Source of the DNA: Phaeodactylum tricornutum CCAP 1055/1
Taxonomy: Eukaryota; Bacillariophyta; Bacillariophyceae; Surirellales; Neidiaceae
NCBI RefSeq assembly: GCF_000150955.2
Contig: NC_011695.1
Coordinates: 248,001 to 312,000 of the forward strand
DNA: 64,000 nucleotides
Reading direction: 5' to 3'
A program made the position numbers and the translations under genes. The notes under the pieces were generated by a model, which saw only the letters and a list, made by a program, of their open reading frames with translations, was not told where the DNA came from and did not search any database. Below are positions 1 to 64,000 of this stretch, piece by piece. The number at the start of each line of letters is the position of its first letter. Position 1 is the first letter of the stretch.

Positions 1-188
1 GTTGCCCCGTGTGCCGGGCGTCGAAGGATGCTTTTGAAGAGGTGGTCGAAGAGATTCCGGGGTTTGAAGTCAACCAAGGTTACGGGTTTGGAACTAACTC
101 ATGGACGTCGGAGCAAAAGAACTTGGCCATCTTTGGTGGACTGGCAGCCTTTTTTCTGCTCTTTCTTTCCGGATACGCCATGTCCTAG
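1..188 (+). CDS. Rubredoxin-like membrane-anchored protein, 3' end only
   Basis: The reading frame is open from base 3 and ends at TAG 186-188, giving the last 61 residues of a protein whose start lies outside the window. It begins with CPVCRASKDAFE, which is the second metal-binding knuckle of rubredoxin (CPxCxxxKxxF), then a linker of about 30 residues and a hydrophobic stretch (LAIFGGLAAFFLLFLSGYAM) that forms a C-terminal membrane anchor. Tail-anchored rubredoxins of this layout occur in thylakoids of plants, algae and cyanobacteria, where RBD1/RubA supports photosystem II assembly. The first Cys pair is not visible here, so the family call rests on half the domain plus the anchor. It runs convergently toward the transporter gene on the other strand. 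Confidence 0.7.
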   Translation, partial: CPVCRASKDAFEEVVEEIPGFEVNQGYGFGTNSWTSEQKNLAIFGGLAAFFLLFLSGYAMS

Positions 189-390
189 ACGAGATGGGAA
201 GTGTCCGTCTCGTCGCCATCTCATTTCGACTAAGGGACAAAACTACCCGTCGCCTTGATCCCGGTGTTGCAATATGGACGCGACAGGTAGTACGGCATTA
301 TAGAGGAAATACAATCGCAGTCTAAATTTCTAATCTTTCCTTTTACTACACCGAAAACAATGCTGCAACTCATATCGAAGACACTAGCAC

Positions 391-1803
391 CTAGCATTCA
401 AAGTTCATTTTAGTGGTGGTGCGGCTTGGTGGAAATTGTATCGCTCTACTTACATGGATCCCGTCCTCGCCGGAACTGAGGCTCCCACCGACTTCGTACA
501 CAAAGACACCGGCCACTACCAACCCAACAGCCACGTAGAACAATGTAAACGGTTCCTCTCCGTAGGCCATGATTGAAAAAATAATGGCATAGAGATTGGT
601 GGTTTGCATCGACAAATTTAACAAGGTAGCATCCGATGATACCAAAAAACGGGCCTCGGCAATATAGTACAGTACAACTGACGTGACGTACCACACCAGC
701 ACACCCAACACTTGTACTTGAATTTCGACAGTCAAGGTCGTAACCTTTTCCACTTCAGACCATTCACGTGCCAAGAAAGCTATGGTTGTCAACACACAAC
801 CAAAGACGCCAATCATCCCGAGGTATTCGTTACGGTCAATGTGTTTGATGGAGTACTCTGCTACGGTGTCTCCTAACCCATACGCCAAAGCCGCCGTGAC
901 GGCAAGCAAATCGCCCAGATAAAAACGTGATGACTCGGGGTGTTGCAGTTGTGGGTCATCACCATCCATAGGATTGCTAGCGCTACTGACATCGCCCAAA
1001 TCAGACCAAACAGTCAGGCACCCACCAAAAATGCAGAGCATGACACCAAAGACATGGTGTGGCCGGAAGACTTTTGCGAGAATGTGTCTAGAAAAAAACA
1101 TTGTTGACGGGACCGTGAGCGAACCTAGCAAGGTAGTGCTGGTCAATGAAGTAAAGTTGAAAGATAACAGTGTCAAAAAGTTGGGCAGTACATCCAACAA
1201 AGACATGCCGAGGTAAATCCACCAAGGGATCTGTAGACGGATTGCTGTGCCGGGAAGTGTATACTGCTGTCTTTGTATGGATACGGTAGGACTGTTGACC
1301 AGTATTGTTGTGGCTACTGCTGAATCGTCTTTCGGTATCGCAAACAAGTGCATGGCTAAAATGAGATAGACCCATATCATCTGGAAACAAAAGGTTCGAA
1401 CTCCGTACTTATAGTTGAGTGTGTAAGATGACGCGTTCATACTGGAAGCACAAAGGGCAATCGCCTGGCCAAAGAAGAGTGCCATACATTGATGTCGTCG
1501 TCGCTTTTTGTGGCTGGTCGATGTCGTCGACGTGACGAGAATGCTCGCTTCACGTTTTTTTTGAATCGCCTCCCACGCGTCGTTCCAATCAAACAATCTG
1601 AAAATATTCGTGCCGGCTCTCCTCGACTGAATCTGTGATTGGCACAGAGGTGTTTCTTCGCTATCGATTGTAGTACTTTTTGAACGGAACGGATCGCCAT
1701 CAGAGCCTTGCTCTTCCTGACTTGAAAAAAAGACACCACCGTAGTTTGGCGAAAGAGACACGGCTTGATAGAATCGCCCGCTCTCAACTTTCTCCGCCGC
1801 CAT
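391..1803 (-). CDS. SLC35F-type drug/metabolite transporter
   Basis: A 470-residue multi-pass membrane protein of the drug/metabolite transporter superfamily, closest in pattern to SLC35F1/F2/F6. After about 115 soluble N-terminal residues there are roughly ten hydrophobic segments. Family landmarks seen in order are LLDVLPNF, LTSTTLLGSLTVP in the place of the SLC35F TSVQLLDCFGIP helix, a FGVMLCIFGG helix, FYLGDLLAVTAALAYGLGDT with the following EYLGMIGVFG segment (SLC35F EFLGMVGLFG), and a last helix at AVGLVVAGVFVYE. Substrate is unknown for most SLC35F members; it probably exports or exchanges a small metabolite across a Golgi, plastid or plasma membrane. The ATG at 1803 has stops upstream and gives no obvious signal peptide. 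It is divergent from the acyltransferase gene at 2310. Confidence 0.85.
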   Translation of the reverse strand: MAAEKVESGRFYQAVSLSPNYGGVFFSSQEEQGSDGDPFRSKSTTIDSEETPLCQSQIQSRRAGTNIFRLFDWNDAWEAIQKKREASILVTSTTSTSHKKRRRHQCMALFFGQAIALCASSMNASSYTLNYKYGVRTFCFQMIWVYLILAMHLFAIPKDDSAVATTILVNSPTVSIQRQQYTLPGTAIRLQIPWWIYLGMSLLDVLPNFLTLLSFNFTSLTSTTLLGSLTVPSTMFFSRHILAKVFRPHHVFGVMLCIFGGCLTVWSDLGDVSSASNPMDGDDPQLQHPESSRFYLGDLLAVTAALAYGLGDTVAEYSIKHIDRNEYLGMIGVFGCVLTTIAFLAREWSEVEKVTTLTVEIQVQVLGVLVWYVTSVVLYYIAEARFLVSSDATLLNLSMQTTNLYAIIFSIMAYGEEPFTLFYVAVGLVVAGVFVYEVGGSLSSGEDGIHVSRAIQFPPSRTTTKMNFEC

Positions 1804-2309
1804 GGGAAAGTTTGACCGACGTCAAACGACGTCAACGTGAATTTTGGACGGCGTGCTTCCCTGGACGTTCTGTCCCCTGGTTGCTTCCTGCGTCTGCCAC
1901 ACCGTAGCGAAAGAAGGACCAATCTCCATTTATAGTGAAACACTCATCGAAGGGATGATGGAGATAGTCACTGATCGGCAGAGACGTTCACAGTTGACAG
2001 TGAATTGATTCACGTTTCCAGGCTTGTCGTGCATCCATCTGTCCGTCTATCCGTCTATGTATGATGACAATTTTTACGACTGTCTGAATATAATTTAAAT
2101 TGGGAAACAAGTACGTAGTACTATTGATCAAAGACAAATAGACAGCAACAGTCGAATTCGTCGATTTTCCAGATTGGCAACGGACAAAACAGGGAGGACC
2201 AACGAAACACTGAACTACTCTGCACATTTCTTTGCCCCTCCGTTCTTTTTTGCAATCTGTTGCCTGTCCTCTCGGCAAACTGGTGTCTTCAATCGCCTTG
2301 TTGACCATC
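1804..2309. promoter_or_regulatory. Divergent intergenic region
   Basis: About 500 bases separate the start codons of the SLC35F-like gene (minus strand) and the acyltransferase gene (plus strand). No convincing gene is present in it; it must hold both 5' UTRs and promoters. A pyrimidine-rich stretch with TTTCTTTGCCCC lies just upstream of the plus-strand gene. No specific factor-binding site could be identified. Confidence 0.4.
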
Positions 2310-3518
2310 ATGTTAGAGACACCTGCCAAGAAGGCCACTGAGCCACATATTTACGAGCTATATGGACAACTAGAAAAGAATAATCCGCATCAACCTCGGC
2401 TTTCCGGTAGTGAAGCTGAGACGATTCGTCGCGTGTTGCGGTCATTGCAAAAGCATGAACGAGAACGTCTGCAAAAAGGATTCAACCGCCTAAATTTTAC
2501 TGTCGGAGTCCTAAATACGCTATTGATTGCTTGGGTTTTTGGTGCTCATCCTGAGCATTTCTGGTTGCTCTTTCTCGTCGAAAGTTCCGTCTTGCTTCCG
2601 CTCAAAATCTATCAAGACTATACCGCGCGACCAATGTGTCAGGTATTTTACTATCTGGACTACTGCTGGGTCATGAATTTTCTCATTATCCTTGCCTTCT
2701 ATGCCCTTATGCTGTGCGGCGACCGTGTCGATATCAACCTTCGACACCATATGTTTACGGCTGTCTTGGGGGTTGGCTGTGGATCGCTCTTAGGAGCGAC
2801 CGGCATTCTACCTTTTGCGGCAGTTGTCTTTCATGATAGTAGTGTTATGACATCCTTGTTTGTACACCTAGTACCGCCTATGCTTCTGCATACGTTTTTG
2901 TGGAATCCCAGTCTTATCTTGCAAACTTGGCCAACCGTGTTTCACTTCCACCAAGAAGAAGTCCGTATGTGGCCAGGAGAAGGCTGGACAGCACCTTTTG
3001 TTCTACCGTGGAATGCGCTCGGCACTGTGGTTGGGGATACCATGATAATTTATTGGATTTGGTTTGTTTTGTACGTCCTTTGGATGTTGACGTTCGGGTT
3101 AGAATTGACGAGAACCAAAAAGGATCCGTCGGGCAAGATTGTGGCGAAACCAAAGTATGATACTGTGTATTATTCGCTCTCGCGAGACTCCTTTCTTCTT
3201 GCCGCCGGGCATTTGTGGGGTCGAAAAGTAGAAGTCACGAAACGCATGATTGTTGATGGCGAGTACGAATACCGTGACTTTGCGCTCTACATGACGATAC
3301 ATGCATGCTTGACGTTTGCTTCTACGGTTGTACTCCCTTATGCTTGCCAAACAAGTAGATACGTGCATTCGGCTATGATCTGGGGACTTGTCTCGCTTTG
3401 CGTCTTTCGTGGAGCCAGTCGGTACGTGTACTGGGTGACGAGTTCCAGTAGTCGAGCTTTGACTCGAGAATACAGAGATATACTAGAATATAACCATAAT
3501 GCTAAAAAGAAACTCTAG
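2310..3518 (+). CDS. Glycerophosphocholine acyltransferase (GPC1/DUF2838 family)
   Basis: A 402-residue polytopic membrane protein. The start is the ATG at 2310; the open frame extends upstream only through non-ATG codons. After a 75-residue charged N-terminus come about eight hydrophobic segments. The DUF2838 signature is visible as an FLLFLVES-like helix, the YYLDYCWVMNFLIIL segment (fungal/plant LLDFCYxxN), the SLFVHLVPPMLLHTFLWNP segment (family: VIHLxPxxxxxxxRW) and the PWNALGTVVGDTMIIYWIW helix. Members acylate glycerophosphocholine to lysophosphatidylcholine with acyl-CoA, re-using the product of phosphatidylcholine deacylation in the ER. The region after about residue 290 (SLSRDSFLLAAG onward) is also typical. 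Function is inferred from family only. Confidence 0.85.
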   Translation: MLETPAKKATEPHIYELYGQLEKNNPHQPRLSGSEAETIRRVLRSLQKHERERLQKGFNRLNFTVGVLNTLLIAWVFGAHPEHFWLLFLVESSVLLPLKIYQDYTARPMCQVFYYLDYCWVMNFLIILAFYALMLCGDRVDINLRHHMFTAVLGVGCGSLLGATGILPFAAVVFHDSSVMTSLFVHLVPPMLLHTFLWNPSLILQTWPTVFHFHQEEVRMWPGEGWTAPFVLPWNALGTVVGDTMIIYWIWFVLYVLWMLTFGLELTRTKKDPSGKIVAKPKYDTVYYSLSRDSFLLAAGHLWGRKVEVTKRMIVDGEYEYRDFALYMTIHACLTFASTVVLPYACQTSRYVHSAMIWGLVSLCVFRGASRYVYWVTSSSSRALTREYRDILEYNHNAKKKL

Positions 3519-3568
3519 GCAGATACACAGACCCCGACAAATCTAAAACTAGAGAATCGTCTCCTATC

Positions 3569-4728
3569 CTACTCGCAGGTTTGACCCAGTTCCGAGCGTC
3601 TCCGTTTCGATTGTTCAGTACAAAACCGTTCCGATTCCTTTTGCGTAAGATTAGGTCTCTTTCGAGTTGCACTAAATCGATCATGTTCCAAAGGCACGAT
3701 GTCATCAAATACAATCAAGCACCGAACATCAAAAGAGCAGCGAGGTACACTGGCATCACCGATTTCCGTGAGTGCACAGTGCCACATGTCGGACGGTCTT
3801 GTAACATCTCGATCATATTGACAAAAGAGCAAGACTTCGTCTGCTGTCATTTGTGGATAGGTGTACCAGCGGCTACGGTCCGGATCGGGAGCCATTTCAG
3901 GGAACGCCATCAGTGGCTCTGTATAGCGAACCGAAAATAAGGCCAACGGAGCGCTTTGAACAGGACCGCTGCCAGTGTTCTTCCAAAAGTTGCAAATCGC
4001 GAATCGATGGCCTTTCTGAATGGCTTCACGAAAGTGACGAGTCTCTATATTGTAGTCGTTGCCATGCATATGATTCTTGGCAAAAAGATCAACTAAATCA
4101 TGTGCGCTCTCGTACGCACCGATGTCTTGATCAATATGGACCGTTGACACAAAGTGGGATGTGGGCGTCTGCATCTGATCACCATGGCGCACTTGTTCAA
4201 GATCGCCTTCTCTCCACACCGGATTCCAAAATATGACGTGCCGTATATTCTGTGTACCATAGGCGTTGTCCAATAAAAGTCGCATTTCAGGCAAGTATTG
4301 TTGTCTTACTTTTTCCAAATCGCGATAGTCAATATTCAAAGATTTCGTTCGCATTAACTGGAATCCACAATATCCATAGAAGCATGTTGCTGCCTTTTGT
4401 CGTCATAGTTCCAGACCCCAGTTCGCGCGTTATAGATTGGTTCTTCAGCTCGAGACCGGGCAAAGTAGAGGCGATTCTGTTTGGCAGTTGAATTTCCATA
4501 ATGGGCCTCGACGTACTCGTTTGCTGCATGATAATCAATAGAGGCCAAGGCAAAGGGTTCTGTCCCTCCTCGAACGGCTGTTTCTGTCCCTCCTCGAACG
4601 GCAAACAGGCTGATGGTCAAAAGTTGCCGCAGTCGTGGACGATTCCAGCTAAAAGTCTGCCTCAAAAGAGAAAGAAAACAGAAGTAACGAAAGATCCTGC
4701 CTCCTTTAGATCGCGACAGTATCGTCAT
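3569..4728 (-). pseudogene. CmcJ/NvfI-type 2-oxoglutarate-oxygenase-like gene with a probable frameshift
   Basis: Two open frames on the minus strand, 4728-4354 and 4354-3569, together carry one CmcJ/NvfI (asaB-like) family protein. The upstream frame supplies the N-terminal part (IYNAR, then ASMDIV); the downstream frame carries GFQL, VHIDQD (Fe-binding HxD), the substrate core FAICNFWKN and APLALFSVR, WYTYPQMTADEVLLFCQYD, and the distal His in MWHCAL. The family normally reads LDxxGF without a break; here the frame changes between D-I-V and G-F-Q-L at about 4365-4375, and no GT-AG intron of normal size fits. A one-base loss, or a base error, explains it. Members are non-haem iron oxygenases of secondary metabolism. 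The ATG at 4728 is the first in frame; an 8-residue tandem repeat (AVRGGTE) lies near 4561-4602. Confidence 0.6.
4561..4602. repeat. 24-bp tandem repeat, two copies
   Basis: The 18-base unit TGTCCCTCCTCGAACGGC occurs at 4561-4578 and again at 4585-4602, a period of 24 bp. It lies in the N-terminal frame of the oxygenase-like gene and encodes two adjacent copies of an AVRGGTE peptide. The multiple-of-three period keeps the frame. Confidence 0.85.
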
Positions 4729-5358
4729 GCGCAAGTTAAAAAGCTGCTATTGCAACGCCAGCGTAACCGAATGCTTTGATCAGCCTTAAAAGTGAGACTA
4801 TCGAAATCACGAGCGTCCCAAGCATTGCCGAGCAAATTTACAAATACAAACTTTAATTTAAATAAATAAAATTCGACAGGGAAAGCTTTTTTCTGTTGTT
4901 TATGCAGCTCTCAGAGGCATCTGTCAAGCCATGTCATGTTCCGCAAACTTGAATACTGTTAGTTACATTAGCTGGAATTGAAAAGAAGAAAACAAATATG
5001 AAGGCTGCGCAAATCATGCAAATGGCAAGGCTTGACCTTTCGCAATTTTTGTAGTCCAACACAACGAAATAAATTTTGATGGTGCAGCTTCATGCAAAGG
5101 CGTCATCTCGCTTGCAGTTAGAATACCTCTTGTTGTAAGAAGTACTAAGCTTCAGACAATAAGCCAGAGGCTTCTGCTTCAAAAGCACGGTTGACCAAAA
5201 GAGACGACCCTGAATTGCTAAGCAGCAAGATCACTGCTATGAGCATTCTTTTACTTTTTGCACCAAGGTTTGTTGACTAGTAGGACCATAAATACATCAG
5301 TGAATCTTGTCAATGAACACTACACTTGGGAAGAAAGGGATAGTGTCAAAAAAGGAGA
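4729..5358. other. Intergenic, no gene seen
   Basis: About 630 bases, AT-rich in the middle (a run of T/A near 4845-4870 that could serve as polyadenylation or promoter sequence). No open frame with coding character was found on either strand. It lies upstream of the minus-strand oxygenase-like gene and downstream of the MTHFR-like gene. Confidence 0.5.
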
Positions 5359-5997
5359 CTACTGTTTTTCAGCAACCTTTAAAAGCTTTCTGTCTGAGAG
5401 CAAATTTTTCAAGTCGAGAGAATTTCGCATCGGCATAAAGTGTAGACTATCAGTTCCGGCCAGGTGCGCAACCTGGGCTTTTGCCCAATCCAACGAGCTC
5501 TTTCCACCGTCAAAATGGGCAATATGAGATTGAAACACTTCGTCCTTCACTAAGTCGGGTTGCCCCAATAACTTTAACCAGAAATGAAGACCTTCTACAG
5601 ACTTCGGAAACGCGATTCCGGCTACGCAGTGCAGTCCCGCTTCTTTGTAGCTATTGAAAACATCAATAGCATGACTACACAGGAGTGGTTGAGTCACAAC
5701 GCCAGATGCACCAGAATGAGCCTTCGATTCAAGGCTTGCGAAACTTTCTCGATCGTTGGGATTGGCGACACACCAAACGGGAACGTCAGTGACTTCTGTT
5801 GCTACCTGAATTGCCTTAGTTGTTGAAATTAGGCCCTGGTCTTTCTCGTTGCCGCCTACAATTAATATTTTGTCGACGCCTTGTTTCATTGTCCGGATGC
5901 GTCGAGTAAGGATGGTTGACTCTCTCCAGGCTTTACGATCACCTTCTGCAACTGCTTGTGGCAAATCGGGTAGAATGAAATGTGTCACAGCTGCCAT
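5359..5997 (-). CDS. Methylenetetrahydrofolate reductase-like protein (partial barrel)
   Basis: From the ATG at 5997 this encodes 212 residues. The pattern fits the second half of the MTHFR/FAD-linked reductase beta/alpha barrel: KILIVGGNEKDQG (family LVLxGD), a VPVWCVANP strand, ESKAHSGASGVVTQPLL (family KVxAGADFIITQ), then GLHCVAGIAFPKS (family PIxxGIMPI). MTHFR uses FAD and NADH to reduce methylene-THF to methyl-THF. The family's N-terminal strands with the catalytic Glu are not present, so activity is doubtful. The frame stays open upstream to 6336 but without family resemblance; an ATG at 6075 would give 238 residues, and an unrecognised upstream exon is possible. Similar short MTHFR-like proteins exist in bacteria and algae without a proven role. 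Confidence 0.6.
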   Translation of the reverse strand: MAAVTHFILPDLPQAVAEGDRKAWRESTILTRRIRTMKQGVDKILIVGGNEKDQGLISTTKAIQVATEVTDVPVWCVANPNDRESFASLESKAHSGASGVVTQPLLCSHAIDVFNSYKEAGLHCVAGIAFPKSVEGLHFWLKLLGQPDLVKDEVFQSHIAHFDGGKSSLDWAKAQVAHLAGTDSLHFMPMRNSLDLKNLLSDRKLLKVAEKQ

Positions 5998-6818
5998 TTT
6001 TAGTGGTGCTATCTGGCTTACAGAGTGACTCCATTCTACCGTCAGATATCGTGTTATCAAAGTGGGCGATCTCATGAAGTGAATCGCAACCGAAAATGCT
6101 TTGTATGTAACGCGAAAACAAATTGCACCATAATCAGTCGAAATGTCGTCACGGGATCTTATCGTTTGCGATGTGCCCAGGATGCTATGGCTCTCTCGGG
6201 AAGTTGACTGTGAAATGCAAATCGGTCGCTTACCAAAGACCTCAAAGTAAAATGTCTGATTTCTCCCAAGCAATGTAAGGCATCGGAGATGAAGCAAGTA
6301 GAGCAATAGAGCTATACTTCGCTCTGTAAATTCCACTCACTGCCAGCGATGTTACAGTTTATGTTACTGTAAATTCAGAAAAAGGGTACCTTCCAGGCGA
6401 GAAACGGAAAAACTTAATGGTGGCCAAATTCCTTTTCCCGCGCAAATATCACACGACTTGGGAAACCTCATGGCTCAACTGATGTCGCAATCTATCGAAA
6501 GCATATCCGTCGCGGTCAATCCCAGGACAAATACATAGTTTTCGACCATCTTTTGAATGTCAGAAGCTTAAATAGAAATATTAATGCGCACGATTACGAC
6601 ATGAATCTCGGTTTCTATTGTAGTCAAAATGGCAGGAAGCTCCGTGTCGGCAACGAGCAAAGACTTCTTGAAGTTGGCGAAGGTCGAACAGAAATTTTCT
6701 CGTCCGTCGTCATTTCAAAGTTTGAAGCGTACTTTGGAATCATCAACAACACGGAATCACCTTCAGCCCAGAAAAAACCCATATGCGGATGGAAGGGCTT
6801 CAATAGAGCGTAAAAGCC
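5998..6818. other. Divergent intergenic region
   Basis: About 820 bases between the MTHFR-like gene and the DUF3754 gene, which point away from each other. An open plus-strand frame at 6629-6994 overlaps the start of the DUF3754 gene in another frame; it is probably 5' leader or chance, although a spliced upstream exon cannot be excluded. No other feature was recognised. Confidence 0.4.
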
Positions 6819-9146
6819 ATGGTTTGCAGCGTTGGATCGCAAACAACAAGCGGTCTTTCGGTTATAAACAGAGCCCGCAATTTTCGCAAATCTTCGTCTC
6901 AAGCTTTTGCAGCAGCAACACTACTTGTCTTGAATTTCTATGGAACAACGGCATTCATTCCGCCAAAGCATCGTCTCGGGTCACCAATAAGTGAAGCATG
7001 TAATATCTTGAAAGAGCGGGAATGGATTCTGCATTCATCAACCGAAGAACGCAGAGCCGTAAAGGCTGAAATTTCAACGCAGGAGTCAGTCAGCGAAGGG
7101 CGCATTAATGGAGCAAGCGTTGGCACACACGAGGAAAATTTGTCAAATGAGACTGATGCCGATCCAGTATGCCGCATAGTCGCAGCTTCTGACGGAAAGC
7201 TCCCAACTTCGCCTTCCATGTTACCCACTTATCTATCAAAGGAACCGCATTTGTTGCGCAGGCTGGACGGAATATATCACGCTATGGCTCATGATGAAAC
7301 TCGACAGCTCAAGTACATGGCGGATTCTTTGCAAAACAAAGAAAAAGACCGGATACTTTATAGTCTTGGGGAAGAACGAAACTTTGTCTCGGTCACGAGA
7401 ACGTCTCTTGAAGATGCTGGTTTTGAGTTGCTGTCGAGACGAGATTTAGATTTGTGCGATGCCCTCAATGCAGGGTATCTTTTACGGCTTTCAATTCTGC
7501 CTGAATTAAGTAGGCTCGACCCATCCATAGCAAAAGATTTCTATCCTGAAAGATTCCGACAAGGGAAGGCGTTGGATCCGGACGAGCTACTATTTGACGG
7601 AAGAGTCCTCGTCTATTGGCGCGGATACGACCAAGAAGTGAGCCGTGGGCGATTACTCCTTCCTAAAATTGACTACCTCCAAGCAAGCTTGGTACAGCGA
7701 TCTGCTGCCTGGGTAAAAGACAAGTTGGATAGGTTCGAGCGCATACTTTACTTCAAGTACCTGCGAACCAGCCGTAGGGTTGGTAGCGCGCTTCGAGCAC
7801 AAATGGATTCTGCGGTTGATATTGTCCCTAGTAAAAGGTTCTCTACGGTACTTCGCGGTCAGTTTGAGGCTAACTCCACAAGCATCAATACCACTGGTAT
7901 AGTCAAGGCTGTTTCGCCGGGAAATATCATCAGACTCAACCGATACGGAGGATCAAAAATTAAATTTGTCGGTTCGCCGGATCCCACTGCTGCCCTCACA
8001 CCATTTGTATTCTGCGAGCAAAATGAAGAATATTGTGATCCATGTCCTCGGTCGCCTCAAAAGTCCTTTCGGACTTTGACTGAGGATAGACGGGATCGCA
8101 ATGTTGACCAAAGCTTCTTCCAATGTAACTCACTGTCAGACAGCGGACTCAAATGCCCCTATGATATTGAACAGAGCCAACAGGGAACAATCGCTCCACC
8201 CTCGCAGTTGCTAAAACGTGTGACCATAAGCAATCTTGTCGATTTCTTCACTAGAAAAGGGCGGCGAAGTCTCCTGAAAACCCTCTTTTCCAAGTCAGAA
8301 TTGGTGGAGCCCACGTACAAAGAAGTTTTCGTTGTTTGGCGACCGCTGTCAGACCGACGACCAAAAATGCCAGCAATACGACCACCGAAGTTTGCTTATG
8401 ATCTAGCCGATATGTTCGATATCGAAGGCCTTCTGCCAAAGAAGGAAACTGCTCCAGCGGAAGCCCCGCACCGTGTGGAGATACGAGCGTTCAGCGACGT
8501 TCCAATGGCCAATCTCCCTGCTGTTTTGCCGAGCACCAAGCTTGTCTTTCGGCCTGCAGACGCTTTCGTTTTCGATTTTATCAGTTTTTTCAGCTTCTTC
8601 GTTGTTTTTGGTTCGCTGAAGTTTGATAACCCGAAACTTGATCTGCTTGCTGTTTTATCTGTTTCGCTTTGGTTGTTTCGAACTTTTATTCGATACTCAA
8701 ACAAGCTAGCACGGTATGACCTGCTCGTCAAAAAGTTTTTAACTTCTAAGATTACTCATCGGAATTCGGGTGCTTTGAAATACATTGCAACAGAAGCGGG
8801 TTCTCAGCGGGCTACGCGGGCAGCCTTGGTGCATTCATGGCTATCACGTCTGTCACCTGAAGAATTATTGGATGCTACTGTGCTAGCACGAGAGGGGACC
8901 AAGGCAGTAAATAATTTAGTTAGAGGCGACCGAGAAGTTCGCGTTGATATGGACGCCAGTCTGAATGACTTGGAGGATCTTGGTTTGATATCGCGCCAAG
9001 GTGCCAAGGTTGTTGTTGTCACTGACGACTCACAAGTTGTTGGCCATTTAAAGAGAGCATGGAATGATGTATTCGACGGGAGGTTAAGTCTGAAAACACT
9101 AGTCGGTCGCCGGCACGAGCAGTCGCGACATGAAAGCATCGACTAG
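6819..9146 (+). CDS. DUF3754 (TMEM143-like) membrane protein, probably plastid-targeted
   Basis: 775 residues. The N-terminus has a hydrophobic segment (AAATLLVLNFYGTTAF) followed by FIPP, which matches the A-F junction between signal and transit peptides in diatom plastid proteins. Residues about 170-290 (LYSLGEERNFVSVTRTSLEDAGFE, LLFDGRVLVYWRGYDQE) and about 490-600 (KEVFVVWRP, VEIRAFSDVPMANLPAVLP) are the two conserved blocks of DUF3754. Two adjacent hydrophobic helices at about 585-630 make a membrane hairpin. TMEM143-type proteins are mitochondrial or plastid envelope proteins of unknown biochemical role. A Cys-rich insert (EQNEEYCDPCP) lies near residue 405. No intron is needed. Confidence 0.8.
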   Translation: MVCSVGSQTTSGLSVINRARNFRKSSSQAFAAATLLVLNFYGTTAFIPPKHRLGSPISEACNILKEREWILHSSTEERRAVKAEISTQESVSEGRINGASVGTHEENLSNETDADPVCRIVAASDGKLPTSPSMLPTYLSKEPHLLRRLDGIYHAMAHDETRQLKYMADSLQNKEKDRILYSLGEERNFVSVTRTSLEDAGFELLSRRDLDLCDALNAGYLLRLSILPELSRLDPSIAKDFYPERFRQGKALDPDELLFDGRVLVYWRGYDQEVSRGRLLLPKIDYLQASLVQRSAAWVKDKLDRFERILYFKYLRTSRRVGSALRAQMDSAVDIVPSKRFSTVLRGQFEANSTSINTTGIVKAVSPGNIIRLNRYGGSKIKFVGSPDPTAALTPFVFCEQNEEYCDPCPRSPQKSFRTLTEDRRDRNVDQSFFQCNSLSDSGLKCPYDIEQSQQGTIAPPSQLLKRVTISNLVDFFTRKGRRSLLKTLFSKSELVEPTYKEVFVVWRPLSDRRPKMPAIRPPKFAYDLADMFDIEGLLPKKETAPAEAPHRVEIRAFSDVPMANLPAVLPSTKLVFRPADAFVFDFISFFSFFVVFGSLKFDNPKLDLLAVLSVSLWLFRTFIRYSNKLARYDLLVKKFLTSKITHRNSGALKYIATEAGSQRATRAALVHSWLSRLSPEELLDATVLAREGTKAVNNLVRGDREVRVDMDASLNDLEDLGLISRQGAKVVVVTDDSQVVGHLKRAWNDVFDGRLSLKTLVGRRHEQSRHESID

Positions 9147-9492
9147 CTTGTGCACTTTCGTCTTCTTCCCTGAATGTTTAAACGAAAGGATTCCTGAGTA
9201 GCCATCTGCCTTTGGCCGCACATTTGCTCGACGAAAAGCTTCACCAGTATTGAAAGTGAGGGACAGCGTTAAGGAGATAGTCAGTGGTACGTACTACCTT
9301 CTAGCACCAGTACGCCTTTTCTAGGAAAAATGATATGAAGCAACAAGAAAAACTACCAAAACCAAAGAAAACTGGATCAATAAACACTAGTAGTAGTGCT
9401 GTGTCGCATGTCTGTCCTTTGTTCTGCACAGCGTGGCGACAAAACAGAACAAACTTTCCCTGCTCTTTGTGTTGACATCATTGCCACTCACG
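9147..9492. other. Intergenic, no gene seen
   Basis: About 345 bases between two plus-strand genes. It contains an A-rich stretch (near 9330-9380) and would hold the 3' UTR of the DUF3754 gene and the promoter of the NYN nuclease gene. Nothing else was recognised. Confidence 0.4.
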
Positions 9493-10680
9493 ATGGTACG
9501 CCCACGACTCGTACAGGAAGGCAATCCTATTGTCAACTCCCAGGTCAGACGCCCGAATGAACATAATGTCGGTGTGATGCCACAAGGAGTTCAAAAACAG
9601 GCAACGTCGTCCCAGCAGCAGTATTCCTCCACATCAAGTTGCTCTTCTTCACAGGAAGCCTCGTCTCTGCTACAAGCGGCCGGTGGCCAAATTCCCAGCC
9701 CTCATCGTCACAAGTATACCGCGGCTTCCAGATTTACAATAAACGACGATGCGATGGACGATGATTCGGTCATGCATACGAGTGCGCTGTCCATTCAAAA
9801 CCAATATCGTCATCCCTCGAGCTCACCTCAAAACCTGTCCCCAATTCAGCACGGCTCGCACTTTGGTAATGGTCAAAGCTCTCCGTCACAACCGCAATCA
9901 GCAAATTCTTCGCACAATGGACCGAACGCTCGAGAAAACAAAAGCGCATACACGGGGACATCTCATACCTACAGTCAACCATCTCACTTTGAAATCGGGG
10001 CGGATTATCGACCTTTGGAGCGCATGGAAGGAGTAGAAGACCATTCAGAAAAGACTCCGTTAGTAGTTTTAGACGGCGCCAACCTTTCTTATGCGTACGC
10101 TCAAACGTTGCTGGGAGTTGATAATCGCCACCGGAGGGCGCGGTTCGACCCTGATGTCCGCGGCATTCGGGTCGCCTGCGAATACTTTGTGCAAGCCGGC
10201 CTACGAGTACTGGCAGTCTTGCCTTCCTCCTGGTACAATCAGAAGCCACGCGCGGGCAACAATCTATCGGCTGAAAACGCTTGGATGCAGCAGGACCAGT
10301 TGGAAACACTTCGGTTGCTGCGTGAAAAATCGTGGTTGGTTGGTGCACCACCGACCGACGACGACGATGCGTACGTCCTCACGATTGCCCAGCGAGAGAA
10401 CGTTCGCGCCTCCCGCCGGCATGGGCAGCATGGACCGGCCTTTGTACTTTCGAACGACTTGTTTCGAGATGCGCAGGATCGAGATGCAACGGAACAGTTG
10501 CGGGGATGGTTACAAAACGGTATTGATTCACACGGTCCTGGGCGAATTTCATACGCCTTTGTTGACATGGGGCAATTGGATGAGTACGGACAGCGCGAGT
10601 TGGACATTGTACCGAATCCCAGACATCCATTGGTGCTTTGTATCGAGCAGTCTCATTCTGTAGCACAGCGACACATTTGA
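9493..10680 (+). CDS. NYN/Zc3h12a-type ribonuclease
   Basis: 395 residues from the ATG at 9493; the frame upstream lacks ATG. The first about 180 residues are low-complexity (Gln/Ser-rich, SSQQQYSSTSSCSSSQ) and disordered. The C-terminal half is a NYN domain of the Regnase (Zc3h12a) type: LVVLDGANLSYAY holds the first catalytic Asp in the family motif (V)(I/L)DGANV; GIRVACEYFVQAGLRVLAVLP matches the FxxRGH-xVxxFVP strand; DDDDAYVLTIAQRE supplies the central acidic residues; VLSNDLFRD matches VSNDxxRD. Such PIN-like nucleases cut RNA endonucleolytically, often in mRNA decay. No CCCH zinc finger is present, unlike animal Regnase. The sharp change from disordered to folded sequence suggests the N-terminus is regulatory. 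Confidence 0.85.
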   Translation: MVRPRLVQEGNPIVNSQVRRPNEHNVGVMPQGVQKQATSSQQQYSSTSSCSSSQEASSLLQAAGGQIPSPHRHKYTAASRFTINDDAMDDDSVMHTSALSIQNQYRHPSSSPQNLSPIQHGSHFGNGQSSPSQPQSANSSHNGPNARENKSAYTGTSHTYSQPSHFEIGADYRPLERMEGVEDHSEKTPLVVLDGANLSYAYAQTLLGVDNRHRRARFDPDVRGIRVACEYFVQAGLRVLAVLPSSWYNQKPRAGNNLSAENAWMQQDQLETLRLLREKSWLVGAPPTDDDDAYVLTIAQRENVRASRRHGQHGPAFVLSNDLFRDAQDRDATEQLRGWLQNGIDSHGPGRISYAFVDMGQLDEYGQRELDIVPNPRHPLVLCIEQSHSVAQRHI

Positions 10681-11023
10681 GGGTTTTTCGTTTGAAATAG
10701 GAAAGCTGCTATCGTTAATAACACTTATCGTCGTTCTACTGGAGATTCCCGAAGTCTGGAGGCCATGGCTTCTCTAAGCAATGCCATCCATTAGCTAATG
10801 GAGACGCGACTTTCGCGACACAACACTCTACGTAATAGAGATTTCTACGGAGCCTTACACGACTTAAATAACGTGTTGCTATCAAATCATTTTGAAAACA
10901 TCGACCAGTCCAATCCTCAACCACATGCAAAAATATCTTCTATCTCACTCATTTATACTATTCTATCGATTTGGACGTAACAAAGAACATATTCACAGTC
11001 AACAGCAACCGAGAACCCCGACG
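10681..11023. other. Convergent 3' region, no gene seen
   Basis: About 340 bases between the end of the NYN nuclease gene (plus) and the end of the next gene (minus). Short open frames are chance. It must contain the two 3' UTRs. Confidence 0.4.
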
Positions 11024-12076
11024 CTAAATTTCGAACTTGCCCTCGTCCACTTCCAATACACCATCGATACCTCCGAAAAGTGTTTGTAGTGTCGGTGGTT
11101 CAAAGCCATGCATATAGCCCGCCAATCCTCGATCCATTTCTGTTTCATCCAAGATCGGAAAATCCCCCGAAACCCATAGATCTTCTTCCGAACTCTCGTC
11201 TTCCTCTTGAAGAACGAGTTCGTCCCCCGTATCGATGTCAATTGGTCCCGAATCGTCCACAGACACGGGCAGGCTGCATACCGAGTGAGGCTGAACGACA
11301 AGAGACATTTGGTGTTGTTTAGTAAGCGCGTAGGGGTCAAATTCGATTTTTATCGGCGCATGGTATTCTTGCAACGAGTCGACGTCGATAGGTGTCGACT
11401 CGATGGAAGTTCGGCTCTGGTCATCCAATTCTGCAGCAGACCGATGGTGTACTCGTCGAGTAGGACGTTGAGGTTGTGAGGGGGCGAGGTCAGACCAACG
11501 TTGCAGATCTTGCTGCAGTCGTTGTGTCAGTACTTGACCTTCAGCTGACTCGAACGACTGCCAGGAATTGTTTTGATTCGTACTGCTCGCTTCGGTGGCT
11601 AGCGTTACGTTATCGACATCATCAGCGAATCCCAAGTCGCAAGACTTTCGTTCCTGTTGCGCCAGAATCTTATTGAGCTTGGGGAGACTGGTGCGGCGAT
11701 GCGAAGGTCGCTGACGAGCGGCAAGGTACTGTTTCCGAGGCGGCAAACCTCCAGCTGTCGATGACGGGTTCGCCACCCTCCCTCGTCGTGCCATTCGAGT
11801 CGCACGATCCAATGATTCCCCGAGTTGCCGGAGATCACGATCCCCTGGATGCATACGAGTGTTATTCATCTCAGGTATACAGTGAATGGACAAGTTTTGA
11901 TGTTTATTGACTTTCCCGAAAGAGGGTAAAAATTCGCTACGGTCAAGGGAAAGTCGACCTTGGCGAGCTACACGGAAGCGCGCTGTCGGTAGAGTCTTGC
12001 GCAGGATAACAATCCTGGGAACTTTCACGCGACTGTATGAAACCAAAATAAACGTCTCAATTGCATTTAAACACAT
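11024..12076 (-). CDS. Unrecognised disordered acidic protein
   Basis: Open for 350 residues from the ATG at 12076; a second ATG at 11869 (MNNTRMHPGD) would give 281 residues and may be the true start because the first 70 residues read less like protein. No known domain was recognised. The middle is basic and Ser/Thr/Gln-rich (QPQRPTRRVHHRS), and the C-terminal 90 residues are strongly acidic (DTGDELVLQEEDESSEEDLW), ending with a predicted short helix QTLFGGIDGVLEVDEGKF. Such a basic-then-acidic layout suits a nuclear or chromatin-associated scaffold, but this is a guess. The coding call rests on length and composition. Confidence 0.55.
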   Translation of the reverse strand: MCLNAIETFILVSYSRVKVPRIVILRKTLPTARFRVARQGRLSLDRSEFLPSFGKVNKHQNLSIHCIPEMNNTRMHPGDRDLRQLGESLDRATRMARRGRVANPSSTAGGLPPRKQYLAARQRPSHRRTSLPKLNKILAQQERKSCDLGFADDVDNVTLATEASSTNQNNSWQSFESAEGQVLTQRLQQDLQRWSDLAPSQPQRPTRRVHHRSAAELDDQSRTSIESTPIDVDSLQEYHAPIKIEFDPYALTKQHQMSLVVQPHSVCSLPVSVDDSGPIDIDTGDELVLQEEDESSEEDLWVSGDFPILDETEMDRGLAGYMHGFEPPTLQTLFGGIDGVLEVDEGKFEI

Positions 12077-13347
12077 ATTCTAATACGACAGATGTGATTT
12101 AGGCTAAGTCTTTAGTCTCTTGTCTTTAGGACTGATTTAACAATAAATAATCATATTTAACCGAACGGATAACAGTATTTACAGTGGTGTGAAGCAATGG
12201 AAGTCGTGGTAATTGTTTCGCACGGAACAGCGAATACCTGGGATTTGTCTTGCCTTCCAGAGTCTCCTGACCATCCGGATTTGAAAGGGGATGGATATAC
12301 GGTTGGACTGGGTTTCCACGCAGCCAACCTGTAAAACGCAGGTAGGTAAACCAGGCGTCCTGTACAAGAATCCGAACAATATTGAACCCCGCTATCGGTC
12401 GGCAATTTCAATCACGATTGATTTGGCGCCGCCAGCGCTTATTTTCTTTCTCTTGCGTGCGCAAGCCGGTCCAAAGCACCGGTTGCTCTGGCTCAGACTG
12501 TCTTTCCAAAAGTGCGCAGCTCACCGCCACGCCACATCCATCAATCCCGCTCTCATATACTGAGGAGATTCCACTTGCGATTCTCTCTCAAGCAAAATGG
12601 TCGGCACGAACTTGTTGGCTCGCCATGCTCCAGTCAATCTCGTGGCGCCGTCGTCACGGGGAATTGATCGCGCTGCAGACAAACATGATTAATGTTATAA
12701 CTGCAAGCAAATAGGTTTCGTTGCTATATCGACCGTTCGAGTGCTTTCTCAGACGATCTCGTTGCAAGTAAAGCTTTGGCCCTATGTTCCGGCAACGCGG
12801 CTTATTGTGAGGATTTTGAGATATGCTAGAAGTGGCTGCCGTGGCCGACGAGAAAGCTTGACTGTGAGGTAATGTCAACACTTTTCGTTGGCATTGATTT
12901 TCCGAAGAGGCTCGATTTTTTTTGTTAGAAACGAGTCTTTTGGCAGGTAACTATGACTTCCACCCAATTGACGGCACATACAGCGCCAACACAGTAGGTA
13001 GATTACCTTGCCTATGATTTTTAAGTAAACATTAAGTGGAAGTTCCAGTTTTCAAGATTTTCTGAGCACTATCTGTAAGTCTTTGATTGCACAAATGTGA
13101 TGCAGGTACATTCCTGAAAGTCTGGCTCTATTAAGGGTACCGAATACGTTCCCAAATTCTTTCCTAAAGACACAGCCCATTTTGGCGGTTCATAGGCGAA
13201 CGGTTCGAAAAATTCCGCCCTTCGCGCCGAAAACCTTGGCGGGAGTCTCACACATTAGTCCACCCACAAAGGAACGAGGCAAGTCTTGGCAACGAGAGCA
13301 CCCGTGGACCTGCTTCTAACTTCGGAACACAAACCGCTTTTCCAAGC
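12077..13347. other. 1.27-kb intergenic region
   Basis: No confident gene. A 31-codon frame at 12597-12692 begins in good context (AAAATGG) with reasonable codon use, but nothing supports it beyond that. Two overlapping minus-strand frames at 12157-12411 look like chance. The interval lies between two genes transcribed away from it (minus to the left, plus to the right), so it should hold two promoters. Confidence 0.4.
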
Positions 13348-15570
13348 ATGAAGGATAGTGCATCCTCGGAAAGTTCCAAGGCTACTATCGGCGTTACTCT
13401 TAGCAACGCTATACCGAGTGATGCGTCGTCACGAGCCCGTTCCATTCTGGGCTCCATGAAGGAGCACCGGGAAACGTTTTCACGGGTCGTACACCATGGA
13501 CATTCCAGCCATGGCGATGATTTCCGTATGGCCTCAGCTGTGTCGTTGTCACCCAGTAATCCATTTTCGTCAAAGTCTGAAGATACCATGCTGACGATTG
13601 CGCAGCAACTAAACGATTCCTTGAACGATAGGCGGCAGCGACTGTCTCGAGTTTCGGGTATCGATGTCGGTAACAAAACAACTACAGTCGACAGCGCCGC
13701 TGGAGAGAACGTGCGTACAGCTCCGACATCCCCAGTGAGTCAACGTTCGGGACACACGGTTGCAACGGAAGAATCCACGGTGGCAACGGGAACTTCGTCA
13801 CCTGGACAGTCGTCCTTCGATCCGTCGTATGCGACAACCCAGCCTCCCGATTCTCCGACACAACAGCAGCAGAGACTTGGAATAGTTCAGTCTCGGGAAC
13901 CCGTTGCGATTGCCTCCACTGCGCAATTGCCATCGAACGAGGAAGTTGAGAATCCTGATATTCTAGAGAATGCGGACGTCCACGAGAAACATGGCGGTTC
14001 CGACAGCAAGGCAGCTTGTGAATCGGTATCTACCGTCGACGTTAGCTTCGGTCCGGAGACGCAGTTTCGGCATGTTCGCAGCTCCAAGTCGTTTGGTGAC
14101 AGTGCGCTAGAAAGTCGTAATGCTTCCGTTCCTCGATCCATCATCACAACAAGCTCCTCGTTTGGTCATTTTTCATTTTCATCGTCTCCGTATGTAACGG
14201 ACAAGACTACATCCAAGCAGGAGACTGATTTGCGTTTCTCTCCTTTGCCCCGGCTGTGTCATATACTTCCTGCGTCTATACCCCCAGTGCCATTGGAGGA
14301 TCCACTTTGGGCAGCAGTCGATGATTGTGCGTCTCCCTTGCTGCGTGGATCCAATCGAACGAACGACAATTTGGATAACACCGCTGGACAAACGGGCAAT
14401 ATTCAAGGCTCATATGCCACGCTCTACCCTAATCAAATTGAAGCTGATGCTTGTATTGATGAAATACACTCAGCTTCGCAGCGCTTGCAATACGCATCAG
14501 ATGATGACAATCATCCGGCGCAAGGTGAAGCCGAGTACTCGCAGCAATCGGCAGCCCGAACGTTACGCAGACCACACGAACTCGAAAAGAACGTATGTGA
14601 TTCGACGTCTCCGGATTACCGAGAATTGCTCAACATTTCAGTCGTTGAAGAGTATGCTGACCGGCGCCGACTTCTCAAAGCCTTGCGTACCGACGACCGT
14701 CGACTAAAACAAGCTCCAACGGAGCTCACCGATGCCTCCAACGCTGAAGAAGCAACGTCAAATTCGGATGCGCATGGAATCGGAGGGAGTTCGGAAGAAG
14801 ACGATCCTTTTAGCAGTGAAGATTCGTCGCTGGATTGTACTACCGACTCCGATACATCGGGTTGGGTCAGTAGTAGCGATTCAATTAACAGCGCGTTATC
14901 GACTCGAGTCGGCAAGCGATCAGTCGACTTTTCCTCACGGGAAGGAAAGTGCAGAGCAGAATTGAAAGCGGACTGCGCATCCGCCAACGTTTCGACATCC
15001 CTGCTACTATCTTCTAGTAACGACACGGCACAAAAAGTACCGCGGTCGGAACGGTTAATTTGTCAAGGTGGACTGTTCTGGATAGCTTTACGATCCGATT
15101 GGGATCAGTCTCATCCTGATCGAATTCAAACACTTCCCAAACCGAGCTCGGCTGACGTTCTTCACCTCTCGTCAGATCTTCGTTGCGGCACGCAAGGATC
15201 CATGTATGACCTCTGTCTGAAATCTGGCTTCAACACGAATGCCAAAACATGGGAACCTGTTGATTACGGCACGCAAGGATCTATATATGACCTCTGCCTG
15301 AAATCCGGCTTTAGTACGAATGCGAAAGCAACGGAACCTGCTGAAATTCGAGAAGAGCAATTCAACGAAGCACGAGGTGGTCTTTGGTATTTGGCTAGTC
15401 GCTCTCCTCTCAGTAGGGACCGTCGGCTAGAGCCATATTCGGTTAAAGGAAAACCTCGGACAAGACCTCACGGCGCAATCAAAATTCAGTCTGACTACAA
15501 AACAGATCGAGAGTGTGGAGCGAAAGGCACGCTGCATCTATGCATGACGTTGCAGCTACAGGTGAATTAA
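13348..15570 (+). CDS. Unrecognised Ser-rich protein with C-terminal repeats
   Basis: 740 residues, no intron needed. Residues 1-560 are Ser/Thr-rich and probably disordered, with an acidic Ser-rich block (EEDDPFSSEDSSLDCTTDSD) near 490-505 and a helical patch (VVEEYADRRRLLKALRTDDRR) near 432-452. The last 170 residues hold a repeated motif: GGLFWIALRSDW, then two nearly identical 27-residue units starting C/YGTQGSxYDLCLKSGF, then GGLWYLASRSPLS and finally CGAKGTLHLCMTL. The shared core is G-G/S-hydrophobic-aromatic-x-L/A-x-x-S. No known family was recognised; the motif is periodic enough to be a small structural or peptide-binding repeat. Codon use matches the neighbours. Confidence 0.65.
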   Translation: MKDSASSESSKATIGVTLSNAIPSDASSRARSILGSMKEHRETFSRVVHHGHSSHGDDFRMASAVSLSPSNPFSSKSEDTMLTIAQQLNDSLNDRRQRLSRVSGIDVGNKTTTVDSAAGENVRTAPTSPVSQRSGHTVATEESTVATGTSSPGQSSFDPSYATTQPPDSPTQQQQRLGIVQSREPVAIASTAQLPSNEEVENPDILENADVHEKHGGSDSKAACESVSTVDVSFGPETQFRHVRSSKSFGDSALESRNASVPRSIITTSSSFGHFSFSSSPYVTDKTTSKQETDLRFSPLPRLCHILPASIPPVPLEDPLWAAVDDCASPLLRGSNRTNDNLDNTAGQTGNIQGSYATLYPNQIEADACIDEIHSASQRLQYASDDDNHPAQGEAEYSQQSAARTLRRPHELEKNVCDSTSPDYRELLNISVVEEYADRRRLLKALRTDDRRLKQAPTELTDASNAEEATSNSDAHGIGGSSEEDDPFSSEDSSLDCTTDSDTSGWVSSSDSINSALSTRVGKRSVDFSSREGKCRAELKADCASANVSTSLLLSSSNDTAQKVPRSERLICQGGLFWIALRSDWDQSHPDRIQTLPKPSSADVLHLSSDLRCGTQGSMYDLCLKSGFNTNAKTWEPVDYGTQGSIYDLCLKSGFSTNAKATEPAEIREEQFNEARGGLWYLASRSPLSRDRRLEPYSVKGKPRTRPHGAIKIQSDYKTDRECGAKGTLHLCMTLQLQVN
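15186..15347. repeat. 81-bp coding tandem repeat, two copies
   Basis: Two adjacent copies of an 81-bp unit lie inside the Ser-rich protein gene; CGGCACGCAAGGATC starts at 15186 and again at 15267. The copies are highly similar at DNA level and differ mostly at synonymous positions, so the duplication is fairly recent and under protein-level constraint. Confidence 0.8.
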
Positions 15571-16123
15571 GCTAGCAGTTAAAAGTAGCACCATTCACCT
15601 TTTCTGGCAAGGCTCAATTCCGCCTAGCGTTGTGTACAAAAGATGCTCAGGCTGAAACTTCATTGCTTCTCCGATGGCAGATACCTATACGGTTCAAAAA
15701 ACAATCTTATTCGAGTAGGAAGATTGAGATTCGCGAATTCTTTTCGGCTTTGTTTGCGGAGCCTAGTATTTGTACGTCATGGCCTTCTTCGTTGCGTTCC
15801 TGTCAAGAGGCAGGTCCTACACAACATAAGCGACCGTTTGGACCGTATACTGATGGCCATCTTGGCCTCTTGTCACAACGTGCGTGAGCGCGTTGAAAGC
15901 TTACGGGCATTTGGTTCTTGCCAATCCCCCTCCCCCCCCTCCAATGTTCACATCTTGAACGACAGGGGACCCGCGCTCTGGTTCAGCAGACTCCAATACT
16001 CTTTTCCTCTTGCTTTGACTTGATTCGATGCGCAGCATGCAGAAACGAGGGTGGGCGAGTACTGGTAGAACGAGTACTTGTGTACTTTTGTCGCTCGATG
16101 CAGGCATTGCACGACGGTACCGC
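15571..16123. other. Convergent 3' region, no gene seen
   Basis: About 550 bases between the ends of two converging genes. An open plus-strand frame at 15643-16023 has no family resemblance. A C-rich run (CCCCCTCCCCCCCCTCC) lies near 15928-15944. Nothing else was recognised. Confidence 0.4.
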
Positions 16124-17557
16124 TCACGCCTTCCATGACGTGCCCTCTTTGGAACGCTGTACCATGATTTTCCCCAGAAGTTCGAGCGCCTGTGCCGCAC
16201 GGAATCGCCCTTCATCGGTACCAATGACGCGTCCCGTCGATCCTACCCACCCATGATCCTGTCGCTGCCAATCACTGGGAGACACGCTTTGGTGTGACGG
16301 AAAGAAAAAATAGTCGCCCTGTAGAATCAATTCGCACGCTTCGCGAATTGTCCGATCCAAGTCTAGCTTGCTAATCTTCCAGAGTGCTTCGACTTGGAGC
16401 GATTCCAAAAGTGCGGCCCGGGCCTTGTCCTTTTCGTTTTGTTTGATTTCTTCGTCCGTGGGAGCTGTATCTGTTGTTTCTCCTGGTAGTGTCCCCACAT
16501 CCAGGTCGTCATCAAAATGACAGGTGAGAAAGTTTTGTGATGCCCTACCGCCAGCTTGGGTGGTTGTCGTGGATGACTTCGCGCTTTTCGACAGGTGTTC
16601 CGTCACGACGACTCGTCCACTCGCCACGGCTGCGGTGAACAGATGCTTGGCACTGCGGTATCCATCGCGTACCGCGTCGGGAAGGGCCGGTGACGGCAGG
16701 CTACGGAGGGATGCACCACCGGATACATTGGTCGTCCGGGGTCCTTTCCGGAGCGTTTTGCGTGCCGTGTAACAATAGGCTCGACCCACGCAACGGAGGA
16801 TCTGCGATCCCAAAGGCAACGATTTCACAGCGTCGCATTCTTCCGTCCACACGGTAGTCAAGGTCGTGGCGTCGACGGCATTTTCGACAAAGGGTCGTAT
16901 ACGCTCCAGAATATGGGATGCTAGATAGTACACTCGCGCTTGGTGATGCTGTCGTCGGATTTCCGCATCCGTCGTACCACCAATGCTATTGGCCGGGAAT
17001 GCCGGCGTTTCCCGAGCGTATCCCACGAGACGGAGGAGATCGTCCAAGGCTGGATCGTGGCTGTGACGACCGTTTCCCACACCACCGTGTCCCGTGAGTA
17101 AGAGCACGGCGTGCGACGCATCCAAGAGTCCGTAACGGTGATACGGTAACCGCGTAGCATCGTCTTTGAGGACTTCGTAGGCGTGACGGATGTTCTCCAA
17201 GCGGTCTACGTTGCTTGTATGTACGGTCGAGCCGGTTTGCTTGTCGGGATGCAGGGTCCGACTCAATCGCCGATACGCACGCGTAATTTCGTGCGCCGTG
17301 GCGTTTGGACAGACTTGGAGCGTATTGTACAAAGTGCGATCGTGCGGAGGCTGTTTCACGTAAAGACTGTGCATTTGTAGTAGCGTTGAGGAGGCTTCCG
17401 GGAGTTTGACGAAACTCCGGGACGACGAGAAGGGCCGGGGCGCCGCCCGTACGGCCGATAATCCCCCAAGGATGCCCAGCGCGTCCCACCAGGACCTTCC
17501 AATCGATAGCAGACCCAAGGCAATACTGTAAGGTAGTAGCAGTGATCGCGACTTCAT
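16124..17557 (-). CDS. J-domain protein with DnaJ-X domain
   Basis: 477 residues from the ATG at 17557, chosen because it begins a signal-peptide-like segment (SLLLPYSIALGLLS); an upstream ATG at 17632 adds 25 residues. The J domain spans about 70-145: LYNTLQVCPNATAHEITRAYRR, the HPD triplet in LHPDKQ, and RHAYEVLKDDATRLPYHRYG. This is followed by a hydrophobic helix (SHAVLLLTGHG) and a region resembling DnaJ-X (LERIRPFVENAV, then LPLGSQILRCVGRAYCYTARKTL), the C-terminal domain of Caj1/Djp1-type J proteins. J proteins stimulate Hsp70 ATPase and choose its clients. The signal peptide suggests action in the ER or plastid envelope rather than cytosol. It is divergent, 260 bp away, from the phosphatase gene. 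Confidence 0.85.
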   Translation of the reverse strand: MKSRSLLLPYSIALGLLSIGRSWWDALGILGGLSAVRAAPRPFSSSRSFVKLPEASSTLLQMHSLYVKQPPHDRTLYNTLQVCPNATAHEITRAYRRLSRTLHPDKQTGSTVHTSNVDRLENIRHAYEVLKDDATRLPYHRYGLLDASHAVLLLTGHGGVGNGRHSHDPALDDLLRLVGYARETPAFPANSIGGTTDAEIRRQHHQARVYYLASHILERIRPFVENAVDATTLTTVWTEECDAVKSLPLGSQILRCVGRAYCYTARKTLRKGPRTTNVSGGASLRSLPSPALPDAVRDGYRSAKHLFTAAVASGRVVVTEHLSKSAKSSTTTTQAGGRASQNFLTCHFDDDLDVGTLPGETTDTAPTDEEIKQNEKDKARAALLESLQVEALWKISKLDLDRTIREACELILQGDYFFFPSHQSVSPSDWQRQDHGWVGSTGRVIGTDEGRFRAAQALELLGKIMVQRSKEGTSWKA

Positions 17558-17817
17558 ACTTTCTCGTATGCCATGAAAGAGGCAGCAGCAGACGGGGGTA
17601 TACTGACTGTGATTGGGGACGAGGACTGCCATTCCGGAACGAAGTGGGGACGGGAGAGAGAGCCTGTGTTCTGTGACTCTCCTCGACGAACCCGATACGT
17701 GTCGGGTTTTCCTAATCCTCCGGGTTCAAAAGACACGTTGACTGTGAGACATTTCGGTTACGATCCCGGTATATCCCGAAGAATTTCGCGAATTATAGAT
17801 CGGCACTTTGAGACACA

Positions 17818-18672
17818 ATGAGAATGCGCACAGTCCAGTCCCTACCCGTGGCATTGTGTTCTAGGTCCGCCATTCCTTTCTTCTCCGCACTAATGTCAGC
17901 CTTGCACGGAACCATGGCGACGACGCAACCCTCGTTAGAGGATCGGCTTTTGCCTTTGGCTGCCGGTTGGCAGCGACTCTTTCTCTTGCGACACGGGGAA
18001 ACCGACTGGAACGCCCAGGGCAAAATTCAGGGCGGGGGCTTCGACATTGCTCTCAACAGCAACGGTCAGGCCCAGGCTGTCGCAACGGCCCAGCTGTTGC
18101 GGAAGTTCTCGTTCGCCGTCGTGGCTTCGTCACCGTTGCAACGGGCCTCGGCGACGGCGGACCTTCTGTACCAAGCACTCTCCCAGTCCACTCGGCCAGC
18201 CGAGCTAACGAATCCATCACCGCAAATGTGCAGAGTCGTCGACCCTGGGTTGGGAGAAATGTGTTTTGGTGAATTGGAGGGTCTCGTGATCCGGGGACCA
18301 CAGTCAACCGCATCTACGAAAGCAAGGTTTGCCCAACAATCAGCCGCCCTGCGTAGGGATCGGACATTGCCCTGGCCGGGACCGGGTGGTGAAAGTATCC
18401 ACGATGTCGAATTACGTGCCACAAGGGCGATCGCGAATATATGGAAGGATCATCCCGACGCGACTCAAATTCTTATTGTAGCGCACGGACGCACCAACAA
18501 GATTTTACTGCAGTCCTTGCTCCGCCTCAGTGACGAAGACTACGACGAGCTAAGCCAAGGCAACACTTGTGTAAATGTATTGGATCGGAGTCCTCAAGGA
18601 GTGCACGAATCGAGACTACTCAACTATATGGAACACATAGACAGCGAGTCTGCCAAGAATGCACCGTCGTAG
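17818..18672 (+). CDS. Histidine phosphatase (phosphoglycerate-mutase-like)
   Basis: 284 residues. The branch-1 histidine phosphatase core is complete: LLRHGETDWNAQGKIQG carries the phospho-accepting His of the RHG motif at about residue 58; SPLQRASATADLL has the conserved Arg; LGEMCFGELEG the acidic residue; and LIVAHGRTNKILL has the second catalytic His near residue 223. Family members include phosphoglycerate mutases, fructose-2,6-bisphosphatases and many general phosphatases, and sequence alone does not choose between them; the GGESIHDVELR segment is typical of CobC/GpmB-like phosphatases. The N-terminal 45 residues contain a moderately hydrophobic stretch (AIPFFSALMSAL) that could be an organelle-targeting sequence. 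Several in-frame ATGs exist; the first is used. Confidence 0.85.
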   Translation: MRMRTVQSLPVALCSRSAIPFFSALMSALHGTMATTQPSLEDRLLPLAAGWQRLFLLRHGETDWNAQGKIQGGGFDIALNSNGQAQAVATAQLLRKFSFAVVASSPLQRASATADLLYQALSQSTRPAELTNPSPQMCRVVDPGLGEMCFGELEGLVIRGPQSTASTKARFAQQSAALRRDRTLPWPGPGGESIHDVELRATRAIANIWKDHPDATQILIVAHGRTNKILLQSLLRLSDEDYDELSQGNTCVNVLDRSPQGVHESRLLNYMEHIDSESAKNAPS

Positions 18673-18804
18673 CTGCAAGACGAGTTTATTGGCGCTCGCT
18701 GGCTGGCTGCTTACAGAATTGTGTCAAGTAGTTACTACCGTATCGGTAGGAACGCTCCACCACTCCATAGGTGTACATCTTTTCGGTTTATAGTCTCGTA
18801 TTTT

Positions 18805-19848
18805 CTAGTTTACGATACAGGTAGCGTCTAACCGTTGCAGCCGCGCTTGTGCCTCCTTCATGTTGACCGAAACGGTACGGACGTTTCCCACCAACTGCAC
18901 AAGACCCGCCTTGGCCCCCGGCGGCTTGACAATATCGCGACACCGCGTCAGAGATACCTTAATGACGGATCCGTTGCATTTGGATTGGCGAGCGGCCAAG
19001 GCTGCCGCGTCCTGGACGACCTGTTCGTCAAGATTCTGGTCGTGGCATCGAATCACAATGTGGCTTCCGGGACACCCCGACGCGTGCATCCACCAATCGG
19101 CACCGTCACGATGTTCCGGCGACATTGTTAGCTCGTCATTATCTTCGGCTTGCTTGCCAACTCGAATTTCAACCTGTTGAGCGGAAAAGTAGCGTCGATA
19201 GGGTTTGCGCGACGACTCGGTGACTCGCGGACCTTTTTGCTTTTTAAGAGGCCGTGGTTGTGGTACCGGCGGCTCGTCATTGACGCCTAGTTCTCGCACC
19301 AGCTCCACTACTTCAGCCGAAAGAGTCCGATGTGTGCCCTTCTTCTCCGCCGCCAGCGCTTGTTCGAGCACGTTTAATTTGTGCAGACGCGCCCTTAATT
19401 CGTCCAATTCGACAGTCAGGGCATCCACATCGGGACACTTTTCCAAATCCGACAAGCTCGCGTTTTTGTCCGCCATCAGTTGGTCTAATTGCATCTGAGC
19501 TTGCGATACGCGTTGACTGCTTTTGCCGATTTTTTTGTGACAGCGCAGTATCAAACGTTGGACTTCCTTTTTCAAGCCCGTGACGTTCCAGGTACTGTCC
19601 ACCGTCTTTTCGTTCCAGGCCGTTTCGTCATCCTCAACGGCTGACATGAACACTTTGAAAAAAGGTCGGCGTGTAGTGAGACGCACTCCTGTACCGGGAC
19701 CAAAGGTTGGTCGCCGAGCGAGGAAAGGCGCACATCGAGGGATGGACACGGCTCGTGAAAAGGCGGCGACGGTCCCCGACATTCGCAATCGAGCAGTCGC
19801 GAGAAAAATCGACATGATAGCGAAAATCCGGCAGTTACTCGTTTTCAT
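18805..19848 (-). CDS. NFACT-R domain protein, probably plastid
   Basis: 347 residues. The N-terminus (IFAIMSIFLATARLRMSGTVAAFSRA) has a signal-type segment ending in an A-A-F junction as in diatom plastid precursors. A predicted coiled coil follows at about 80-175 (VQRLILRCHKKIGKSSQRVSQAQMQLD, VELDELRARLHKLNVLEQALA). Residues about 220-330 form the NFACT-R/DUF814 fold: YRRYFSAQQVEIRVGKQAEDND (family: F.S..G..I.VGRNA.END), DWWMHASGCPGSHIVI, and DAAALAARQSKCN. In full NFACT proteins (RqcH, Rqc2/NEMF) this domain with its coiled coil binds tRNA and the stalled 60S/50S subunit in ribosome quality control. The NFACT-N half is absent here. A role in plastid ribosome rescue is inferred. Confidence 0.75.
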   Translation of the reverse strand: MKTSNCRIFAIMSIFLATARLRMSGTVAAFSRAVSIPRCAPFLARRPTFGPGTGVRLTTRRPFFKVFMSAVEDDETAWNEKTVDSTWNVTGLKKEVQRLILRCHKKIGKSSQRVSQAQMQLDQLMADKNASLSDLEKCPDVDALTVELDELRARLHKLNVLEQALAAEKKGTHRTLSAEVVELVRELGVNDEPPVPQPRPLKKQKGPRVTESSRKPYRRYFSAQQVEIRVGKQAEDNDELTMSPEHRDGADWWMHASGCPGSHIVIRCHDQNLDEQVVQDAAALAARQSKCNGSVIKVSLTRCRDIVKPPGAKAGLVQLVGNVRTVSVNMKEAQARLQRLDATCIVN

Positions 19849-20297
19849 GGCAGGTGTGAAGAAAAGTACATAAAACGGGGTGTTCTAAAAGAGAGATGAC
19901 TTCCAGTCCGTAAGGCTCTCTAGGCCATGGTCGTCTCATCCCCAACTCTGACTATGAGAGAATTCATAAAATGAAGGTCACATTGACTTCGGGTGTGAGA
20001 CCGACGGACTGACGTTTGAAAACCCCAATGTAGTACAGTCACCTAAATCAGAAAAAGTGTCATCTAGATTGAGTCGTGATGAGTCTGTACGCCCATCATG
20101 CAGCATTGTTCGCTGGGGTTCGCTTCTCTTTGCCACGACACAACAAAATCCGGTAACAGTCAAAACCGTCGAAACGCACAAAACGCCACGAGGTACTTCG
20201 AGCCTTGGCAACTAGCAACTAGCAAGAAGATACCACATCCAACAGCCGCCGCACACCGACAAGGCACCGAACAAGAGGGACCCCACCACACTGCACC
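19849..20297. promoter_or_regulatory. Divergent intergenic region
   Basis: About 450 bases between the NFACT-R gene (minus) and the next plus-strand gene, which point apart. No gene was seen. A short A/T-rich part lies near 19960-20080. Promoters of both genes are expected here. Confidence 0.35.
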
Positions 20298-21072
20298 ATG
20301 ACCGAAACGAAGACATCAGTATACGACCAAGGCCACGAAGAGGACGAAGCTCCTTTGGTGCAAGCTCACCCCGCACCGGTGGATATACTAAGTTTGGACG
20401 CAACCATCATCGACGATGAGGATCAGGATGCGTCTTCCCTACCGAGTGACCCAACGATGCACGAATACGACGACGATATTCCCCTTTTCCCAACTGAAGA
20501 AGAATTGAGGAAGGAGGAAACTGTTGTCGGAGCTGGGGTCGCTTCGGGGGTATTCGGACTGTACGTTTTATTTGATGATGATGCGACACAATATCTTGAA
20601 CAACCTTATCGTGATTCCTCACCCTCGATTCTATTTTCCGTTCTCCTACAGACTGTTAGGCGGACCGCTCTTCGGCTTGTTGTTGGGCCTAGGGGCGGCC
20701 TATGCCTGTAATAAGCCCGGCGCGGCGGGTGATACGGCAAGAGCCGTCGGTGAAATCGCCTTGGAAGCCCGTTCCAAAGCTCGACGAATCGACGAAGAAC
20801 ATCACATTGTGGACCGATCCAAAGTTGTTGTTCAAGAAACTTGGGAAAAGGCACAACAGATTGATCAAACACACGGTATTTTAGAGAAGACCAAGCAAAC
20901 CTTCGTTTACGGCTGGACGGTGACAGCTGACTTTGTGAAACGGCACAATCTAGTCGAACGCGGGGTCAACAATGTCGGCAAAGCGGTCTTTTGGGTGGCC
21001 GAGAAGGTTGCCAGTAAGCTGGAAGGCCATCCACAAGACCAGAGCCAAGAGGAAAGTCCAAGTACGAATTAG
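20298..21072 (+). CDS. Small protein with membrane-hairpin core and ID..H.I repeats (one intron)
   Basis: Exons 20298-20560 and 20652-21072 join to 227 residues. The 91-nt intron starts GTACGT and ends CTACAG; splicing joins GVFGL to LLGGPLFGLLLG, making a continuous Gly-rich hydrophobic hairpin (about residues 78-105). The N-terminus is acidic (TIIDDEDQDASS). After the hairpin there are two related segments, ARRIDEEHHIVDRSKVVV and AQQIDQTHGILEKTKQTF, then VKRHNLVERGVNNVGKAV. This spacing resembles the VDEKFxVSEKT-type repeats in plant BPA1-like and related algal proteins. Function is unknown; it probably sits in an endomembrane with the repeat region in the cytosol. The unspliced frames give two overlapping fragments, so the intron is required. 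Confidence 0.75.
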
Positions 21073-21103
21073 ATCAAGACTTCCGTTTTTATTTTTAATT
21101 GCG

Positions 21104-23824
21104 TTATTTTTTCCGAATCACACTCAGCCCGTCTCGTATGGGTAGTACTAATACCTCTACCCGTGGATCCCTTACAATTTCGCTGTTGAAGCGGTGCATT
21201 TTGTTTGCCAGTTTTCGGGCTCGGCGATTCTTCCGTCGCTCCAGCTCTTCCGTCGTTTCGTCTTCCACCATGGAGGCAAAATGCCCAGCAGAAGCTTCTA
21301 GTACCAATCCCTTCCAAAGGACATTGTCGACCACTATGAAACCGCCTTTTTTCAAAACACGATCACTGGACAAGCAAGCTTCCGTATATTCCAAAAGCCG
21401 CGTTTTGTCGGCATCTACAAAGACCAAGTCGAAAGGGGCTGGCTGAACATCGCCTCTACCCGCTGCCATCTCTTCCATGGTAGCCAATGCATCGGTAACG
21501 TGGAACAGTTCGCATCCCACCGTGCCTCCGTCATACTCTAGTCTGACAAATTTCTTGATATTGGACGGAATCCTGTCTAGTCCACCATTTCGTAGAGCAC
21601 ATAAGGCTTCGGAGGCTTCTTCACCATGCCCGCTTCCTGCCAGAATTTTCATCTGTGCTACCGCTACGTCAAAAGCGCGTTGATCCCTTTCCATACTCAT
21701 AACAAAAGCACCACTCTCACGGTTGCCACGTGTCATCCCTATAACATTGGCAGCGTTTGAGGCTCCTTCCAAAAGACAAGCGGTTGCGTATCCTGTAAAA
21801 GTCCCCAGTTCCAGAACGCGACCCTCACGTGACATGGAAGCCAGTTGCGCTAAGAGACGCCCTTGTGACGCCCCTGAGACCATATGCGATCCAGTCGGAA
21901 TGAGCGCCTTTGTATTGAATTCAAGTTCGCGATATATTGATGGAGTTGGAGACGAATGACCCATACTGTAGTCGTCCAAAGAGCTGTAGACGATCGAGTC
22001 CGTCTTACTTTCCAAAGCTACACCTGAGGATACCAATCCACGCCGAGGACTCATCAAACCGTTGAGCACTCTATTGCGACAAGCATCTGAGCATGTGCCA
22101 TGGAAGGCAGTTTTGCAGTCCTGACACTGAATCATTCGTTGATGGCAATTGTCGTTGAGGCAGTTGCTCACGAGTGATGTCTCGGCTGCACAAGTTATGC
22201 AGCTCCCCAACGTATCATCTGTAATTGCGCGTCCCAATCTTCCGTCAAACACAAAATTGGTTCCTTTGAACATCGGTTCTTCTTCCTTGGCCTCCTCGCT
22301 AAGCTTTCGATCGTAGGCAATAATTCCCCCAGCCAATCGTGACACATTCGTGAAGCCCATTTCCTGTGTTACGTACGCCCCAACTTTGACGCAACGGATT
22401 CCGCCGGTGCAGTACATCATAATGGGGGCATCCTTGGGCGTCCTCGCCAAACGGTCCTTGAGCACCTCCCAAGTTTCTCGAAATGATTCCGTCTCCAGAG
22501 GTTCGGCTCCTTCGAATCGTCCCACACTCGTTTCGTATGTATTTCGACAATCAATAATCAGGGGAGCGAATTCTTCCCTGCCCTCCTCACGCAGAGTCTT
22601 GGCTTCTTTGACCTTTTCATGCCATTCCATGGGAGGCATGTCGTATCCAGCTGACTGCCAGTCGAGAGACTGATCAAGCCCATCTGCCACAATCTGATTG
22701 CGGACTCGAACATGCAGGTTACGGAATGGAGGTGCCGGCTTTCCGTTGACAGGAACACCGGCCGTCGCAAAATCCTCCACAGTCAAAGGTTTTGGATCGA
22801 TATTGATACCGTTCTCCATATACGTTCCGAGCTCTCGTATTTCACGGCAGCAGGTACGAAATTGCTCTAGGACATTGGTTGGGACACTCATTTGGGCATT
22901 TACGCCTTCTTGTGCAACGTAGACTCGTCCAAGTGCGTGAAAAGGTTTCCAAAGTTTCCGCAACGTTTGGGCAAAGTCTTCTGGATCCGCAATTCCCTCC
23001 GGCGGGAAGGCGTAAAAGCTTAGCATTGTCATGGATTTGCTCTGATTGGGATCCGGCATGCTCTGCAGATACGCTGGAGGCCGCGGGGGTAAGGGTGCGT
23101 TGGGGTCACGGCGCACGTGGATGACAATGGCCGGTCGCTTCAGCAAGTGTCGTTTTTCCGCAAAGAGCTCATCGGCTACCCGGAAAGTCCGCGCCACATC
23201 CTCGTCTGTGGTAACGTCCCAAAACCCATCGGTCGCGTTTTCGGCGGAACTAATGATCGTGCCGTCTTCTTCGATGACGGGAAATCCCGCCGACAATATA
23301 AAGGACGATTTTCGTAGGGCTCGGAAGAATGAGTGTAGCTCAAACTTGAGAGCATTTAAGGAAGTGACCACCGCCGATTCTTGTTCGACAAAGACGCGTC
23401 CACGTTTTTCCCGTCCCGATAGCTTGAGCTCTTGTCGGAGTTCGTCACATACCGAAACCTTAATGGCGTACAAGATGGGGACGGTGTGACTATCCGTAGT
23501 GTTGTATAGAAGTCGTTTGAGCCGTTGATTGCGTTCGTTAGATTGCTGTACTGCCCGACCACGGGCATCCTTTTTGGCACGGAATGTCGCCAACCGTTGT
23601 TCCACCAGTTCCAGATTGGTCGGGACTCCCTGCACACGCAACGTTGATGCCATGAGCGGTGGTCCGGAAGAACCCCAACCACTGGCCGAATACGTTCTCG
23701 AAGCCGTTCGTCGGACAATAAATGATGGTGTAGAGATACTTCTCCGACCGCTCACAAGCGAGCACCGATAAGATAGTGGCAGCATGAATAAGACTAGCTG
23801 TATGAGTAGCCTTTCCAAGTTCAT
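21104..23824 (-). CDS. Fusion of tRNA U34 hydroxylase TrhO and TrmR-like O-methyltransferase
   Basis: 906 residues from the ATG at 23824, which begins a signal-type segment (LLIQLVLFMLPLSYRC). After a 240-residue unique region, residues about 255-600 are the TrhO/YceA (UPF0176) family: FYAFPPEGIADPE, VYVAQEGVNAQMS, a rhodanese domain with the catalytic loop CTGGIRC (Cys472-Cys478) and the Cys-rich tail CITCAAETSLVSNC. Residues about 630-905 are a family-3 class I O-methyltransferase: VLELGTFTGYATA (SAM site, about 672), VFVDADK (about 803), and VVDNVLWKG with the metal-binding Asp-Asn. TrhO makes 5-hydroxyuridine at tRNA position 34; TrmR (B. subtilis YrrM) methylates it to 5-methoxyuridine. 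One chain may therefore catalyse both steps, probably in an organelle. Confidence 0.85.
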   Translation of the reverse strand: MNLERLLIQLVLFMLPLSYRCSLVSGRRSISTPSFIVRRTASRTYSASGWGSSGPPLMASTLRVQGVPTNLELVEQRLATFRAKKDARGRAVQQSNERNQRLKRLLYNTTDSHTVPILYAIKVSVCDELRQELKLSGREKRGRVFVEQESAVVTSLNALKFELHSFFRALRKSSFILSAGFPVIEEDGTIISSAENATDGFWDVTTDEDVARTFRVADELFAEKRHLLKRPAIVIHVRRDPNAPLPPRPPAYLQSMPDPNQSKSMTMLSFYAFPPEGIADPEDFAQTLRKLWKPFHALGRVYVAQEGVNAQMSVPTNVLEQFRTCCREIRELGTYMENGINIDPKPLTVEDFATAGVPVNGKPAPPFRNLHVRVRNQIVADGLDQSLDWQSAGYDMPPMEWHEKVKEAKTLREEGREEFAPLIIDCRNTYETSVGRFEGAEPLETESFRETWEVLKDRLARTPKDAPIMMYCTGGIRCVKVGAYVTQEMGFTNVSRLAGGIIAYDRKLSEEAKEEEPMFKGTNFVFDGRLGRAITDDTLGSCITCAAETSLVSNCLNDNCHQRMIQCQDCKTAFHGTCSDACRNRVLNGLMSPRRGLVSSGVALESKTDSIVYSSLDDYSMGHSSPTPSIYRELEFNTKALIPTGSHMVSGASQGRLLAQLASMSREGRVLELGTFTGYATACLLEGASNAANVIGMTRGNRESGAFVMSMERDQRAFDVAVAQMKILAGSGHGEEASEALCALRNGGLDRIPSNIKKFVRLEYDGGTVGCELFHVTDALATMEEMAAGRGDVQPAPFDLVFVDADKTRLLEYTEACLSSDRVLKKGGFIVVDNVLWKGLVLEASAGHFASMVEDETTEELERRKNRRARKLANKMHRFNSEIVRDPRVEVLVLPIRDGLSVIRKK

Positions 23825-24532
23825 GATTTTTCTGCTCGAGGAGAGAGACAACGATTGTTTCAAGCGTAAAGCCAACGAACGGTGCGCGGCTCAAACTTGG
23901 GGACCAGGGCGAGCAACTCTCTATCTAGTGTGTGTGTTGACCTTGGTGAGTGTTGGCTTTGGTGAGCGTTGCCTTTGGTCTATTTTTTCAGTGACTGTCA
24001 GATTTTCAAAATTGTTTTTTTTTGCGGTTATGTCAAAGATGGTTTGGTTGGCCTTGTCGGACTGACTGTGAACTATAGATAAAGGTACCGATATCACCAC
24101 CCACCATTGTCGGATAGTTGGGGGCTGTGCTTTTTGCGTTCGCTTCCCACGTTTTGCAACGGGATTTGACAAACGAAGGGGTCACGAATCATGTCCAATC
24201 GACCGCCTTTCCGCTTGGCGGACAGACCGTCGCGTCATATCTCGGGTGTCTTCGACAGCCCTCCACCGAACGAAGCCATCTGGAAGAAATTCTCACGTAC
24301 CCGCCGTTACGTTTGCCCCATGCCTTCCAAGTATTACCTGTAAACACGGCAACGGTAAGTTCCTCCTCCCCGATCACAGCTGCAACCCAATCACCGGAAC
24401 AAGCAACGACAATTCTCGCTTTCCCTTGCTTGCGATTGGTCAAGTGAGTGCGGCAGACTCAGCTCTTTTCCTAGCGTGCGTATTGTTACGTTTCGACCTC
24501 TGGTGGGCACGCTTGTCTGCGCTCGCTACACG
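23825..24532. promoter_or_regulatory. Divergent intergenic region
   Basis: About 700 bases between the TrhO-TrmR gene (minus) and the next plus-strand gene. Open frames in it lack ATG starts or family resemblance. A T-rich block (near 23980-24030) is present. Promoters for both genes are expected; no specific element was recognised. Confidence 0.35.
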
Positions 24533-26890
24533 ATGCGTTGGTCTTCCGCGTACGCTACCGCCATTGCGATGGGAGTATGGACCTCCCATCTATATTCGAT
24601 CGCTGCCTTTGTGCCGTCATCTGTGCGTTCCGCTTCATCAACCTCGGCTCTTCGCGTTGGAAACCTTGGTTGGGACAACGAGAACTTCCTCGAGTCGCTC
24701 GGTAACGGGGACGAAGCGGTGAACGAGGCGAATGAGCGCTACTACGCACAGTCGCGTTTCGGACATCCCGACGAATGGGACAAGGACCAGGAAGAATCCC
24801 CTACCCCGAAAGCTCCGAATGCGAAGAACGGGACAATGGGTGCGGAGCTTACGGAGGAAATGAAAGCCAAAGTCAAGGCATCGCATACTCCGGAAGAAGA
24901 GGCGTCGCAGGGCGGGAAAATGTTCCGCGAACTCTTGAAAAAGGCGCAAGACGGTACGTCGTTGAAACCTCCGCCCCAACCTCCCGTGGTGCCGCAGTCT
25001 CCGGTGGCGAGTACACCATCGGATACGTCGCAGCTTTCGGTCGAACAACAAGCCGCACTCTTTCGGCAAATGATGCAGCAACAGCAACAATCACCGCCCC
25101 CGCCTCCGGTGGCTCCAGCCTACACCTCACCACCGAATTACAGTACCATGCCGGCCGCGCGGCAACCGATTGGGAATGATGTCGCTGCGGATGGACGGCG
25201 AATTGGTCGTAACCGCGACGCGGACGCCATTGTGAACTCGGCGGACGTTTATTTTGCCCAACTCAAGCGCGATTCCACTATTCGTAACGACGCCCGTCTC
25301 ACCGGCGATGCGGACAAGGCCAACCAAGTATTCGTCGACCCTTCTATTCGGGAGATTCAAATGCACACCAATCCTTACATGGAAGAAGCACGCGCCAAGG
25401 AAAAGGCCATGCTCGAAACCTCTGTGGACGAAATACTTGATCCGCGTATGTTCGCGGCCCCTCCGCCCAAGCCGAAATCGTATTCCGGAGTCTCGTACAA
25501 GGAAAAGTTGGAAAGGAAACGGGCGCAAATAAATACCTCCAGCGGTACGAACTCGGACGTTTCTGCGGAAACCAAAGCCTCCACGTCGACACAGTCACCG
25601 GTGCAACCAGCCAAGAAAGAAGACACCCCGCCGAAAGACCCCGAAATTATACCGACGCCTAGTCAGCCTGTCGCTACCGAATCAGCCAAAGACACGTGGG
25701 CCGAGAAGCTCGTGACACCTTCCAGTACGAGCATGTCTGCTTCCCGAACGACCGCGGACACCGTATCTCGTCCGGCTGCTGGCTCGGACGCCATGCGTGC
25801 CGATCTGCGTACCGTCATGGGATTGTTGTGCAAGCATCGGGGCGGTCCAGGGTTCGGTGTTGGGCGCATAATCGGCGCCGAAAGGGCACGATTCGAATCA
25901 TTGGTCCAAGCCGTGACTGGTACCCTGCGAGAAGAAGCTTTGCTGTATCCTGATTCCGAATTGGACGGAGAGGGTATTGACTTGCAAATTGCCAAGCAAA
26001 ATGCTCCGACCTTAGCAGTGTCATCGCTGCCGACGCCAGCTTCTGATTCGGTGGCTGCTTCTTCGTCTTCCGTGAATGTGGATGGCATGATTGCCTGTAT
26101 TGAAGGAGCTATACTTATGTACAAGAACAGTCCTCCGGAACTCCTCGAGTCCGTATTGGTGACATTGCGGGCGGCGTTACTGTCAGCAGTCAATACCTGC
26201 AACATCGTTGTGGGCGACTCTGCTCCAACGCCTACCGTGCCTTCCAGCGACTCCTCCGTTCAATCAAACCCGGCTCGAATTCAGTCCATGGTGGCATGTA
26301 TGGAAGGCGCCATTGTTATGTACAAGAATAGTCCGGCCGACATTCAATCAAGTGTTTTGATCACCTTACGTGCAGCATTGCTGGCTGCTGTAAATACGTG
26401 CAACACTATCTTGGCAGAAAAAGAGATTGAAAATGTACAGGCCTACCAGGCGGCCGCCACAAGCGCTGGCGTCACGGCCGAACCCAAATCCAAAACCAAG
26501 CCCGAGTTTTACAACGTTGTGTCTTCGAACGAAGCAGGAGATACAGAAGCTACGCCAGCGGAATCTGCGTCGGCGCCGCTAAAGATGTCGTATTCGGGGA
26601 ACGATCCAAATTCAATAATGATGAAGGCTGTGTTTGAGAAATTAAGTGCGGCAGTGGGGAGCGGAAAGATGGGATTGCGCGAAGACCTGAAACCTGAGGA
26701 AGCCTCGTCTCTCGCCGACGATATTGCCGACATGCGAGTTTTATTAGTAGACGAGCTTGACAATGGAATTCCCGAGAGCAACGGGGGAAATACAGAAATG
26801 CCAAATACCTCCGAAGACTCGTCATCTAAGTACCAGCAAATGCTAGCCAAAGCACGAGCAGACAAAACAGCGAAAAAGAAGGACGAATAG
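24533..26890 (+). CDS. Unrecognised plastid-type protein with duplicated helical module
   Basis: 785 residues from the ATG at 24533, which starts a signal peptide (YATAIAMGVWTSHLYSIAAF) ending in A-A-F-V-P, the junction seen in diatom plastid precursors. Residues 60-420 are Pro/Gln/Ser-rich and mostly disordered, with one conserved-looking segment (PYMEEARAKEKAMLET, then DPRMFAAPPP). Two copies of a roughly 48-residue helical module follow at about 515-562 and 583-630: MIACIEGAILMYKNSP and LVTLRAALLSAVNTCN in the first, MVACMEGAIVMYKNSP and LITLRAALLAAVNTCN in the second. A further helical region ends the protein. No known domain was recognised. A plastid scaffold function is possible but unproven. 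Confidence 0.7.
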   Translation: MRWSSAYATAIAMGVWTSHLYSIAAFVPSSVRSASSTSALRVGNLGWDNENFLESLGNGDEAVNEANERYYAQSRFGHPDEWDKDQEESPTPKAPNAKNGTMGAELTEEMKAKVKASHTPEEEASQGGKMFRELLKKAQDGTSLKPPPQPPVVPQSPVASTPSDTSQLSVEQQAALFRQMMQQQQQSPPPPPVAPAYTSPPNYSTMPAARQPIGNDVAADGRRIGRNRDADAIVNSADVYFAQLKRDSTIRNDARLTGDADKANQVFVDPSIREIQMHTNPYMEEARAKEKAMLETSVDEILDPRMFAAPPPKPKSYSGVSYKEKLERKRAQINTSSGTNSDVSAETKASTSTQSPVQPAKKEDTPPKDPEIIPTPSQPVATESAKDTWAEKLVTPSSTSMSASRTTADTVSRPAAGSDAMRADLRTVMGLLCKHRGGPGFGVGRIIGAERARFESLVQAVTGTLREEALLYPDSELDGEGIDLQIAKQNAPTLAVSSLPTPASDSVAASSSSVNVDGMIACIEGAILMYKNSPPELLESVLVTLRAALLSAVNTCNIVVGDSAPTPTVPSSDSSVQSNPARIQSMVACMEGAIVMYKNSPADIQSSVLITLRAALLAAVNTCNTILAEKEIENVQAYQAAATSAGVTAEPKSKTKPEFYNVVSSNEAGDTEATPAESASAPLKMSYSGNDPNSIMMKAVFEKLSAAVGSGKMGLREDLKPEEASSLADDIADMRVLLVDELDNGIPESNGGNTEMPNTSEDSSSKYQQMLAKARADKTAKKKDE

Positions 26891-26988
26891 GTACCAATAC
26901 ATGAACGATTTGTGAACGGTTCAAAGTCGAACCGTGCGGCACTAGCTAAAAACGCAGTAAATTAAAACTTGTACCGAGACTTTTATTT

Positions 26989-29900
26989 TCATATAATGTT
27001 GAATACCTTCTTCAGCTTCACGACCAACCGCCAATCTTCGTTTTCAAGCTGCTCCTTGAAGTGGGCCTTGAGTGCATCGATAGAAGCTCGAGTTAAAGAT
27101 GAGTATAGGCTGTGCGAGGAGTCGAACTGACGCCCATACGTGATCGTTGGATTACTTTCGTTCACGATCTTGATGGCAACCGATAGACCTTTCCGTGCTG
27201 TCTCTTGTTCGCGTCCGTTCATCTCAATCGATGTTACCTTTCCGATATGTAAGCCTCCCAGCGCTGGGACACAAAGCGGCGTACCAACCTTCAAAATTCC
27301 TTCGACAATTTCCACACCGACAATGATGGGATCTTTTTGATTGAAAACATGCTGGGGTAAAACACGAATTATACTTGGGAAAACAGCGACAGCAGTGGCC
27401 TCTTCCCGTTTCCTTTGGTTGAGTTCATCCATAAATCGGGTGAATTGATCGAATAAGTGATAGATGATATCAGCTGTCATGATGCGAACTCCCATATCTT
27501 CGGCATGCTCGCGGGCCTCGCGCTCAATATCGACATCAAACGCCAAAATAGTGGCAAATTCGGGGTGACCCTTTTCGTTCATGATTGAAATTTTTGTCAC
27601 ATCACGCTTGTGAATCCTGCCAATTCCAATAGCACTGACAGGAATAGGGGGCTTTGTTTCTTCACGAAGGAATTGCAAAAGAGCTTCGAGTGCTCCCAAT
27701 GTTGAGGCCTGTACAAGCACCCCAACCTTGTCCGTACTCAGCTTGTCTTCCAGCTTTGTAAGGTCGGACATAACCTCGGCTTTGATGTCCTCCTCTTCAT
27801 CACCGGGTCCAACAACCATTACCGGTGTACCGGCCATTACTTTCTCAAGATTGTTGCCAATGAGTTTCACCCCAAGCGCTCCCTTAACCTCCTTGTGATG
27901 GATGTATTCCGATTTGATACGCATTTCGCGACTAGGCGGTGGTGTCAAAAGACCGCGGATCTCAGTCACAATAGGGCCGTCCAGTGTACAGAAAACGGCA
28001 CGATCACCTTCGCGCAAAAATCCGTTCACAACAAGGACATCAACAGTCATCCCAAGGCCGTCAATAGCTTTGACCTCCAACACCGTACATTGCAAGTTTG
28101 CATGCCACATGATCTGATCAGTTATCTTGCGCTGAGCCATCTGGCAAAGCAACAAGAGAACGTCTTGAATACCTTCTCCCGTTACCGCTGAGGTGGGAAC
28201 AAGTGGAATAAAATCCGAATTGGTCCAATCATCGTCACCCATTTCCCAATATAGATTCGAGTTGACACCCTGTTCTTGAAGCTGAACCTTAGCGTCCGTG
28301 GCACGGCTTCGGAATTCGGACATTGTGCTGTCGTCCTGAAGTTTCAATGCATCGCGGATCGGTGAGTCCTTCATAGTTTTCCAGCCGTAACACCGATCGA
28401 CTTTGTTCAAGGCAACCACAAAAGGAACGCCTCTCTTTCGAAGCATAGTCAGACTCTCAATCGTCTGCTGCTCTAAACCGTGCATTAGATCGACAACAAG
28501 AATAGCGACGTCACAAAGGGAAGAACCGCGGGAACGAAGGTTTGTAAAGGACTCATGACCGGGCGTATCAATCACTAGCATACCAGGCACTTTGAGCTCT
28601 ACATTTTCCGTAGCATTCAGTTTTGATACTTGTTGTTCAAGAGTTTTCTTTTCGAAGTAAGTTGCGCCAATTTGCTGTGTAATCCCTCCCGCCTCACCTT
28701 CCTGTACATTGGTCTTGCGGATCTTATCCAGTAACTTCGTTTTCCCGGTGTCTACGTGTCCCATGATGACAACAATAGGACACCGCAAGTCGTCCGGAGA
28801 ACGAGCGGCCAGGTTTATTTTCTCCTGTTCCAAGCGCTTGCGCTTTCCCTCATCTCGAAGTTGGGCTTTGATAGCATCTTTGCGATCCATTTCAGCTCTT
28901 TCGACTTCCATTTGTTCACGTTTTTCCGCTTCAACCTTGTCACGTTCTGCCCGTAGAATGCCAAGTTGGCGAAGACGTTCGGCTTCCTTTTTCTTCTCAA
29001 GCTCAATCAGATCCACGTCCTCATCGTGCGCTGTAACCTTTTCGAGACGTTTGGTCAAATCGCCAAATTTATCTTCGCCGTCGGGATCGCTAGCATCCCA
29101 TTCATCACCAGAGCTAGCGTTTTCTTCCCAGTCGTCGTCAGAATCTCCTTTTTCTTCCGTTTCGTCTTTCTTTTCTTCAGCTTTTGCTTCTTCGACCGGT
29201 GCCGATTCGTCCTCTTGTTCATCTTCTTCCTGCTTCTCAGGATGGGATGAATCCGCCTCGGCAGTAGTTGATTGTGACGTCTGGTGAGACTTTGCTTTGC
29301 CTCGCTTCTTCTTGGTATTGTCGTACACCGGTGGTGCCTTTTGCTTCACTTCGTCCTCAGCGTCGGTAGGCAACATTCCTGCTGCACGCATAGCTTCCAA
29401 ACGCTGCTCTGCCAAGCGCTGTTTGGCTTTTTGAGCCTTGGTCATGTAAGTACCTTCGCGCTTTTGGCGCTCGATCTTTTCTCTTTGCTTGGCCTTTTTA
29501 CGTTCGCGTTCTTCCTCGCGCTCTTTGAGTTCTGCCTCTTCCTTGGCTTCCAATTCGGCGATTCGGGCTTGCTCCGCTTCTTCGGCAACACGGATTCGCT
29601 CTTCCTCTTCGCGCTGTTTCTGTATGCGCTCTTGCACAAGACGGCCGCGGGCGGAGATCTAGAAAATTTGATTTATAAGCATAAACTCCAAATTCGATGA
29701 TGGAGCGCAATGGACATGGCTCTTATCCTTACCTTCTCTTCTGGTTTTGCGTCCGCGTCCCCTCCAGTTTTCTTTTTCTTTTTTTTCTTTTTCTTGTCCT
29801 TCTTGTCACCTTCACCATCAACGTCGATACCCTGGGCGGCCAGAAAAGCCGCTGCCGCATCGTGCGCACCTTCTTCTTTCGCGTCTGGTGTATCTTCCAG

Positions 29901-30062
29901 TTTATCCTCGCCTGTGTCCGCCGCAGAGGACGACGCTCGCTCGCCTGTTGTAGCCGCAGTCTGACCAACCTGAGCTTCGGCCTCGAGCAAAGCCTCCCAA
30001 TCCTCGTCCTCTTCTTTGGAAGCGACATTCTTGCCTCCAGCCTTTTTCTTTCCTTTTCCCAT
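26989..30062 (-). CDS. Translation initiation factor eIF5B (one intron)
   Basis: Exons 30062-29733 and 29658-26989 join to 999 residues, the usual eIF5B length. The 74-nt intron begins GTAAGG and ends TTTCTAG; it joins DAKPEEK to ISARGRLVQERIQ in phase 0. The first 330 residues are charged and repetitive, with a 9-Lys run and long Glu/Lys helices, as in other eIF5B N-termini. The GTPase follows: GHVDTGKTKLLDKIR (P loop), GITQQIGATYF (switch 1), DTPGHESF (switch 2) and NKVDR (base recognition). Domains II-IV come after, with LIGNNLEKVMAGTP and the C-terminal helix before the end at LVVKLKKVFNII. eIF5B joins the 60S and 40S subunits at the start codon. The gene is intact. Confidence 0.95.
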
Positions 30063-30359
30063 GGTAGAATGTAATGTTAATTGGTGATATGATACACCAA
30101 AATAGGGGGGGGAGCTAGCTACGACCAGTAAAACGCTCGTGCGCGAGACTGATGCATACGTCCCATCGTCTTGAGACGGAGCTTCGGATGCGTGTGGTGT
30201 TGAAAGCAGTTACCGAGAAACCCGCGTCTTTCGGGAGTCCCAGTTTTGGCTACTGGAAGACGAGAGGCAGACAGACCAAAACCTCGCAACGTACGACTTA
30301 AAGCTTCGCGTTTACAGTTAAGAACGAAACACTATGCTTTATGGTATCAGTAGATGTAT
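30063..30359. other. Short intergenic gap
   Basis: About 300 bases between two minus-strand genes. No gene was seen. A G run (GGGGGGGGAG) lies near 30107-30115. Confidence 0.35.
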
Positions 30360-31305
30360 CTACAACTCACCGACACCGGCACCAGCCGCCTTGGGGTTGC
30401 TGTTTCCCAGAAGACCTTGAGTCCCTTCCTTGATACTGTCCCGCCACTTCTCTGGATCGCTCAACAATGACTTCATCTCTTCGTTGTTCAACATTTCTTT
30501 TAAAAACGGATTGTCCGAAAAATCACCAGACAGTAACTTTACGCGCGTTTCCTCGATCTTGTCGTCGTCATCCAAGTCGCCTCCGGTCAGAATTTTATTC
30601 AAATCGTCCAACAATCCGTCCTGGGAACCGAGCAACTCCTGCATGCCTCCCATGGCTTCGGTCATGGACTTCATCATATCGGGATCGCCGAAAATGTTTT
30701 TCATTTGGTCAAAGCTTTCCCGCATGCGCAATTCGAAATATTCGGGATCAGCCTTGAACTTGGCCAGTTCATCCGCCGGCACGCTGTTGGAGGCTTCTAG
30801 CTGCGCCAAAACCTCATCCCGCTTCTCCAGAATATTGTCCACCATAGATGAGTCGGCCATCATTTTGAAAGCTTCTTCCATTTGCTTTTCGATTTCCTCC
30901 GGACTCATTTTAGAGAGCTCCTCGAGGGCGGTTCCGAATTGATCGCCCATTTGTCCGAGCAAATTTTGGGTTTCGGGGTCGTTGAGTGCGTCCCCCATAA
31001 GTTTGCGCAATTGGTCCATGTCCATGTCTTCCAATCCTGCCAAACCAGTGGCGTCTCCACCGTCTTGCTGCGCTTTTGCCTGGTCCTGCAAATCTTGAAA
31101 TTGTGTACCGGGCTTGCGCTTTCCACCGAGGCCAAACTGCGCCGCGGCGGGCTGCAAGGGAAAGCAACCAAAAATAACCCCAAACGGTGTGAGCAAGGAA
31201 ACTCTCGCAACAACCCGATACTGTGTCGCCACATGTTGAAATACCATTACGTACCGCCGCCAGAAGAGTCGAAATTCCGACAAACCGAGAAATGTTACGG
31301 ATCAT
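30360..31305 (-). CDS. Secreted or organellar Met-rich acidic protein (one intron)
   Basis: Exons 31305-31255 and 31151-30360 join to 280 residues. The 103-nt intron starts GTACGT and ends TTGCAG; it joins MIRNISRFVGISTLLAA to PAAAQFGLGGK, giving a signal peptide with a clean A-A-A-Q cleavage region that neither unspliced frame has. The mature protein is helical, acidic and rich in Met, Leu and Glu. Repeated short motifs such as LNDPETQNLLGQM, GDPDMMKSMTEAM and DNPFLKEMLNNEEM resemble the NPx..L..M pattern of STI1 repeats, which bind hydrophobic segments in ubiquilin and Hop/Sti1. That likeness is weak. Function is unknown; a lumenal chaperone-like binder is one possibility. It is divergent from the fibrillin gene at 31721. 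Confidence 0.7.
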
Positions 31306-31720
31306 AGTAATGTATTATTTGTTACCGAAAACTCGAATGGATGCTTCCGCCAAGAAATGAAGATGATCTGACAGTTAAATTGTAAAGTGCCGCACAAAAA
31401 CAAGACAAAAATGGGGACGACAATACAGTACATCCCTCTATGATGGCATCCGAGTTACAGGTGGCATCTTGGCACGTCTTGCCTGCGTCACCATCAAGTC
31501 GGATTATTTCTACGATTGAAGCGTTCGCGGTAAATTCGTCAGGCCATTCCCATATTTTGCAATCCAAAAGCAAAACCAGAATCCTCCGGATTCACAGCAA
31601 CTGTAAATACAGGATTGTCGAGCACGAACGTTGGGAACCCAACCACTCTTTTGTTCAGGTCTATGAGTGGCGTCGTCCCACAAACGCAGAGAAAAAAAAT
31701 ACTTTTCAACTAACGACAGT
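31306..31720. promoter_or_regulatory. Divergent intergenic region
   Basis: About 415 bases between the Met-rich protein gene and the fibrillin gene, which point apart. Open frames here are short and lack support. Both promoters are expected in this interval. Confidence 0.35.
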
Positions 31721-32665
31721 ATGAGGCCAATTGTTGGGTATGCCACGGCGCTGACTGTGTGCTTACTTCTATACACCATCGAAGGCTTCACAAGGACCGT
31801 CTTCTTGCAGGCGAAAACTGCTTCTTTGTATGTACAGACTCGTGGACTATCGCAATTCATACACAGCCAGCGACGAGCTCTACAGAGAGGCCACGGTCTC
31901 AAACCCTCGCAACTGAATGCCGAGCGGCTGTCGAACGCTGTCGAGTCGTCGCGTCTCAAGAAAGAGTTGTTGGCTTTAGCAAAACGAACCTTGCGTGGTT
32001 TCCAGGCCAGCACGAAAGACCGTCGTCGCGCACGAAGCCTTATAGATCAACTGGCTGCTTTGAATCCGACGCGCGACCCGGCCAAATCGTACTACGCAAC
32101 CCAAACTCAAGAAAGTAATGCCATTGATAGCAAGGACGGCTCTTCATCGAAGCTAGTAGGCGAGGCTAGTCTTTCCGGAAAATGGACACTCGTGTACACG
32201 GACGCTCCCGACATTACAGCGTTGGGCACTACAAATCCATGGGCGAAATTGGGTCGAATAGGACAAGAGTGCGAGCCGCCTTACATTCGAAACGTGATAG
32301 AGTGGAAGCGACCTGGTTGGGCCACATCGTTGCCGTTCTCGGGTTCTGAAGAGTCTCGCGTGTTGCAGCGAGTCGTCACCAAGGCGACGGCATCGCCAGA
32401 TCAACCCATGGTAGTCAATTTGGACATTGTTGGTCTTCGGATCAACGCTGATGCACCCACTACACTGTCGAACTTTGCCGAAGCGATCCAATCCCAGGGG
32501 CTCATCGCAGGATTTTTCCAAGCGGCACCCGTTGATCTGCAAGGTCCATTGCAAGCGCCTTTTGGCAAGTTTGAAGTCCTCTATTTAGATGAAGAATTAC
32601 GCGCCGTCAAGACAGGGCAAGGCTATGTAGCAGTCAATCTAAGGACTGGAGACGAATGGATTTAG
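31721..32665 (+). CDS. Plastid lipid-associated protein (PAP/fibrillin)
   Basis: 314 residues from the ATG at 31721, which starts a signal peptide (IVGYATALTVCLLLYTIEGF); the G-F junction fits plastid import in diatoms. An Arg/Lys-rich helical linker follows. The PAP/fibrillin domain covers about residues 95-310: LIDQLAALNPTRDPAKS, then LSGKWTLVYTDAPDI (family: L.G.W.LLYT), PPYIRNVIEWK, an inner beta barrel ending with LQAPFGKFEVLYLDEELR and GQGYVAVNLR. Fibrillins are lipocalin-like proteins bound to thylakoids and plastoglobules, where they handle lipids, carotenoids or plastoquinone. The specific subfamily cannot be named. An upstream ATG at 31667 is not needed. Confidence 0.88.
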   Translation: MRPIVGYATALTVCLLLYTIEGFTRTVFLQAKTASLYVQTRGLSQFIHSQRRALQRGHGLKPSQLNAERLSNAVESSRLKKELLALAKRTLRGFQASTKDRRRARSLIDQLAALNPTRDPAKSYYATQTQESNAIDSKDGSSSKLVGEASLSGKWTLVYTDAPDITALGTTNPWAKLGRIGQECEPPYIRNVIEWKRPGWATSLPFSGSEESRVLQRVVTKATASPDQPMVVNLDIVGLRINADAPTTLSNFAEAIQSQGLIAGFFQAAPVDLQGPLQAPFGKFEVLYLDEELRAVKTGQGYVAVNLRTGDEWI

Positions 32666-32765
32666 TATGCATATAAAGCGATGTATCAGAAATGTAAGCT
32701 AGCGTGTTTGGATTAACAACGTTTTGTTTTTCAAAAAGCATTCGTCTCCGCAAAAGGGTTCCCTC

Positions 32766-34775
32766 TCAAGCGCTGCGACTGTGTTGGAACAGTCGGTATC
32801 GTCCATTCGTAATCCTTCTTTCTTCGTACTTTTTCCATTCAATTTCTGGAATAGGCTGCCAACCATCGAATCGTTGTTTCCATTGCATCGCCGCTAGTAC
32901 ACAAACTGTCAAGGTAGCCAAACCAACGATGAGTACACGTGGAGCAATTTTGGGAGGAACAAAGCCGACGTCCTTGATCTTGTCTGGTTGATCGTACAAC
33001 ACAGAATCAAAACCTCTTCGCGACAAACAGTGAGGACCGGTCCACCCGGACACGCATTCGCACACACGTCCTTGTGTACACCGCCCTCGCTGAGAACCAC
33101 CACAAGCCTCCGGCCGCTCACTGTCGTCCATTGGATTGCATGAGCCAAGTCCCGTTGCAATTCCCTTCAGTGGCTGCGAGTCTTCCTCCGTCTTATACAT
33201 GTCCGCATGTGCATCAATCCACCGCCGCGTAGGACGTTCAGGGGTTGAGCATCCCACTTTTTGTTCGGGGCGATTTGGATCCTGATACACTCGAATCCAG
33301 TTCACCTTGTACTCTGGTGCCTTGTTTTTGAGCAGCATATCGCAAAATCCTTCTGAAAACCCACACAGCTCAGACCATTCGGTTGAATGGCAATCGAATA
33401 CATCGCATGGACAAGTAGCTGGGCATTGCTCCGGAAATCCCCATTGCTTCGAAACTGCCGTATTCAGAATTATGTAGCTAGGCTCCGATGAGATTTCGGA
33501 ACCTAAACCCGCTTTCTTGATACCAGTCCCGTCTATCGCCAACACAAGCTCGTCGTCCAAAAACCAATTCAGATAACCATCACTGGACTCTGTGGGCACA
33601 TCCCACTCCATTCTATACCGGTGCGGCTTTTGGAAATGATCCGCATTCAATTGTCGATTGTAACTTATCGCATCGCTCCAATAGTCCTGGCGAGCTGGAT
33701 TGACATCATTCAGAAATGAATTGTAATTTCCGTAGAATAAGATGTTCAGTGACGTATTCCGACCACCCATAAGTCCTTCATACCATTGACCCGGCCCCGG
33801 CCATTCACCCGGTCCGGGACGATTGCTCGCACGGCCCGGTGCCACTTGAAATGACGAACTCATGAACGGTTGTCCCACTGGCATCTTCAAGAAGGTGCCC
33901 TGATTTGCGTGTAAATTTCCGGGCTGCACTTCGAAGATGTCCATTTCGGGAGCACCGCGACCGAGTTGAGTTGCAAGTCCGTAATGCGCCACTCGGTCGC
34001 AGCCGGAAATAGCCTGTGCATAGCCGGACTTTTGTGTACAGTTAACTGAGCTCCAAGGCCAAATATGTTGAGAGCTGCCGACATAAGTATGTCGTGCCAG
34101 ATTGCCCAGTAGCCAAAAGGCAGGCCACAAACCACCAACGTTTGATTGACCTGGCAGAATGACTTCGGCTTCAATGATACCACCTGTAAAGCAGAACTTA
34201 TTCCACGATTGAAGCATAGCGGATCGAAAGTGTTTAGTGACGTGCGTTCTTTTTCGATTTACGTCGTCAAAGCCAACGACATCTGTATCGGCGGCTTCGG
34301 TGTGAATCACTAGTTCGCCCTCTTCGTTCACGCGGACATTGTCAGGACTGTAGTAGTGTAAGGCGTCGTTTGTATAGTCGTTTTTGTTCATTGCAGTCCA
34401 TCGAGGATCGGAACCATCTTCGAAGGTGCGATGCGCGGTATTGAACTCGTCCGAAAAGACTAGTTCAAAGGTCCGTGGCGTAAAGGTTGGGAATTCCGTC
34501 GGAGCGGGCGTAGGAGAAAGCGAAGGAGATGGCGTCGATGTAGGCGCAGGAGACACCGTCTTTTTCCGCCGAGTTGCAGGGGAAGGTTTTTTTGGTGGTT
34601 TGGGTGTATAAGGGATTTTTACGTCGAGTGGTTGCGTCGTTCGTGCTTCCAAGGGCGTATCTGGGTCTATCCAGTTGGAAGCTGCCAATGGGGGAAAAAA
34701 TAGCACATTCAAAATAAAGCACACCAGGAAACGCCATAGCCGTATCAAACTACGTTGAGCGAACAATTGCCCCAT
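32766..34775 (-). CDS. Kre6/Skn1-type GH16 beta-glucan transglycosylase-like protein
   Basis: 669 residues from the ATG at 34775; the frame upstream has no ATG. A hydrophobic anchor lies at residues 12-35 (LIRLWRFLVCFILNVLFFPPLAAS), then a Pro/Ser/Thr-rich linker. Residues about 115-500 form the Skn1/Kre6 branch of GH16: FELVFSDEFN, ALHYYSPDNVRV, GGLWPAFWLLGNL, and the catalytic motif EMDIFE (nucleophile Glu277, acid/base Glu282 in ExDxxE). After it comes a Cys-rich EGF-like module (CVSGWTGPHC) and a C-terminal membrane helix (VLIVGLATLTVCVLAAM). Yeast homologues act in beta-1,6-glucan formation; in diatoms related proteins are thought to add branches to the storage glucan chrysolaminarin. 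The role here is inferred from family. It ends close to, and on the opposite strand from, the fibrillin gene. Confidence 0.88.
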   Translation of the reverse strand: MGQLFAQRSLIRLWRFLVCFILNVLFFPPLAASNWIDPDTPLEARTTQPLDVKIPYTPKPPKKPSPATRRKKTVSPAPTSTPSPSLSPTPAPTEFPTFTPRTFELVFSDEFNTAHRTFEDGSDPRWTAMNKNDYTNDALHYYSPDNVRVNEEGELVIHTEAADTDVVGFDDVNRKRTHVTKHFRSAMLQSWNKFCFTGGIIEAEVILPGQSNVGGLWPAFWLLGNLARHTYVGSSQHIWPWSSVNCTQKSGYAQAISGCDRVAHYGLATQLGRGAPEMDIFEVQPGNLHANQGTFLKMPVGQPFMSSSFQVAPGRASNRPGPGEWPGPGQWYEGLMGGRNTSLNILFYGNYNSFLNDVNPARQDYWSDAISYNRQLNADHFQKPHRYRMEWDVPTESSDGYLNWFLDDELVLAIDGTGIKKAGLGSEISSEPSYIILNTAVSKQWGFPEQCPATCPCDVFDCHSTEWSELCGFSEGFCDMLLKNKAPEYKVNWIRVYQDPNRPEQKVGCSTPERPTRRWIDAHADMYKTEEDSQPLKGIATGLGSCNPMDDSERPEACGGSQRGRCTQGRVCECVSGWTGPHCLSRRGFDSVLYDQPDKIKDVGFVPPKIAPRVLIVGLATLTVCVLAAMQWKQRFDGWQPIPEIEWKKYEERRITNGRYRLFQHSRSA

Positions 34776-35348
34776 CTCGTGCGAGAGCAGTACAGGCTTG
34801 GGACCTGTTTTAGGGGTCAGCACCAAATTGCTCCACAAGTATCGGCGAGGTCGTTTGGACGGCTCTGGAAGATCGAATACAGAAAAAAACTTTTTCGTGC
34901 GACGGAATCCAAATTTGATCAGTTTTTCGTGGCGGATATTAGTAGCGGCAGAAATCAAGCTGATGGCTATCACAGGGAGCTAGGAAGCTAATCCCAAGAG
35001 GTTTTGTGTTTTCAGCAGCACTATCCTTTGAAATCTGGTTTTCGTGGCACAAGAGCCAACACTGAGAAGGACACACCATTTTATTGTGGATGTCGTCAAT
35101 CTTCAACGACGCACACATGCCTGGGGAGAATATGTTAAATGTGTACTGCTGTAGAGACACCATTTGGCTTTGGTATCTCTTTTCTTTGTCACATAAGACA
35201 TCTTTGTTTGAAAAGGATCACTATCACAGCTTATGAAATTCCGAAAGCCTATATTTTATACCCATTTTTGTAATGCTGTGCCCATCACAATCTATGAATA
35301 ACCACTCATTTTGTCAATTCGATTGCAGTCGCCCACTTCTGTTTGGTA
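34776..35348. other. Divergent intergenic region
   Basis: About 570 bases between the GH16 gene (minus) and a methyltransferase gene (plus). The minus-strand frame stays open to 34973 but from a GTG, and its sequence (IKFGFRRTKKFFSVFD) lacks family resemblance; an upstream exon of the GH16 gene is possible. The right half is AT-rich. Confidence 0.35.
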
Positions 35349-36469
35349 ATGTACACCATGACGCCCTCTCTGTATCTACCAGCTCTTCTGTTTTTTTATT
35401 CTATTAAAGCAGAGGCGTGGACAAGAGCGGCTCGGATAAGTCGATACAACGCTCGGCCTATTTCGACGGGTGCTCTGCAAGCGGCAAGAAGCAATGGTTT
35501 TCCCAAAAAGCGCGGCCCACAACAATCCAAGGCATCTCCTAAATCCGACGATAAACCGATTTATTCCATGCCTGCTCTTTACGATTTAGCGTTTGGATAC
35601 AGATCTTACGAAGACGAAGTCACATTTTTGTTACAAACACATGAACGCTGCACAGGTCAGACACCAGCAAACATTCTGGAAATGGCCGCTGGCCCTGCTC
35701 GGCACGCGCTAACGGCCCTTCAACTACACGATGCGGTACAGTCTGCGACATGCGTCGACCTTTCACCGGAAATGGCAGCTTATGCAAAAGCAATCGCAGA
35801 CGAGGAGCTACCTGAAAATAGAAAGAATATGTTCACGTATATCGTGGACGATATGCGCTACTTCCAGCTCGAAGATGCTTCGCAAACTTTTGATACAGCG
35901 TGGATATTACTTGGCTCTCTTCAGCACTTGACTAAGAATGAAGATGTTATTGCTTGTTTGACTCTTGTCAATAGACATCTGGAGACTGGTGGGACATTAA
36001 TTGTTGAATTGCCACATCCACGAGAAACATTTTCTATGGTGGAATGTACTCGAAATGGTTGGGAGGTACCCCTCGAAGATGAGAACGGCGAAGAATCCGG
36101 CGAGCTTAGAATCGTTTGGGGAGACGAAGACGATGAGTTCAATTCCATTACTCAAGTACGGAACTTTACCGTTGCGATGGAATTGACTGGTGTCGCTGAG
36201 ACGGACAAACTTCAGAACGTCCGCGAAGTGGTGAGTGCAATCAAATTTTTGCTCGCAAAATCAATATCTCCATCGCGATGGTGTCTCAGGTTGTAAATTA
36301 TTGCATTTTGCAGGTTCCTCTGCGTCTCTTTACTGCTCAAGAGATTGATGCTCTAGCACGATGTGCTGGCTTCGAGATGGTTGAAATGTACGGCTCTTTG
36401 GACGAGGAAGTCAAAGTAGATGACGAAGACCTTGCCTTTCGATTGGTGTCGGTTCTGCGAAAACTGTAA
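35349..36469 (+). CDS. Class I SAM-dependent methyltransferase (one intron)
   Basis: Exons 35349-36230 and 36314-36469 join to 345 residues. The 83-nt intron begins GTGAGT and ends TTTGCAG; it joins NVREV to VPLRLFTAQEID. The N-terminus (PSLYLPALLFFYSIKAEAW) is a signal-type segment, so the enzyme is probably organellar or secretory. The methyltransferase core starts near residue 85 (YDLAFGYRSYEDEV) with motif I ILEMAAGPARHA (ExxxGxGxx), the acidic strand end TCVDLSPEMAAYA, the motif DDMRYFQLE and TAWILLGSLQHL, and LVNRHLETGGTLIVEL as motif III. The last exon has the final strand pair (CAGFEMVEMYG ... RLVSVLRKL) expected at the end of this fold. Substrate cannot be told. ATGs at 35349 and 35358 are both possible. 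Confidence 0.8.
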
Positions 36470-36503
36470 AAAAACGACAGCTGGCTGTGAAATTCAGACA
36501 TCA

Positions 36504-38875
36504 CTACTTTTTGGCTACAAAATACCCCCACAACGAATTTTGGTCTTCAAGGGCGATGTCCTCCAACGAGTCATCGTGAGATGTGCCTGAGTGTGTAGAG
36601 GGCGTTTTCCGTTTCTTGCGATGGGTCATCGTGATTGGAGATTTTGGTTCCCGCAGTGGATGGCCCCAAATATCTACCTCGAGTCCGTCTTTAAAGATTC
36701 GTAGATATTCTGGTGCATCGTACCGCGGATGACGCTCAAATGGGTGTTCCTGTCCGGTAACTGGTTCAGATGGTGCATGATGCTCGGTAAGAATCGTCTC
36801 ACTCGATTGGGCAACCAACACGGATTGATGTGCTTCGATTAAGTTATTTCGAGTATCAATGCTAGGAAGGATCACATTTGCTATCTCAGAGGGCAAGCCG
36901 TTTTTATCAGATCGAGCCGGAGCGGTGAATGGTCGTTCTTTGTGAGTAGATCCGTTCCGTGCCTGAGAAATCAATAGGTACTTCTTGCCCCCGTGAAGTT
37001 GCAACGTTAGTGGGGGGCGACAAGGAGTGTTTATTTTCAGTCTGTGCATCTGTACGACTGTCGCCTAATCTTATCTTTGTGTCAGAGGGACTGGTGTTGG
37101 GTTTTGGGCTTTGATACGGATTTAAAATGGGTTTCAATGCTGTCGTGGCCGGCTTTTTCGCAGGTTGTCGTTGAAATCTCGCAATCCCTTGACTCTCGGG
37201 CTTTCGGTCTGGAAGCGTTTCGTCGAGCTCAAACTCAACAATGTCTTCTTGTCTGCATTTGGCTTCAGTACTGGCAGCTAGCACATTGAACGCTTTGTCA
37301 CTGGGAAGTTGAGAGCCCGAAGAAGGGCGGCCGTATTGAGCGAGCGGTGCATCTTGATAGGGTGGTGGCATTAGAGGAAGTTCGGGAATGGTAAAGAGGT
37401 CCATTTCGGGGCTAGGATTAGTGGTGAATTCAGGATCGTAACCATTCATGCCATTAGCTATCAGAAGCGTTCGGGGATGAAACCCAGGTCGAAACGCATG
37501 TACCGGAATCGTCGACATCGCTGTTTGATGTTGTTGGCTCACGGTACGCGTTGGACTTGTGCTTGTGCTATTTTGAAGGTATCGGCTGCCGTCTTGGTGA
37601 GGAGAAACGAAGAAGTCTTCGGGAAAAGGATGCAGTGCCGGCTGTGTCGTCTCACAGTGTGTTGAAGGGAATCGTTGAAGGCGAAAATTGCTTCTCAAGG
37701 TGTGAGATCCAAACGGTACTGCAACACCTAAGGGTGGACATGTTTCATTTACAGGCGCTGGAGGGCTCCATTTTGCTTCGAAGCTTCTTTCGCTATATCG
37801 ATTCTGGTACGAGAAGGCTTGTCTTGGCAAAAAATCTATCTCGTTCTGGTAGAAGGGAGAAGGCTGTGGGTAGAACTCATTTTCAGTCGGTTGATGAAAC
37901 GGTAGACGTTGTTCTCGATGACGTTGGGTAGGCTGGTATGCAGCTTGCTCGCGCGAGTCGAGGTGGTGTTCTTTATAGTAAGGAGTGTAACCGTGGGGGA
38001 GATGCTGATACTGTGTTGCTCCGGGACCATGGTGGAACAGTGGATCCCGAGGCGCAGGATATGTCTGTGTGCTAGGTTGGATTTCCTCCGAGGGCACGTA
38101 TCCAAAAGGATCATTTTGCTGTGGAGGTGGATCGCGATGTTGTGAAGCGACTTGTTGTTGCCGATAGGATGCAATGGGATTCGTATGTACTGACGATAGT
38201 CCTGGCGCTCCTCGAATACGTCGATACTGGGCTGTACCTGTTGTTTCTTCCTGTTGCCGATAGAGCTGTTGGCCTTCACCCAATGCTGCTTGTGCAGGAG
38301 ACTTTGCCAACGAAACTGTAATGGCCCTTCTTGAGATCGGGTCTGTGTAATAAGAGTAATTTCCCTGGTCTGTGAAACAAACATAGACAATTCAAGAATG
38401 AGTTGGATGGCTTTGACAATTCTAAATTCGTATTTGCATTTATTGTCTGGCGAGCGACTTTCTGCTTCCTCGGGCTGATGAGCATTCGACGAGGCTATCG
38501 GAAAGGCTACTTACATCCATTCAATCGTCTGGGCCGTTTCGGATGATTGTAGGGTTGCGAAGAAACCGCTGAAGGTTGAATATTGGCGTCCGCCGCGATG
38601 GCATTGAAACTTGCGCGGCTTTGGGCACGATGTTGGAATCCTTTGCTCTGTCGCATCTTCATTCTGGATTTGCCAGATGTCAACCACTTTTCACCCGTCA
38701 TTGTTGTGACAAAATTGATAGGAGTGCAGGTGAAAACGCAATGTAAAAGTCGTGCCGTTGGCCTCAATCTCTTTTCATGCTGATGTCCATGGTGCGGGGG
38801 ACCACTTTTCCGCTCGTCCATGGCGCGAATCGATGTCTGAGAGACGCGTACTAACATAAGGTGAGAGACCTTCAT
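36504..38875 (-). CDS. Unrecognised Gln/Pro-rich disordered protein (spliced; 3' junction uncertain)
   Basis: The first exon is 38875-38515 and the second starts at 38369. The 145-nt intron begins GTAAGT and ends TTTCACAG and joins PKRPRRLNG to YQGNYSYYTDPISRR. If the second exon runs to its own stop at 36907 the protein is 607 residues. A third open frame at 37049-36504 looks equally coding (APEYLRIFKDGLEVDIWGHP) and overlaps the second by 143 bp in a different frame, so a short intron near 36960-37060 probably leads into it; a suitable acceptor TTTCTCAG lies near 36992, but the donor is not clear. No known domain was recognised; the protein is Gln/Pro/Tyr-rich (QYQHLPHGYTPYYKEHH) in its middle. 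It may be an RNA- or transcription-related scaffold. Confidence 0.55.
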
Positions 38876-39062
38876 CCCTCTTTTTCAAAAACTGGGACGG
38901 TGTCCAGTTTTGAACCTAAACTATAAACGAGAAGATGAACCAAAAATAGGGAAGCTAAGCCACCAATTTGTACACACAACTTTCATGGACCGAAAGCTAC
39001 GCTCAATTTTGCTCTCTGGATGTTCTTCTAGCTTACCGAGTTCAAAGATTTGATTGTCCACA
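38876..39062. promoter_or_regulatory. Short shared promoter region
   Basis: 187 bases separate the start codons of the disordered-protein gene (minus) and the AFG2-like ATPase gene (plus). The two genes are head-to-head, so the promoters overlap. No specific element was identified. Confidence 0.45.
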
Positions 39063-41834
39063 ATGGCAAAGAAAAACAACAAGCATTCAACGGCCGACTC
39101 TGAATTGACTCACAACCCGCCTGTTCAAATCGGCACTGCCGTAGATCTACTCGAAGTTCGTTTGTCGAAGCATATATCCAGCAAGCGAAGCGACACATCC
39201 CCAAAAGCTGTTCTGTCTGATCAGGATGCCGCAACTCTTGACGTAAGAACCGGGGAGCCTTTGATTGTACTGGCCCTCGATGAAAGTAGAGCAAACTCTC
39301 TCTCCGGCGCAGTAATTGCGAAGACAGAAATTTCAACCATTAGCATACGGAGTCCTAGAAATAGATCAGATGGACGGCGAAATCATATTTCTCCTGGGAA
39401 AATTCAGATATCTCCTACCAGTACTATTCATTTACTTTTACCAGATGAGCCCTCCGACGTATCATCGCCAGCATCGCCTGGCCCACAAGCTCAGTATGCA
39501 ATACCGGCAACAGCACTTCCTGTTACCCCAAACAACAACGCTTCTTTCCCAGATAAATCGGGTGGCTATGCAACGTACGAAACGCCTAGAGTAAACACGC
39601 CTTCAACACCAGACACTGGGTTTTCGTTCAAATCCACAGCCTCAACATCGTCGAAAGCACTAACTCCAAGGCAGCCGATTACACCTTCAGGGACAACGAG
39701 CTGTCCAATCTGGATTATCCCTCTGGAGTCCGTCTTTGGGGCGCAACTTGCGAAGAACCTGTGCAGAAGGGCGAGTGCAGTAAATCTAAAAGTCATGGAT
39801 GAATCAAGGGCATTAGATGAGACGGAAGACATTGTGAAACAGCTTGTATTGACGTATTGTGCAGGCCAATACGTACAGCTTTTTCAGAATCTTCGTATTT
39901 CTTTTCAAGGGCGGCCGTTGGATCTGAAAGTCGTTAGCGTTGACGGAAGTTCGAATGTATCAGCCTCTTTTGCTGAGATTAATTTGGACGGAGACACGGG
40001 ATCGTTTGGGGCTAATGAAGATAGCCTTCTTTTTGCCACGCAATCATCCTTTCGCAAGTTGTATTATCTATCAAGTGAGACTAGCATCAGGGTCTCGGCA
40101 GTCAGGTCCATTGTATCGAACAAAAGAGCGGCTACACGCGAGCCCAAACAACGCGTCGTTGGCCTTTCTCTAATTATGGAAAGAATCCGACAGGTTCTTC
40201 TCACACCCATGCTGCGGCCAGAGCTCTTTGCTAAAGGTTCAATGAAACGCCCACGCGGGATTTTGTTGCATGGACCCAGCGGAGTGGGCAAATCGTCGTT
40301 GGCACGGCAACTCGGCGAAGAGTTGGAGTCAATTTTGCATGTTCAGTATGTGAATTGTTCCTCGTTGCAATCTCAAACAAGTATCGTTGGGGAGGCTGAG
40401 CGAGAGCTGTCCCGTTTGTTTCGGTTATCCGGTACTGCAAAAAAGCAAAACCGTCTTTTGATTTTTGACGACATCCACCTGATATGCCCCAGGCGTGGTG
40501 GCTACGCCCCAGGTACTGATCAGTTGGCATCTACGTTATTGTCCTTGATAGACGGGGTCGATGGAAGCGAGGATCAGGAAGTATCCAACGAGGGACTTGT
40601 TCTCCTTGCCATTACCACGAATGCATCGCTGCTGGACCCGGCACTGCGTCGACCGGGACGTATAGACGTGGAAGTGGAAGTACCAATACCAGATGAAGCT
40701 TCAACGAGGGCGGAGATTTTGCAGTTCCATCTGGGCCAAGCTGGAGCATCCCCACCAGCAATTTCATCAACTGATTGGATATCGCTCGCAAAGCTTGCCA
40801 AAGGATTCAACGGTGCAGACTGCATGCTCGCTATGAAGGAGGCAATTCGAAGCGCCATTCTTCGGAATTTGAAGGCTACCGTATCACGCGAAATCTCTTC
40901 ACCGCCTCCGAATCCGACATTTAGTGATCTAAGTACAGCGATTCGAGCAACCAAGCCCTCCATTATCAAATCCGTCACGGTAGAAATACCCAAAGTCCTC
41001 TGGTCATCGATTGGCGGTATGGAGAGCGTGAAACGTGAGCTCCGTGAAGCAATCGAAATGCCCTTAACTCACAGCGATTTGTTCATCAAGCTGGGTATAC
41101 CACCACCTCGCGGAATTCTGCTGTACGGACCACCAGGCTGTTCCAAAACGCTTATGGCACGGGCACTGGCTACGGAAGGACATATGAACTTCCTTGCTGT
41201 CAAGGGGCCTGAGTTGCTGAGCAAGTGGCTGGGTGAAAGCGAACGCGCTCTCGCGTCTCTCTTCAAGAGGGCTAGAATGGCCAGCCCATCCATTGTGTTC
41301 TTTGACGAAATCGACGCAATAGCGTCCAAGCGAGGTGCTGGAGACAGCTCCAGTAGTGGTCGGCTTTTATCCCAGCTATTAACCGAGCTTGATGGTGTAA
41401 CAAATACTGTTGGAAACACGAAGCAGCGCGTTGTAGTCGTGGGGGCTACTAATCGGCCCGATATACTGGACAGCGCGTTGACTCGCCCAGGACGAATCGA
41501 CCGGATGATTTACGTCGGGGTGCCAGATTCGGACACTCGTGTCCGTATATTCCAGATCACACTTGCCGAAAAGTCTTGTAGTCAAGACGTCGATATAGAA
41601 CACTTGGCTAGAGATGACGTTACCCAAGGATTTTCAGGTGCGGAATGCGTCGCTATTTGTCGGGATGCTGCTCTGCTAGCCTTGGAGGAAATAGAAGATA
41701 CAGGTGAAGATATAATTCCACAGATCCGGATGCAGCACTTACTTGAAGCAGCAGGAGGTATGAAACGCCAAATCACTCCCCAAATGATCGAATTTTATGC
41801 TTCTTTCCGTGAAAAGGGCTTTGCCAAGGTATAG
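39063..41834 (+). CDS. AFG2/SPATA5-type AAA ATPase with altered first Walker B
   Basis: 923 residues from the ATG at 39063; the frame upstream has only a TTG. The first 230 residues are Ser/Pro/Thr-rich; an N-domain-like region follows (CPIWIIPLESVFGAQLAKN). D1 has Walker A GPSGVGKSS (about 404) and a Walker B reading LIFDDIH (Asp469-Asp470), where most relatives have DE. D2 is fully standard: Walker A GPPGCSKT (about 689), whose Cys-Ser is typical of AFG2/SPATA5, FLAVKGPELLSKWLGESER, Walker B FFDEID (about 748), and GATNRPDILDSALTRPGRID. Yeast Afg2 (Drg1) strips shuttling factors from exported pre-60S ribosomes; human SPATA5 acts with SPATA5L1. A ribosome-biogenesis role is inferred. Weak D1 hydrolysis is possible from the Glu-to-Asp change. 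Confidence 0.88.
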   Translation: MAKKNNKHSTADSELTHNPPVQIGTAVDLLEVRLSKHISSKRSDTSPKAVLSDQDAATLDVRTGEPLIVLALDESRANSLSGAVIAKTEISTISIRSPRNRSDGRRNHISPGKIQISPTSTIHLLLPDEPSDVSSPASPGPQAQYAIPATALPVTPNNNASFPDKSGGYATYETPRVNTPSTPDTGFSFKSTASTSSKALTPRQPITPSGTTSCPIWIIPLESVFGAQLAKNLCRRASAVNLKVMDESRALDETEDIVKQLVLTYCAGQYVQLFQNLRISFQGRPLDLKVVSVDGSSNVSASFAEINLDGDTGSFGANEDSLLFATQSSFRKLYYLSSETSIRVSAVRSIVSNKRAATREPKQRVVGLSLIMERIRQVLLTPMLRPELFAKGSMKRPRGILLHGPSGVGKSSLARQLGEELESILHVQYVNCSSLQSQTSIVGEAERELSRLFRLSGTAKKQNRLLIFDDIHLICPRRGGYAPGTDQLASTLLSLIDGVDGSEDQEVSNEGLVLLAITTNASLLDPALRRPGRIDVEVEVPIPDEASTRAEILQFHLGQAGASPPAISSTDWISLAKLAKGFNGADCMLAMKEAIRSAILRNLKATVSREISSPPPNPTFSDLSTAIRATKPSIIKSVTVEIPKVLWSSIGGMESVKRELREAIEMPLTHSDLFIKLGIPPPRGILLYGPPGCSKTLMARALATEGHMNFLAVKGPELLSKWLGESERALASLFKRARMASPSIVFFDEIDAIASKRGAGDSSSSGRLLSQLLTELDGVTNTVGNTKQRVVVVGATNRPDILDSALTRPGRIDRMIYVGVPDSDTRVRIFQITLAEKSCSQDVDIEHLARDDVTQGFSGAECVAICRDAALLALEEIEDTGEDIIPQIRMQHLLEAAGGMKRQITPQMIEFYASFREKGFAKV

Positions 41835-42972
41835 GTGGAAATTCAGACCTAGTTTTCTGCGATGCTTCAAAGTCACATAATAATATGTAAAATGTGGCGT
41901 GTGTTCCTACTTCTCAGCTGGCTGGCGATCGCATTCATGTCAACCAAGCATATTCGTTATTTGAAATATCTTGTGCGTCACGCAAGGGCGTCTTCAGTTA
42001 CGGTCCCATCGCCATACTATTAGCCAGTACATTCATACCTAAAACAAAGGCGCAAACGAAAAAACATCTTTGCCGATTGAAAGTGAGGTTTTCTTTTTGC
42101 TCAGTCCAGTCCATTATTATCGCTTGCGTGCACGGTCGATCATGATCTTCATCCTGTCGGCCGCTGCGCTTGTCTACCTCCTGAAACGGATAGACTTTGA
42201 AAATTGTCTTCGGCAAGAGAGTACCATTCAGGCCGACGAAAATGGTAAGAACTTATTCTATGAAGGATGAGGAAAATTCCAATATTCGGTTCCAAGCACG
42301 ATTGTCGTCATTTCTATCAATGTTATAAAGCTCATCTTTGAGGACTGATGGTTTCGGTGTATGGACAAAGCCTCGCATTTTTCACCGAAATTAACGTTTG
42401 GACGATACAGAGAGACGTTGTTGCTCTTACGAAGGTAGACGGATCAATACTGTAAGATGGAGCGCGCAATTGAAATGGATCTGGCTAAGTTGCTGCTGTT
42501 ACGTCCCTGGCGCCTTCATTACTACATGTCATTTTTGTTGCCTCATTGAGCTACTCTCTGCATCTTTCTATCACAGTATTTATTTGATCATTCAAATTCT
42601 TGCATGTGCATGCGTTCTGGTCGCATCTCTCGTGGGTGTCTCTCTGTTGTGGAACATGGAGCCTGCAGCCTGTGGAAGGAAAATTCTGGTAAGGGAAAAA
42701 AAATTGCAAATACTTGGTGTCTTGACTTTCAAAGCCCAGTGTATGAAGCAAATGTTTGGATATTAATCATTAGGTATGATAATCAGCTTTTTGTAGTAAT
42801 GTAAGCTAGCTCACTGTCAGATAAAATAACGGAGCAAAGAAAACCACGAGAACTTCTGCGTTGTTGCAAATTACATGAGACAGTTCGACACGGTCACTGT
42901 ACTCAAATCATCTCTTATAGCGGTTTAATTAGCAATCCCTTGCGTTATTGAAGAAGTAGTTGGTGACACCAT
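41835..42972. other. 1.1-kb AT-rich intergenic region
   Basis: Between two converging genes. A plus-strand frame at 42142-42270 would encode a 42-residue peptide with one membrane helix and includes a GTAAGA at 42245 that could be a splice donor (listed separately). A second frame at 42398-42766 is Cys- and Trp-rich and reads like chance. No other feature was recognised. Confidence 0.4.
42142..42270 (+). CDS. Possible small membrane peptide or first exon
   Basis: Starts MIFILSAAALVYLLKRID, a single membrane helix with a charged flank, then DFENCLRQESTIQADENG. A GTAAGAAC right after this (near 42244) looks like a 5' splice site, so the frame may be the first exon of an unannotated gene; no convincing acceptor and second exon was found. 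Unspliced it ends after 42 residues. Codon choice looks coding but support is slim. Confidence 0.22.
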   Translation: MIFILSAAALVYLLKRIDFENCLRQESTIQADENGKNLFYEG

Positions 42973-43275
42973 CTACCTGGCTTCGAACTGAATAACTGTG
43001 TTGATGTCAAACAAAAGAATCTGGTCAGAGCGCTGTCTGGACTGAGCGTACAAATGCTATGGACCGACATAAAACTTACGTCGCTTCGTTCGCGTTTTAT
43101 ACAAAATGCGAAAGCCACATTGGCGGCATCGTACCGGATCGCCCCCCTTGATAACATTCCGGGCCCCGCAATCCCCACAGCGGTACTCCACACCGCGCAT
43201 AATGGGAACCGCCAACGCTGGTCCGTTTGCGGCTTCGCTAGAACCCGCCGCCATAGAAGCACTTGGTGAGCTCAT
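42973..43275 (-). CDS. RNA polymerase subunit Rpb12/ABC10-alpha (RPABC4), with 23-nt last exon
   Basis: Exons 43275-43080 and 42995-42973 join to 72 residues; the yeast protein has 70. The 84-nt intron begins GTAAGT and ends AACACAG and joins RTKR to LIQFEAR, recreating the family's conserved end (RTKRLVQFEAR); without splicing the protein would end in an unrelated RKFYVGP. The zinc ribbon is complete: [10 protein letters not shown] and [20 protein letters not shown], with Cys pairs C-x2-C and C-x2-C. The subunit is shared by RNA polymerases I, II and III and bridges Rpb2 and Rpb3. The start ATG at 43275 is the first that gives the usual short N-terminus; the frame is open farther upstream. 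It is divergent from the small mitochondrial-type protein gene. Confidence 0.9.
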
Positions 43276-43701
43276 TACAGAGTGATAGGTAATGAAACGA
43301 ACCAAGACGGTAGATTTGTGTAAAATTTGTCCGAGCCTGGGAATAATTGACTGTGAAGTAACTTGCCTGGGTCGCATAAACCTGCCGCTAAGATCATCGA
43401 TGGTCCTCGTTCACGGTAAAAGAACAAATTAAGGTGCAAGTGGCGAGTAATTGCTTGTGCTCAGTACCCAAAATAGAGAAGTTGCATGTTTCACTACCCT
43501 GCCTAGGGTACCGTTTTGGACTTTTTTTGATCGTTCCGCTTGAGTTTCTAACAGTGGAGTCATCCGGTCTTGAGTCGTTCAAAGTCGCGCCAATCCATTT
43601 GCGACAGTGATCGGAGACCGGCCACCTCTCTATTTCCAAAGTTACTTCACAAATAAGAATGCAACTAGCAACTACCAAAACGTTCCGTGTTATCATCTTG
43701 T
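43276..43701. promoter_or_regulatory. Divergent intergenic region
   Basis: About 425 bases between the Rpb12 gene (minus) and the next plus-strand gene. No gene was seen. Both 5' regions must lie here. Confidence 0.35.
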
Positions 43702-44100
43702 ATGTCCTATCCGTACACAATGCTTGTATTGGCCAAGAATCCTCTTTCTGCTAGCCTGAGGCGGCAGGTCCAATACGGTGGCTCGCGGCGGAGCTTCAGT
43801 AAAAGAAAGTTCAATCGAAGCAGAGCGGCTGGCGCAGGTCGAATTAAGCGTCGGGGCGAGTCTGCCATTTTCGAGCCAAGCACTGTTTATGAAGAGCCTG
43901 CGCTTGGCTATGGTCGAAACTTCTTCTTGGTCGTAGGTTTCTTTCCGCTATTTGCCTGGGGGGCTGTGTTGTATTTCAATCCTGAACTCCAGGACAAAAT
44001 CGCTGATGATACAAGATCTTTGCGAAACTTTTTATGGGGTGGCAAAAGCGATTCGAGAGCGAAAGAAGAGACATCGCCATCTATTGGGAAATCGTCATAG
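43702..44100 (+). CDS. Small single-helix protein, probably mitochondrial
   Basis: 132 residues from the ATG at 43702 (a later ATG at 43720 gives 126). The first 55 residues are rich in Arg, Ser and Ala with no acidic residues up to RRGESAIFE (KNPLSASLRRQVQYGGSRRSF, RKFNRSRAAGAGRIKRRG), typical of a mitochondrial presequence. A membrane helix sits near residues 77-95 (FFLVVGFFPLFAWGAVLYF), followed by a charged tail. No family was recognised. It could be a small accessory subunit of an inner-membrane complex, by layout only. Unspliced. Confidence 0.6.
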   Translation: MSYPYTMLVLAKNPLSASLRRQVQYGGSRRSFSKRKFNRSRAAGAGRIKRRGESAIFEPSTVYEEPALGYGRNFFLVVGFFPLFAWGAVLYFNPELQDKIADDTRSLRNFLWGGKSDSRAKEETSPSIGKSS

Positions 44101-44225
44101 CTCGGGTGTGTTTGCTAACATGAATGGCTGGTAATTCTGCTTCGTTCCAGTCATGAACGTATTGGCATCCGTCAGCAGACGTCACTTTTCTGACGTGAGA
44201 AGTAGTAGCAAACACCTTAACAAGG

Positions 44226-45389
44226 TCAGAACTCTGATTTCCACATTGAAATGGGGAATTCTCGTTGAGCCCGCTTGTAGAGCTCATGGTCCCAAGAATT
44301 TCGTTGAATTATGAATTGCTGTGTAGCTTTCGTTAAGTTTTCAAAGTGAAGGGCTTTTTGTGGATTTGTGTTGGCGGAGACAGACAATTCATCCGTAGTA
44401 TTCGTAAGTCGCTGAAGAAGTTTGATGGTCTCAGTGGATATTACATCAGTTCTACCAATCCAGTCGACATCTCTCTTCAGCGAGTTGTAGGCAGCATTGC
44501 ACTCTGCCTCAGTCAAATTTGCGCGCAAACTCTCTTCTCCTTTAATATAAGATTGCTCCCCACGACACAGAAAGAGACACTGACCGTTGAACATTGTCTT
44601 CATACGGAGGTTTTGTTCAGTGGCATTGTGATAGCCGTAACGATTCTCATGGGCTCTGCCTCTGTATGATTGGTAGTTGTGAAAAAAATGAAAATAGCTC
44701 ATTGCAAACGAAACCCCTTGCCGCAATATCACAAAAGCAAAGAAAGGAACGTTCTGGGAAAGAGCATTCTCTCTCCAGCGATGGATTTCGCTGCGAGCAT
44801 CGCTGAAATAATTGAGGGAGTCGCCACCACCATGAAGTTCGAAGAAAATAACCTTTCCCCTTGCGCCTCCTCGGGAGAATTTGTTCATCCTCCACCTCCA
44901 ACTCTCCCATTCTCGATAATTTGACACCACAATCTTACGGAAGCGAGAATGATCCTTCTCCACTAGTCTCTCAAAGAAATTGCGTATAGTAATGCCTCCT
45001 GTCTTGAAGGAGGAACAGCATTTACTTAAGTGGCTGTGATCAAACGGATTAAACTACTCATCAGCATGTTGTCGTACCTTTGGAATATGCACGAAAACAA
45101 CAATACCCCCTGCTGCGAAATCTGGCAACGCTTTTTCAAGCAATTTCTTGTCCTGGGCTGTCTTGTTATGTACGGTATCTTCCATTTTGCTCGCTAGTAT
45201 CGTCGCATCGTGCCACAAAGAGTCTGTCATGTTCGAAGCAACAGCATTGTCTCCTACATGTAGCGTGCTAGCCACTGTTAGAAATTCACCACTTCCTACA
45301 AACTTAAAATCATGCATACCCTGATATACCGGGCCAAATGAGAGAGAGAAAGCTATTGCGGTGAAGAGTCGCCGTTCCCCAACTACCAT
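44226..45389 (-). CDS. Golgi-type carbohydrate sulfotransferase (one intron)
   Basis: Exons 45389-45078 and 45002-44226 join to 362 residues. The 75-nt intron begins GTACGA and ends CTTCAAG and joins VVFVHIPK to TGGITIRNFFERL, which rebuilds the 5'-phosphosulfate-binding loop HIPKTGG of the Sulfotransfer_2 family. The start at 45389 begins a type II signal anchor (RRLFTAIAFSLSFG). After the loop are GKVIFFELHGGG and AFVILRQGVSFAMSYFHFF, the latter resembling the 3'-phosphate-binding segment (R then S). Several N-glycosylation sequons (for example NATEQ, NTTDE) suit a lumenal catalytic domain. Family members transfer sulfate from PAPS to glycans; diatoms sulfate extracellular polysaccharides. 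Substrate is not known. It is divergent from the FGGY kinase gene. Confidence 0.8.
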
Positions 45390-45743
45390 GGTCCAAACGT
45401 GACAAAATGTTTTATGTCGATGAGAAATGTAAGTCCTGAGAGACATGAGACCTCATCAGGCCCAATACGAGCTGGAATTGATGCCATAGTGACTGGCCAC
45501 ATCTTTGGACATTTTCGGTCGTTATCTATCCGCCTACTTCCAAAAAAAGGGTCTATCCCTAACTCTGAGATTGCTCGCTCGTTTTTCTGTGAACGTCCAA
45601 ATGCTGCCGCTAGCGAGAGCATATGTGTACACTCTTGCACTTGTCTTGTGCCAAAAAGATGCTCACTGTCAACACATGTCGCTAATCAAGGCAACGGAGT
45701 CCTTGTCGGAGTGCCGGTTCCTTTATTAGGTGTTATTAGGATT

Positions 45744-47538
45744 ATGCACAATCAGAATCGAGTAATTGTAGCAATAGATTTGGGAAGCAGTAGTATTCGA
45801 GCTTCCGCTTTTTCCCTGGTAGAGGCCGACAATGATTTAAACGTCGTGGAAGCTATTTCGGGTACCTCGACGTCCAGCCCCCTCGCTCTAGTAGAACCTA
45901 ACACGGGACGGATCAAACTCTATCTTGAGAGAGACAAGAAAGACGAAACTGTGTTCGATGCAATTGATCAGTGTGTCGACGAAACTCTTGTCAAGCTACG
46001 CGCACGATTGGGAAGATTGGCTTTTGAAGTCGTTGGCGTTAGCTTCTCAAATTTTGTCATGAACTTGCTCGGTGTCGATGAAGAAGGGACAGTGATTGGT
46101 CCGGAAGCGTCAATATCATACGCATGTAACTCTCCTGACATCGCCGAAGAAGTTGCTACTATCAGAAAGTGTGTTCACTGTATGGTTCCACTTTACAACA
46201 AATTGCCTTTTCCCTTTATTCTTACGCTTTGTTTGTTTCCATTTAAAAAGACAAATCGGTGAAGAAAACGTAAGGATTCATTACCAAAAATCTGGATGCT
46301 TCTTGCACGAAGGCTATGCGCTAGCCCAACTTCGCGTCTTCTACAATCGCAGCGTCAAAAACGTGTGTCCTGAAGTTACAAAATGGCAAACGTTGGCTAG
46401 CATCTGCTTGTGTCGATGGCTCGATCAAAAGTCATTTCCTATCTCCTATTCGGAAGCGTCTTGGACGGGTATGCTCAACTATCGAACTTGTGAATACGAG
46501 CCAGATATTTTAAATTTACTACCAAATTGCTGTCGCAGAGCCTTGCCTGAACTGGCTGACTTTGATGAACCTATCACATTACAAAAAGGAATCCCCTCCT
46601 CAAGTACCTACGCCTGTCGATGGCCAGAGCTACGACATGCTCGGTTCTTTCTGGGAGTCGGGGACGGCGCGTGCGCCAATATTGGGAGCAAGTGTTCGAC
46701 TATGGATCAAATCGCTTGCACAGTGGGTACGTCCGCGGCGGCGCGAGTGTGCATACCGATGGAGATTGGTGCTGCCGACTTCAAGATTTTACCTGGCCTG
46801 TTCTGCTACCGAGTCGATCGACACCGTGTACTAGTCGGAGGGGCATTAACAGATGGTGGTAGTGTTGTGGAATGGGCGAGACAGATGCTCAATATAAAGG
46901 AATCAGGTGCATTTGACGAGTGCATGCACAAAGTTTCAATGCTTCTAGACGCCAGATACATCCAATCTGCAAGTGAAGATGCTTCGTTCGCCCGGACTTT
47001 GACGGTGGTACCTTTCTTGAGCGGCGAGAGGAGTACAGGATTTCGAGGCGGGGCGACAGGGGCAATATTGGGTATGACTCGCGATACAACACCCGCCCAC
47101 GTCCTTCTCGGATGTATTGAGGGTGTGACTTTGAGAATGAACGCAATCATCGCACTTATTCGTCAAGCAACTGAAGGAGATCGCAAGCAACGTCTAATTG
47201 CCAGTGGAAAAGCTCTTGAAGTCAACGAGTTGTGGCGTCAAATGATTGCTGACTGCTCCGGTCTAGATGTCGTTTTAGATATGGGAACATCGGAGGGAAC
47301 AAGTCGAGGAGCAGCGTGCTTGGCTGCGGAATCATTGGTATCCTCAAAGGAAACATCAACAGCGGCTTTGCCCGAGCAATCCACAATGTCGGTCGTGTCG
47401 ACACCGGATCAAAACGGAGCTGCATACTGGAGGCGGGCGACTACATCTCAGGAAGTTTTGATTAATGCACTATCACCTATTTTCGTGAGTCAAGCCACGA
47501 ATATAAATTGTGTAGACGTGAGTGTTGTAAAATCATAG
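45744..47538 (+). CDS. FGGY-family carbohydrate kinase (one intron)
   Basis: Exons 45744-46168 and 46251-47538 join to 570 residues. The 82-nt intron begins GTGTGT and ends TAAAAAG; it joins VATIRK to QIGEENVRIH. The ATG at 45744 puts the phosphate-1 motif VIVAIDLGSSSIRASAF at residue 6, as in other sugar kinases. The second half carries GCFLHEGYALAQLRVF, IACTVGTSAAARV, GGALTDGGSVVEWAR, PFLSGERSTGFRGGATGAILGM and IASGKALEVNELWRQMIAD, which are the expected FGGY ATPase-fold elements. Members phosphorylate sugars such as gluconate, xylulose, ribulose or glycerol; the GSSS and SGERS motifs resemble gluconokinase/xylulokinase-like proteins but substrate cannot be fixed. The end is plain and intact. 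Confidence 0.85.
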
Positions 47539-47614
47539 ACTGACTTGGTATGTTCAGCATCTATTATACGGATGACAAGATTCTAGATGGAGCTCTCGAA
47601 GTCGAGGGCTTACA

Positions 47615-48922
47615 TCACAGAAGAAGAGCTGGTTCTAGCATGCCTTCTTCCGCGGCCACTCGTAGCTTATTCAATGCCTTGTGACATAGTCGGCGGCCGT
47701 ATTCGGCCGACACCTTCATTTTCTTACCCACTTCAGTGAAACTCATTGCTTCGCCCCATCGACCTTTCACTGTGATGGGGGCCCGCGGACTACGGCCGAA
47801 CAGCTCCTCTTCGGCCTCCGCCACATAGTCTCGCTGCAGGCCGTAGCGCCAGCTCAGCGCTTCCATTTCTTTAGGTCTAAGAAACTTCGAAAGCGTCGAT
47901 TTCAGCTGTTCCGTTTCCAGGGACGCCAAAGGGTTGTCGTCCGCAACGACGGGGGTCAAATCCGTCGCAAAATCTTGTCCTTGCTGCATCCAAGCCTCGA
48001 AGGACAACATACCTCCACGTCTCCGTGCCTTTACTTTGATGGCCTCCGAGACTTGCCGCGGCGTCAAGCCAGCTTCCTCCGCCAGCGCTTTGGCAGCTTG
48101 CGCCTCTTTCCAACTCGCGTCTTTGCTGTACACGGACGAAATCAAGTCATTTCCATCGATATCAATCCCGAGTTGCCGGGCTGCTCGCGAAATTTTGCGG
48201 ACCGCGGCCGATACGTGCTCCGGAACCCGAACAAGGTCGTCTCGTTCCGCAATGCACCGTAGTATGGCAGCCCGTACCCAGTACACGGCGTAGGTTGAAA
48301 ACTTTCCGCCGATTTCGGGATTCCAGCGATCTACTGCGCGGGCCAAACCAATGGCTCCTTCCTGGATCAAGTCTTCGCGGCTGAGCGTTTGCAATCGGGA
48401 CGGCCGTGCCTGTGTGCCAACAATATCGTTCGCGCAAAAGTGCACGAGACCCATGTTGCGTGTGACCATCGTCTCGCGGGAAGCGTAGCCCAGGTCAATG
48501 GTGGCTTCGTACGCCTCCAAGTCGTCGGCGTAGCCGGCTTTGCGAGCGACCGCGAGAGTAGTGGGTTTCCGGGAAGATGGATACGTCAAAGCAAGATCAG
48601 CTTCGATTTGCTTGATACGACGGAGTTCCACCGTATGCGAGAGGAGCGTCATCATTTCTTCGTGCGTGATGCGTGGGAGAAACTGAGGGGTAGCGTCGGT
48701 TGCGGAACCTTTATTAGTAGTTGTCCGTCGTTGGGAGGAAGATATTGCGAACAAGGACACCGAGCCACTCCGGCTGGGAGGAGGAGTTGTAAGGTACCGC
48801 AACGACGACTTGCTGCCGATGCTTAAAAAGCCGAGAACCCCCTGACCGTTCGAAGCGCACAGTATGCCGAGCACGACGACGCGAAGTCGCTTTCGTGATG
48901 TCCTTCTGCTAGGTAGAGCCAT
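47615..48922 (-). CDS. Plastid RNA polymerase sigma-70 factor
   Basis: 435 residues from the ATG at 48922, which begins a signal peptide (RLRVVVLGILCASNGQGVLGF) with a G-F junction typical of plastid import; an upstream ATG adds 48 unlikely residues. Region 2 is clear: LVHFCANDIVG, SREDLIQEGAIGLARAVDRW, and GGKFSTYAVYWVRAAILRCI (the -10 recognition helix). Region 3 (RVPEHVSAAVRKISRAARQLG, then EEAGLTPRQVSEAI) and region 4 (KFLRPKEMEALSWRYGL, then SFTEVGKKMKVSAEYGRRLCHKALNKLR, the -35 recognition helix-turn-helix) follow. Nuclear-coded sigma factors direct the plastid-encoded RNA polymerase to plastid promoters. A 20-residue insert in region 4 (EELFGRSPRAPITVKGRWGE) is unusual. Confidence 0.92.
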   Translation of the reverse strand: MALPSRRTSRKRLRVVVLGILCASNGQGVLGFLSIGSKSSLRYLTTPPPSRSGSVSLFAISSSQRRTTTNKGSATDATPQFLPRITHEEMMTLLSHTVELRRIKQIEADLALTYPSSRKPTTLAVARKAGYADDLEAYEATIDLGYASRETMVTRNMGLVHFCANDIVGTQARPSRLQTLSREDLIQEGAIGLARAVDRWNPEIGGKFSTYAVYWVRAAILRCIAERDDLVRVPEHVSAAVRKISRAARQLGIDIDGNDLISSVYSKDASWKEAQAAKALAEEAGLTPRQVSEAIKVKARRRGGMLSFEAWMQQGQDFATDLTPVVADDNPLASLETEQLKSTLSKFLRPKEMEALSWRYGLQRDYVAEAEEELFGRSPRAPITVKGRWGEAMSFTEVGKKMKVSAEYGRRLCHKALNKLRVAAEEGMLEPALLL

Positions 48923-49778
48923 ATTAACTCCCTTTCGAAGCAAGTCGTGACGACGGAGAGTACGAGGGATTGTAAAACAAATGGAACTTCTTGCTTCGTC
49001 CTCTTCGTATTGAAATAACTTTTTCGAAATGTTATATCGTTGAATAGTGCGATTGTTACTTGACAATTCGTGGATGTGAGTCGCTTTTTCGATCGGTCTC
49101 TGAGTGTATGCTACGTCGTTCCATCAGCTTCTGACCATTTCTTGGTGAGAGCAAGGCTATAGTGCGTGGATGATGACGAGGCCACGAAACGCAGGCAAAC
49201 TGCGCTGACAGTGAGCAAAGTGAACCGTGGAGGATGTTGAACAGCGAAGTACGCGTGCCCTTTTTCGCTTTTGTGTGAGTCAGTCTGTGTTTGCGATTGT
49301 GTCGCGTGGACTCCTGGTTTTCTATGAATCAGAAAGTCAGAGTCGCAATTGATCCAATGAAGATTCTTTATATATATCCTTCCAATGTCCTGTTCAGGAC
49401 TGACGTAAAGACATGGCCAAGTACGTTTTGTTCGCCACCGGAAGACTAGATTCACCAGACCCGGATTTCTCCTGCAATCGCCATCAGGCAGTACAATTCA
49501 GAAATTACCTAGCTCCCTCGCAAAGGTCCCCAGTAGACGTTTCTTATGTTACATTACATTCAAAACAATGGAAGATCGATTGATACCTATTGAGTTTTGC
49601 TTCCTCGGCATCGCAATGTTACATATTGCATGAACACGACAGATCACATTCACATTTGGGTGGCGCCCAGGACGCATTTCGAAAAGGCGGATGGCCATGT
49701 CAGTTCGTAGGTATATATTTCTCTGATTCATTTTGAAACATTCGGTAGCGCTTTATCTGTGTCACTCGAATCGCCATT
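48923..49778. other. Intergenic, no gene seen
   Basis: About 850 bases between two minus-strand genes. Short open frames only. A T/A-rich TATATATAT run lies near 49369-49377. It should hold the sigma-factor promoter and the 3' UTR of the next gene. Confidence 0.4.
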
Positions 49779-50744
49779 TTACGAAGTTCGATCGCGGTGG
49801 CCAGCGCTGCTATTCGTTTCCGTCTGTGAAGTAGGGTCTCGAGGAAATCGGCTTCTGCGGCTGGAGCACTCTTCTCGGGAATGCAACAATTCGCCGTTTC
49901 TGAGATTCGTCCCGTCCTGCACCTCGACGGGAGCAATTGTCCGGCGACTGCACGAAGCTGTTGGTACTTGGGTCTCTTTCTTACTCACTGGAAAGCTCCG
50001 GGGCTTAAAGCTCCTTTTGGATCGGCTGGTTCCGGAACTCGTAGAATGCTGCGATCCATCAATACCATCCGCTCCTCGAAAAGATCGATGTCTCCGCAAA
50101 CCTGCCGTCCTACATTGGACATCGTCTTTGTCGTCCTGCAGTGTTGGCGGGGATTTCTCCAGCGAAGAAGTCGAAGTTTCCAGTGCCGAGTTGAGTGAAT
50201 TGACCATGTGGCGAGCCTGGCGCCGGCTGCTGACACTCCCCGAAGGTACTTGCTGCCTACGACGCCGTCGGCGGTCTCGGTCGTCCTTATTCGTTACCGG
50301 TCCAGAAGCAGACGACCTTTTTGACGATTGTGATCTCCGAGAGGTATGGGATGCCATCGATCCCTCGGTATTCCAATTGATGTCGTCGAAATCTTCTTCG
50401 CCGAAATCAAAAGTTCCGGATCCATTGAAGCTACTGGAGTCGCCGTCATCGTTTTTCCATTCCCAGTCCCCTAGAGGGGCGTCAGCAAAAGGATCAAATG
50501 CTGAACTTTCAGTCGTACTGACCGTGTTGACTGAAAAATGAGCATCGCTTTTCTCTTCAACGACAGACAGCGGCATCATTAATCGTCTAGAACTTGACCG
50601 TTTCATCAAAAGACCTGCCCTTGGATTGGCCGCCAAATTGCTAAGGTACATTTTGGATTGAACACCTGATTCGTTGTTCTTCCTAATAGTTTTTTCATAG
50701 TTGGCAAGAACTGAATTGATACGACGACTGGAAGAAGCAGGCAT
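49779..50744 (-). CDS. Unrecognised disordered Ser/Arg-rich protein
   Basis: 321 residues from the ATG at 50744. No known domain. The sequence is Ser/Arg/Asp-rich with an acidic Trp-containing block (PLGDWEWKNDDGDSSS and EEDFDDINWN) near 90-130, a poly-Arg run (DRDRRRRRRQQ) near 160, and many SxR and RRS sites that suit phosphorylation. The opposite strand has a 260-residue frame over most of the same interval; the minus strand is preferred because the low-complexity, ATG-initiated product looks like ordinary diatom disordered protein. A nuclear or RNA-processing role is possible from composition only. Confidence 0.5.
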   Translation of the reverse strand: MPASSSRRINSVLANYEKTIRKNNESGVQSKMYLSNLAANPRAGLLMKRSSSRRLMMPLSVVEEKSDAHFSVNTVSTTESSAFDPFADAPLGDWEWKNDDGDSSSFNGSGTFDFGEEDFDDINWNTEGSMASHTSRRSQSSKRSSASGPVTNKDDRDRRRRRRQQVPSGSVSSRRQARHMVNSLNSALETSTSSLEKSPPTLQDDKDDVQCRTAGLRRHRSFRGADGIDGSQHSTSSGTSRSKRSFKPRSFPVSKKETQVPTASCSRRTIAPVEVQDGTNLRNGELLHSREECSSRRSRFPRDPTSQTETNSSAGHRDRTS

Positions 50745-51691
50745 CGTCCTTCTAGTGATGGACGTTGATGAGATAGAAAGTGATCACCGCCGGTATTCGG
50801 TTGATTTTTTGTTTCAAAGCCACTTGGGATTCGGACTGTCATGAAAAAGCCATAGGATTCTTTGGCCCTCGTGTTGATCCCGCTATATGCAGTCTTTGGG
50901 TCATGGCGGCGACATTTCAAGGAGTGGGTTCATAAGTATAATTTTTGATCACATTTTCGAACAATAAGAAAAAGTCTTTTTTATGCTTTTTGTATTTTGT
51001 AGACACTTTTGACAAAAAGGCAGAAAATATGTCTTTCTGGTCTCCAGATTTTACAGCTAGTTAACTGTGAGGGCATGTAAAAAACCCTAAAACGGCAAGC
51101 AACGATATTTGTGACCTTGTCATATATGTCCGGCTGCCTATCTCTACTCCTACATTATTTATGACTTTTAGACCCAAAAATGTCACGCTCTCTCAGTCTA
51201 CTGGTTGGACAACTATGAGGAAGTCTTCTTCGTTTTTACTGGGTAGACTATGATTTAACAAACAGTAAATGCCAAGTAGGAAAGGACCTACTTGAGCCGC
51301 TACCCCCAGAAACTGGTGAGGGAAAGCACGCTCCAGTCCCAATCGGCCCAATCTGGCGAGCAAAACGAGAAAATACGCTAAAGGGGATGGGAAAAAGTGA
51401 AAAACTCCCTAAAGGGGACAGAACGTGTTCTCTCTAAGTAGCTTCATTTGGCGCCAGTATATCGTATTTTCTCATATAATTTTAAAGTATGTTACTATTA
51501 GTCGCCATTTGAAGAGCATTGAAACTTTTAATGTAAGTTTTCTTGAATTTTTTTTACTTTTAATGAAGATCCTCACACGAATATACCAAACCTAACCCTA
51601 TTAGTCAACAAGAGAATCCGCAGTCCACCATTTTTCGATAACGCCCTCCAAGCAGTGATTTAACATCAAGCTGCACAAAGGTGGCCCACAA
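50745..51691. promoter_or_regulatory. Divergent intergenic region, 0.95 kb
   Basis: Between the Ser/Arg-rich protein gene (minus) and the TruA-like gene (plus). AT-rich in 50940-51600 with no plausible gene on either strand. Both promoters are expected. Confidence 0.4.
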
Positions 51692-52813
51692 ATGACGGTA
51701 AGGGAAGGCTTCAAACGGTACGCGGTAAGCTTGCAGTACCGTGGCCCTCCGTTCCTGGGATTTTCTTGGCAGCGGACGCAAGAAGACTGTATTTTGCCCA
51801 ACGGAACAGATCTAAGAGGTCGCCAATCGGTAGAAGGGCGGTTGCGGGAAGCCTTGGACAAGCTAGTAGGTCGCGATGGATACGATAAAATTCAGGTCAG
51901 CAGTCGAACTGATCGTGGTGTGCATGCCTTAAAAAACACGTGCCATATAGATGTGCGAACAAGTTTTCCGGATGAGTCAGGGAACGTATTGACGCCATAT
52001 TCGAGGACTTTATTTGAAGGACTGCAATATTACATAGCAAAGCAGGCCAGCACGGCTGTTGAACAGGGAGGAAAGGGTCTAGAAGTATCAAAGCGAAGAA
52101 GCATTGATCTAAAAGACGTTCTTTCTGGAAAAGAGCGCTTTCCGGCCGTTCAACAATTCCAAATAAAAGACATGCGACTGCTGAACATCAGGGAAGCTCC
52201 GCATTTCATGGACAATCCACTTTACGATGTTCAATCCACAATTCAGCCAAACAAAGTGCGCTGGGATGCACGATTTAGTGCTACACAACGGACTTACCTT
52301 TATAGGATACTTCACATGTGCAACGATACAGATTGGGCGGTACCTTTTGAGTGGAATCGATCTTGGCGAATCAGAAATTCCATCCCTTTGGATTTGGAGG
52401 CGATGCAGAGAGCAGCCAAATATTTGACAGGGACACACGACTTTACATCGTTTCGTGCATCTGGCTGCAGTCGATATTCGCCGGTGGTGACGTTGAATCA
52501 AATTTGTGTTCAGAGCCAACCGTACGGCATAGCTGGACTATCGGGTACCTTCGCAAAAGAATGTGCCTTGTTCGGCATACCTACGACCATTGACCCGTTG
52601 TGTTTGACAACGATTTCTTTTCAGGGAAATTCGTTCCTTTACCGACAAGTTAGAAATATGGTGGGATACTTGGTGGCTGTTGGCAAGGGTTGGATTAACT
52701 GTGAAGATACAGTCGCAGTATTGAATGCTCGTGACCGAACCAAGGCGCAGTCTACAGCACCAGCTCATGGACTGTTTCTGGTGGATGTGAAGCACGGGGA
52801 CTTTGAGATATAA
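51692..52813 (+). CDS. tRNA pseudouridine synthase, TruA family
   Basis: 373 residues. TruA-type elements in order: YAVSLQYRGPPFLGFSWQ (strand 1), SVEGRLREALDKL, SSRTDRGVHALKN with the catalytic Asp at residue 74, TRDR-like segment replaced by TRAY-type residues in the linker, RTYLYRIL, GTHDFTSFRASGC, then GNSFLYRQVRNMVGYLVAVG. The enzyme isomerises uridine to pseudouridine at tRNA positions 38-40 (bacterial TruA, yeast Pus3) or others (Pus1). The two parts of the bacterial layout are present, with an insert of about 60 residues (GKGLEVSKRRSIDLK) in the middle. No targeting sequence is obvious. A second, degenerate TruA-like gene lies 1.3 kb downstream on the other strand. Confidence 0.9.
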   Translation: MTVREGFKRYAVSLQYRGPPFLGFSWQRTQEDCILPNGTDLRGRQSVEGRLREALDKLVGRDGYDKIQVSSRTDRGVHALKNTCHIDVRTSFPDESGNVLTPYSRTLFEGLQYYIAKQASTAVEQGGKGLEVSKRRSIDLKDVLSGKERFPAVQQFQIKDMRLLNIREAPHFMDNPLYDVQSTIQPNKVRWDARFSATQRTYLYRILHMCNDTDWAVPFEWNRSWRIRNSIPLDLEAMQRAAKYLTGTHDFTSFRASGCSRYSPVVTLNQICVQSQPYGIAGLSGTFAKECALFGIPTTIDPLCLTTISFQGNSFLYRQVRNMVGYLVAVGKGWINCEDTVAVLNARDRTKAQSTAPAHGLFLVDVKHGDFEI

Positions 52814-52867
52814 TTGGTTAAAGTATATAATATACCGAGGATTCTTCAATGAACATTTTAAGATTTG

Positions 52868-53599
52868 TCAATTTGTTTCGTCGTCACTGATTTGAATCTT
52901 TTCCATGGCCAAAGCGCTCGGGGAGAGATGACCAGTCTTGCGATATACCTGAGCTCCCTCTGGACCGGATCGGAGTGTACTTCTGCGGACGTCCCCAATC
53001 GGGGGAATCCGCAGCCATCCACAAGGCCCAAAGGCTTCGTCGCCCAGTAAGAGAGTTCCCGCTATTACGAAAAGCTCTTCGCCCTGAGCATCAACGGCTT
53101 CCGGGAAGTAGCTAAGTGCCTTCAACCAACACATTTCCACACGCTCTCCAGTGCTAGCGTTTTTGTAAAGATCCAGGACGGTTCCAAATTTGTGGTGCGT
53201 TCCATTCGATTTCTCTTTTTCTGTATTAATGTGCAGTGAAGTCGTTCCTTCGCCAGTCTCTGCCATTTGTAGGAGTTTCACCATGATGGTGCAACCGTCG
53301 TCATCGACCCAGGGCGCGTGCTTGCTCCCGATGGGATTGCGGACGTACGTGCCGGCCGGAAATTCCCCAAACTGATCTTTGAAGGTCCCTTGTAGTACCA
53401 AGAATTCTTCTCCGCCGATGTGTTCGTGCTCGGGGAACTTCGAGTTAGGTTGGTACTGGACAATGGTGGTAGCCCGGGCTTTTTCGCTGCCGATGCGGTC
53501 GAGCATGAAACGGTTTACGCCGTAAGCCGGTGACGGAATGTACCGGGCGGCGTCAAAATGCACGGCCGCGAACGCGTTCCAGTTTGCGTGGATTTTCAT
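52868..53599 (-). CDS. ChrR-like cupin protein
   Basis: 243 residues from the ATG at 53599 (the frame extends upstream to 53743 but the extra residues lack family resemblance). Two cupin repeats are visible. The first has SKFPEHEHIGGEEFLVLQGTFKDQFGEFPAGTYVRNPIGSKHAP, with the metal-ligand His/Glu set HxHxxxxE...H. The second (CWLKALSYFPEAV, then GEELFVIAGTLLLGD, GWLRIPP) keeps the fold with fewer ligands. This is the C-terminal cupin of ChrR-type anti-sigma factors, which is also found alone in algae and bacteria. A metal-binding or stress-response role is inferred. No partner sigma factor is adjacent, although a plastid sigma gene lies 4 kb away and no link is implied. Confidence 0.75.
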   Translation of the reverse strand: MKIHANWNAFAAVHFDAARYIPSPAYGVNRFMLDRIGSEKARATTIVQYQPNSKFPEHEHIGGEEFLVLQGTFKDQFGEFPAGTYVRNPIGSKHAPWVDDDGCTIMVKLLQMAETGEGTTSLHINTEKEKSNGTHHKFGTVLDLYKNASTGERVEMCWLKALSYFPEAVDAQGEELFVIAGTLLLGDEAFGPCGWLRIPPIGDVRRSTLRSGPEGAQVYRKTGHLSPSALAMEKIQISDDETN

Positions 53600-54092
53600 G
53601 GCCTTATAAGGGAATCGCTGTTCAAAGTGTGCACTGACGACCCAGTGTACTAAACAGAATGTTGTTTGCGCAATGGTTTTCCATACGTGGTTCGGACTTT
53701 CTCGTTGTGTCTGGGGGAGGGTTGGAGTCGAAAACGGAACCAAATAGAAGTTCTAAAAACGTCTGTCATCGAAGACAACGGTATGACAAAAAGGTCACAG
53801 CAACGTAACATTCCGGTAACGTAAATGCACACAGAATCCAGGCAATCGAGCGCCATCTAATGTTAGCCTCCTTCCACTCTAGGAAGCGATGGATCCAGGC
53901 TGTATATGTATGTATATACATATAGTAATTCGACTCATTAGACCTACTTGTAAAGGTGTACATATGTCCATTCAACCACTGTTCTGTAGCAATCTCTGAG
54001 GTGCTTGGTGCCGCCGACGGTCACTTTTCCTACCGTTACACACTGTGCAGTAGAATGGGCACTAATCATTCCTCAACCTAACGGGTGTGTGT
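53600..54092. other. Intergenic, no gene seen
   Basis: About 490 bases between two minus-strand genes. A dinucleotide-like TATATGTATGTATATACATATA palindromic run lies near 53902-53923. No coding frame was recognised. Confidence 0.4.
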
Positions 54093-54956
54093 CTAGCGCA
54101 TCAACCTTCTAGAATGGTCATCGTATTCCACGTGGGCCAGAAACAAATCTTGCGGATCGGAGTGACTCACGTGATTGTTGATTGGTCCGACGGCGAGTTG
54201 TTCCGTAATCCGCTCCGGATCCAGCTGGTATGTTCCCACTTGCTGGAGTAAACCCACGAGCCGTTGCACGTCCTTTGGTTCAACGGCTGGATCAACGCGT
54301 AGAAAAAGCACAACTCCAGTGTCATTGTCGTCTGCAAAAAAGGGATCCATGGCACACATTCCGGAGGATACGTCGGGCACGTGGGAGTGAACGGCCCAAT
54401 CCCGAACGCCGGCGTCCGAGGCCACGCACAAGTTTCGTGCCGCCCGTTGCAGGACGTCCCCTAGTTGGCCCGGCAACGCTGCGTCTCGCGGCAATCGTAG
54501 ACGAGCCAGATAGGCTCGTGAGCGCACGTGACGGACGGCATCCCAGTCGTACGGTACGGGTTGGACATCCGTCACACGCAAGTCGTGGCGTGGAAGGGTA
54601 CGTCCACGGCCACCGCGTGGGGCAGTCACGGCAACGGACGATCGTAAGAGAGTATTCACGGCCCGACGGAGGGCTTCCCGGTTCCAGAATTGGTCCAAGG
54701 CGTGCCGCCGGGGCGCCAGGTCCACGCCAGCACAATTGGCGAGCACGTGCATGCCGGGGAGAGTGTGCGTTCCGAGTTGGAGATTGGTATAGTGCGCGGC
54801 TCCAACGAGGTGACGGAGGGCGGCGGCGATGCGATCCACGACGGAGAGGCAGTTGTGTGGGTAAAAGTCCACCCAGGACGATCCGTGGTACTGCAGCGTG
54901 AGCGCATAGCGCTGGTATCCGGTGGGGAGACGACCGCAAGCCGTCGCCGCCCCCAT
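54093..54956 (-). CDS. TruA-like protein without the catalytic aspartate
   Basis: 287 residues, GC-rich. The start matches TruA: GYQRYALTLQYHGSSWVDF aligns with RYAVSLQYRGPPFLGF of the intact TruA-like gene at 51692, and SVVDRIAAALRHLVGAAHYTNLQ with SVEGRLREALDKLVG. The catalytic motif RTDRGVHA reads HTLPGMHV here, so the catalytic Asp is Leu66. The remainder is weaker: GVVLFLRVDPAVEPKDVQRLVGLLQQVG could correspond to the TruA end FLYRQVRNMVGYLVAVG. The gene has no stops or frameshifts, so it is a likely pseudoenzyme rather than decayed DNA. It could bind tRNA without modifying it, or have another role. Its product is basic overall and lacks an obvious targeting signal. Confidence 0.7.
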   Translation of the reverse strand: MGAATACGRLPTGYQRYALTLQYHGSSWVDFYPHNCLSVVDRIAAALRHLVGAAHYTNLQLGTHTLPGMHVLANCAGVDLAPRRHALDQFWNREALRRAVNTLLRSSVAVTAPRGGRGRTLPRHDLRVTDVQPVPYDWDAVRHVRSRAYLARLRLPRDAALPGQLGDVLQRAARNLCVASDAGVRDWAVHSHVPDVSSGMCAMDPFFADDNDTGVVLFLRVDPAVEPKDVQRLVGLLQQVGTYQLDPERITEQLAVGPINNHVSHSDPQDLFLAHVEYDDHSRRLMR

Positions 54957-55481
54957 GGTTGTGGTGCCCGTTGCACGTCGGTCGGAAGGGATCGGGTCGC
55001 GAGGGGGGAGATATTAGAATTACAGTTACTGTTAGTTACTGTTAATTAGGTAGCAAAAACAGTACGCAAACAGGTCATTCGTGGTACGTATGGATTGGAC
55101 GGCCAATGGGTGGTGCATCGTTAGTAGGGTTAGGGTATAGCGTCGGAATCGTGTCTAGGGTTAGGGTATAGGGTCGGAATCGTATGTGACGGACGCACGG
55201 GAGGTATCGGTCAACGGGTGAAGGCGCGAAGTCTCGTCCGGCGCGCCTCGGTACGACGCAGACCGCACAGGGTCGCCGGCCGATTGCGCGGGCCTCCACA
55301 GGCTGCCCGAAAAGGGCGCACGACGAGTAATTGGAAGCCGACGTTTGGTTGGTATGGCGCTCGAAAGTTCCTCCCACTACGCTTCCCAAAGACCCGTTTG
55401 CGTCTGGGTGTTGTCGTTGTCCGTATCGACGGCACTTTCCGACGTTATCGGAGTAGTCGTTGTTTAGTACTCTATCTTATC
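54957..55481. promoter_or_regulatory. Divergent intergenic region with telomere-like repeats
   Basis: About 525 bases between the TruA-like pseudoenzyme gene (minus) and the Pol epsilon gene (plus). It contains two tandem telomere-like units (listed separately) and a TTACTGTTAGTTACTGTTAATTAG run near 55025-55049. The promoter of the polymerase gene should be close to 55400-55480. Confidence 0.4.
55119..55185. repeat. Telomere-like tandem repeat
   Basis: Two adjacent units of about 33 bp read TAGGGTTAGGGTATAG followed by a GGAATCGT segment (first near 55125, second near 55158). Each contains TTAGGG, the diatom and vertebrate telomere unit, next to unique sequence. It is an interstitial telomere-like tandem rather than a chromosome end because genes continue on both sides. 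Confidence 0.7.
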
Positions 55482-58400
55482 ATGGCTCCTGGAGGCGGCC
55501 AAGGCGGTGCCAGTCGGCAAGTCTTTGGTCAAACCATGCGCAAGAAGTCTTCTTCGTCCTCGGCGAACCGCAACAGTCAGTATCAGCGGCAGTTTGGGGG
55601 TGGAGGTAGACGAAAGGGTACCGGTATTGGCCCAAACTACTCTTCCTCCGCTCCCGACGACACCGATGCGGCAGCCAAGCGACGGCAGAGACAAATAGTG
55701 GGGGAAGAAATTGATGCACGCTTTGGAATGGAGCGCTTTGCGGCACGCAATCAACACAGCCACAACAGCAGTCACCACAGCACTCGCAGTCACGTCACCC
55801 ACAACTCCAATGTCGAACAGAGTCGCCGAGGATGGCTCTTTAACATTCTTCCCACTTCCGTAAGTGTCGATCGTTAGTCCGCGATTTGGCGAAGCAGCAA
55901 GGCACACACAAGTACATATATATATACATATATACCCTTTTACTTCTGCCCATTGGCGTCTTGCCTTTCTCACTCGTTACACTCTGCGTCCCTTCCCCCA
56001 CGGATCTCTTGTTTTTCAGGTATCGGTCGCCGATGACGTAGCGACGGCTTCCGTGGGAGGTACCGAACGTGCCGGTCTCGATCTCTACTTTTCCACCGAT
56101 TCGGGACATTCCTTCAAGTCCACCATTCTCTATCGACCCTACTTTTACGTGCTGCCGGATCTTACCGGAGTCGGACCGGAACACGTCGCGATTGTCCTCG
56201 AACTCCTGCAAACCACGCTCACGCGACTCGGAGAAACCGCTCTCCACGGATGCCACATCGTCACCAAGACCGATCTCGACCAACCCAACCATCTCGCACC
56301 CAAACACCAACACCCCAACGGACGCAAGGTCCTCAAAATGGTCTGCGACAGCGTACAACAACTCATGCAGCTCCGGGAAATCGTACGCGATGTCGTCCAC
56401 CAGAACCAAGCACGAAAGACCTCGGCTCCAACCTTTCAACCACACAACGATCAGGCCTACCTGCAGGACCCCCTCGCGCTCCTCGTCGACATGCGCGAGT
56501 ATGACGTCCCCTACGTCGTCCGCACCTGTACGGACTTGGACATCCGGGCGGGAACCTGGTACGACGTCCACTTGCTCGACGATCCGGAGGACGACTTTGG
56601 CGGCGTCCGCTTGCGCAATCCCGACCGCGAGTCCAAGGCCAATCCAACCTTTCTCGCCTTTGATATTGAATGCACCAAGGCTCCGCTCAAGTTCCCCTCC
56701 GCCGATGTGGACGAAATCTTTATGATTTCCTACATGGTCAGTACTCCACAGGGTGGACAGGGGTTCCTCGTCACGTCTCGTTCCGTCGTCGCCGCCGACG
56801 TGCACGACTTTGAATACACACCGCAACCCAACTACCCCGGACCCTTTACCATCTTCAACGAAGCCAACGAGCAGGCACTGTTGGAACGATTCTTTGCCGA
56901 GTACCAGAGGTGGAAACCGCAGATTGTCGTCACCTATAACGGCGACTTTTTCGACTGGCCCTTTGTGGAAGCCCGGGCCAAACTCTACGGACTCGATCTG
57001 TATCAGCAAACGGGGGTCTGCCGAATTCAGGACGAATACTGTGGACGCACCAGCGTACATCTCGACGCCTTTCATTGGGTCCAGCGTGATTCCTACCTCC
57101 CCCAGGGCGCACAGGGTCTCAAGGCCGTCACCAAGTACAAACTCGGATACGACCCCGTCGAAGTCGATCCCGAAGACATGCTGCGCTTTGCGCACGAAAA
57201 ACCCGTACACATGGCCACCTACTCCGTTTCCGACGCCGTCGCGACCTACTACCTCTACGAAAAGTACGTCCACTTGTTTATTTTCTCGCTCTCCACCATC
57301 ATTCCCATGGGACCCGAGGATGTCCTGCGCAAAGGTAGCGGGACATTGTGCGAGGCGCTATTGATGGTGCAGGCTTGTCAAAAATCCATCATTTGCCCGA
57401 ACAAACAGGTCGACGAGGTCGCCAAATTTCACAAGGGGCACTTGCTGGAGAGCGAAACCTACATTGGCGGAAAGGTGGAGTGCCTGGAAACCGGTGTATA
57501 CCGTAGCGACATCGAGTACGAGTTTGATCTCCAACCGTCCGCCTTTCAGCAATTAATCGATAATGTGGACCGGGATTTGACCTTTGCGATTGAAGTGGAG
57601 GGCGGTCAACAACGTGACGATATTGTCAATTACGGGGAGGTACGTACACGCTGCGGAACGTCACCAAGAACCATCACGGGCAAGCTCCCTCACGTTCTTT
57701 CTCCTTTTTGTTGTTGTGTTTGGCGTACAGATTCGCACCCAGATAGTCCACGAGCTGGAACAGCTCCGGGACCGACCCCAGCGCACCGAAAAACCCTACA
57801 TTTATCATCTGGATGTCGGTGCCATGTACCCCAACATTATTCTAACGAACCGCCTGCAGCCGAGTGCCATCGTGGACGACGCGACGTGCGCCGCGTGTGA
57901 TTATAATCAGGAAAAGAACGGATGCAAACGACCGATGGAGTGGGTGTGGCGGGGTGACCACAATCCTGCCACCCGCAACGAGTACGACCGGACCAAAGAT
58001 CAACTCGCGCGGGAACCCCAACGTGACAATTTGTCCTTTGCGCAGCTTCCCGACAGCGAACAAGCCATCCTGGTCGCCGAGCGCCTCAAGACGTACGCTC
58101 GCAAGGCCTACAAAAGAACCAAAGTTACGGAAGAGAATACTCGACAAGACGTGGTGTGTATGAGAGAGAACAATTTTTATGTGGACACGGTCCGGCAGTT
58201 TCGAGATCGTCGCTACGAATACAAGAAACTCAACAAGACTTGGAAGAAACGGGTGTCGAGCGCCAAAGATGCCGCGACCAAAAAGGAATGTGAAGATCGA
58301 GTCTTGGTCTACGATTCCTTGCAGATTGCACACAAATGTATCTTGAACAGTTTTTACGGATACGTAATGCGTCGAGGTGCTCGATGGCGGTCGATGGAAA

Positions 58401-61400
58401 TGGCGGGAATCGTCACCAAGACGGGAGCCGACATTATCACACAGGCCCGTGTATTGGTAGAGCAGATAGGTCGACCTTTGGAACTTGATACGGATGGCAT
58501 TTGGTGTATATTGCCCCGTAGTTTCCCCGACGTGTACACGTTCCAGTCCCGAGACGGCTCCCACCTCAAACTGGAATATCCTTGCGTCATGTTGAACGCT
58601 GATGTCCACAATAAGTTCACAAATCATCAATACCAAACTTTGGTCGATCCAGTCCGCGGGATATACGAAACGAGAAGCGAATGCTCCATTTTCTTTGAAG
58701 TCGACGGGCCCTATCGTTGCATGGTGCTTCCCGCGAGCACGGAAGAGGGCAAGCTTTTGAAAAAGCGCTACGCCGTTTTCAACTTTGACGGCTCTCTCGC
58801 CGAACTAAAAGGATTCGAGCTGAAACGGCGCGGGGAACTCGAACTCATTAAAACATTTCAATCTCAAGTTTTTGAGCGCTTTTTAGACGGAAGCTCTCTC
58901 AAAGACTGTTACGAGAGTGTCGCCGAGGTTGCAAATCATTGGATTGATGTGATCGATACTCGTGGAGACAGTCTTGATGACGAGGAACTTGTTGGTCTCA
59001 TTAGTGAAAACCGTAGCATGAGTAGGCAATTGGACGATTACGGAGATCAGAAAGGAACCTCCCAAACAACCGCGCGGCGTCTTGGTGAGTTCCTTGGCGC
59101 CGAAATTATAAAGGACAAAGGTCTGAATTGCAAGTTCATCATTGCGGAGCAACCTTACGGTGCTCCGGTGACAGATCGGGCCATTCCGACCGCAATTTGG
59201 AAAGCAGAATCTAGTGTTATGAAGCACTTTTTGCGCAAGTGGCTCAAGTCGCCCGGCTTGGATGGTGACGCACTCGATATTCGGAACGTCTTGGACTGGG
59301 ATTACTACCTCGATCGTCTCGGGAAATCGATTCAGAAGATCATCACTATACCTGCTGCTCTGCAGAAGATCCCTAATCCTGTCCCTCGCGTAGAGCATCC
59401 TGGGTGGCTCACGTCCAAGGTCAATCATTTAAACGACCGCTTTCAACAGCAGAGCATACAGTCTGCGTTTAGCGTACAAGCAAAGAATCCTCTGGTGCGA
59501 ATTAATGAGCTCGACATTGAGGACTCTGGACCTTCTAGTCGTGAGTCAAAAAGACCAGTGGTTCACAGAATGCGCCGGCACCGAGTCAAGACATTAGATT
59601 CAACAGTGGAGGTGGACGCTGAACCCCATGCCATAAAAGAGCGAGTCAGTCTATCTAAGGAAAAATTTGGTGACTGGCTTGCGCAGAAGAAAAAATTATG
59701 GCGAAAGTTGCGGAGCCAACGAAGTGTGCCTGCAAAATCGGATGGTGTTGACCGAGCGGATAAGAAGGCACGGACGGCGCACACTATAGAGAGTTATGTG
59801 CGGGATGCAGCGTTGGCAATAAGTCAGAAGGAGTGGCAGATTGTGGAAATGCGTGAAATGTCTTCTTTCGATTCCGCGGTCGCAAGCAGCTCCGGATCGG
59901 GTGAGCTTGTTCTTTGGACGATGGTAGGAACCGATTCGCTACAGAAGATCGTCGTCACGGTTCCTCGTACGGTTTACATATCGACTCGAGTAGAGGCTAT
60001 CTGTACTTCATCCGATATCCATTCCTTCCGGAAGGTAGATCGTCATCTTCCACGTGGTCGCTGTACTTCCTATCTGTACGAAGTCTGCATGCCGGAATAT
60101 GTGTATCGAGATCAAAGCTGGATTAGTTCCATTGAACCCGTGCAACACCTCGATAAAGCTGAGTTTATGTTGGAAAGTGTATTCGAATCGGGGGTACCAC
60201 TACTGAATCGAGCCTTGACCGAGCTTGGATCATTTTGTCGAGTAAAGACGGAAAGCCAGAGTTCAAAAGGACGCAAGGGCTACCTTTTGACAGATCTTAT
60301 TCGAGTGGAGCGCCCTGCGACTAAGGAATATCTTCACCGAGATATCTCTTTCAGCCGAATTTTCCTTTATGTCCGGACTCATCCGAGGACCAAAACTGGT
60401 GTCGTTGCGCTTTACGTCATTGACAACGGCAAGACGCTACTGGAGAATACTTCTGGTAGGGAAGGGACTCATCGATCTTCCGGCGTCGACATCAGTAGAC
60501 CTGCTGAAGCAGAGCCCGGTACTGTCGATGTAGGTTGTTCTTGTCATATCTGGATCATTAAACCTGGGTCAAAATCGGCTCAGCGCAATGTGACGATTAA
60601 ACAGTGTGAATCACTTTTTTTCGAGCTCACCCAGACTATTCAGGAAGCTGCCAACCTCGACTCGGACTATGCATGCGTCTCGCCGAAAAGCAAAATCAAA
60701 GTTTCGGGATTGAGATTCGTCGACCAGGAAGAACTTGCGTTTGCAGGCGCAAACGAAGCAATAAGCGCAGCTTCAAAAGCTTCAAGCGGTCCATCCTTGA
60801 TTCTTCTATCCAGCAGCCAGCCTGCAGTCAGTCTGCGACGATACATGTCCACATTTGGATCTTTGCCGGTTGTCTCAATGAACTTTCCACCGGGTCCATC
60901 ACATAACCCTGACATTTCGACGCTACCTGCCTTGAATTGGGAACAGCCCGCAGTTCAGTTGTGTTTCGAAGCATATCTGTTCATGTACATTATCGCATTC
61001 CCAAAGCGTGTCTCCTACGCACGATACGGGCGCGTGCCTCTTGGCAATCTAGGCGCCGACGAAAACATGGCGGTATATGACGTGAATTTCAGCCGTTTGA
61101 TTGGCAAAAATCGAGCTGTATCTTGGGCGAATCCCAGGTTAGGCAAGCCCGACCTTGGCGCAAACTTCATGGTATCTGAGGGTTCCAGTGTTTCCTATGC
61201 TCTCGATTCGGGATGCCATGTATACAACCAAGACGAAATTTGGGGCGATGACGACGAGCTTGTTAGCCCCGTTATTCGTCGGCCAGGTTGCTACCGATCA
61301 ATCTGCGTCGACATCGACGTCTACGATCTAGCAATCGCTGCGCTTACAGATTTGTCTTCTTCGCTAGCAACTGGGGGACCTGGGTTGCTAGCTTCTCAGG

Positions 61401-62884
61401 CAAATCCAAGCTCTCCGAATAACGTTGCTTTGTTTGACTCTAGTTTCGGTATGTCTACTATTGCCGGTCCTCTTGGGGACGAGATGTCAACCGTCGTGTC
61501 GCTTCCGATTGCCCGAGCTCTAGTTTGTGGCTGGCTTAAAGACGCCATGAATGCACAAAGCGACGTGGCGGACGAGTTACTTCATCATGTCTACCGTCTC
61601 ATTTCAAGCCCTCAGGCATTACTCCACGATCCTGCTCTTCATCGTGCTGTCCACGGTTTGATGAAGACAGCCTTCTTTCGAATTCTTGGTGAATTGCAGC
61701 GGTTGGGCTGCTCAATCATCTACGCTTCCTTCCATCGAATTACCGTCGCTACAAACAAGATCGAACTTGCTGACGCGGAGGAGTACATTAACTTTGTCAT
61801 TGCGACAGCCCGTAAGAGAGCCAATGAAAACAATGAACAGGGCGACTCTCTCTCAAGGGTGGCGCTACGGCCGAGACAATTTCACACTCACTTTGTATTT
61901 CTTGACGAGTATAACTTTGGATCTGTACAACTGGAAAGAGTTGAGAAGTTAGACTTAGAGAGCGAAAATGACTTTAACATTCCAGAAAGCGAGCACAAGT
62001 CCACCGTTGTCGTTCCGTCCGTAATAACAGCTTGGAGTGTAATGAACTATCTCGGAAGCCAGATCGGACATGAATATTTCCGTGCAATAATTGGGCGATT
62101 CTCGAAGGACGTCTTCAAAAAGCAGATGGAACTGGTCGCTCTAGGCGATCGTTTGTCGCTGACAGGAATCAATGACTTTGATTCGCAACTTTTGGACCAC
62201 AAGAGACAAATGGTTCGAAAGCACTTTGCGTCCTACCTAACACGAGCCGTAAGTGAAATTCTAAAAGACAGTGCCGAGGATTTGATCCTTCCTCCGATGT
62301 ATACTGGGAAATCAAGTCCGATCGTACCTGCTTTGGAGTTCATAAAGAATGTTACCGTCATCCTCGAACTCGATTCAGATATCGAAACCGAAGTCCATGT
62401 TTTGAAGCGTAGCTTGCTAGCTCAAATCGGAGTTGCAGAGTACGCAAAAGCGGCACTCTGGGAGAATCCGTGTCCGAAATATATTCTGCCGGATGTTTTT
62501 TGTACGGAGTGTTATGAAAGCCGTGATCTCAATTTGTGCTATGTTCCTCCTCGCGAAATCGACAACAAAGTTGAGAAGGATTGGGTTTGTGAAGATTGTG
62601 GATCTTCTTATGACGTCGGTGTAATTGAGCGACGATTGATCAGTCTTGTTAATCGCAAGGTGGTTCGATACCAGCTGCAGGACGTTCGGTGCACGAAGAC
62701 CAACCGCGTTGCCACCAGAGCTCTTGCTGCTCTTTCAGATTGCTCTGCTGGTCTCAAGCTAGACCTAACTCCGAAGTCTGCCAAGATTGAGGTAACTCTT
62801 CTGCGCAGCCTCGCCGACTATCACGGACTTGAGTGTTTACGCGACACGACGGATAGTATCCTGTCCAGTCACGTCGTGTTCTAG
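55482..62884 (+). CDS. POLE: DNA polymerase epsilon catalytic subunit (two introns)
   Basis: Exons 55482-55859, 56020-57639 and 57731-62884 join to 2383 residues. Introns are 160 nt (GTAAGT to TTTTTCAG) and 91 nt (GTACGT to CGTACAG). Conserved elements in order: GMERF (about 85) and RRGWLFNILPTS; Exo I FDIECTK (Asp341, Glu343); Exo II NGDFFDWPF (Asp435); Exo III YSVSDAVATYY (Asp531); Pol motif A DVGAMYPNIILTNRLQP (Asp694); CysX ligands in TCAACDYNQEKNGC; motif B LNSFYGYVMRRG; motif C LDTDGIW (Asp919, Asp921); an inactive second polymerase/exonuclease half; and a C-terminal zinc finger pair. The first finger (C2257, C2260, C2286, C2289) is complete; the second has only C2320 and C2337 of four. 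It is the leading-strand replicative polymerase with proofreading. Confidence 0.95.
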
Positions 62885-64000
62885 CACTTTTCCTCATGTC
62901 CATGATTTTTAATGTTGGCTATAAAGTAGTCGTCCCTCAAACCGATTACATTGAATCATCTGAATGATTTTGGAGCGCTGGTATAACAACGTGTGCCCTT
63001 CGCAGTCGAAACTTCAGTATAACTCCGCTCCGGTTGGGCAAAGACGAATGATAGCCATAAAAACGTACCTCGATCTACTGGAGGGTTTCTTTAGAGCGAC
63101 AGATTGATGAGCCGATCCAATCACTGATAGAGTGCGCTAGTCGACTGGCTGTTGCCAGCGCCTAGAGCCAGTATTTCCGTCCTTATTTTGTCTGTTTCCT
63201 GTTTGGCAACAGGAAGAGTGTTAATTAGATAAACTTTCACTGTTCTGCAAGAACAATTGGATATTTTCAAACAGTCCAAGAGTTGAGAGTTGCCTAACTC
63301 GCAGAGCTTCGACAAGGATTTTGATCGAAAACCGGTTCTATTTCAAAATTGTCCAACCCTGAACCCGAAGATAAATGAACTCCCATTACATTTTGTATCA
63401 GAGAAATAGGAATGTGATTGCTTCGTCGGTATGAATCAACGCATGTCCGCCTCTTCGATCACCTAGTTTTTGTTTTCTCCAAATCACAGTCCAATCCTTG
63501 ACGCTCAAAGATTTTATACTCCAAATGGAAGTTGGCTCAACTGACTATTGTGTGACGTCGCTGGTCCTTACATTCGACGAAGAAGGCCGCCCCGCAATTT
63601 ACACTTCTCTCAGAATTGATTAATCAAAACTCCTTTCACTTGTGACCACCTCTACTCGAGAAATTTGATCCCAATGACGTTCAATTTGTGAACTTTAGAT
63701 CTCAGCATCCTCCGGTTATTGTGACAATCTCTATTGCTTTTTGGCAGGCAACAAAATCTTTCATATTGTCCCACCCGAGTCCGTGAATAAGTTAAAATTG
63801 CCAGGGACGCTGTGCAGGTTACTCGACATTGGCCGGTTGTTTGTCAGGACCAAGTAGATTCGGATGGGAAGTGATACGTCCTGATGGAGCTTGGAGCGTG
63901 CGGGGAAACTTATTGCTCTGGAAATGAATGAGGAAATCACAACTACTGCAAGCTAGAAAACGAATTGGATCAGAGCGAATAAGTTGATAGTATCGAAGAA
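62885..64000. other. Right-hand 1.1 kb, almost empty
   Basis: Downstream of the polymerase gene. A short minus-strand frame at 63121-63315 is not supported. A possible terminal exon at 63490-63623 is listed separately. Otherwise no gene, repeat or RNA was recognised up to the window edge. Confidence 0.4.
63490..63623 (+). CDS. Possible terminal exon of an unrecognised gene
   Basis: A pyrimidine-rich acceptor-like sequence (TTTTTGTTTTCTCC, then AAATCACAG at 63481-63489) precedes a 44-codon frame ending in TAA, reading QSLTLKDFILQMEVG, then YCVTSLVLTFDEEGRPAIY and TSLRID. Its codon use and acidic/hydrophobic alternation look coding, but no upstream exon was found and the family is unknown. Confidence 0.22.

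Follow-up and report, generated by a model that had tools for sequence, protein, structure and literature searches.

The closest described systems are TrhO (YceA/YbfQ), TrmR (YrrM) and a fusion of the two. E. coli TrhO needs the loop residues C200, T201, G203 and R205 together with K112 and R114 of a basic strand (PMC6599085), and in the available text of that paper Sakai et al. (2019) recorded a yceA-trmR fusion in Phytophthora sojae, P. ramorum and Phaeodactylum tricornutum, all three of which were miscalled bacterial. The fusion was one among several clues that led to TrhO, and eukaryotic TrhO homologues were read there as a hint of xo5U-type modification in eukaryotes (PMC6599085). With P. 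tricornutum named, this is the same fusion as ours; it and its general meaning have been in print since 2019 and so are not new, and the initial annotation of this locus, which knew of no such protein in eukaryotes, was mistaken as to the fusion, though it had been described under a bacterial label. In the available sections of PMC6599085 the mention consists of a clause and a figure legend, without a PB1-like domain, targeting, wider distribution or product. The main additions made here are a PB1-like domain and a coupling of methyltransferase and TrhO genes in bacteria, and plastid-type presequences in many diatom orthologues are also new. A further eukaryotic relative, human TSTD2, is likewise a TrhO-type rhodanese, but in the available part of PMC10135228 it is described with two known domains only and no methyltransferase.

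In P. tricornutum the fusion is encoded on the reverse strand of the window (the whole 64,000-nucleotide stretch of DNA analysed; all features given below lie on this strand) by a single frame at 21104..23824, which is open between its ATG (23824) and stop (21104-21106), specifies 906 residues and does not require an intron. Four Pfam families, UPF0176_N, Rhodanese, Rhodanese_C and Methyltransf_3, match above their curated cut-offs, and a flexible linker (residues 592-615, 21980..22051; pLDDT below 50 at 592-610) joins the two halves in a full-length predicted model of pLDDT 83.9 and pTM 0.57. Together with the catalytic residues, which are intact in both halves, the frame and its domains bear out the central proposal of the initial annotation, that one chain carries TrhO and a family-3 O-methyltransferase (MT). 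Where translation of the fusion starts is uncertain, at the first ATG or at M58, the residue at which a 99% identical database protein (P0002) begins.

The fusion is common to diatoms and Triparma. Both CTGGIRC and DNVLWKG were exact in 103 of the 120 listed homologues (from 291 matches) and not in the other 17, answering in the affirmative the question of whether other diatoms share the fusion, and the named closest homologues among those listed are mostly diatom proteins. Holders named in the same 120 include Seminavis, Fistulifera, Cylindrotheca, Nitzschia, Thalassiosira and two Triparma species (Bolidophyceae). One listed fusion homologue (P0081) carries a dinoflagellate name. Seven MMETSP entries, from a transcriptome source, have domains of both halves among the 120 listed of 291, which bears, for other diatoms, on the possibility of separate transcripts. 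A search with a Triparma query listed mostly proteins already found and added six identifiers (120 listed of 399). Oomycete fusions were not recognised among the 120 listed matches of either search (of 291 and of 399), in which the organism name is missing from many entries, and a literature search for a TrhO fusion in Phytophthora turned up PMC6599085 only; that paper, in its available part, is thus the sole source for the Phytophthora fusions.

The first half has the domain order of TrhO, with UPF0176_N, its acylphosphatase-like domain, at residues 266-378 (22691..23029), Rhodanese at 407-504 (22313..22606) and the cysteine-rich Rhodanese_C at 520-583 (22076..22267). The catalytic loop CTGGIRC (residues 472-478, 22391..22411) aligns with E. 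coli C200-C206, such that the loop residues essential in E. coli are C472, T473, G475 and R477 here, each present in 59/59 aligned fusions. In the same alignment, which includes the E. coli protein, its basic strand K112 and R114 corresponds to R373 and R375 (22700..22708), the former being invariant in the 59 fusions and the latter Arg in 58 and Lys in one. A 52-sequence tree placed the fused TrhO halves, with support of 100, in a group that also takes in E. coli TrhO and a single TrhO from Bacteroidota (L060, from a MAG); of the bacterial sequences compared, E. coli TrhO showed the highest identity (37% over 299 positions). When the full model was searched with Foldseek, the B. subtilis TrhO bound to tRNA-Ala came first (9j5o, E 5.0e-21, target TM 0.82), followed by Legionella 4f67. 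Sequence descent and predicted fold therefore support the TrhO-type identity which had been read from motifs for residues about 255-600. The fusion differs from TrhO in adding the MT and the PB1-like domain, and it falls slightly under the cut-off of 170 for the NCBIfam TrhO equivalog NF001133 (160.2 bits with the whole protein, 164.6 with the TrhO half by itself), for which reason we file it as TrhO-type and not as that equivalog.

The genome carries seven further TrhO-type frames (eight in all), every one of which has CTGG[IV]RC, and six of the seven lack the basic residue at the R114 position. Six of these paralogues form their own clade (support 100 in the 52-sequence tree) and one, L010, was placed among alphaproteobacterial TrhOs with weak support; six alphaproteobacterial sequences (long-branched or short) and loci lacking a full frame were dropped before the later TrhO trees. 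Only one other Methyltransf_3 place was found in the genome, a distinct gene which is COMT-like by eye, and so none of the seven other TrhO-type genes appears to be fused. With eight TrhO-type genes present, ho5U34 in P. tricornutum need not come from the fusion.

The second half (residues 616-906, 21107..21979) is a family-3 O-methyltransferase by Pfam, pairwise search and fold comparison, Methyltransf_3 matching in two stretches with the best at 774-906 (E 1.6e-27). Its metal ligands D804 (21413..21415) and D833-N834 (21323..21328) align with B. subtilis TrmR D133 and D159-N160, and these three and the seven residues of CTGGIRC, ten catalytic positions in all, are invariant in 59/59 aligned fusions. 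This invariance speaks against a protein in which the TrhO half is active and the MT half inactive or regulatory, with ho5U34 as the sole product, a reading which we hold to be highly improbable. No direct point in its favour emerged. The D-D-N metal set is not specific to TrmR, being present in all of the MTs compared except COMTD1. In the pairwise search SynOMT (3cbg), 2hnk, 5lhm, 3tr6 and COMTD1 all scored above TrmR, and tRNA-bound TrmR ranked 16 in a fold comparison which does not separate the subfamilies. In a 45-sequence MT tree (bacterial sample of 20 of 33 loci plus L072, biased by the search patterns used, chiefly [VLI]VDNVLWK) the fusions formed one group with support of 100 that belonged to neither the TrmR clade nor the general MT clade; its nearest neighbour was a clade of Bacteroidota, at a weak support of 64. 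AU tests left three placements statistically tied, with Bacteroidota (p 0.63), with TrmR (0.53) and with a broad MT group (0.156), and rejected a grouping with caffeoyl-CoA MTs (p 0.010, with two plant sequences representing these).

The MT half shares with TrmR the family-3 fold, the D-D-N set and a basic insertion loop, but it has VDNVLWKG and GTFTGYAT where TrmR has TDNVLFKG and GTAIGYSA, and its insertion loop is longer. Thus of the suggestion that this half is TrmR-like, the family, the intact VDNVLWKG motif and a plausible functional likeness hold, while descent from TrmR is neither supported nor rejected; the phylogenetic comparison likewise rejected caffeoyl-CoA MTs and did not single out TrmR. 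A single bacterial donor of both halves was considered and set aside: the TrhO half goes with E. coli TrhO and L060 and not with Sphingobacteriales, and the MT placements are tied, so no donor is claimed.

The top pairwise PDB matches are small-molecule or uncharacterised MTs, as might be expected if the MT half were a catechol or phenylpropanoid O-methyltransferase joined by chance to TrhO, and the family member Rv0187 methylates flavonoids and free ho5U, activity on ho5U-tRNA being undetected in the available account (PMC6543040). We consider a small-molecule enzyme very unlikely, as the caffeoyl-CoA grouping was rejected, the fusion has been retained in diatoms and Bolidophyceae, and the MT half carries an arginine-rich insertion loop, RRKNRRARKLANKMHRFN (residues 863-880, 21185..21238). 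Of the 18 residues that immediately precede the FN motif, 6-9 are K/R and none is D/E in 11/11 fusions, and the same stretch has 7 K/R in B. subtilis TrmR and 6 in 8k1f. The entry 8k1f carries the name tRNA 5-hydroxyuridine methyltransferase. Uncharacterised members of the TrmR clade have 5 (3ntv), 4 (2gpy) and 2 (Anaplasma 4oa5), and other solved MTs (3cbg, 2hnk, 5lhm, 1sui, 8gxo and 2avd) have 0-4. TrhO-linked bacterial MTs have 2-5 (Bacteroidota) and 2-4 (SAR11), so the loop is no general mark of TrhO partners and, having been picked after the sequences had been read, it is supportive and not diagnostic.

A coupling of the two activities was found in bacteria, where they are encoded by neighbouring genes. 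Among 51 genomes in the family of L044 (SAR11, labelled Pelagibacteraceae, the query genome counted), MT was present in 43 and TrhO in 38, and in every one of the 38 TrhO genomes the MT gene immediately precedes TrhO in the same orientation, the matched stretches being separated by 2-18 bp; MT was alone in 5, TrhO was never alone and 8 genomes had neither. A two-by-two test of presence gave p 2e-6, which overstates the association because contig breaks can remove both neighbours at once, but the adjacency itself does not depend on this test. In the three loci read, gatC, gatA and gatB (identified by eye) are upstream of the pair. The SAR11 proteins differ from the fusion in being separate, in lacking the arginine-rich loop and in having an MT which belongs to the general MT clade. 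Such adjacency is not general: of 96 genomes sampled across the class 30 had TrhO, and MT was beside it at 2 of the 30 loci (viewed with flanks of at most 1.5 kb), the two cases being the SAR11 seed and L072, in which the genes are divergent.

Among 80 Bacteroidota genomes, including that of the query (a Sphingobacterium MT), TrhO accompanied 17 of the 18 strong MT matches (E 2.5e-49 or better), the 18th genome having a U32 peptidase, 10 of 15 middle-strength matches and 12 of 19 weak ones, and was present in 3 of the 28 genomes without an MT match, an association which is confounded by kinship and by oxygen tolerance or anaerobic lifestyle. U32 genes are common in this set (42/80). In 21 genomes with MT loci (drawn from 22 of 33 loci, L018 left out), TrhO was present in 15, a U32 peptidase without TrhO in 3 (two of these genomes being about 200 kb) and neither in 3. 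The arginine-rich loop, the SAR11 pairs and these TrhO-accompanying Bacteroidota MTs support a role for the MT half in tRNA methylation. The MTs beside or accompanying TrhO do not form one clade in the 45-sequence tree and the sequence does not fix the product, so that the fused MT might give ho5U34 some other final form, or methylate another RNA hydroxyl (e.g. ho5C) with TrhO hydroxylating elsewhere. We regard this as improbable, given that the characterised TrhO and family-3 MT of B. subtilis yield mo5U34 (PMC6599085).

The N-terminal region contains a conserved domain (about 70-240) which the initial annotation overlooked. It consists of a long helix (residues 70-107) and a beta-grasp domain (118-239; together 23108..23617) that looks like a PB1 domain. 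PB1 domains are defined by an acidic OPCA stretch and a basic patch. The predicted model has the PB1 beta-grasp fold, and of the candidate charge positions in 59 fusions D207 is present in 59, D209 in 54 and K/R122 in 58, with D187 in only 41; Pfam listed no family, PB1 included, for residues 60-250 at E values up to 10. A duplicate of UPF0176_N was an earlier candidate for this domain, but profile comparison gave it a probability of 0.9% and the PB1-like fold took its place.

Ahead of this domain is a presequence (residues 1-57, 23654..23824) with a hydrophobic stretch followed by a Ser/Arg-rich region, no acidic residue beyond E4 and a mostly unstructured model. The N-domain motif is present in 101 of the 120 listed homologues (of 291), and 69 of these have a Met start and a long presequence; the hydrophobic stretch was found in 45 of these 69 and was missing in 24. 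In a test written after the N-termini had been seen, using a small-x-small-Phe motif of the published ASAFAP type (PMC5462543), the stretch was followed by this motif in 23 of the 69 orthologues, whereas 200 shuffles of these N-termini gave 7.1%. In P. tricornutum the hydrophobic stretch is present and the ASAFAP-type Phe is missing, as it is from several other presequences.

Oomycetes have no plastid. The Phytophthora fusions (PMC6599085, in its available part), the missing Phe and the pairing of MT with TrhO in the SAR11 family, which is alphaproteobacterial, would suit the same chemistry in the mitochondrion or in both organelles, with a fusion that first served mitochondrial tRNAs in an ancestral stramenopile, some diatoms having retargeted it later. 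We think this unlikely, given the ASAFAP-like presequences in 23/69 diatom-type orthologues and a fused TrhO half that clusters with E. coli TrhO, outside the alphaproteobacterial TrhOs, among which it is the paralogue L010 that is placed, with weak support. The initial suggestion of an organellar protein is thus strengthened by plastid-type presequences in many diatom orthologues and weakened by the P. tricornutum presequence and the plastid-less oomycetes, and of the two organelles the plastid is the more likely site.

Photo_RC (psbA-type) gave no match in the P. tricornutum assembly, and the plastid genome is therefore probably not part of it. In Navicula incerta, by the available text of PMC11767216, the plastid DNA has one U34 tRNA each for Ala, Leu(CUN), Pro, Ser(UCN), Thr and Val, and in the chloroplasts covered by the available part of a review most four-codon boxes are read by one U34 tRNA (PMC8877259). 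The same source gives the tRNAs for Pro, Ala, Val and perhaps Ser and Thr a U34 modification of unidentified nature, and in Chlamydomonas xo5U derivatives were not found by mass spectrometry (PMC8877259). Reports of mo5U in plastids were not found among the open-access papers searched.

A two-step route to mo5U34 is likely. The frame, the fused relatives from transcriptomes, the catalytic residues, the folds predicted for the protein, its conservation, the bacterial MT-TrhO coupling and the presequence enrichment are observed; we infer the substrate, product, step order, compartment and oligomerisation, and on balance favour a nucleus-encoded bifunctional enzyme, imported into an organelle, most likely the plastid, and scaffolded by PB1, which makes ho5U34 and then mo5U34 on U34 tRNAs that serve four-codon boxes. 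The TrhO half would hydroxylate U34 to ho5U34 in an O2-dependent reaction, and the MT half, using AdoMet and a divalent metal, would place a methyl group on the 5-hydroxyl to give mo5U34; as the MT half would act on the hydroxyl made by the TrhO half, the ionisable ho5U34 intermediate would be capped by the same chain. The arginine-rich loop may contact the tRNA, the PB1-like domain may oligomerise the enzyme, and the likely substrates would be the single U34 tRNAs for the Ala, Pro, Ser, Thr, Val and Leu(CUN) boxes, most likely those of the plastid. A more speculative version, which we advance tentatively, is that PB1-assembled and perhaps filamentous fusion enzymes make mo5U34 in diatom plastids by carrying out both steps without tRNA release, and that SAR11 bacteria make mo5U through a second lineage of MTs, independent of TrmR.

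A plastid enzyme that carries out the two reactions would be a concrete, testable candidate for the chloroplast U34 modification of several tRNAs. If the proposal is true, mo5U34 in diatom plastids would be the first organellar xo5U-type wobble modification, as far as the literature searched shows, and would point to the chemical nature of the U34 modification of the chloroplast Pro, Ala and Val tRNAs. Judging by the SAR11 gene pair and by the Bacteroidota MTs linked to TrhO, family-3 MTs beyond the TrmR clade may also methylate ho5U34, which would change how this family, itself poorly annotated, is read.

In one SAR11 family, 38 of the 51 genomes (the query genome included) carry an O-methyltransferase gene and a TrhO gene as a tandem pair, and at the three such loci that were read (L044, L046 and L050) gatC-gatA-gatB-like genes lie upstream of the pair. 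U32 peptidases are the family of TrhP, the alternative hydroxylase, and in three Bacteroidota genomes (G141, G173 and G184) a U32-peptidase gene lies within about 2.5 kb of TrhO. Candidatus Shikimatogenerans, endosymbionts with extremely reduced genomes of about 200 kb, retain the methyltransferase along with a U32-peptidase gene (loci L037 and L049), and no TrhO was found in these two genomes. Ten Bacteroidota TrhO loci (L053-L059, L061, L062 and L066) have the catalytic loop as CTGG[IV]KC, with Lys where E. coli TrhO has an essential Arg.

Among the listed homologues of the P. tricornutum fusion, P0081 carries the name of the dinoflagellate Alexandrium tamarense, yet its sequence is similar to those of centric diatoms; it is either contamination or a diatom-derived gene.

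Besides the fusion, the P. tricornutum genome holds seven TrhO-type genes (L004-L010, on contigs C1, C4, C5, C8, C13, C18 and C21), and the CTGG[IV]RC loop is intact in each of them. At the position of E. coli R114, however, six of these paralogues have no basic residue, and for this reason they may have different substrates.
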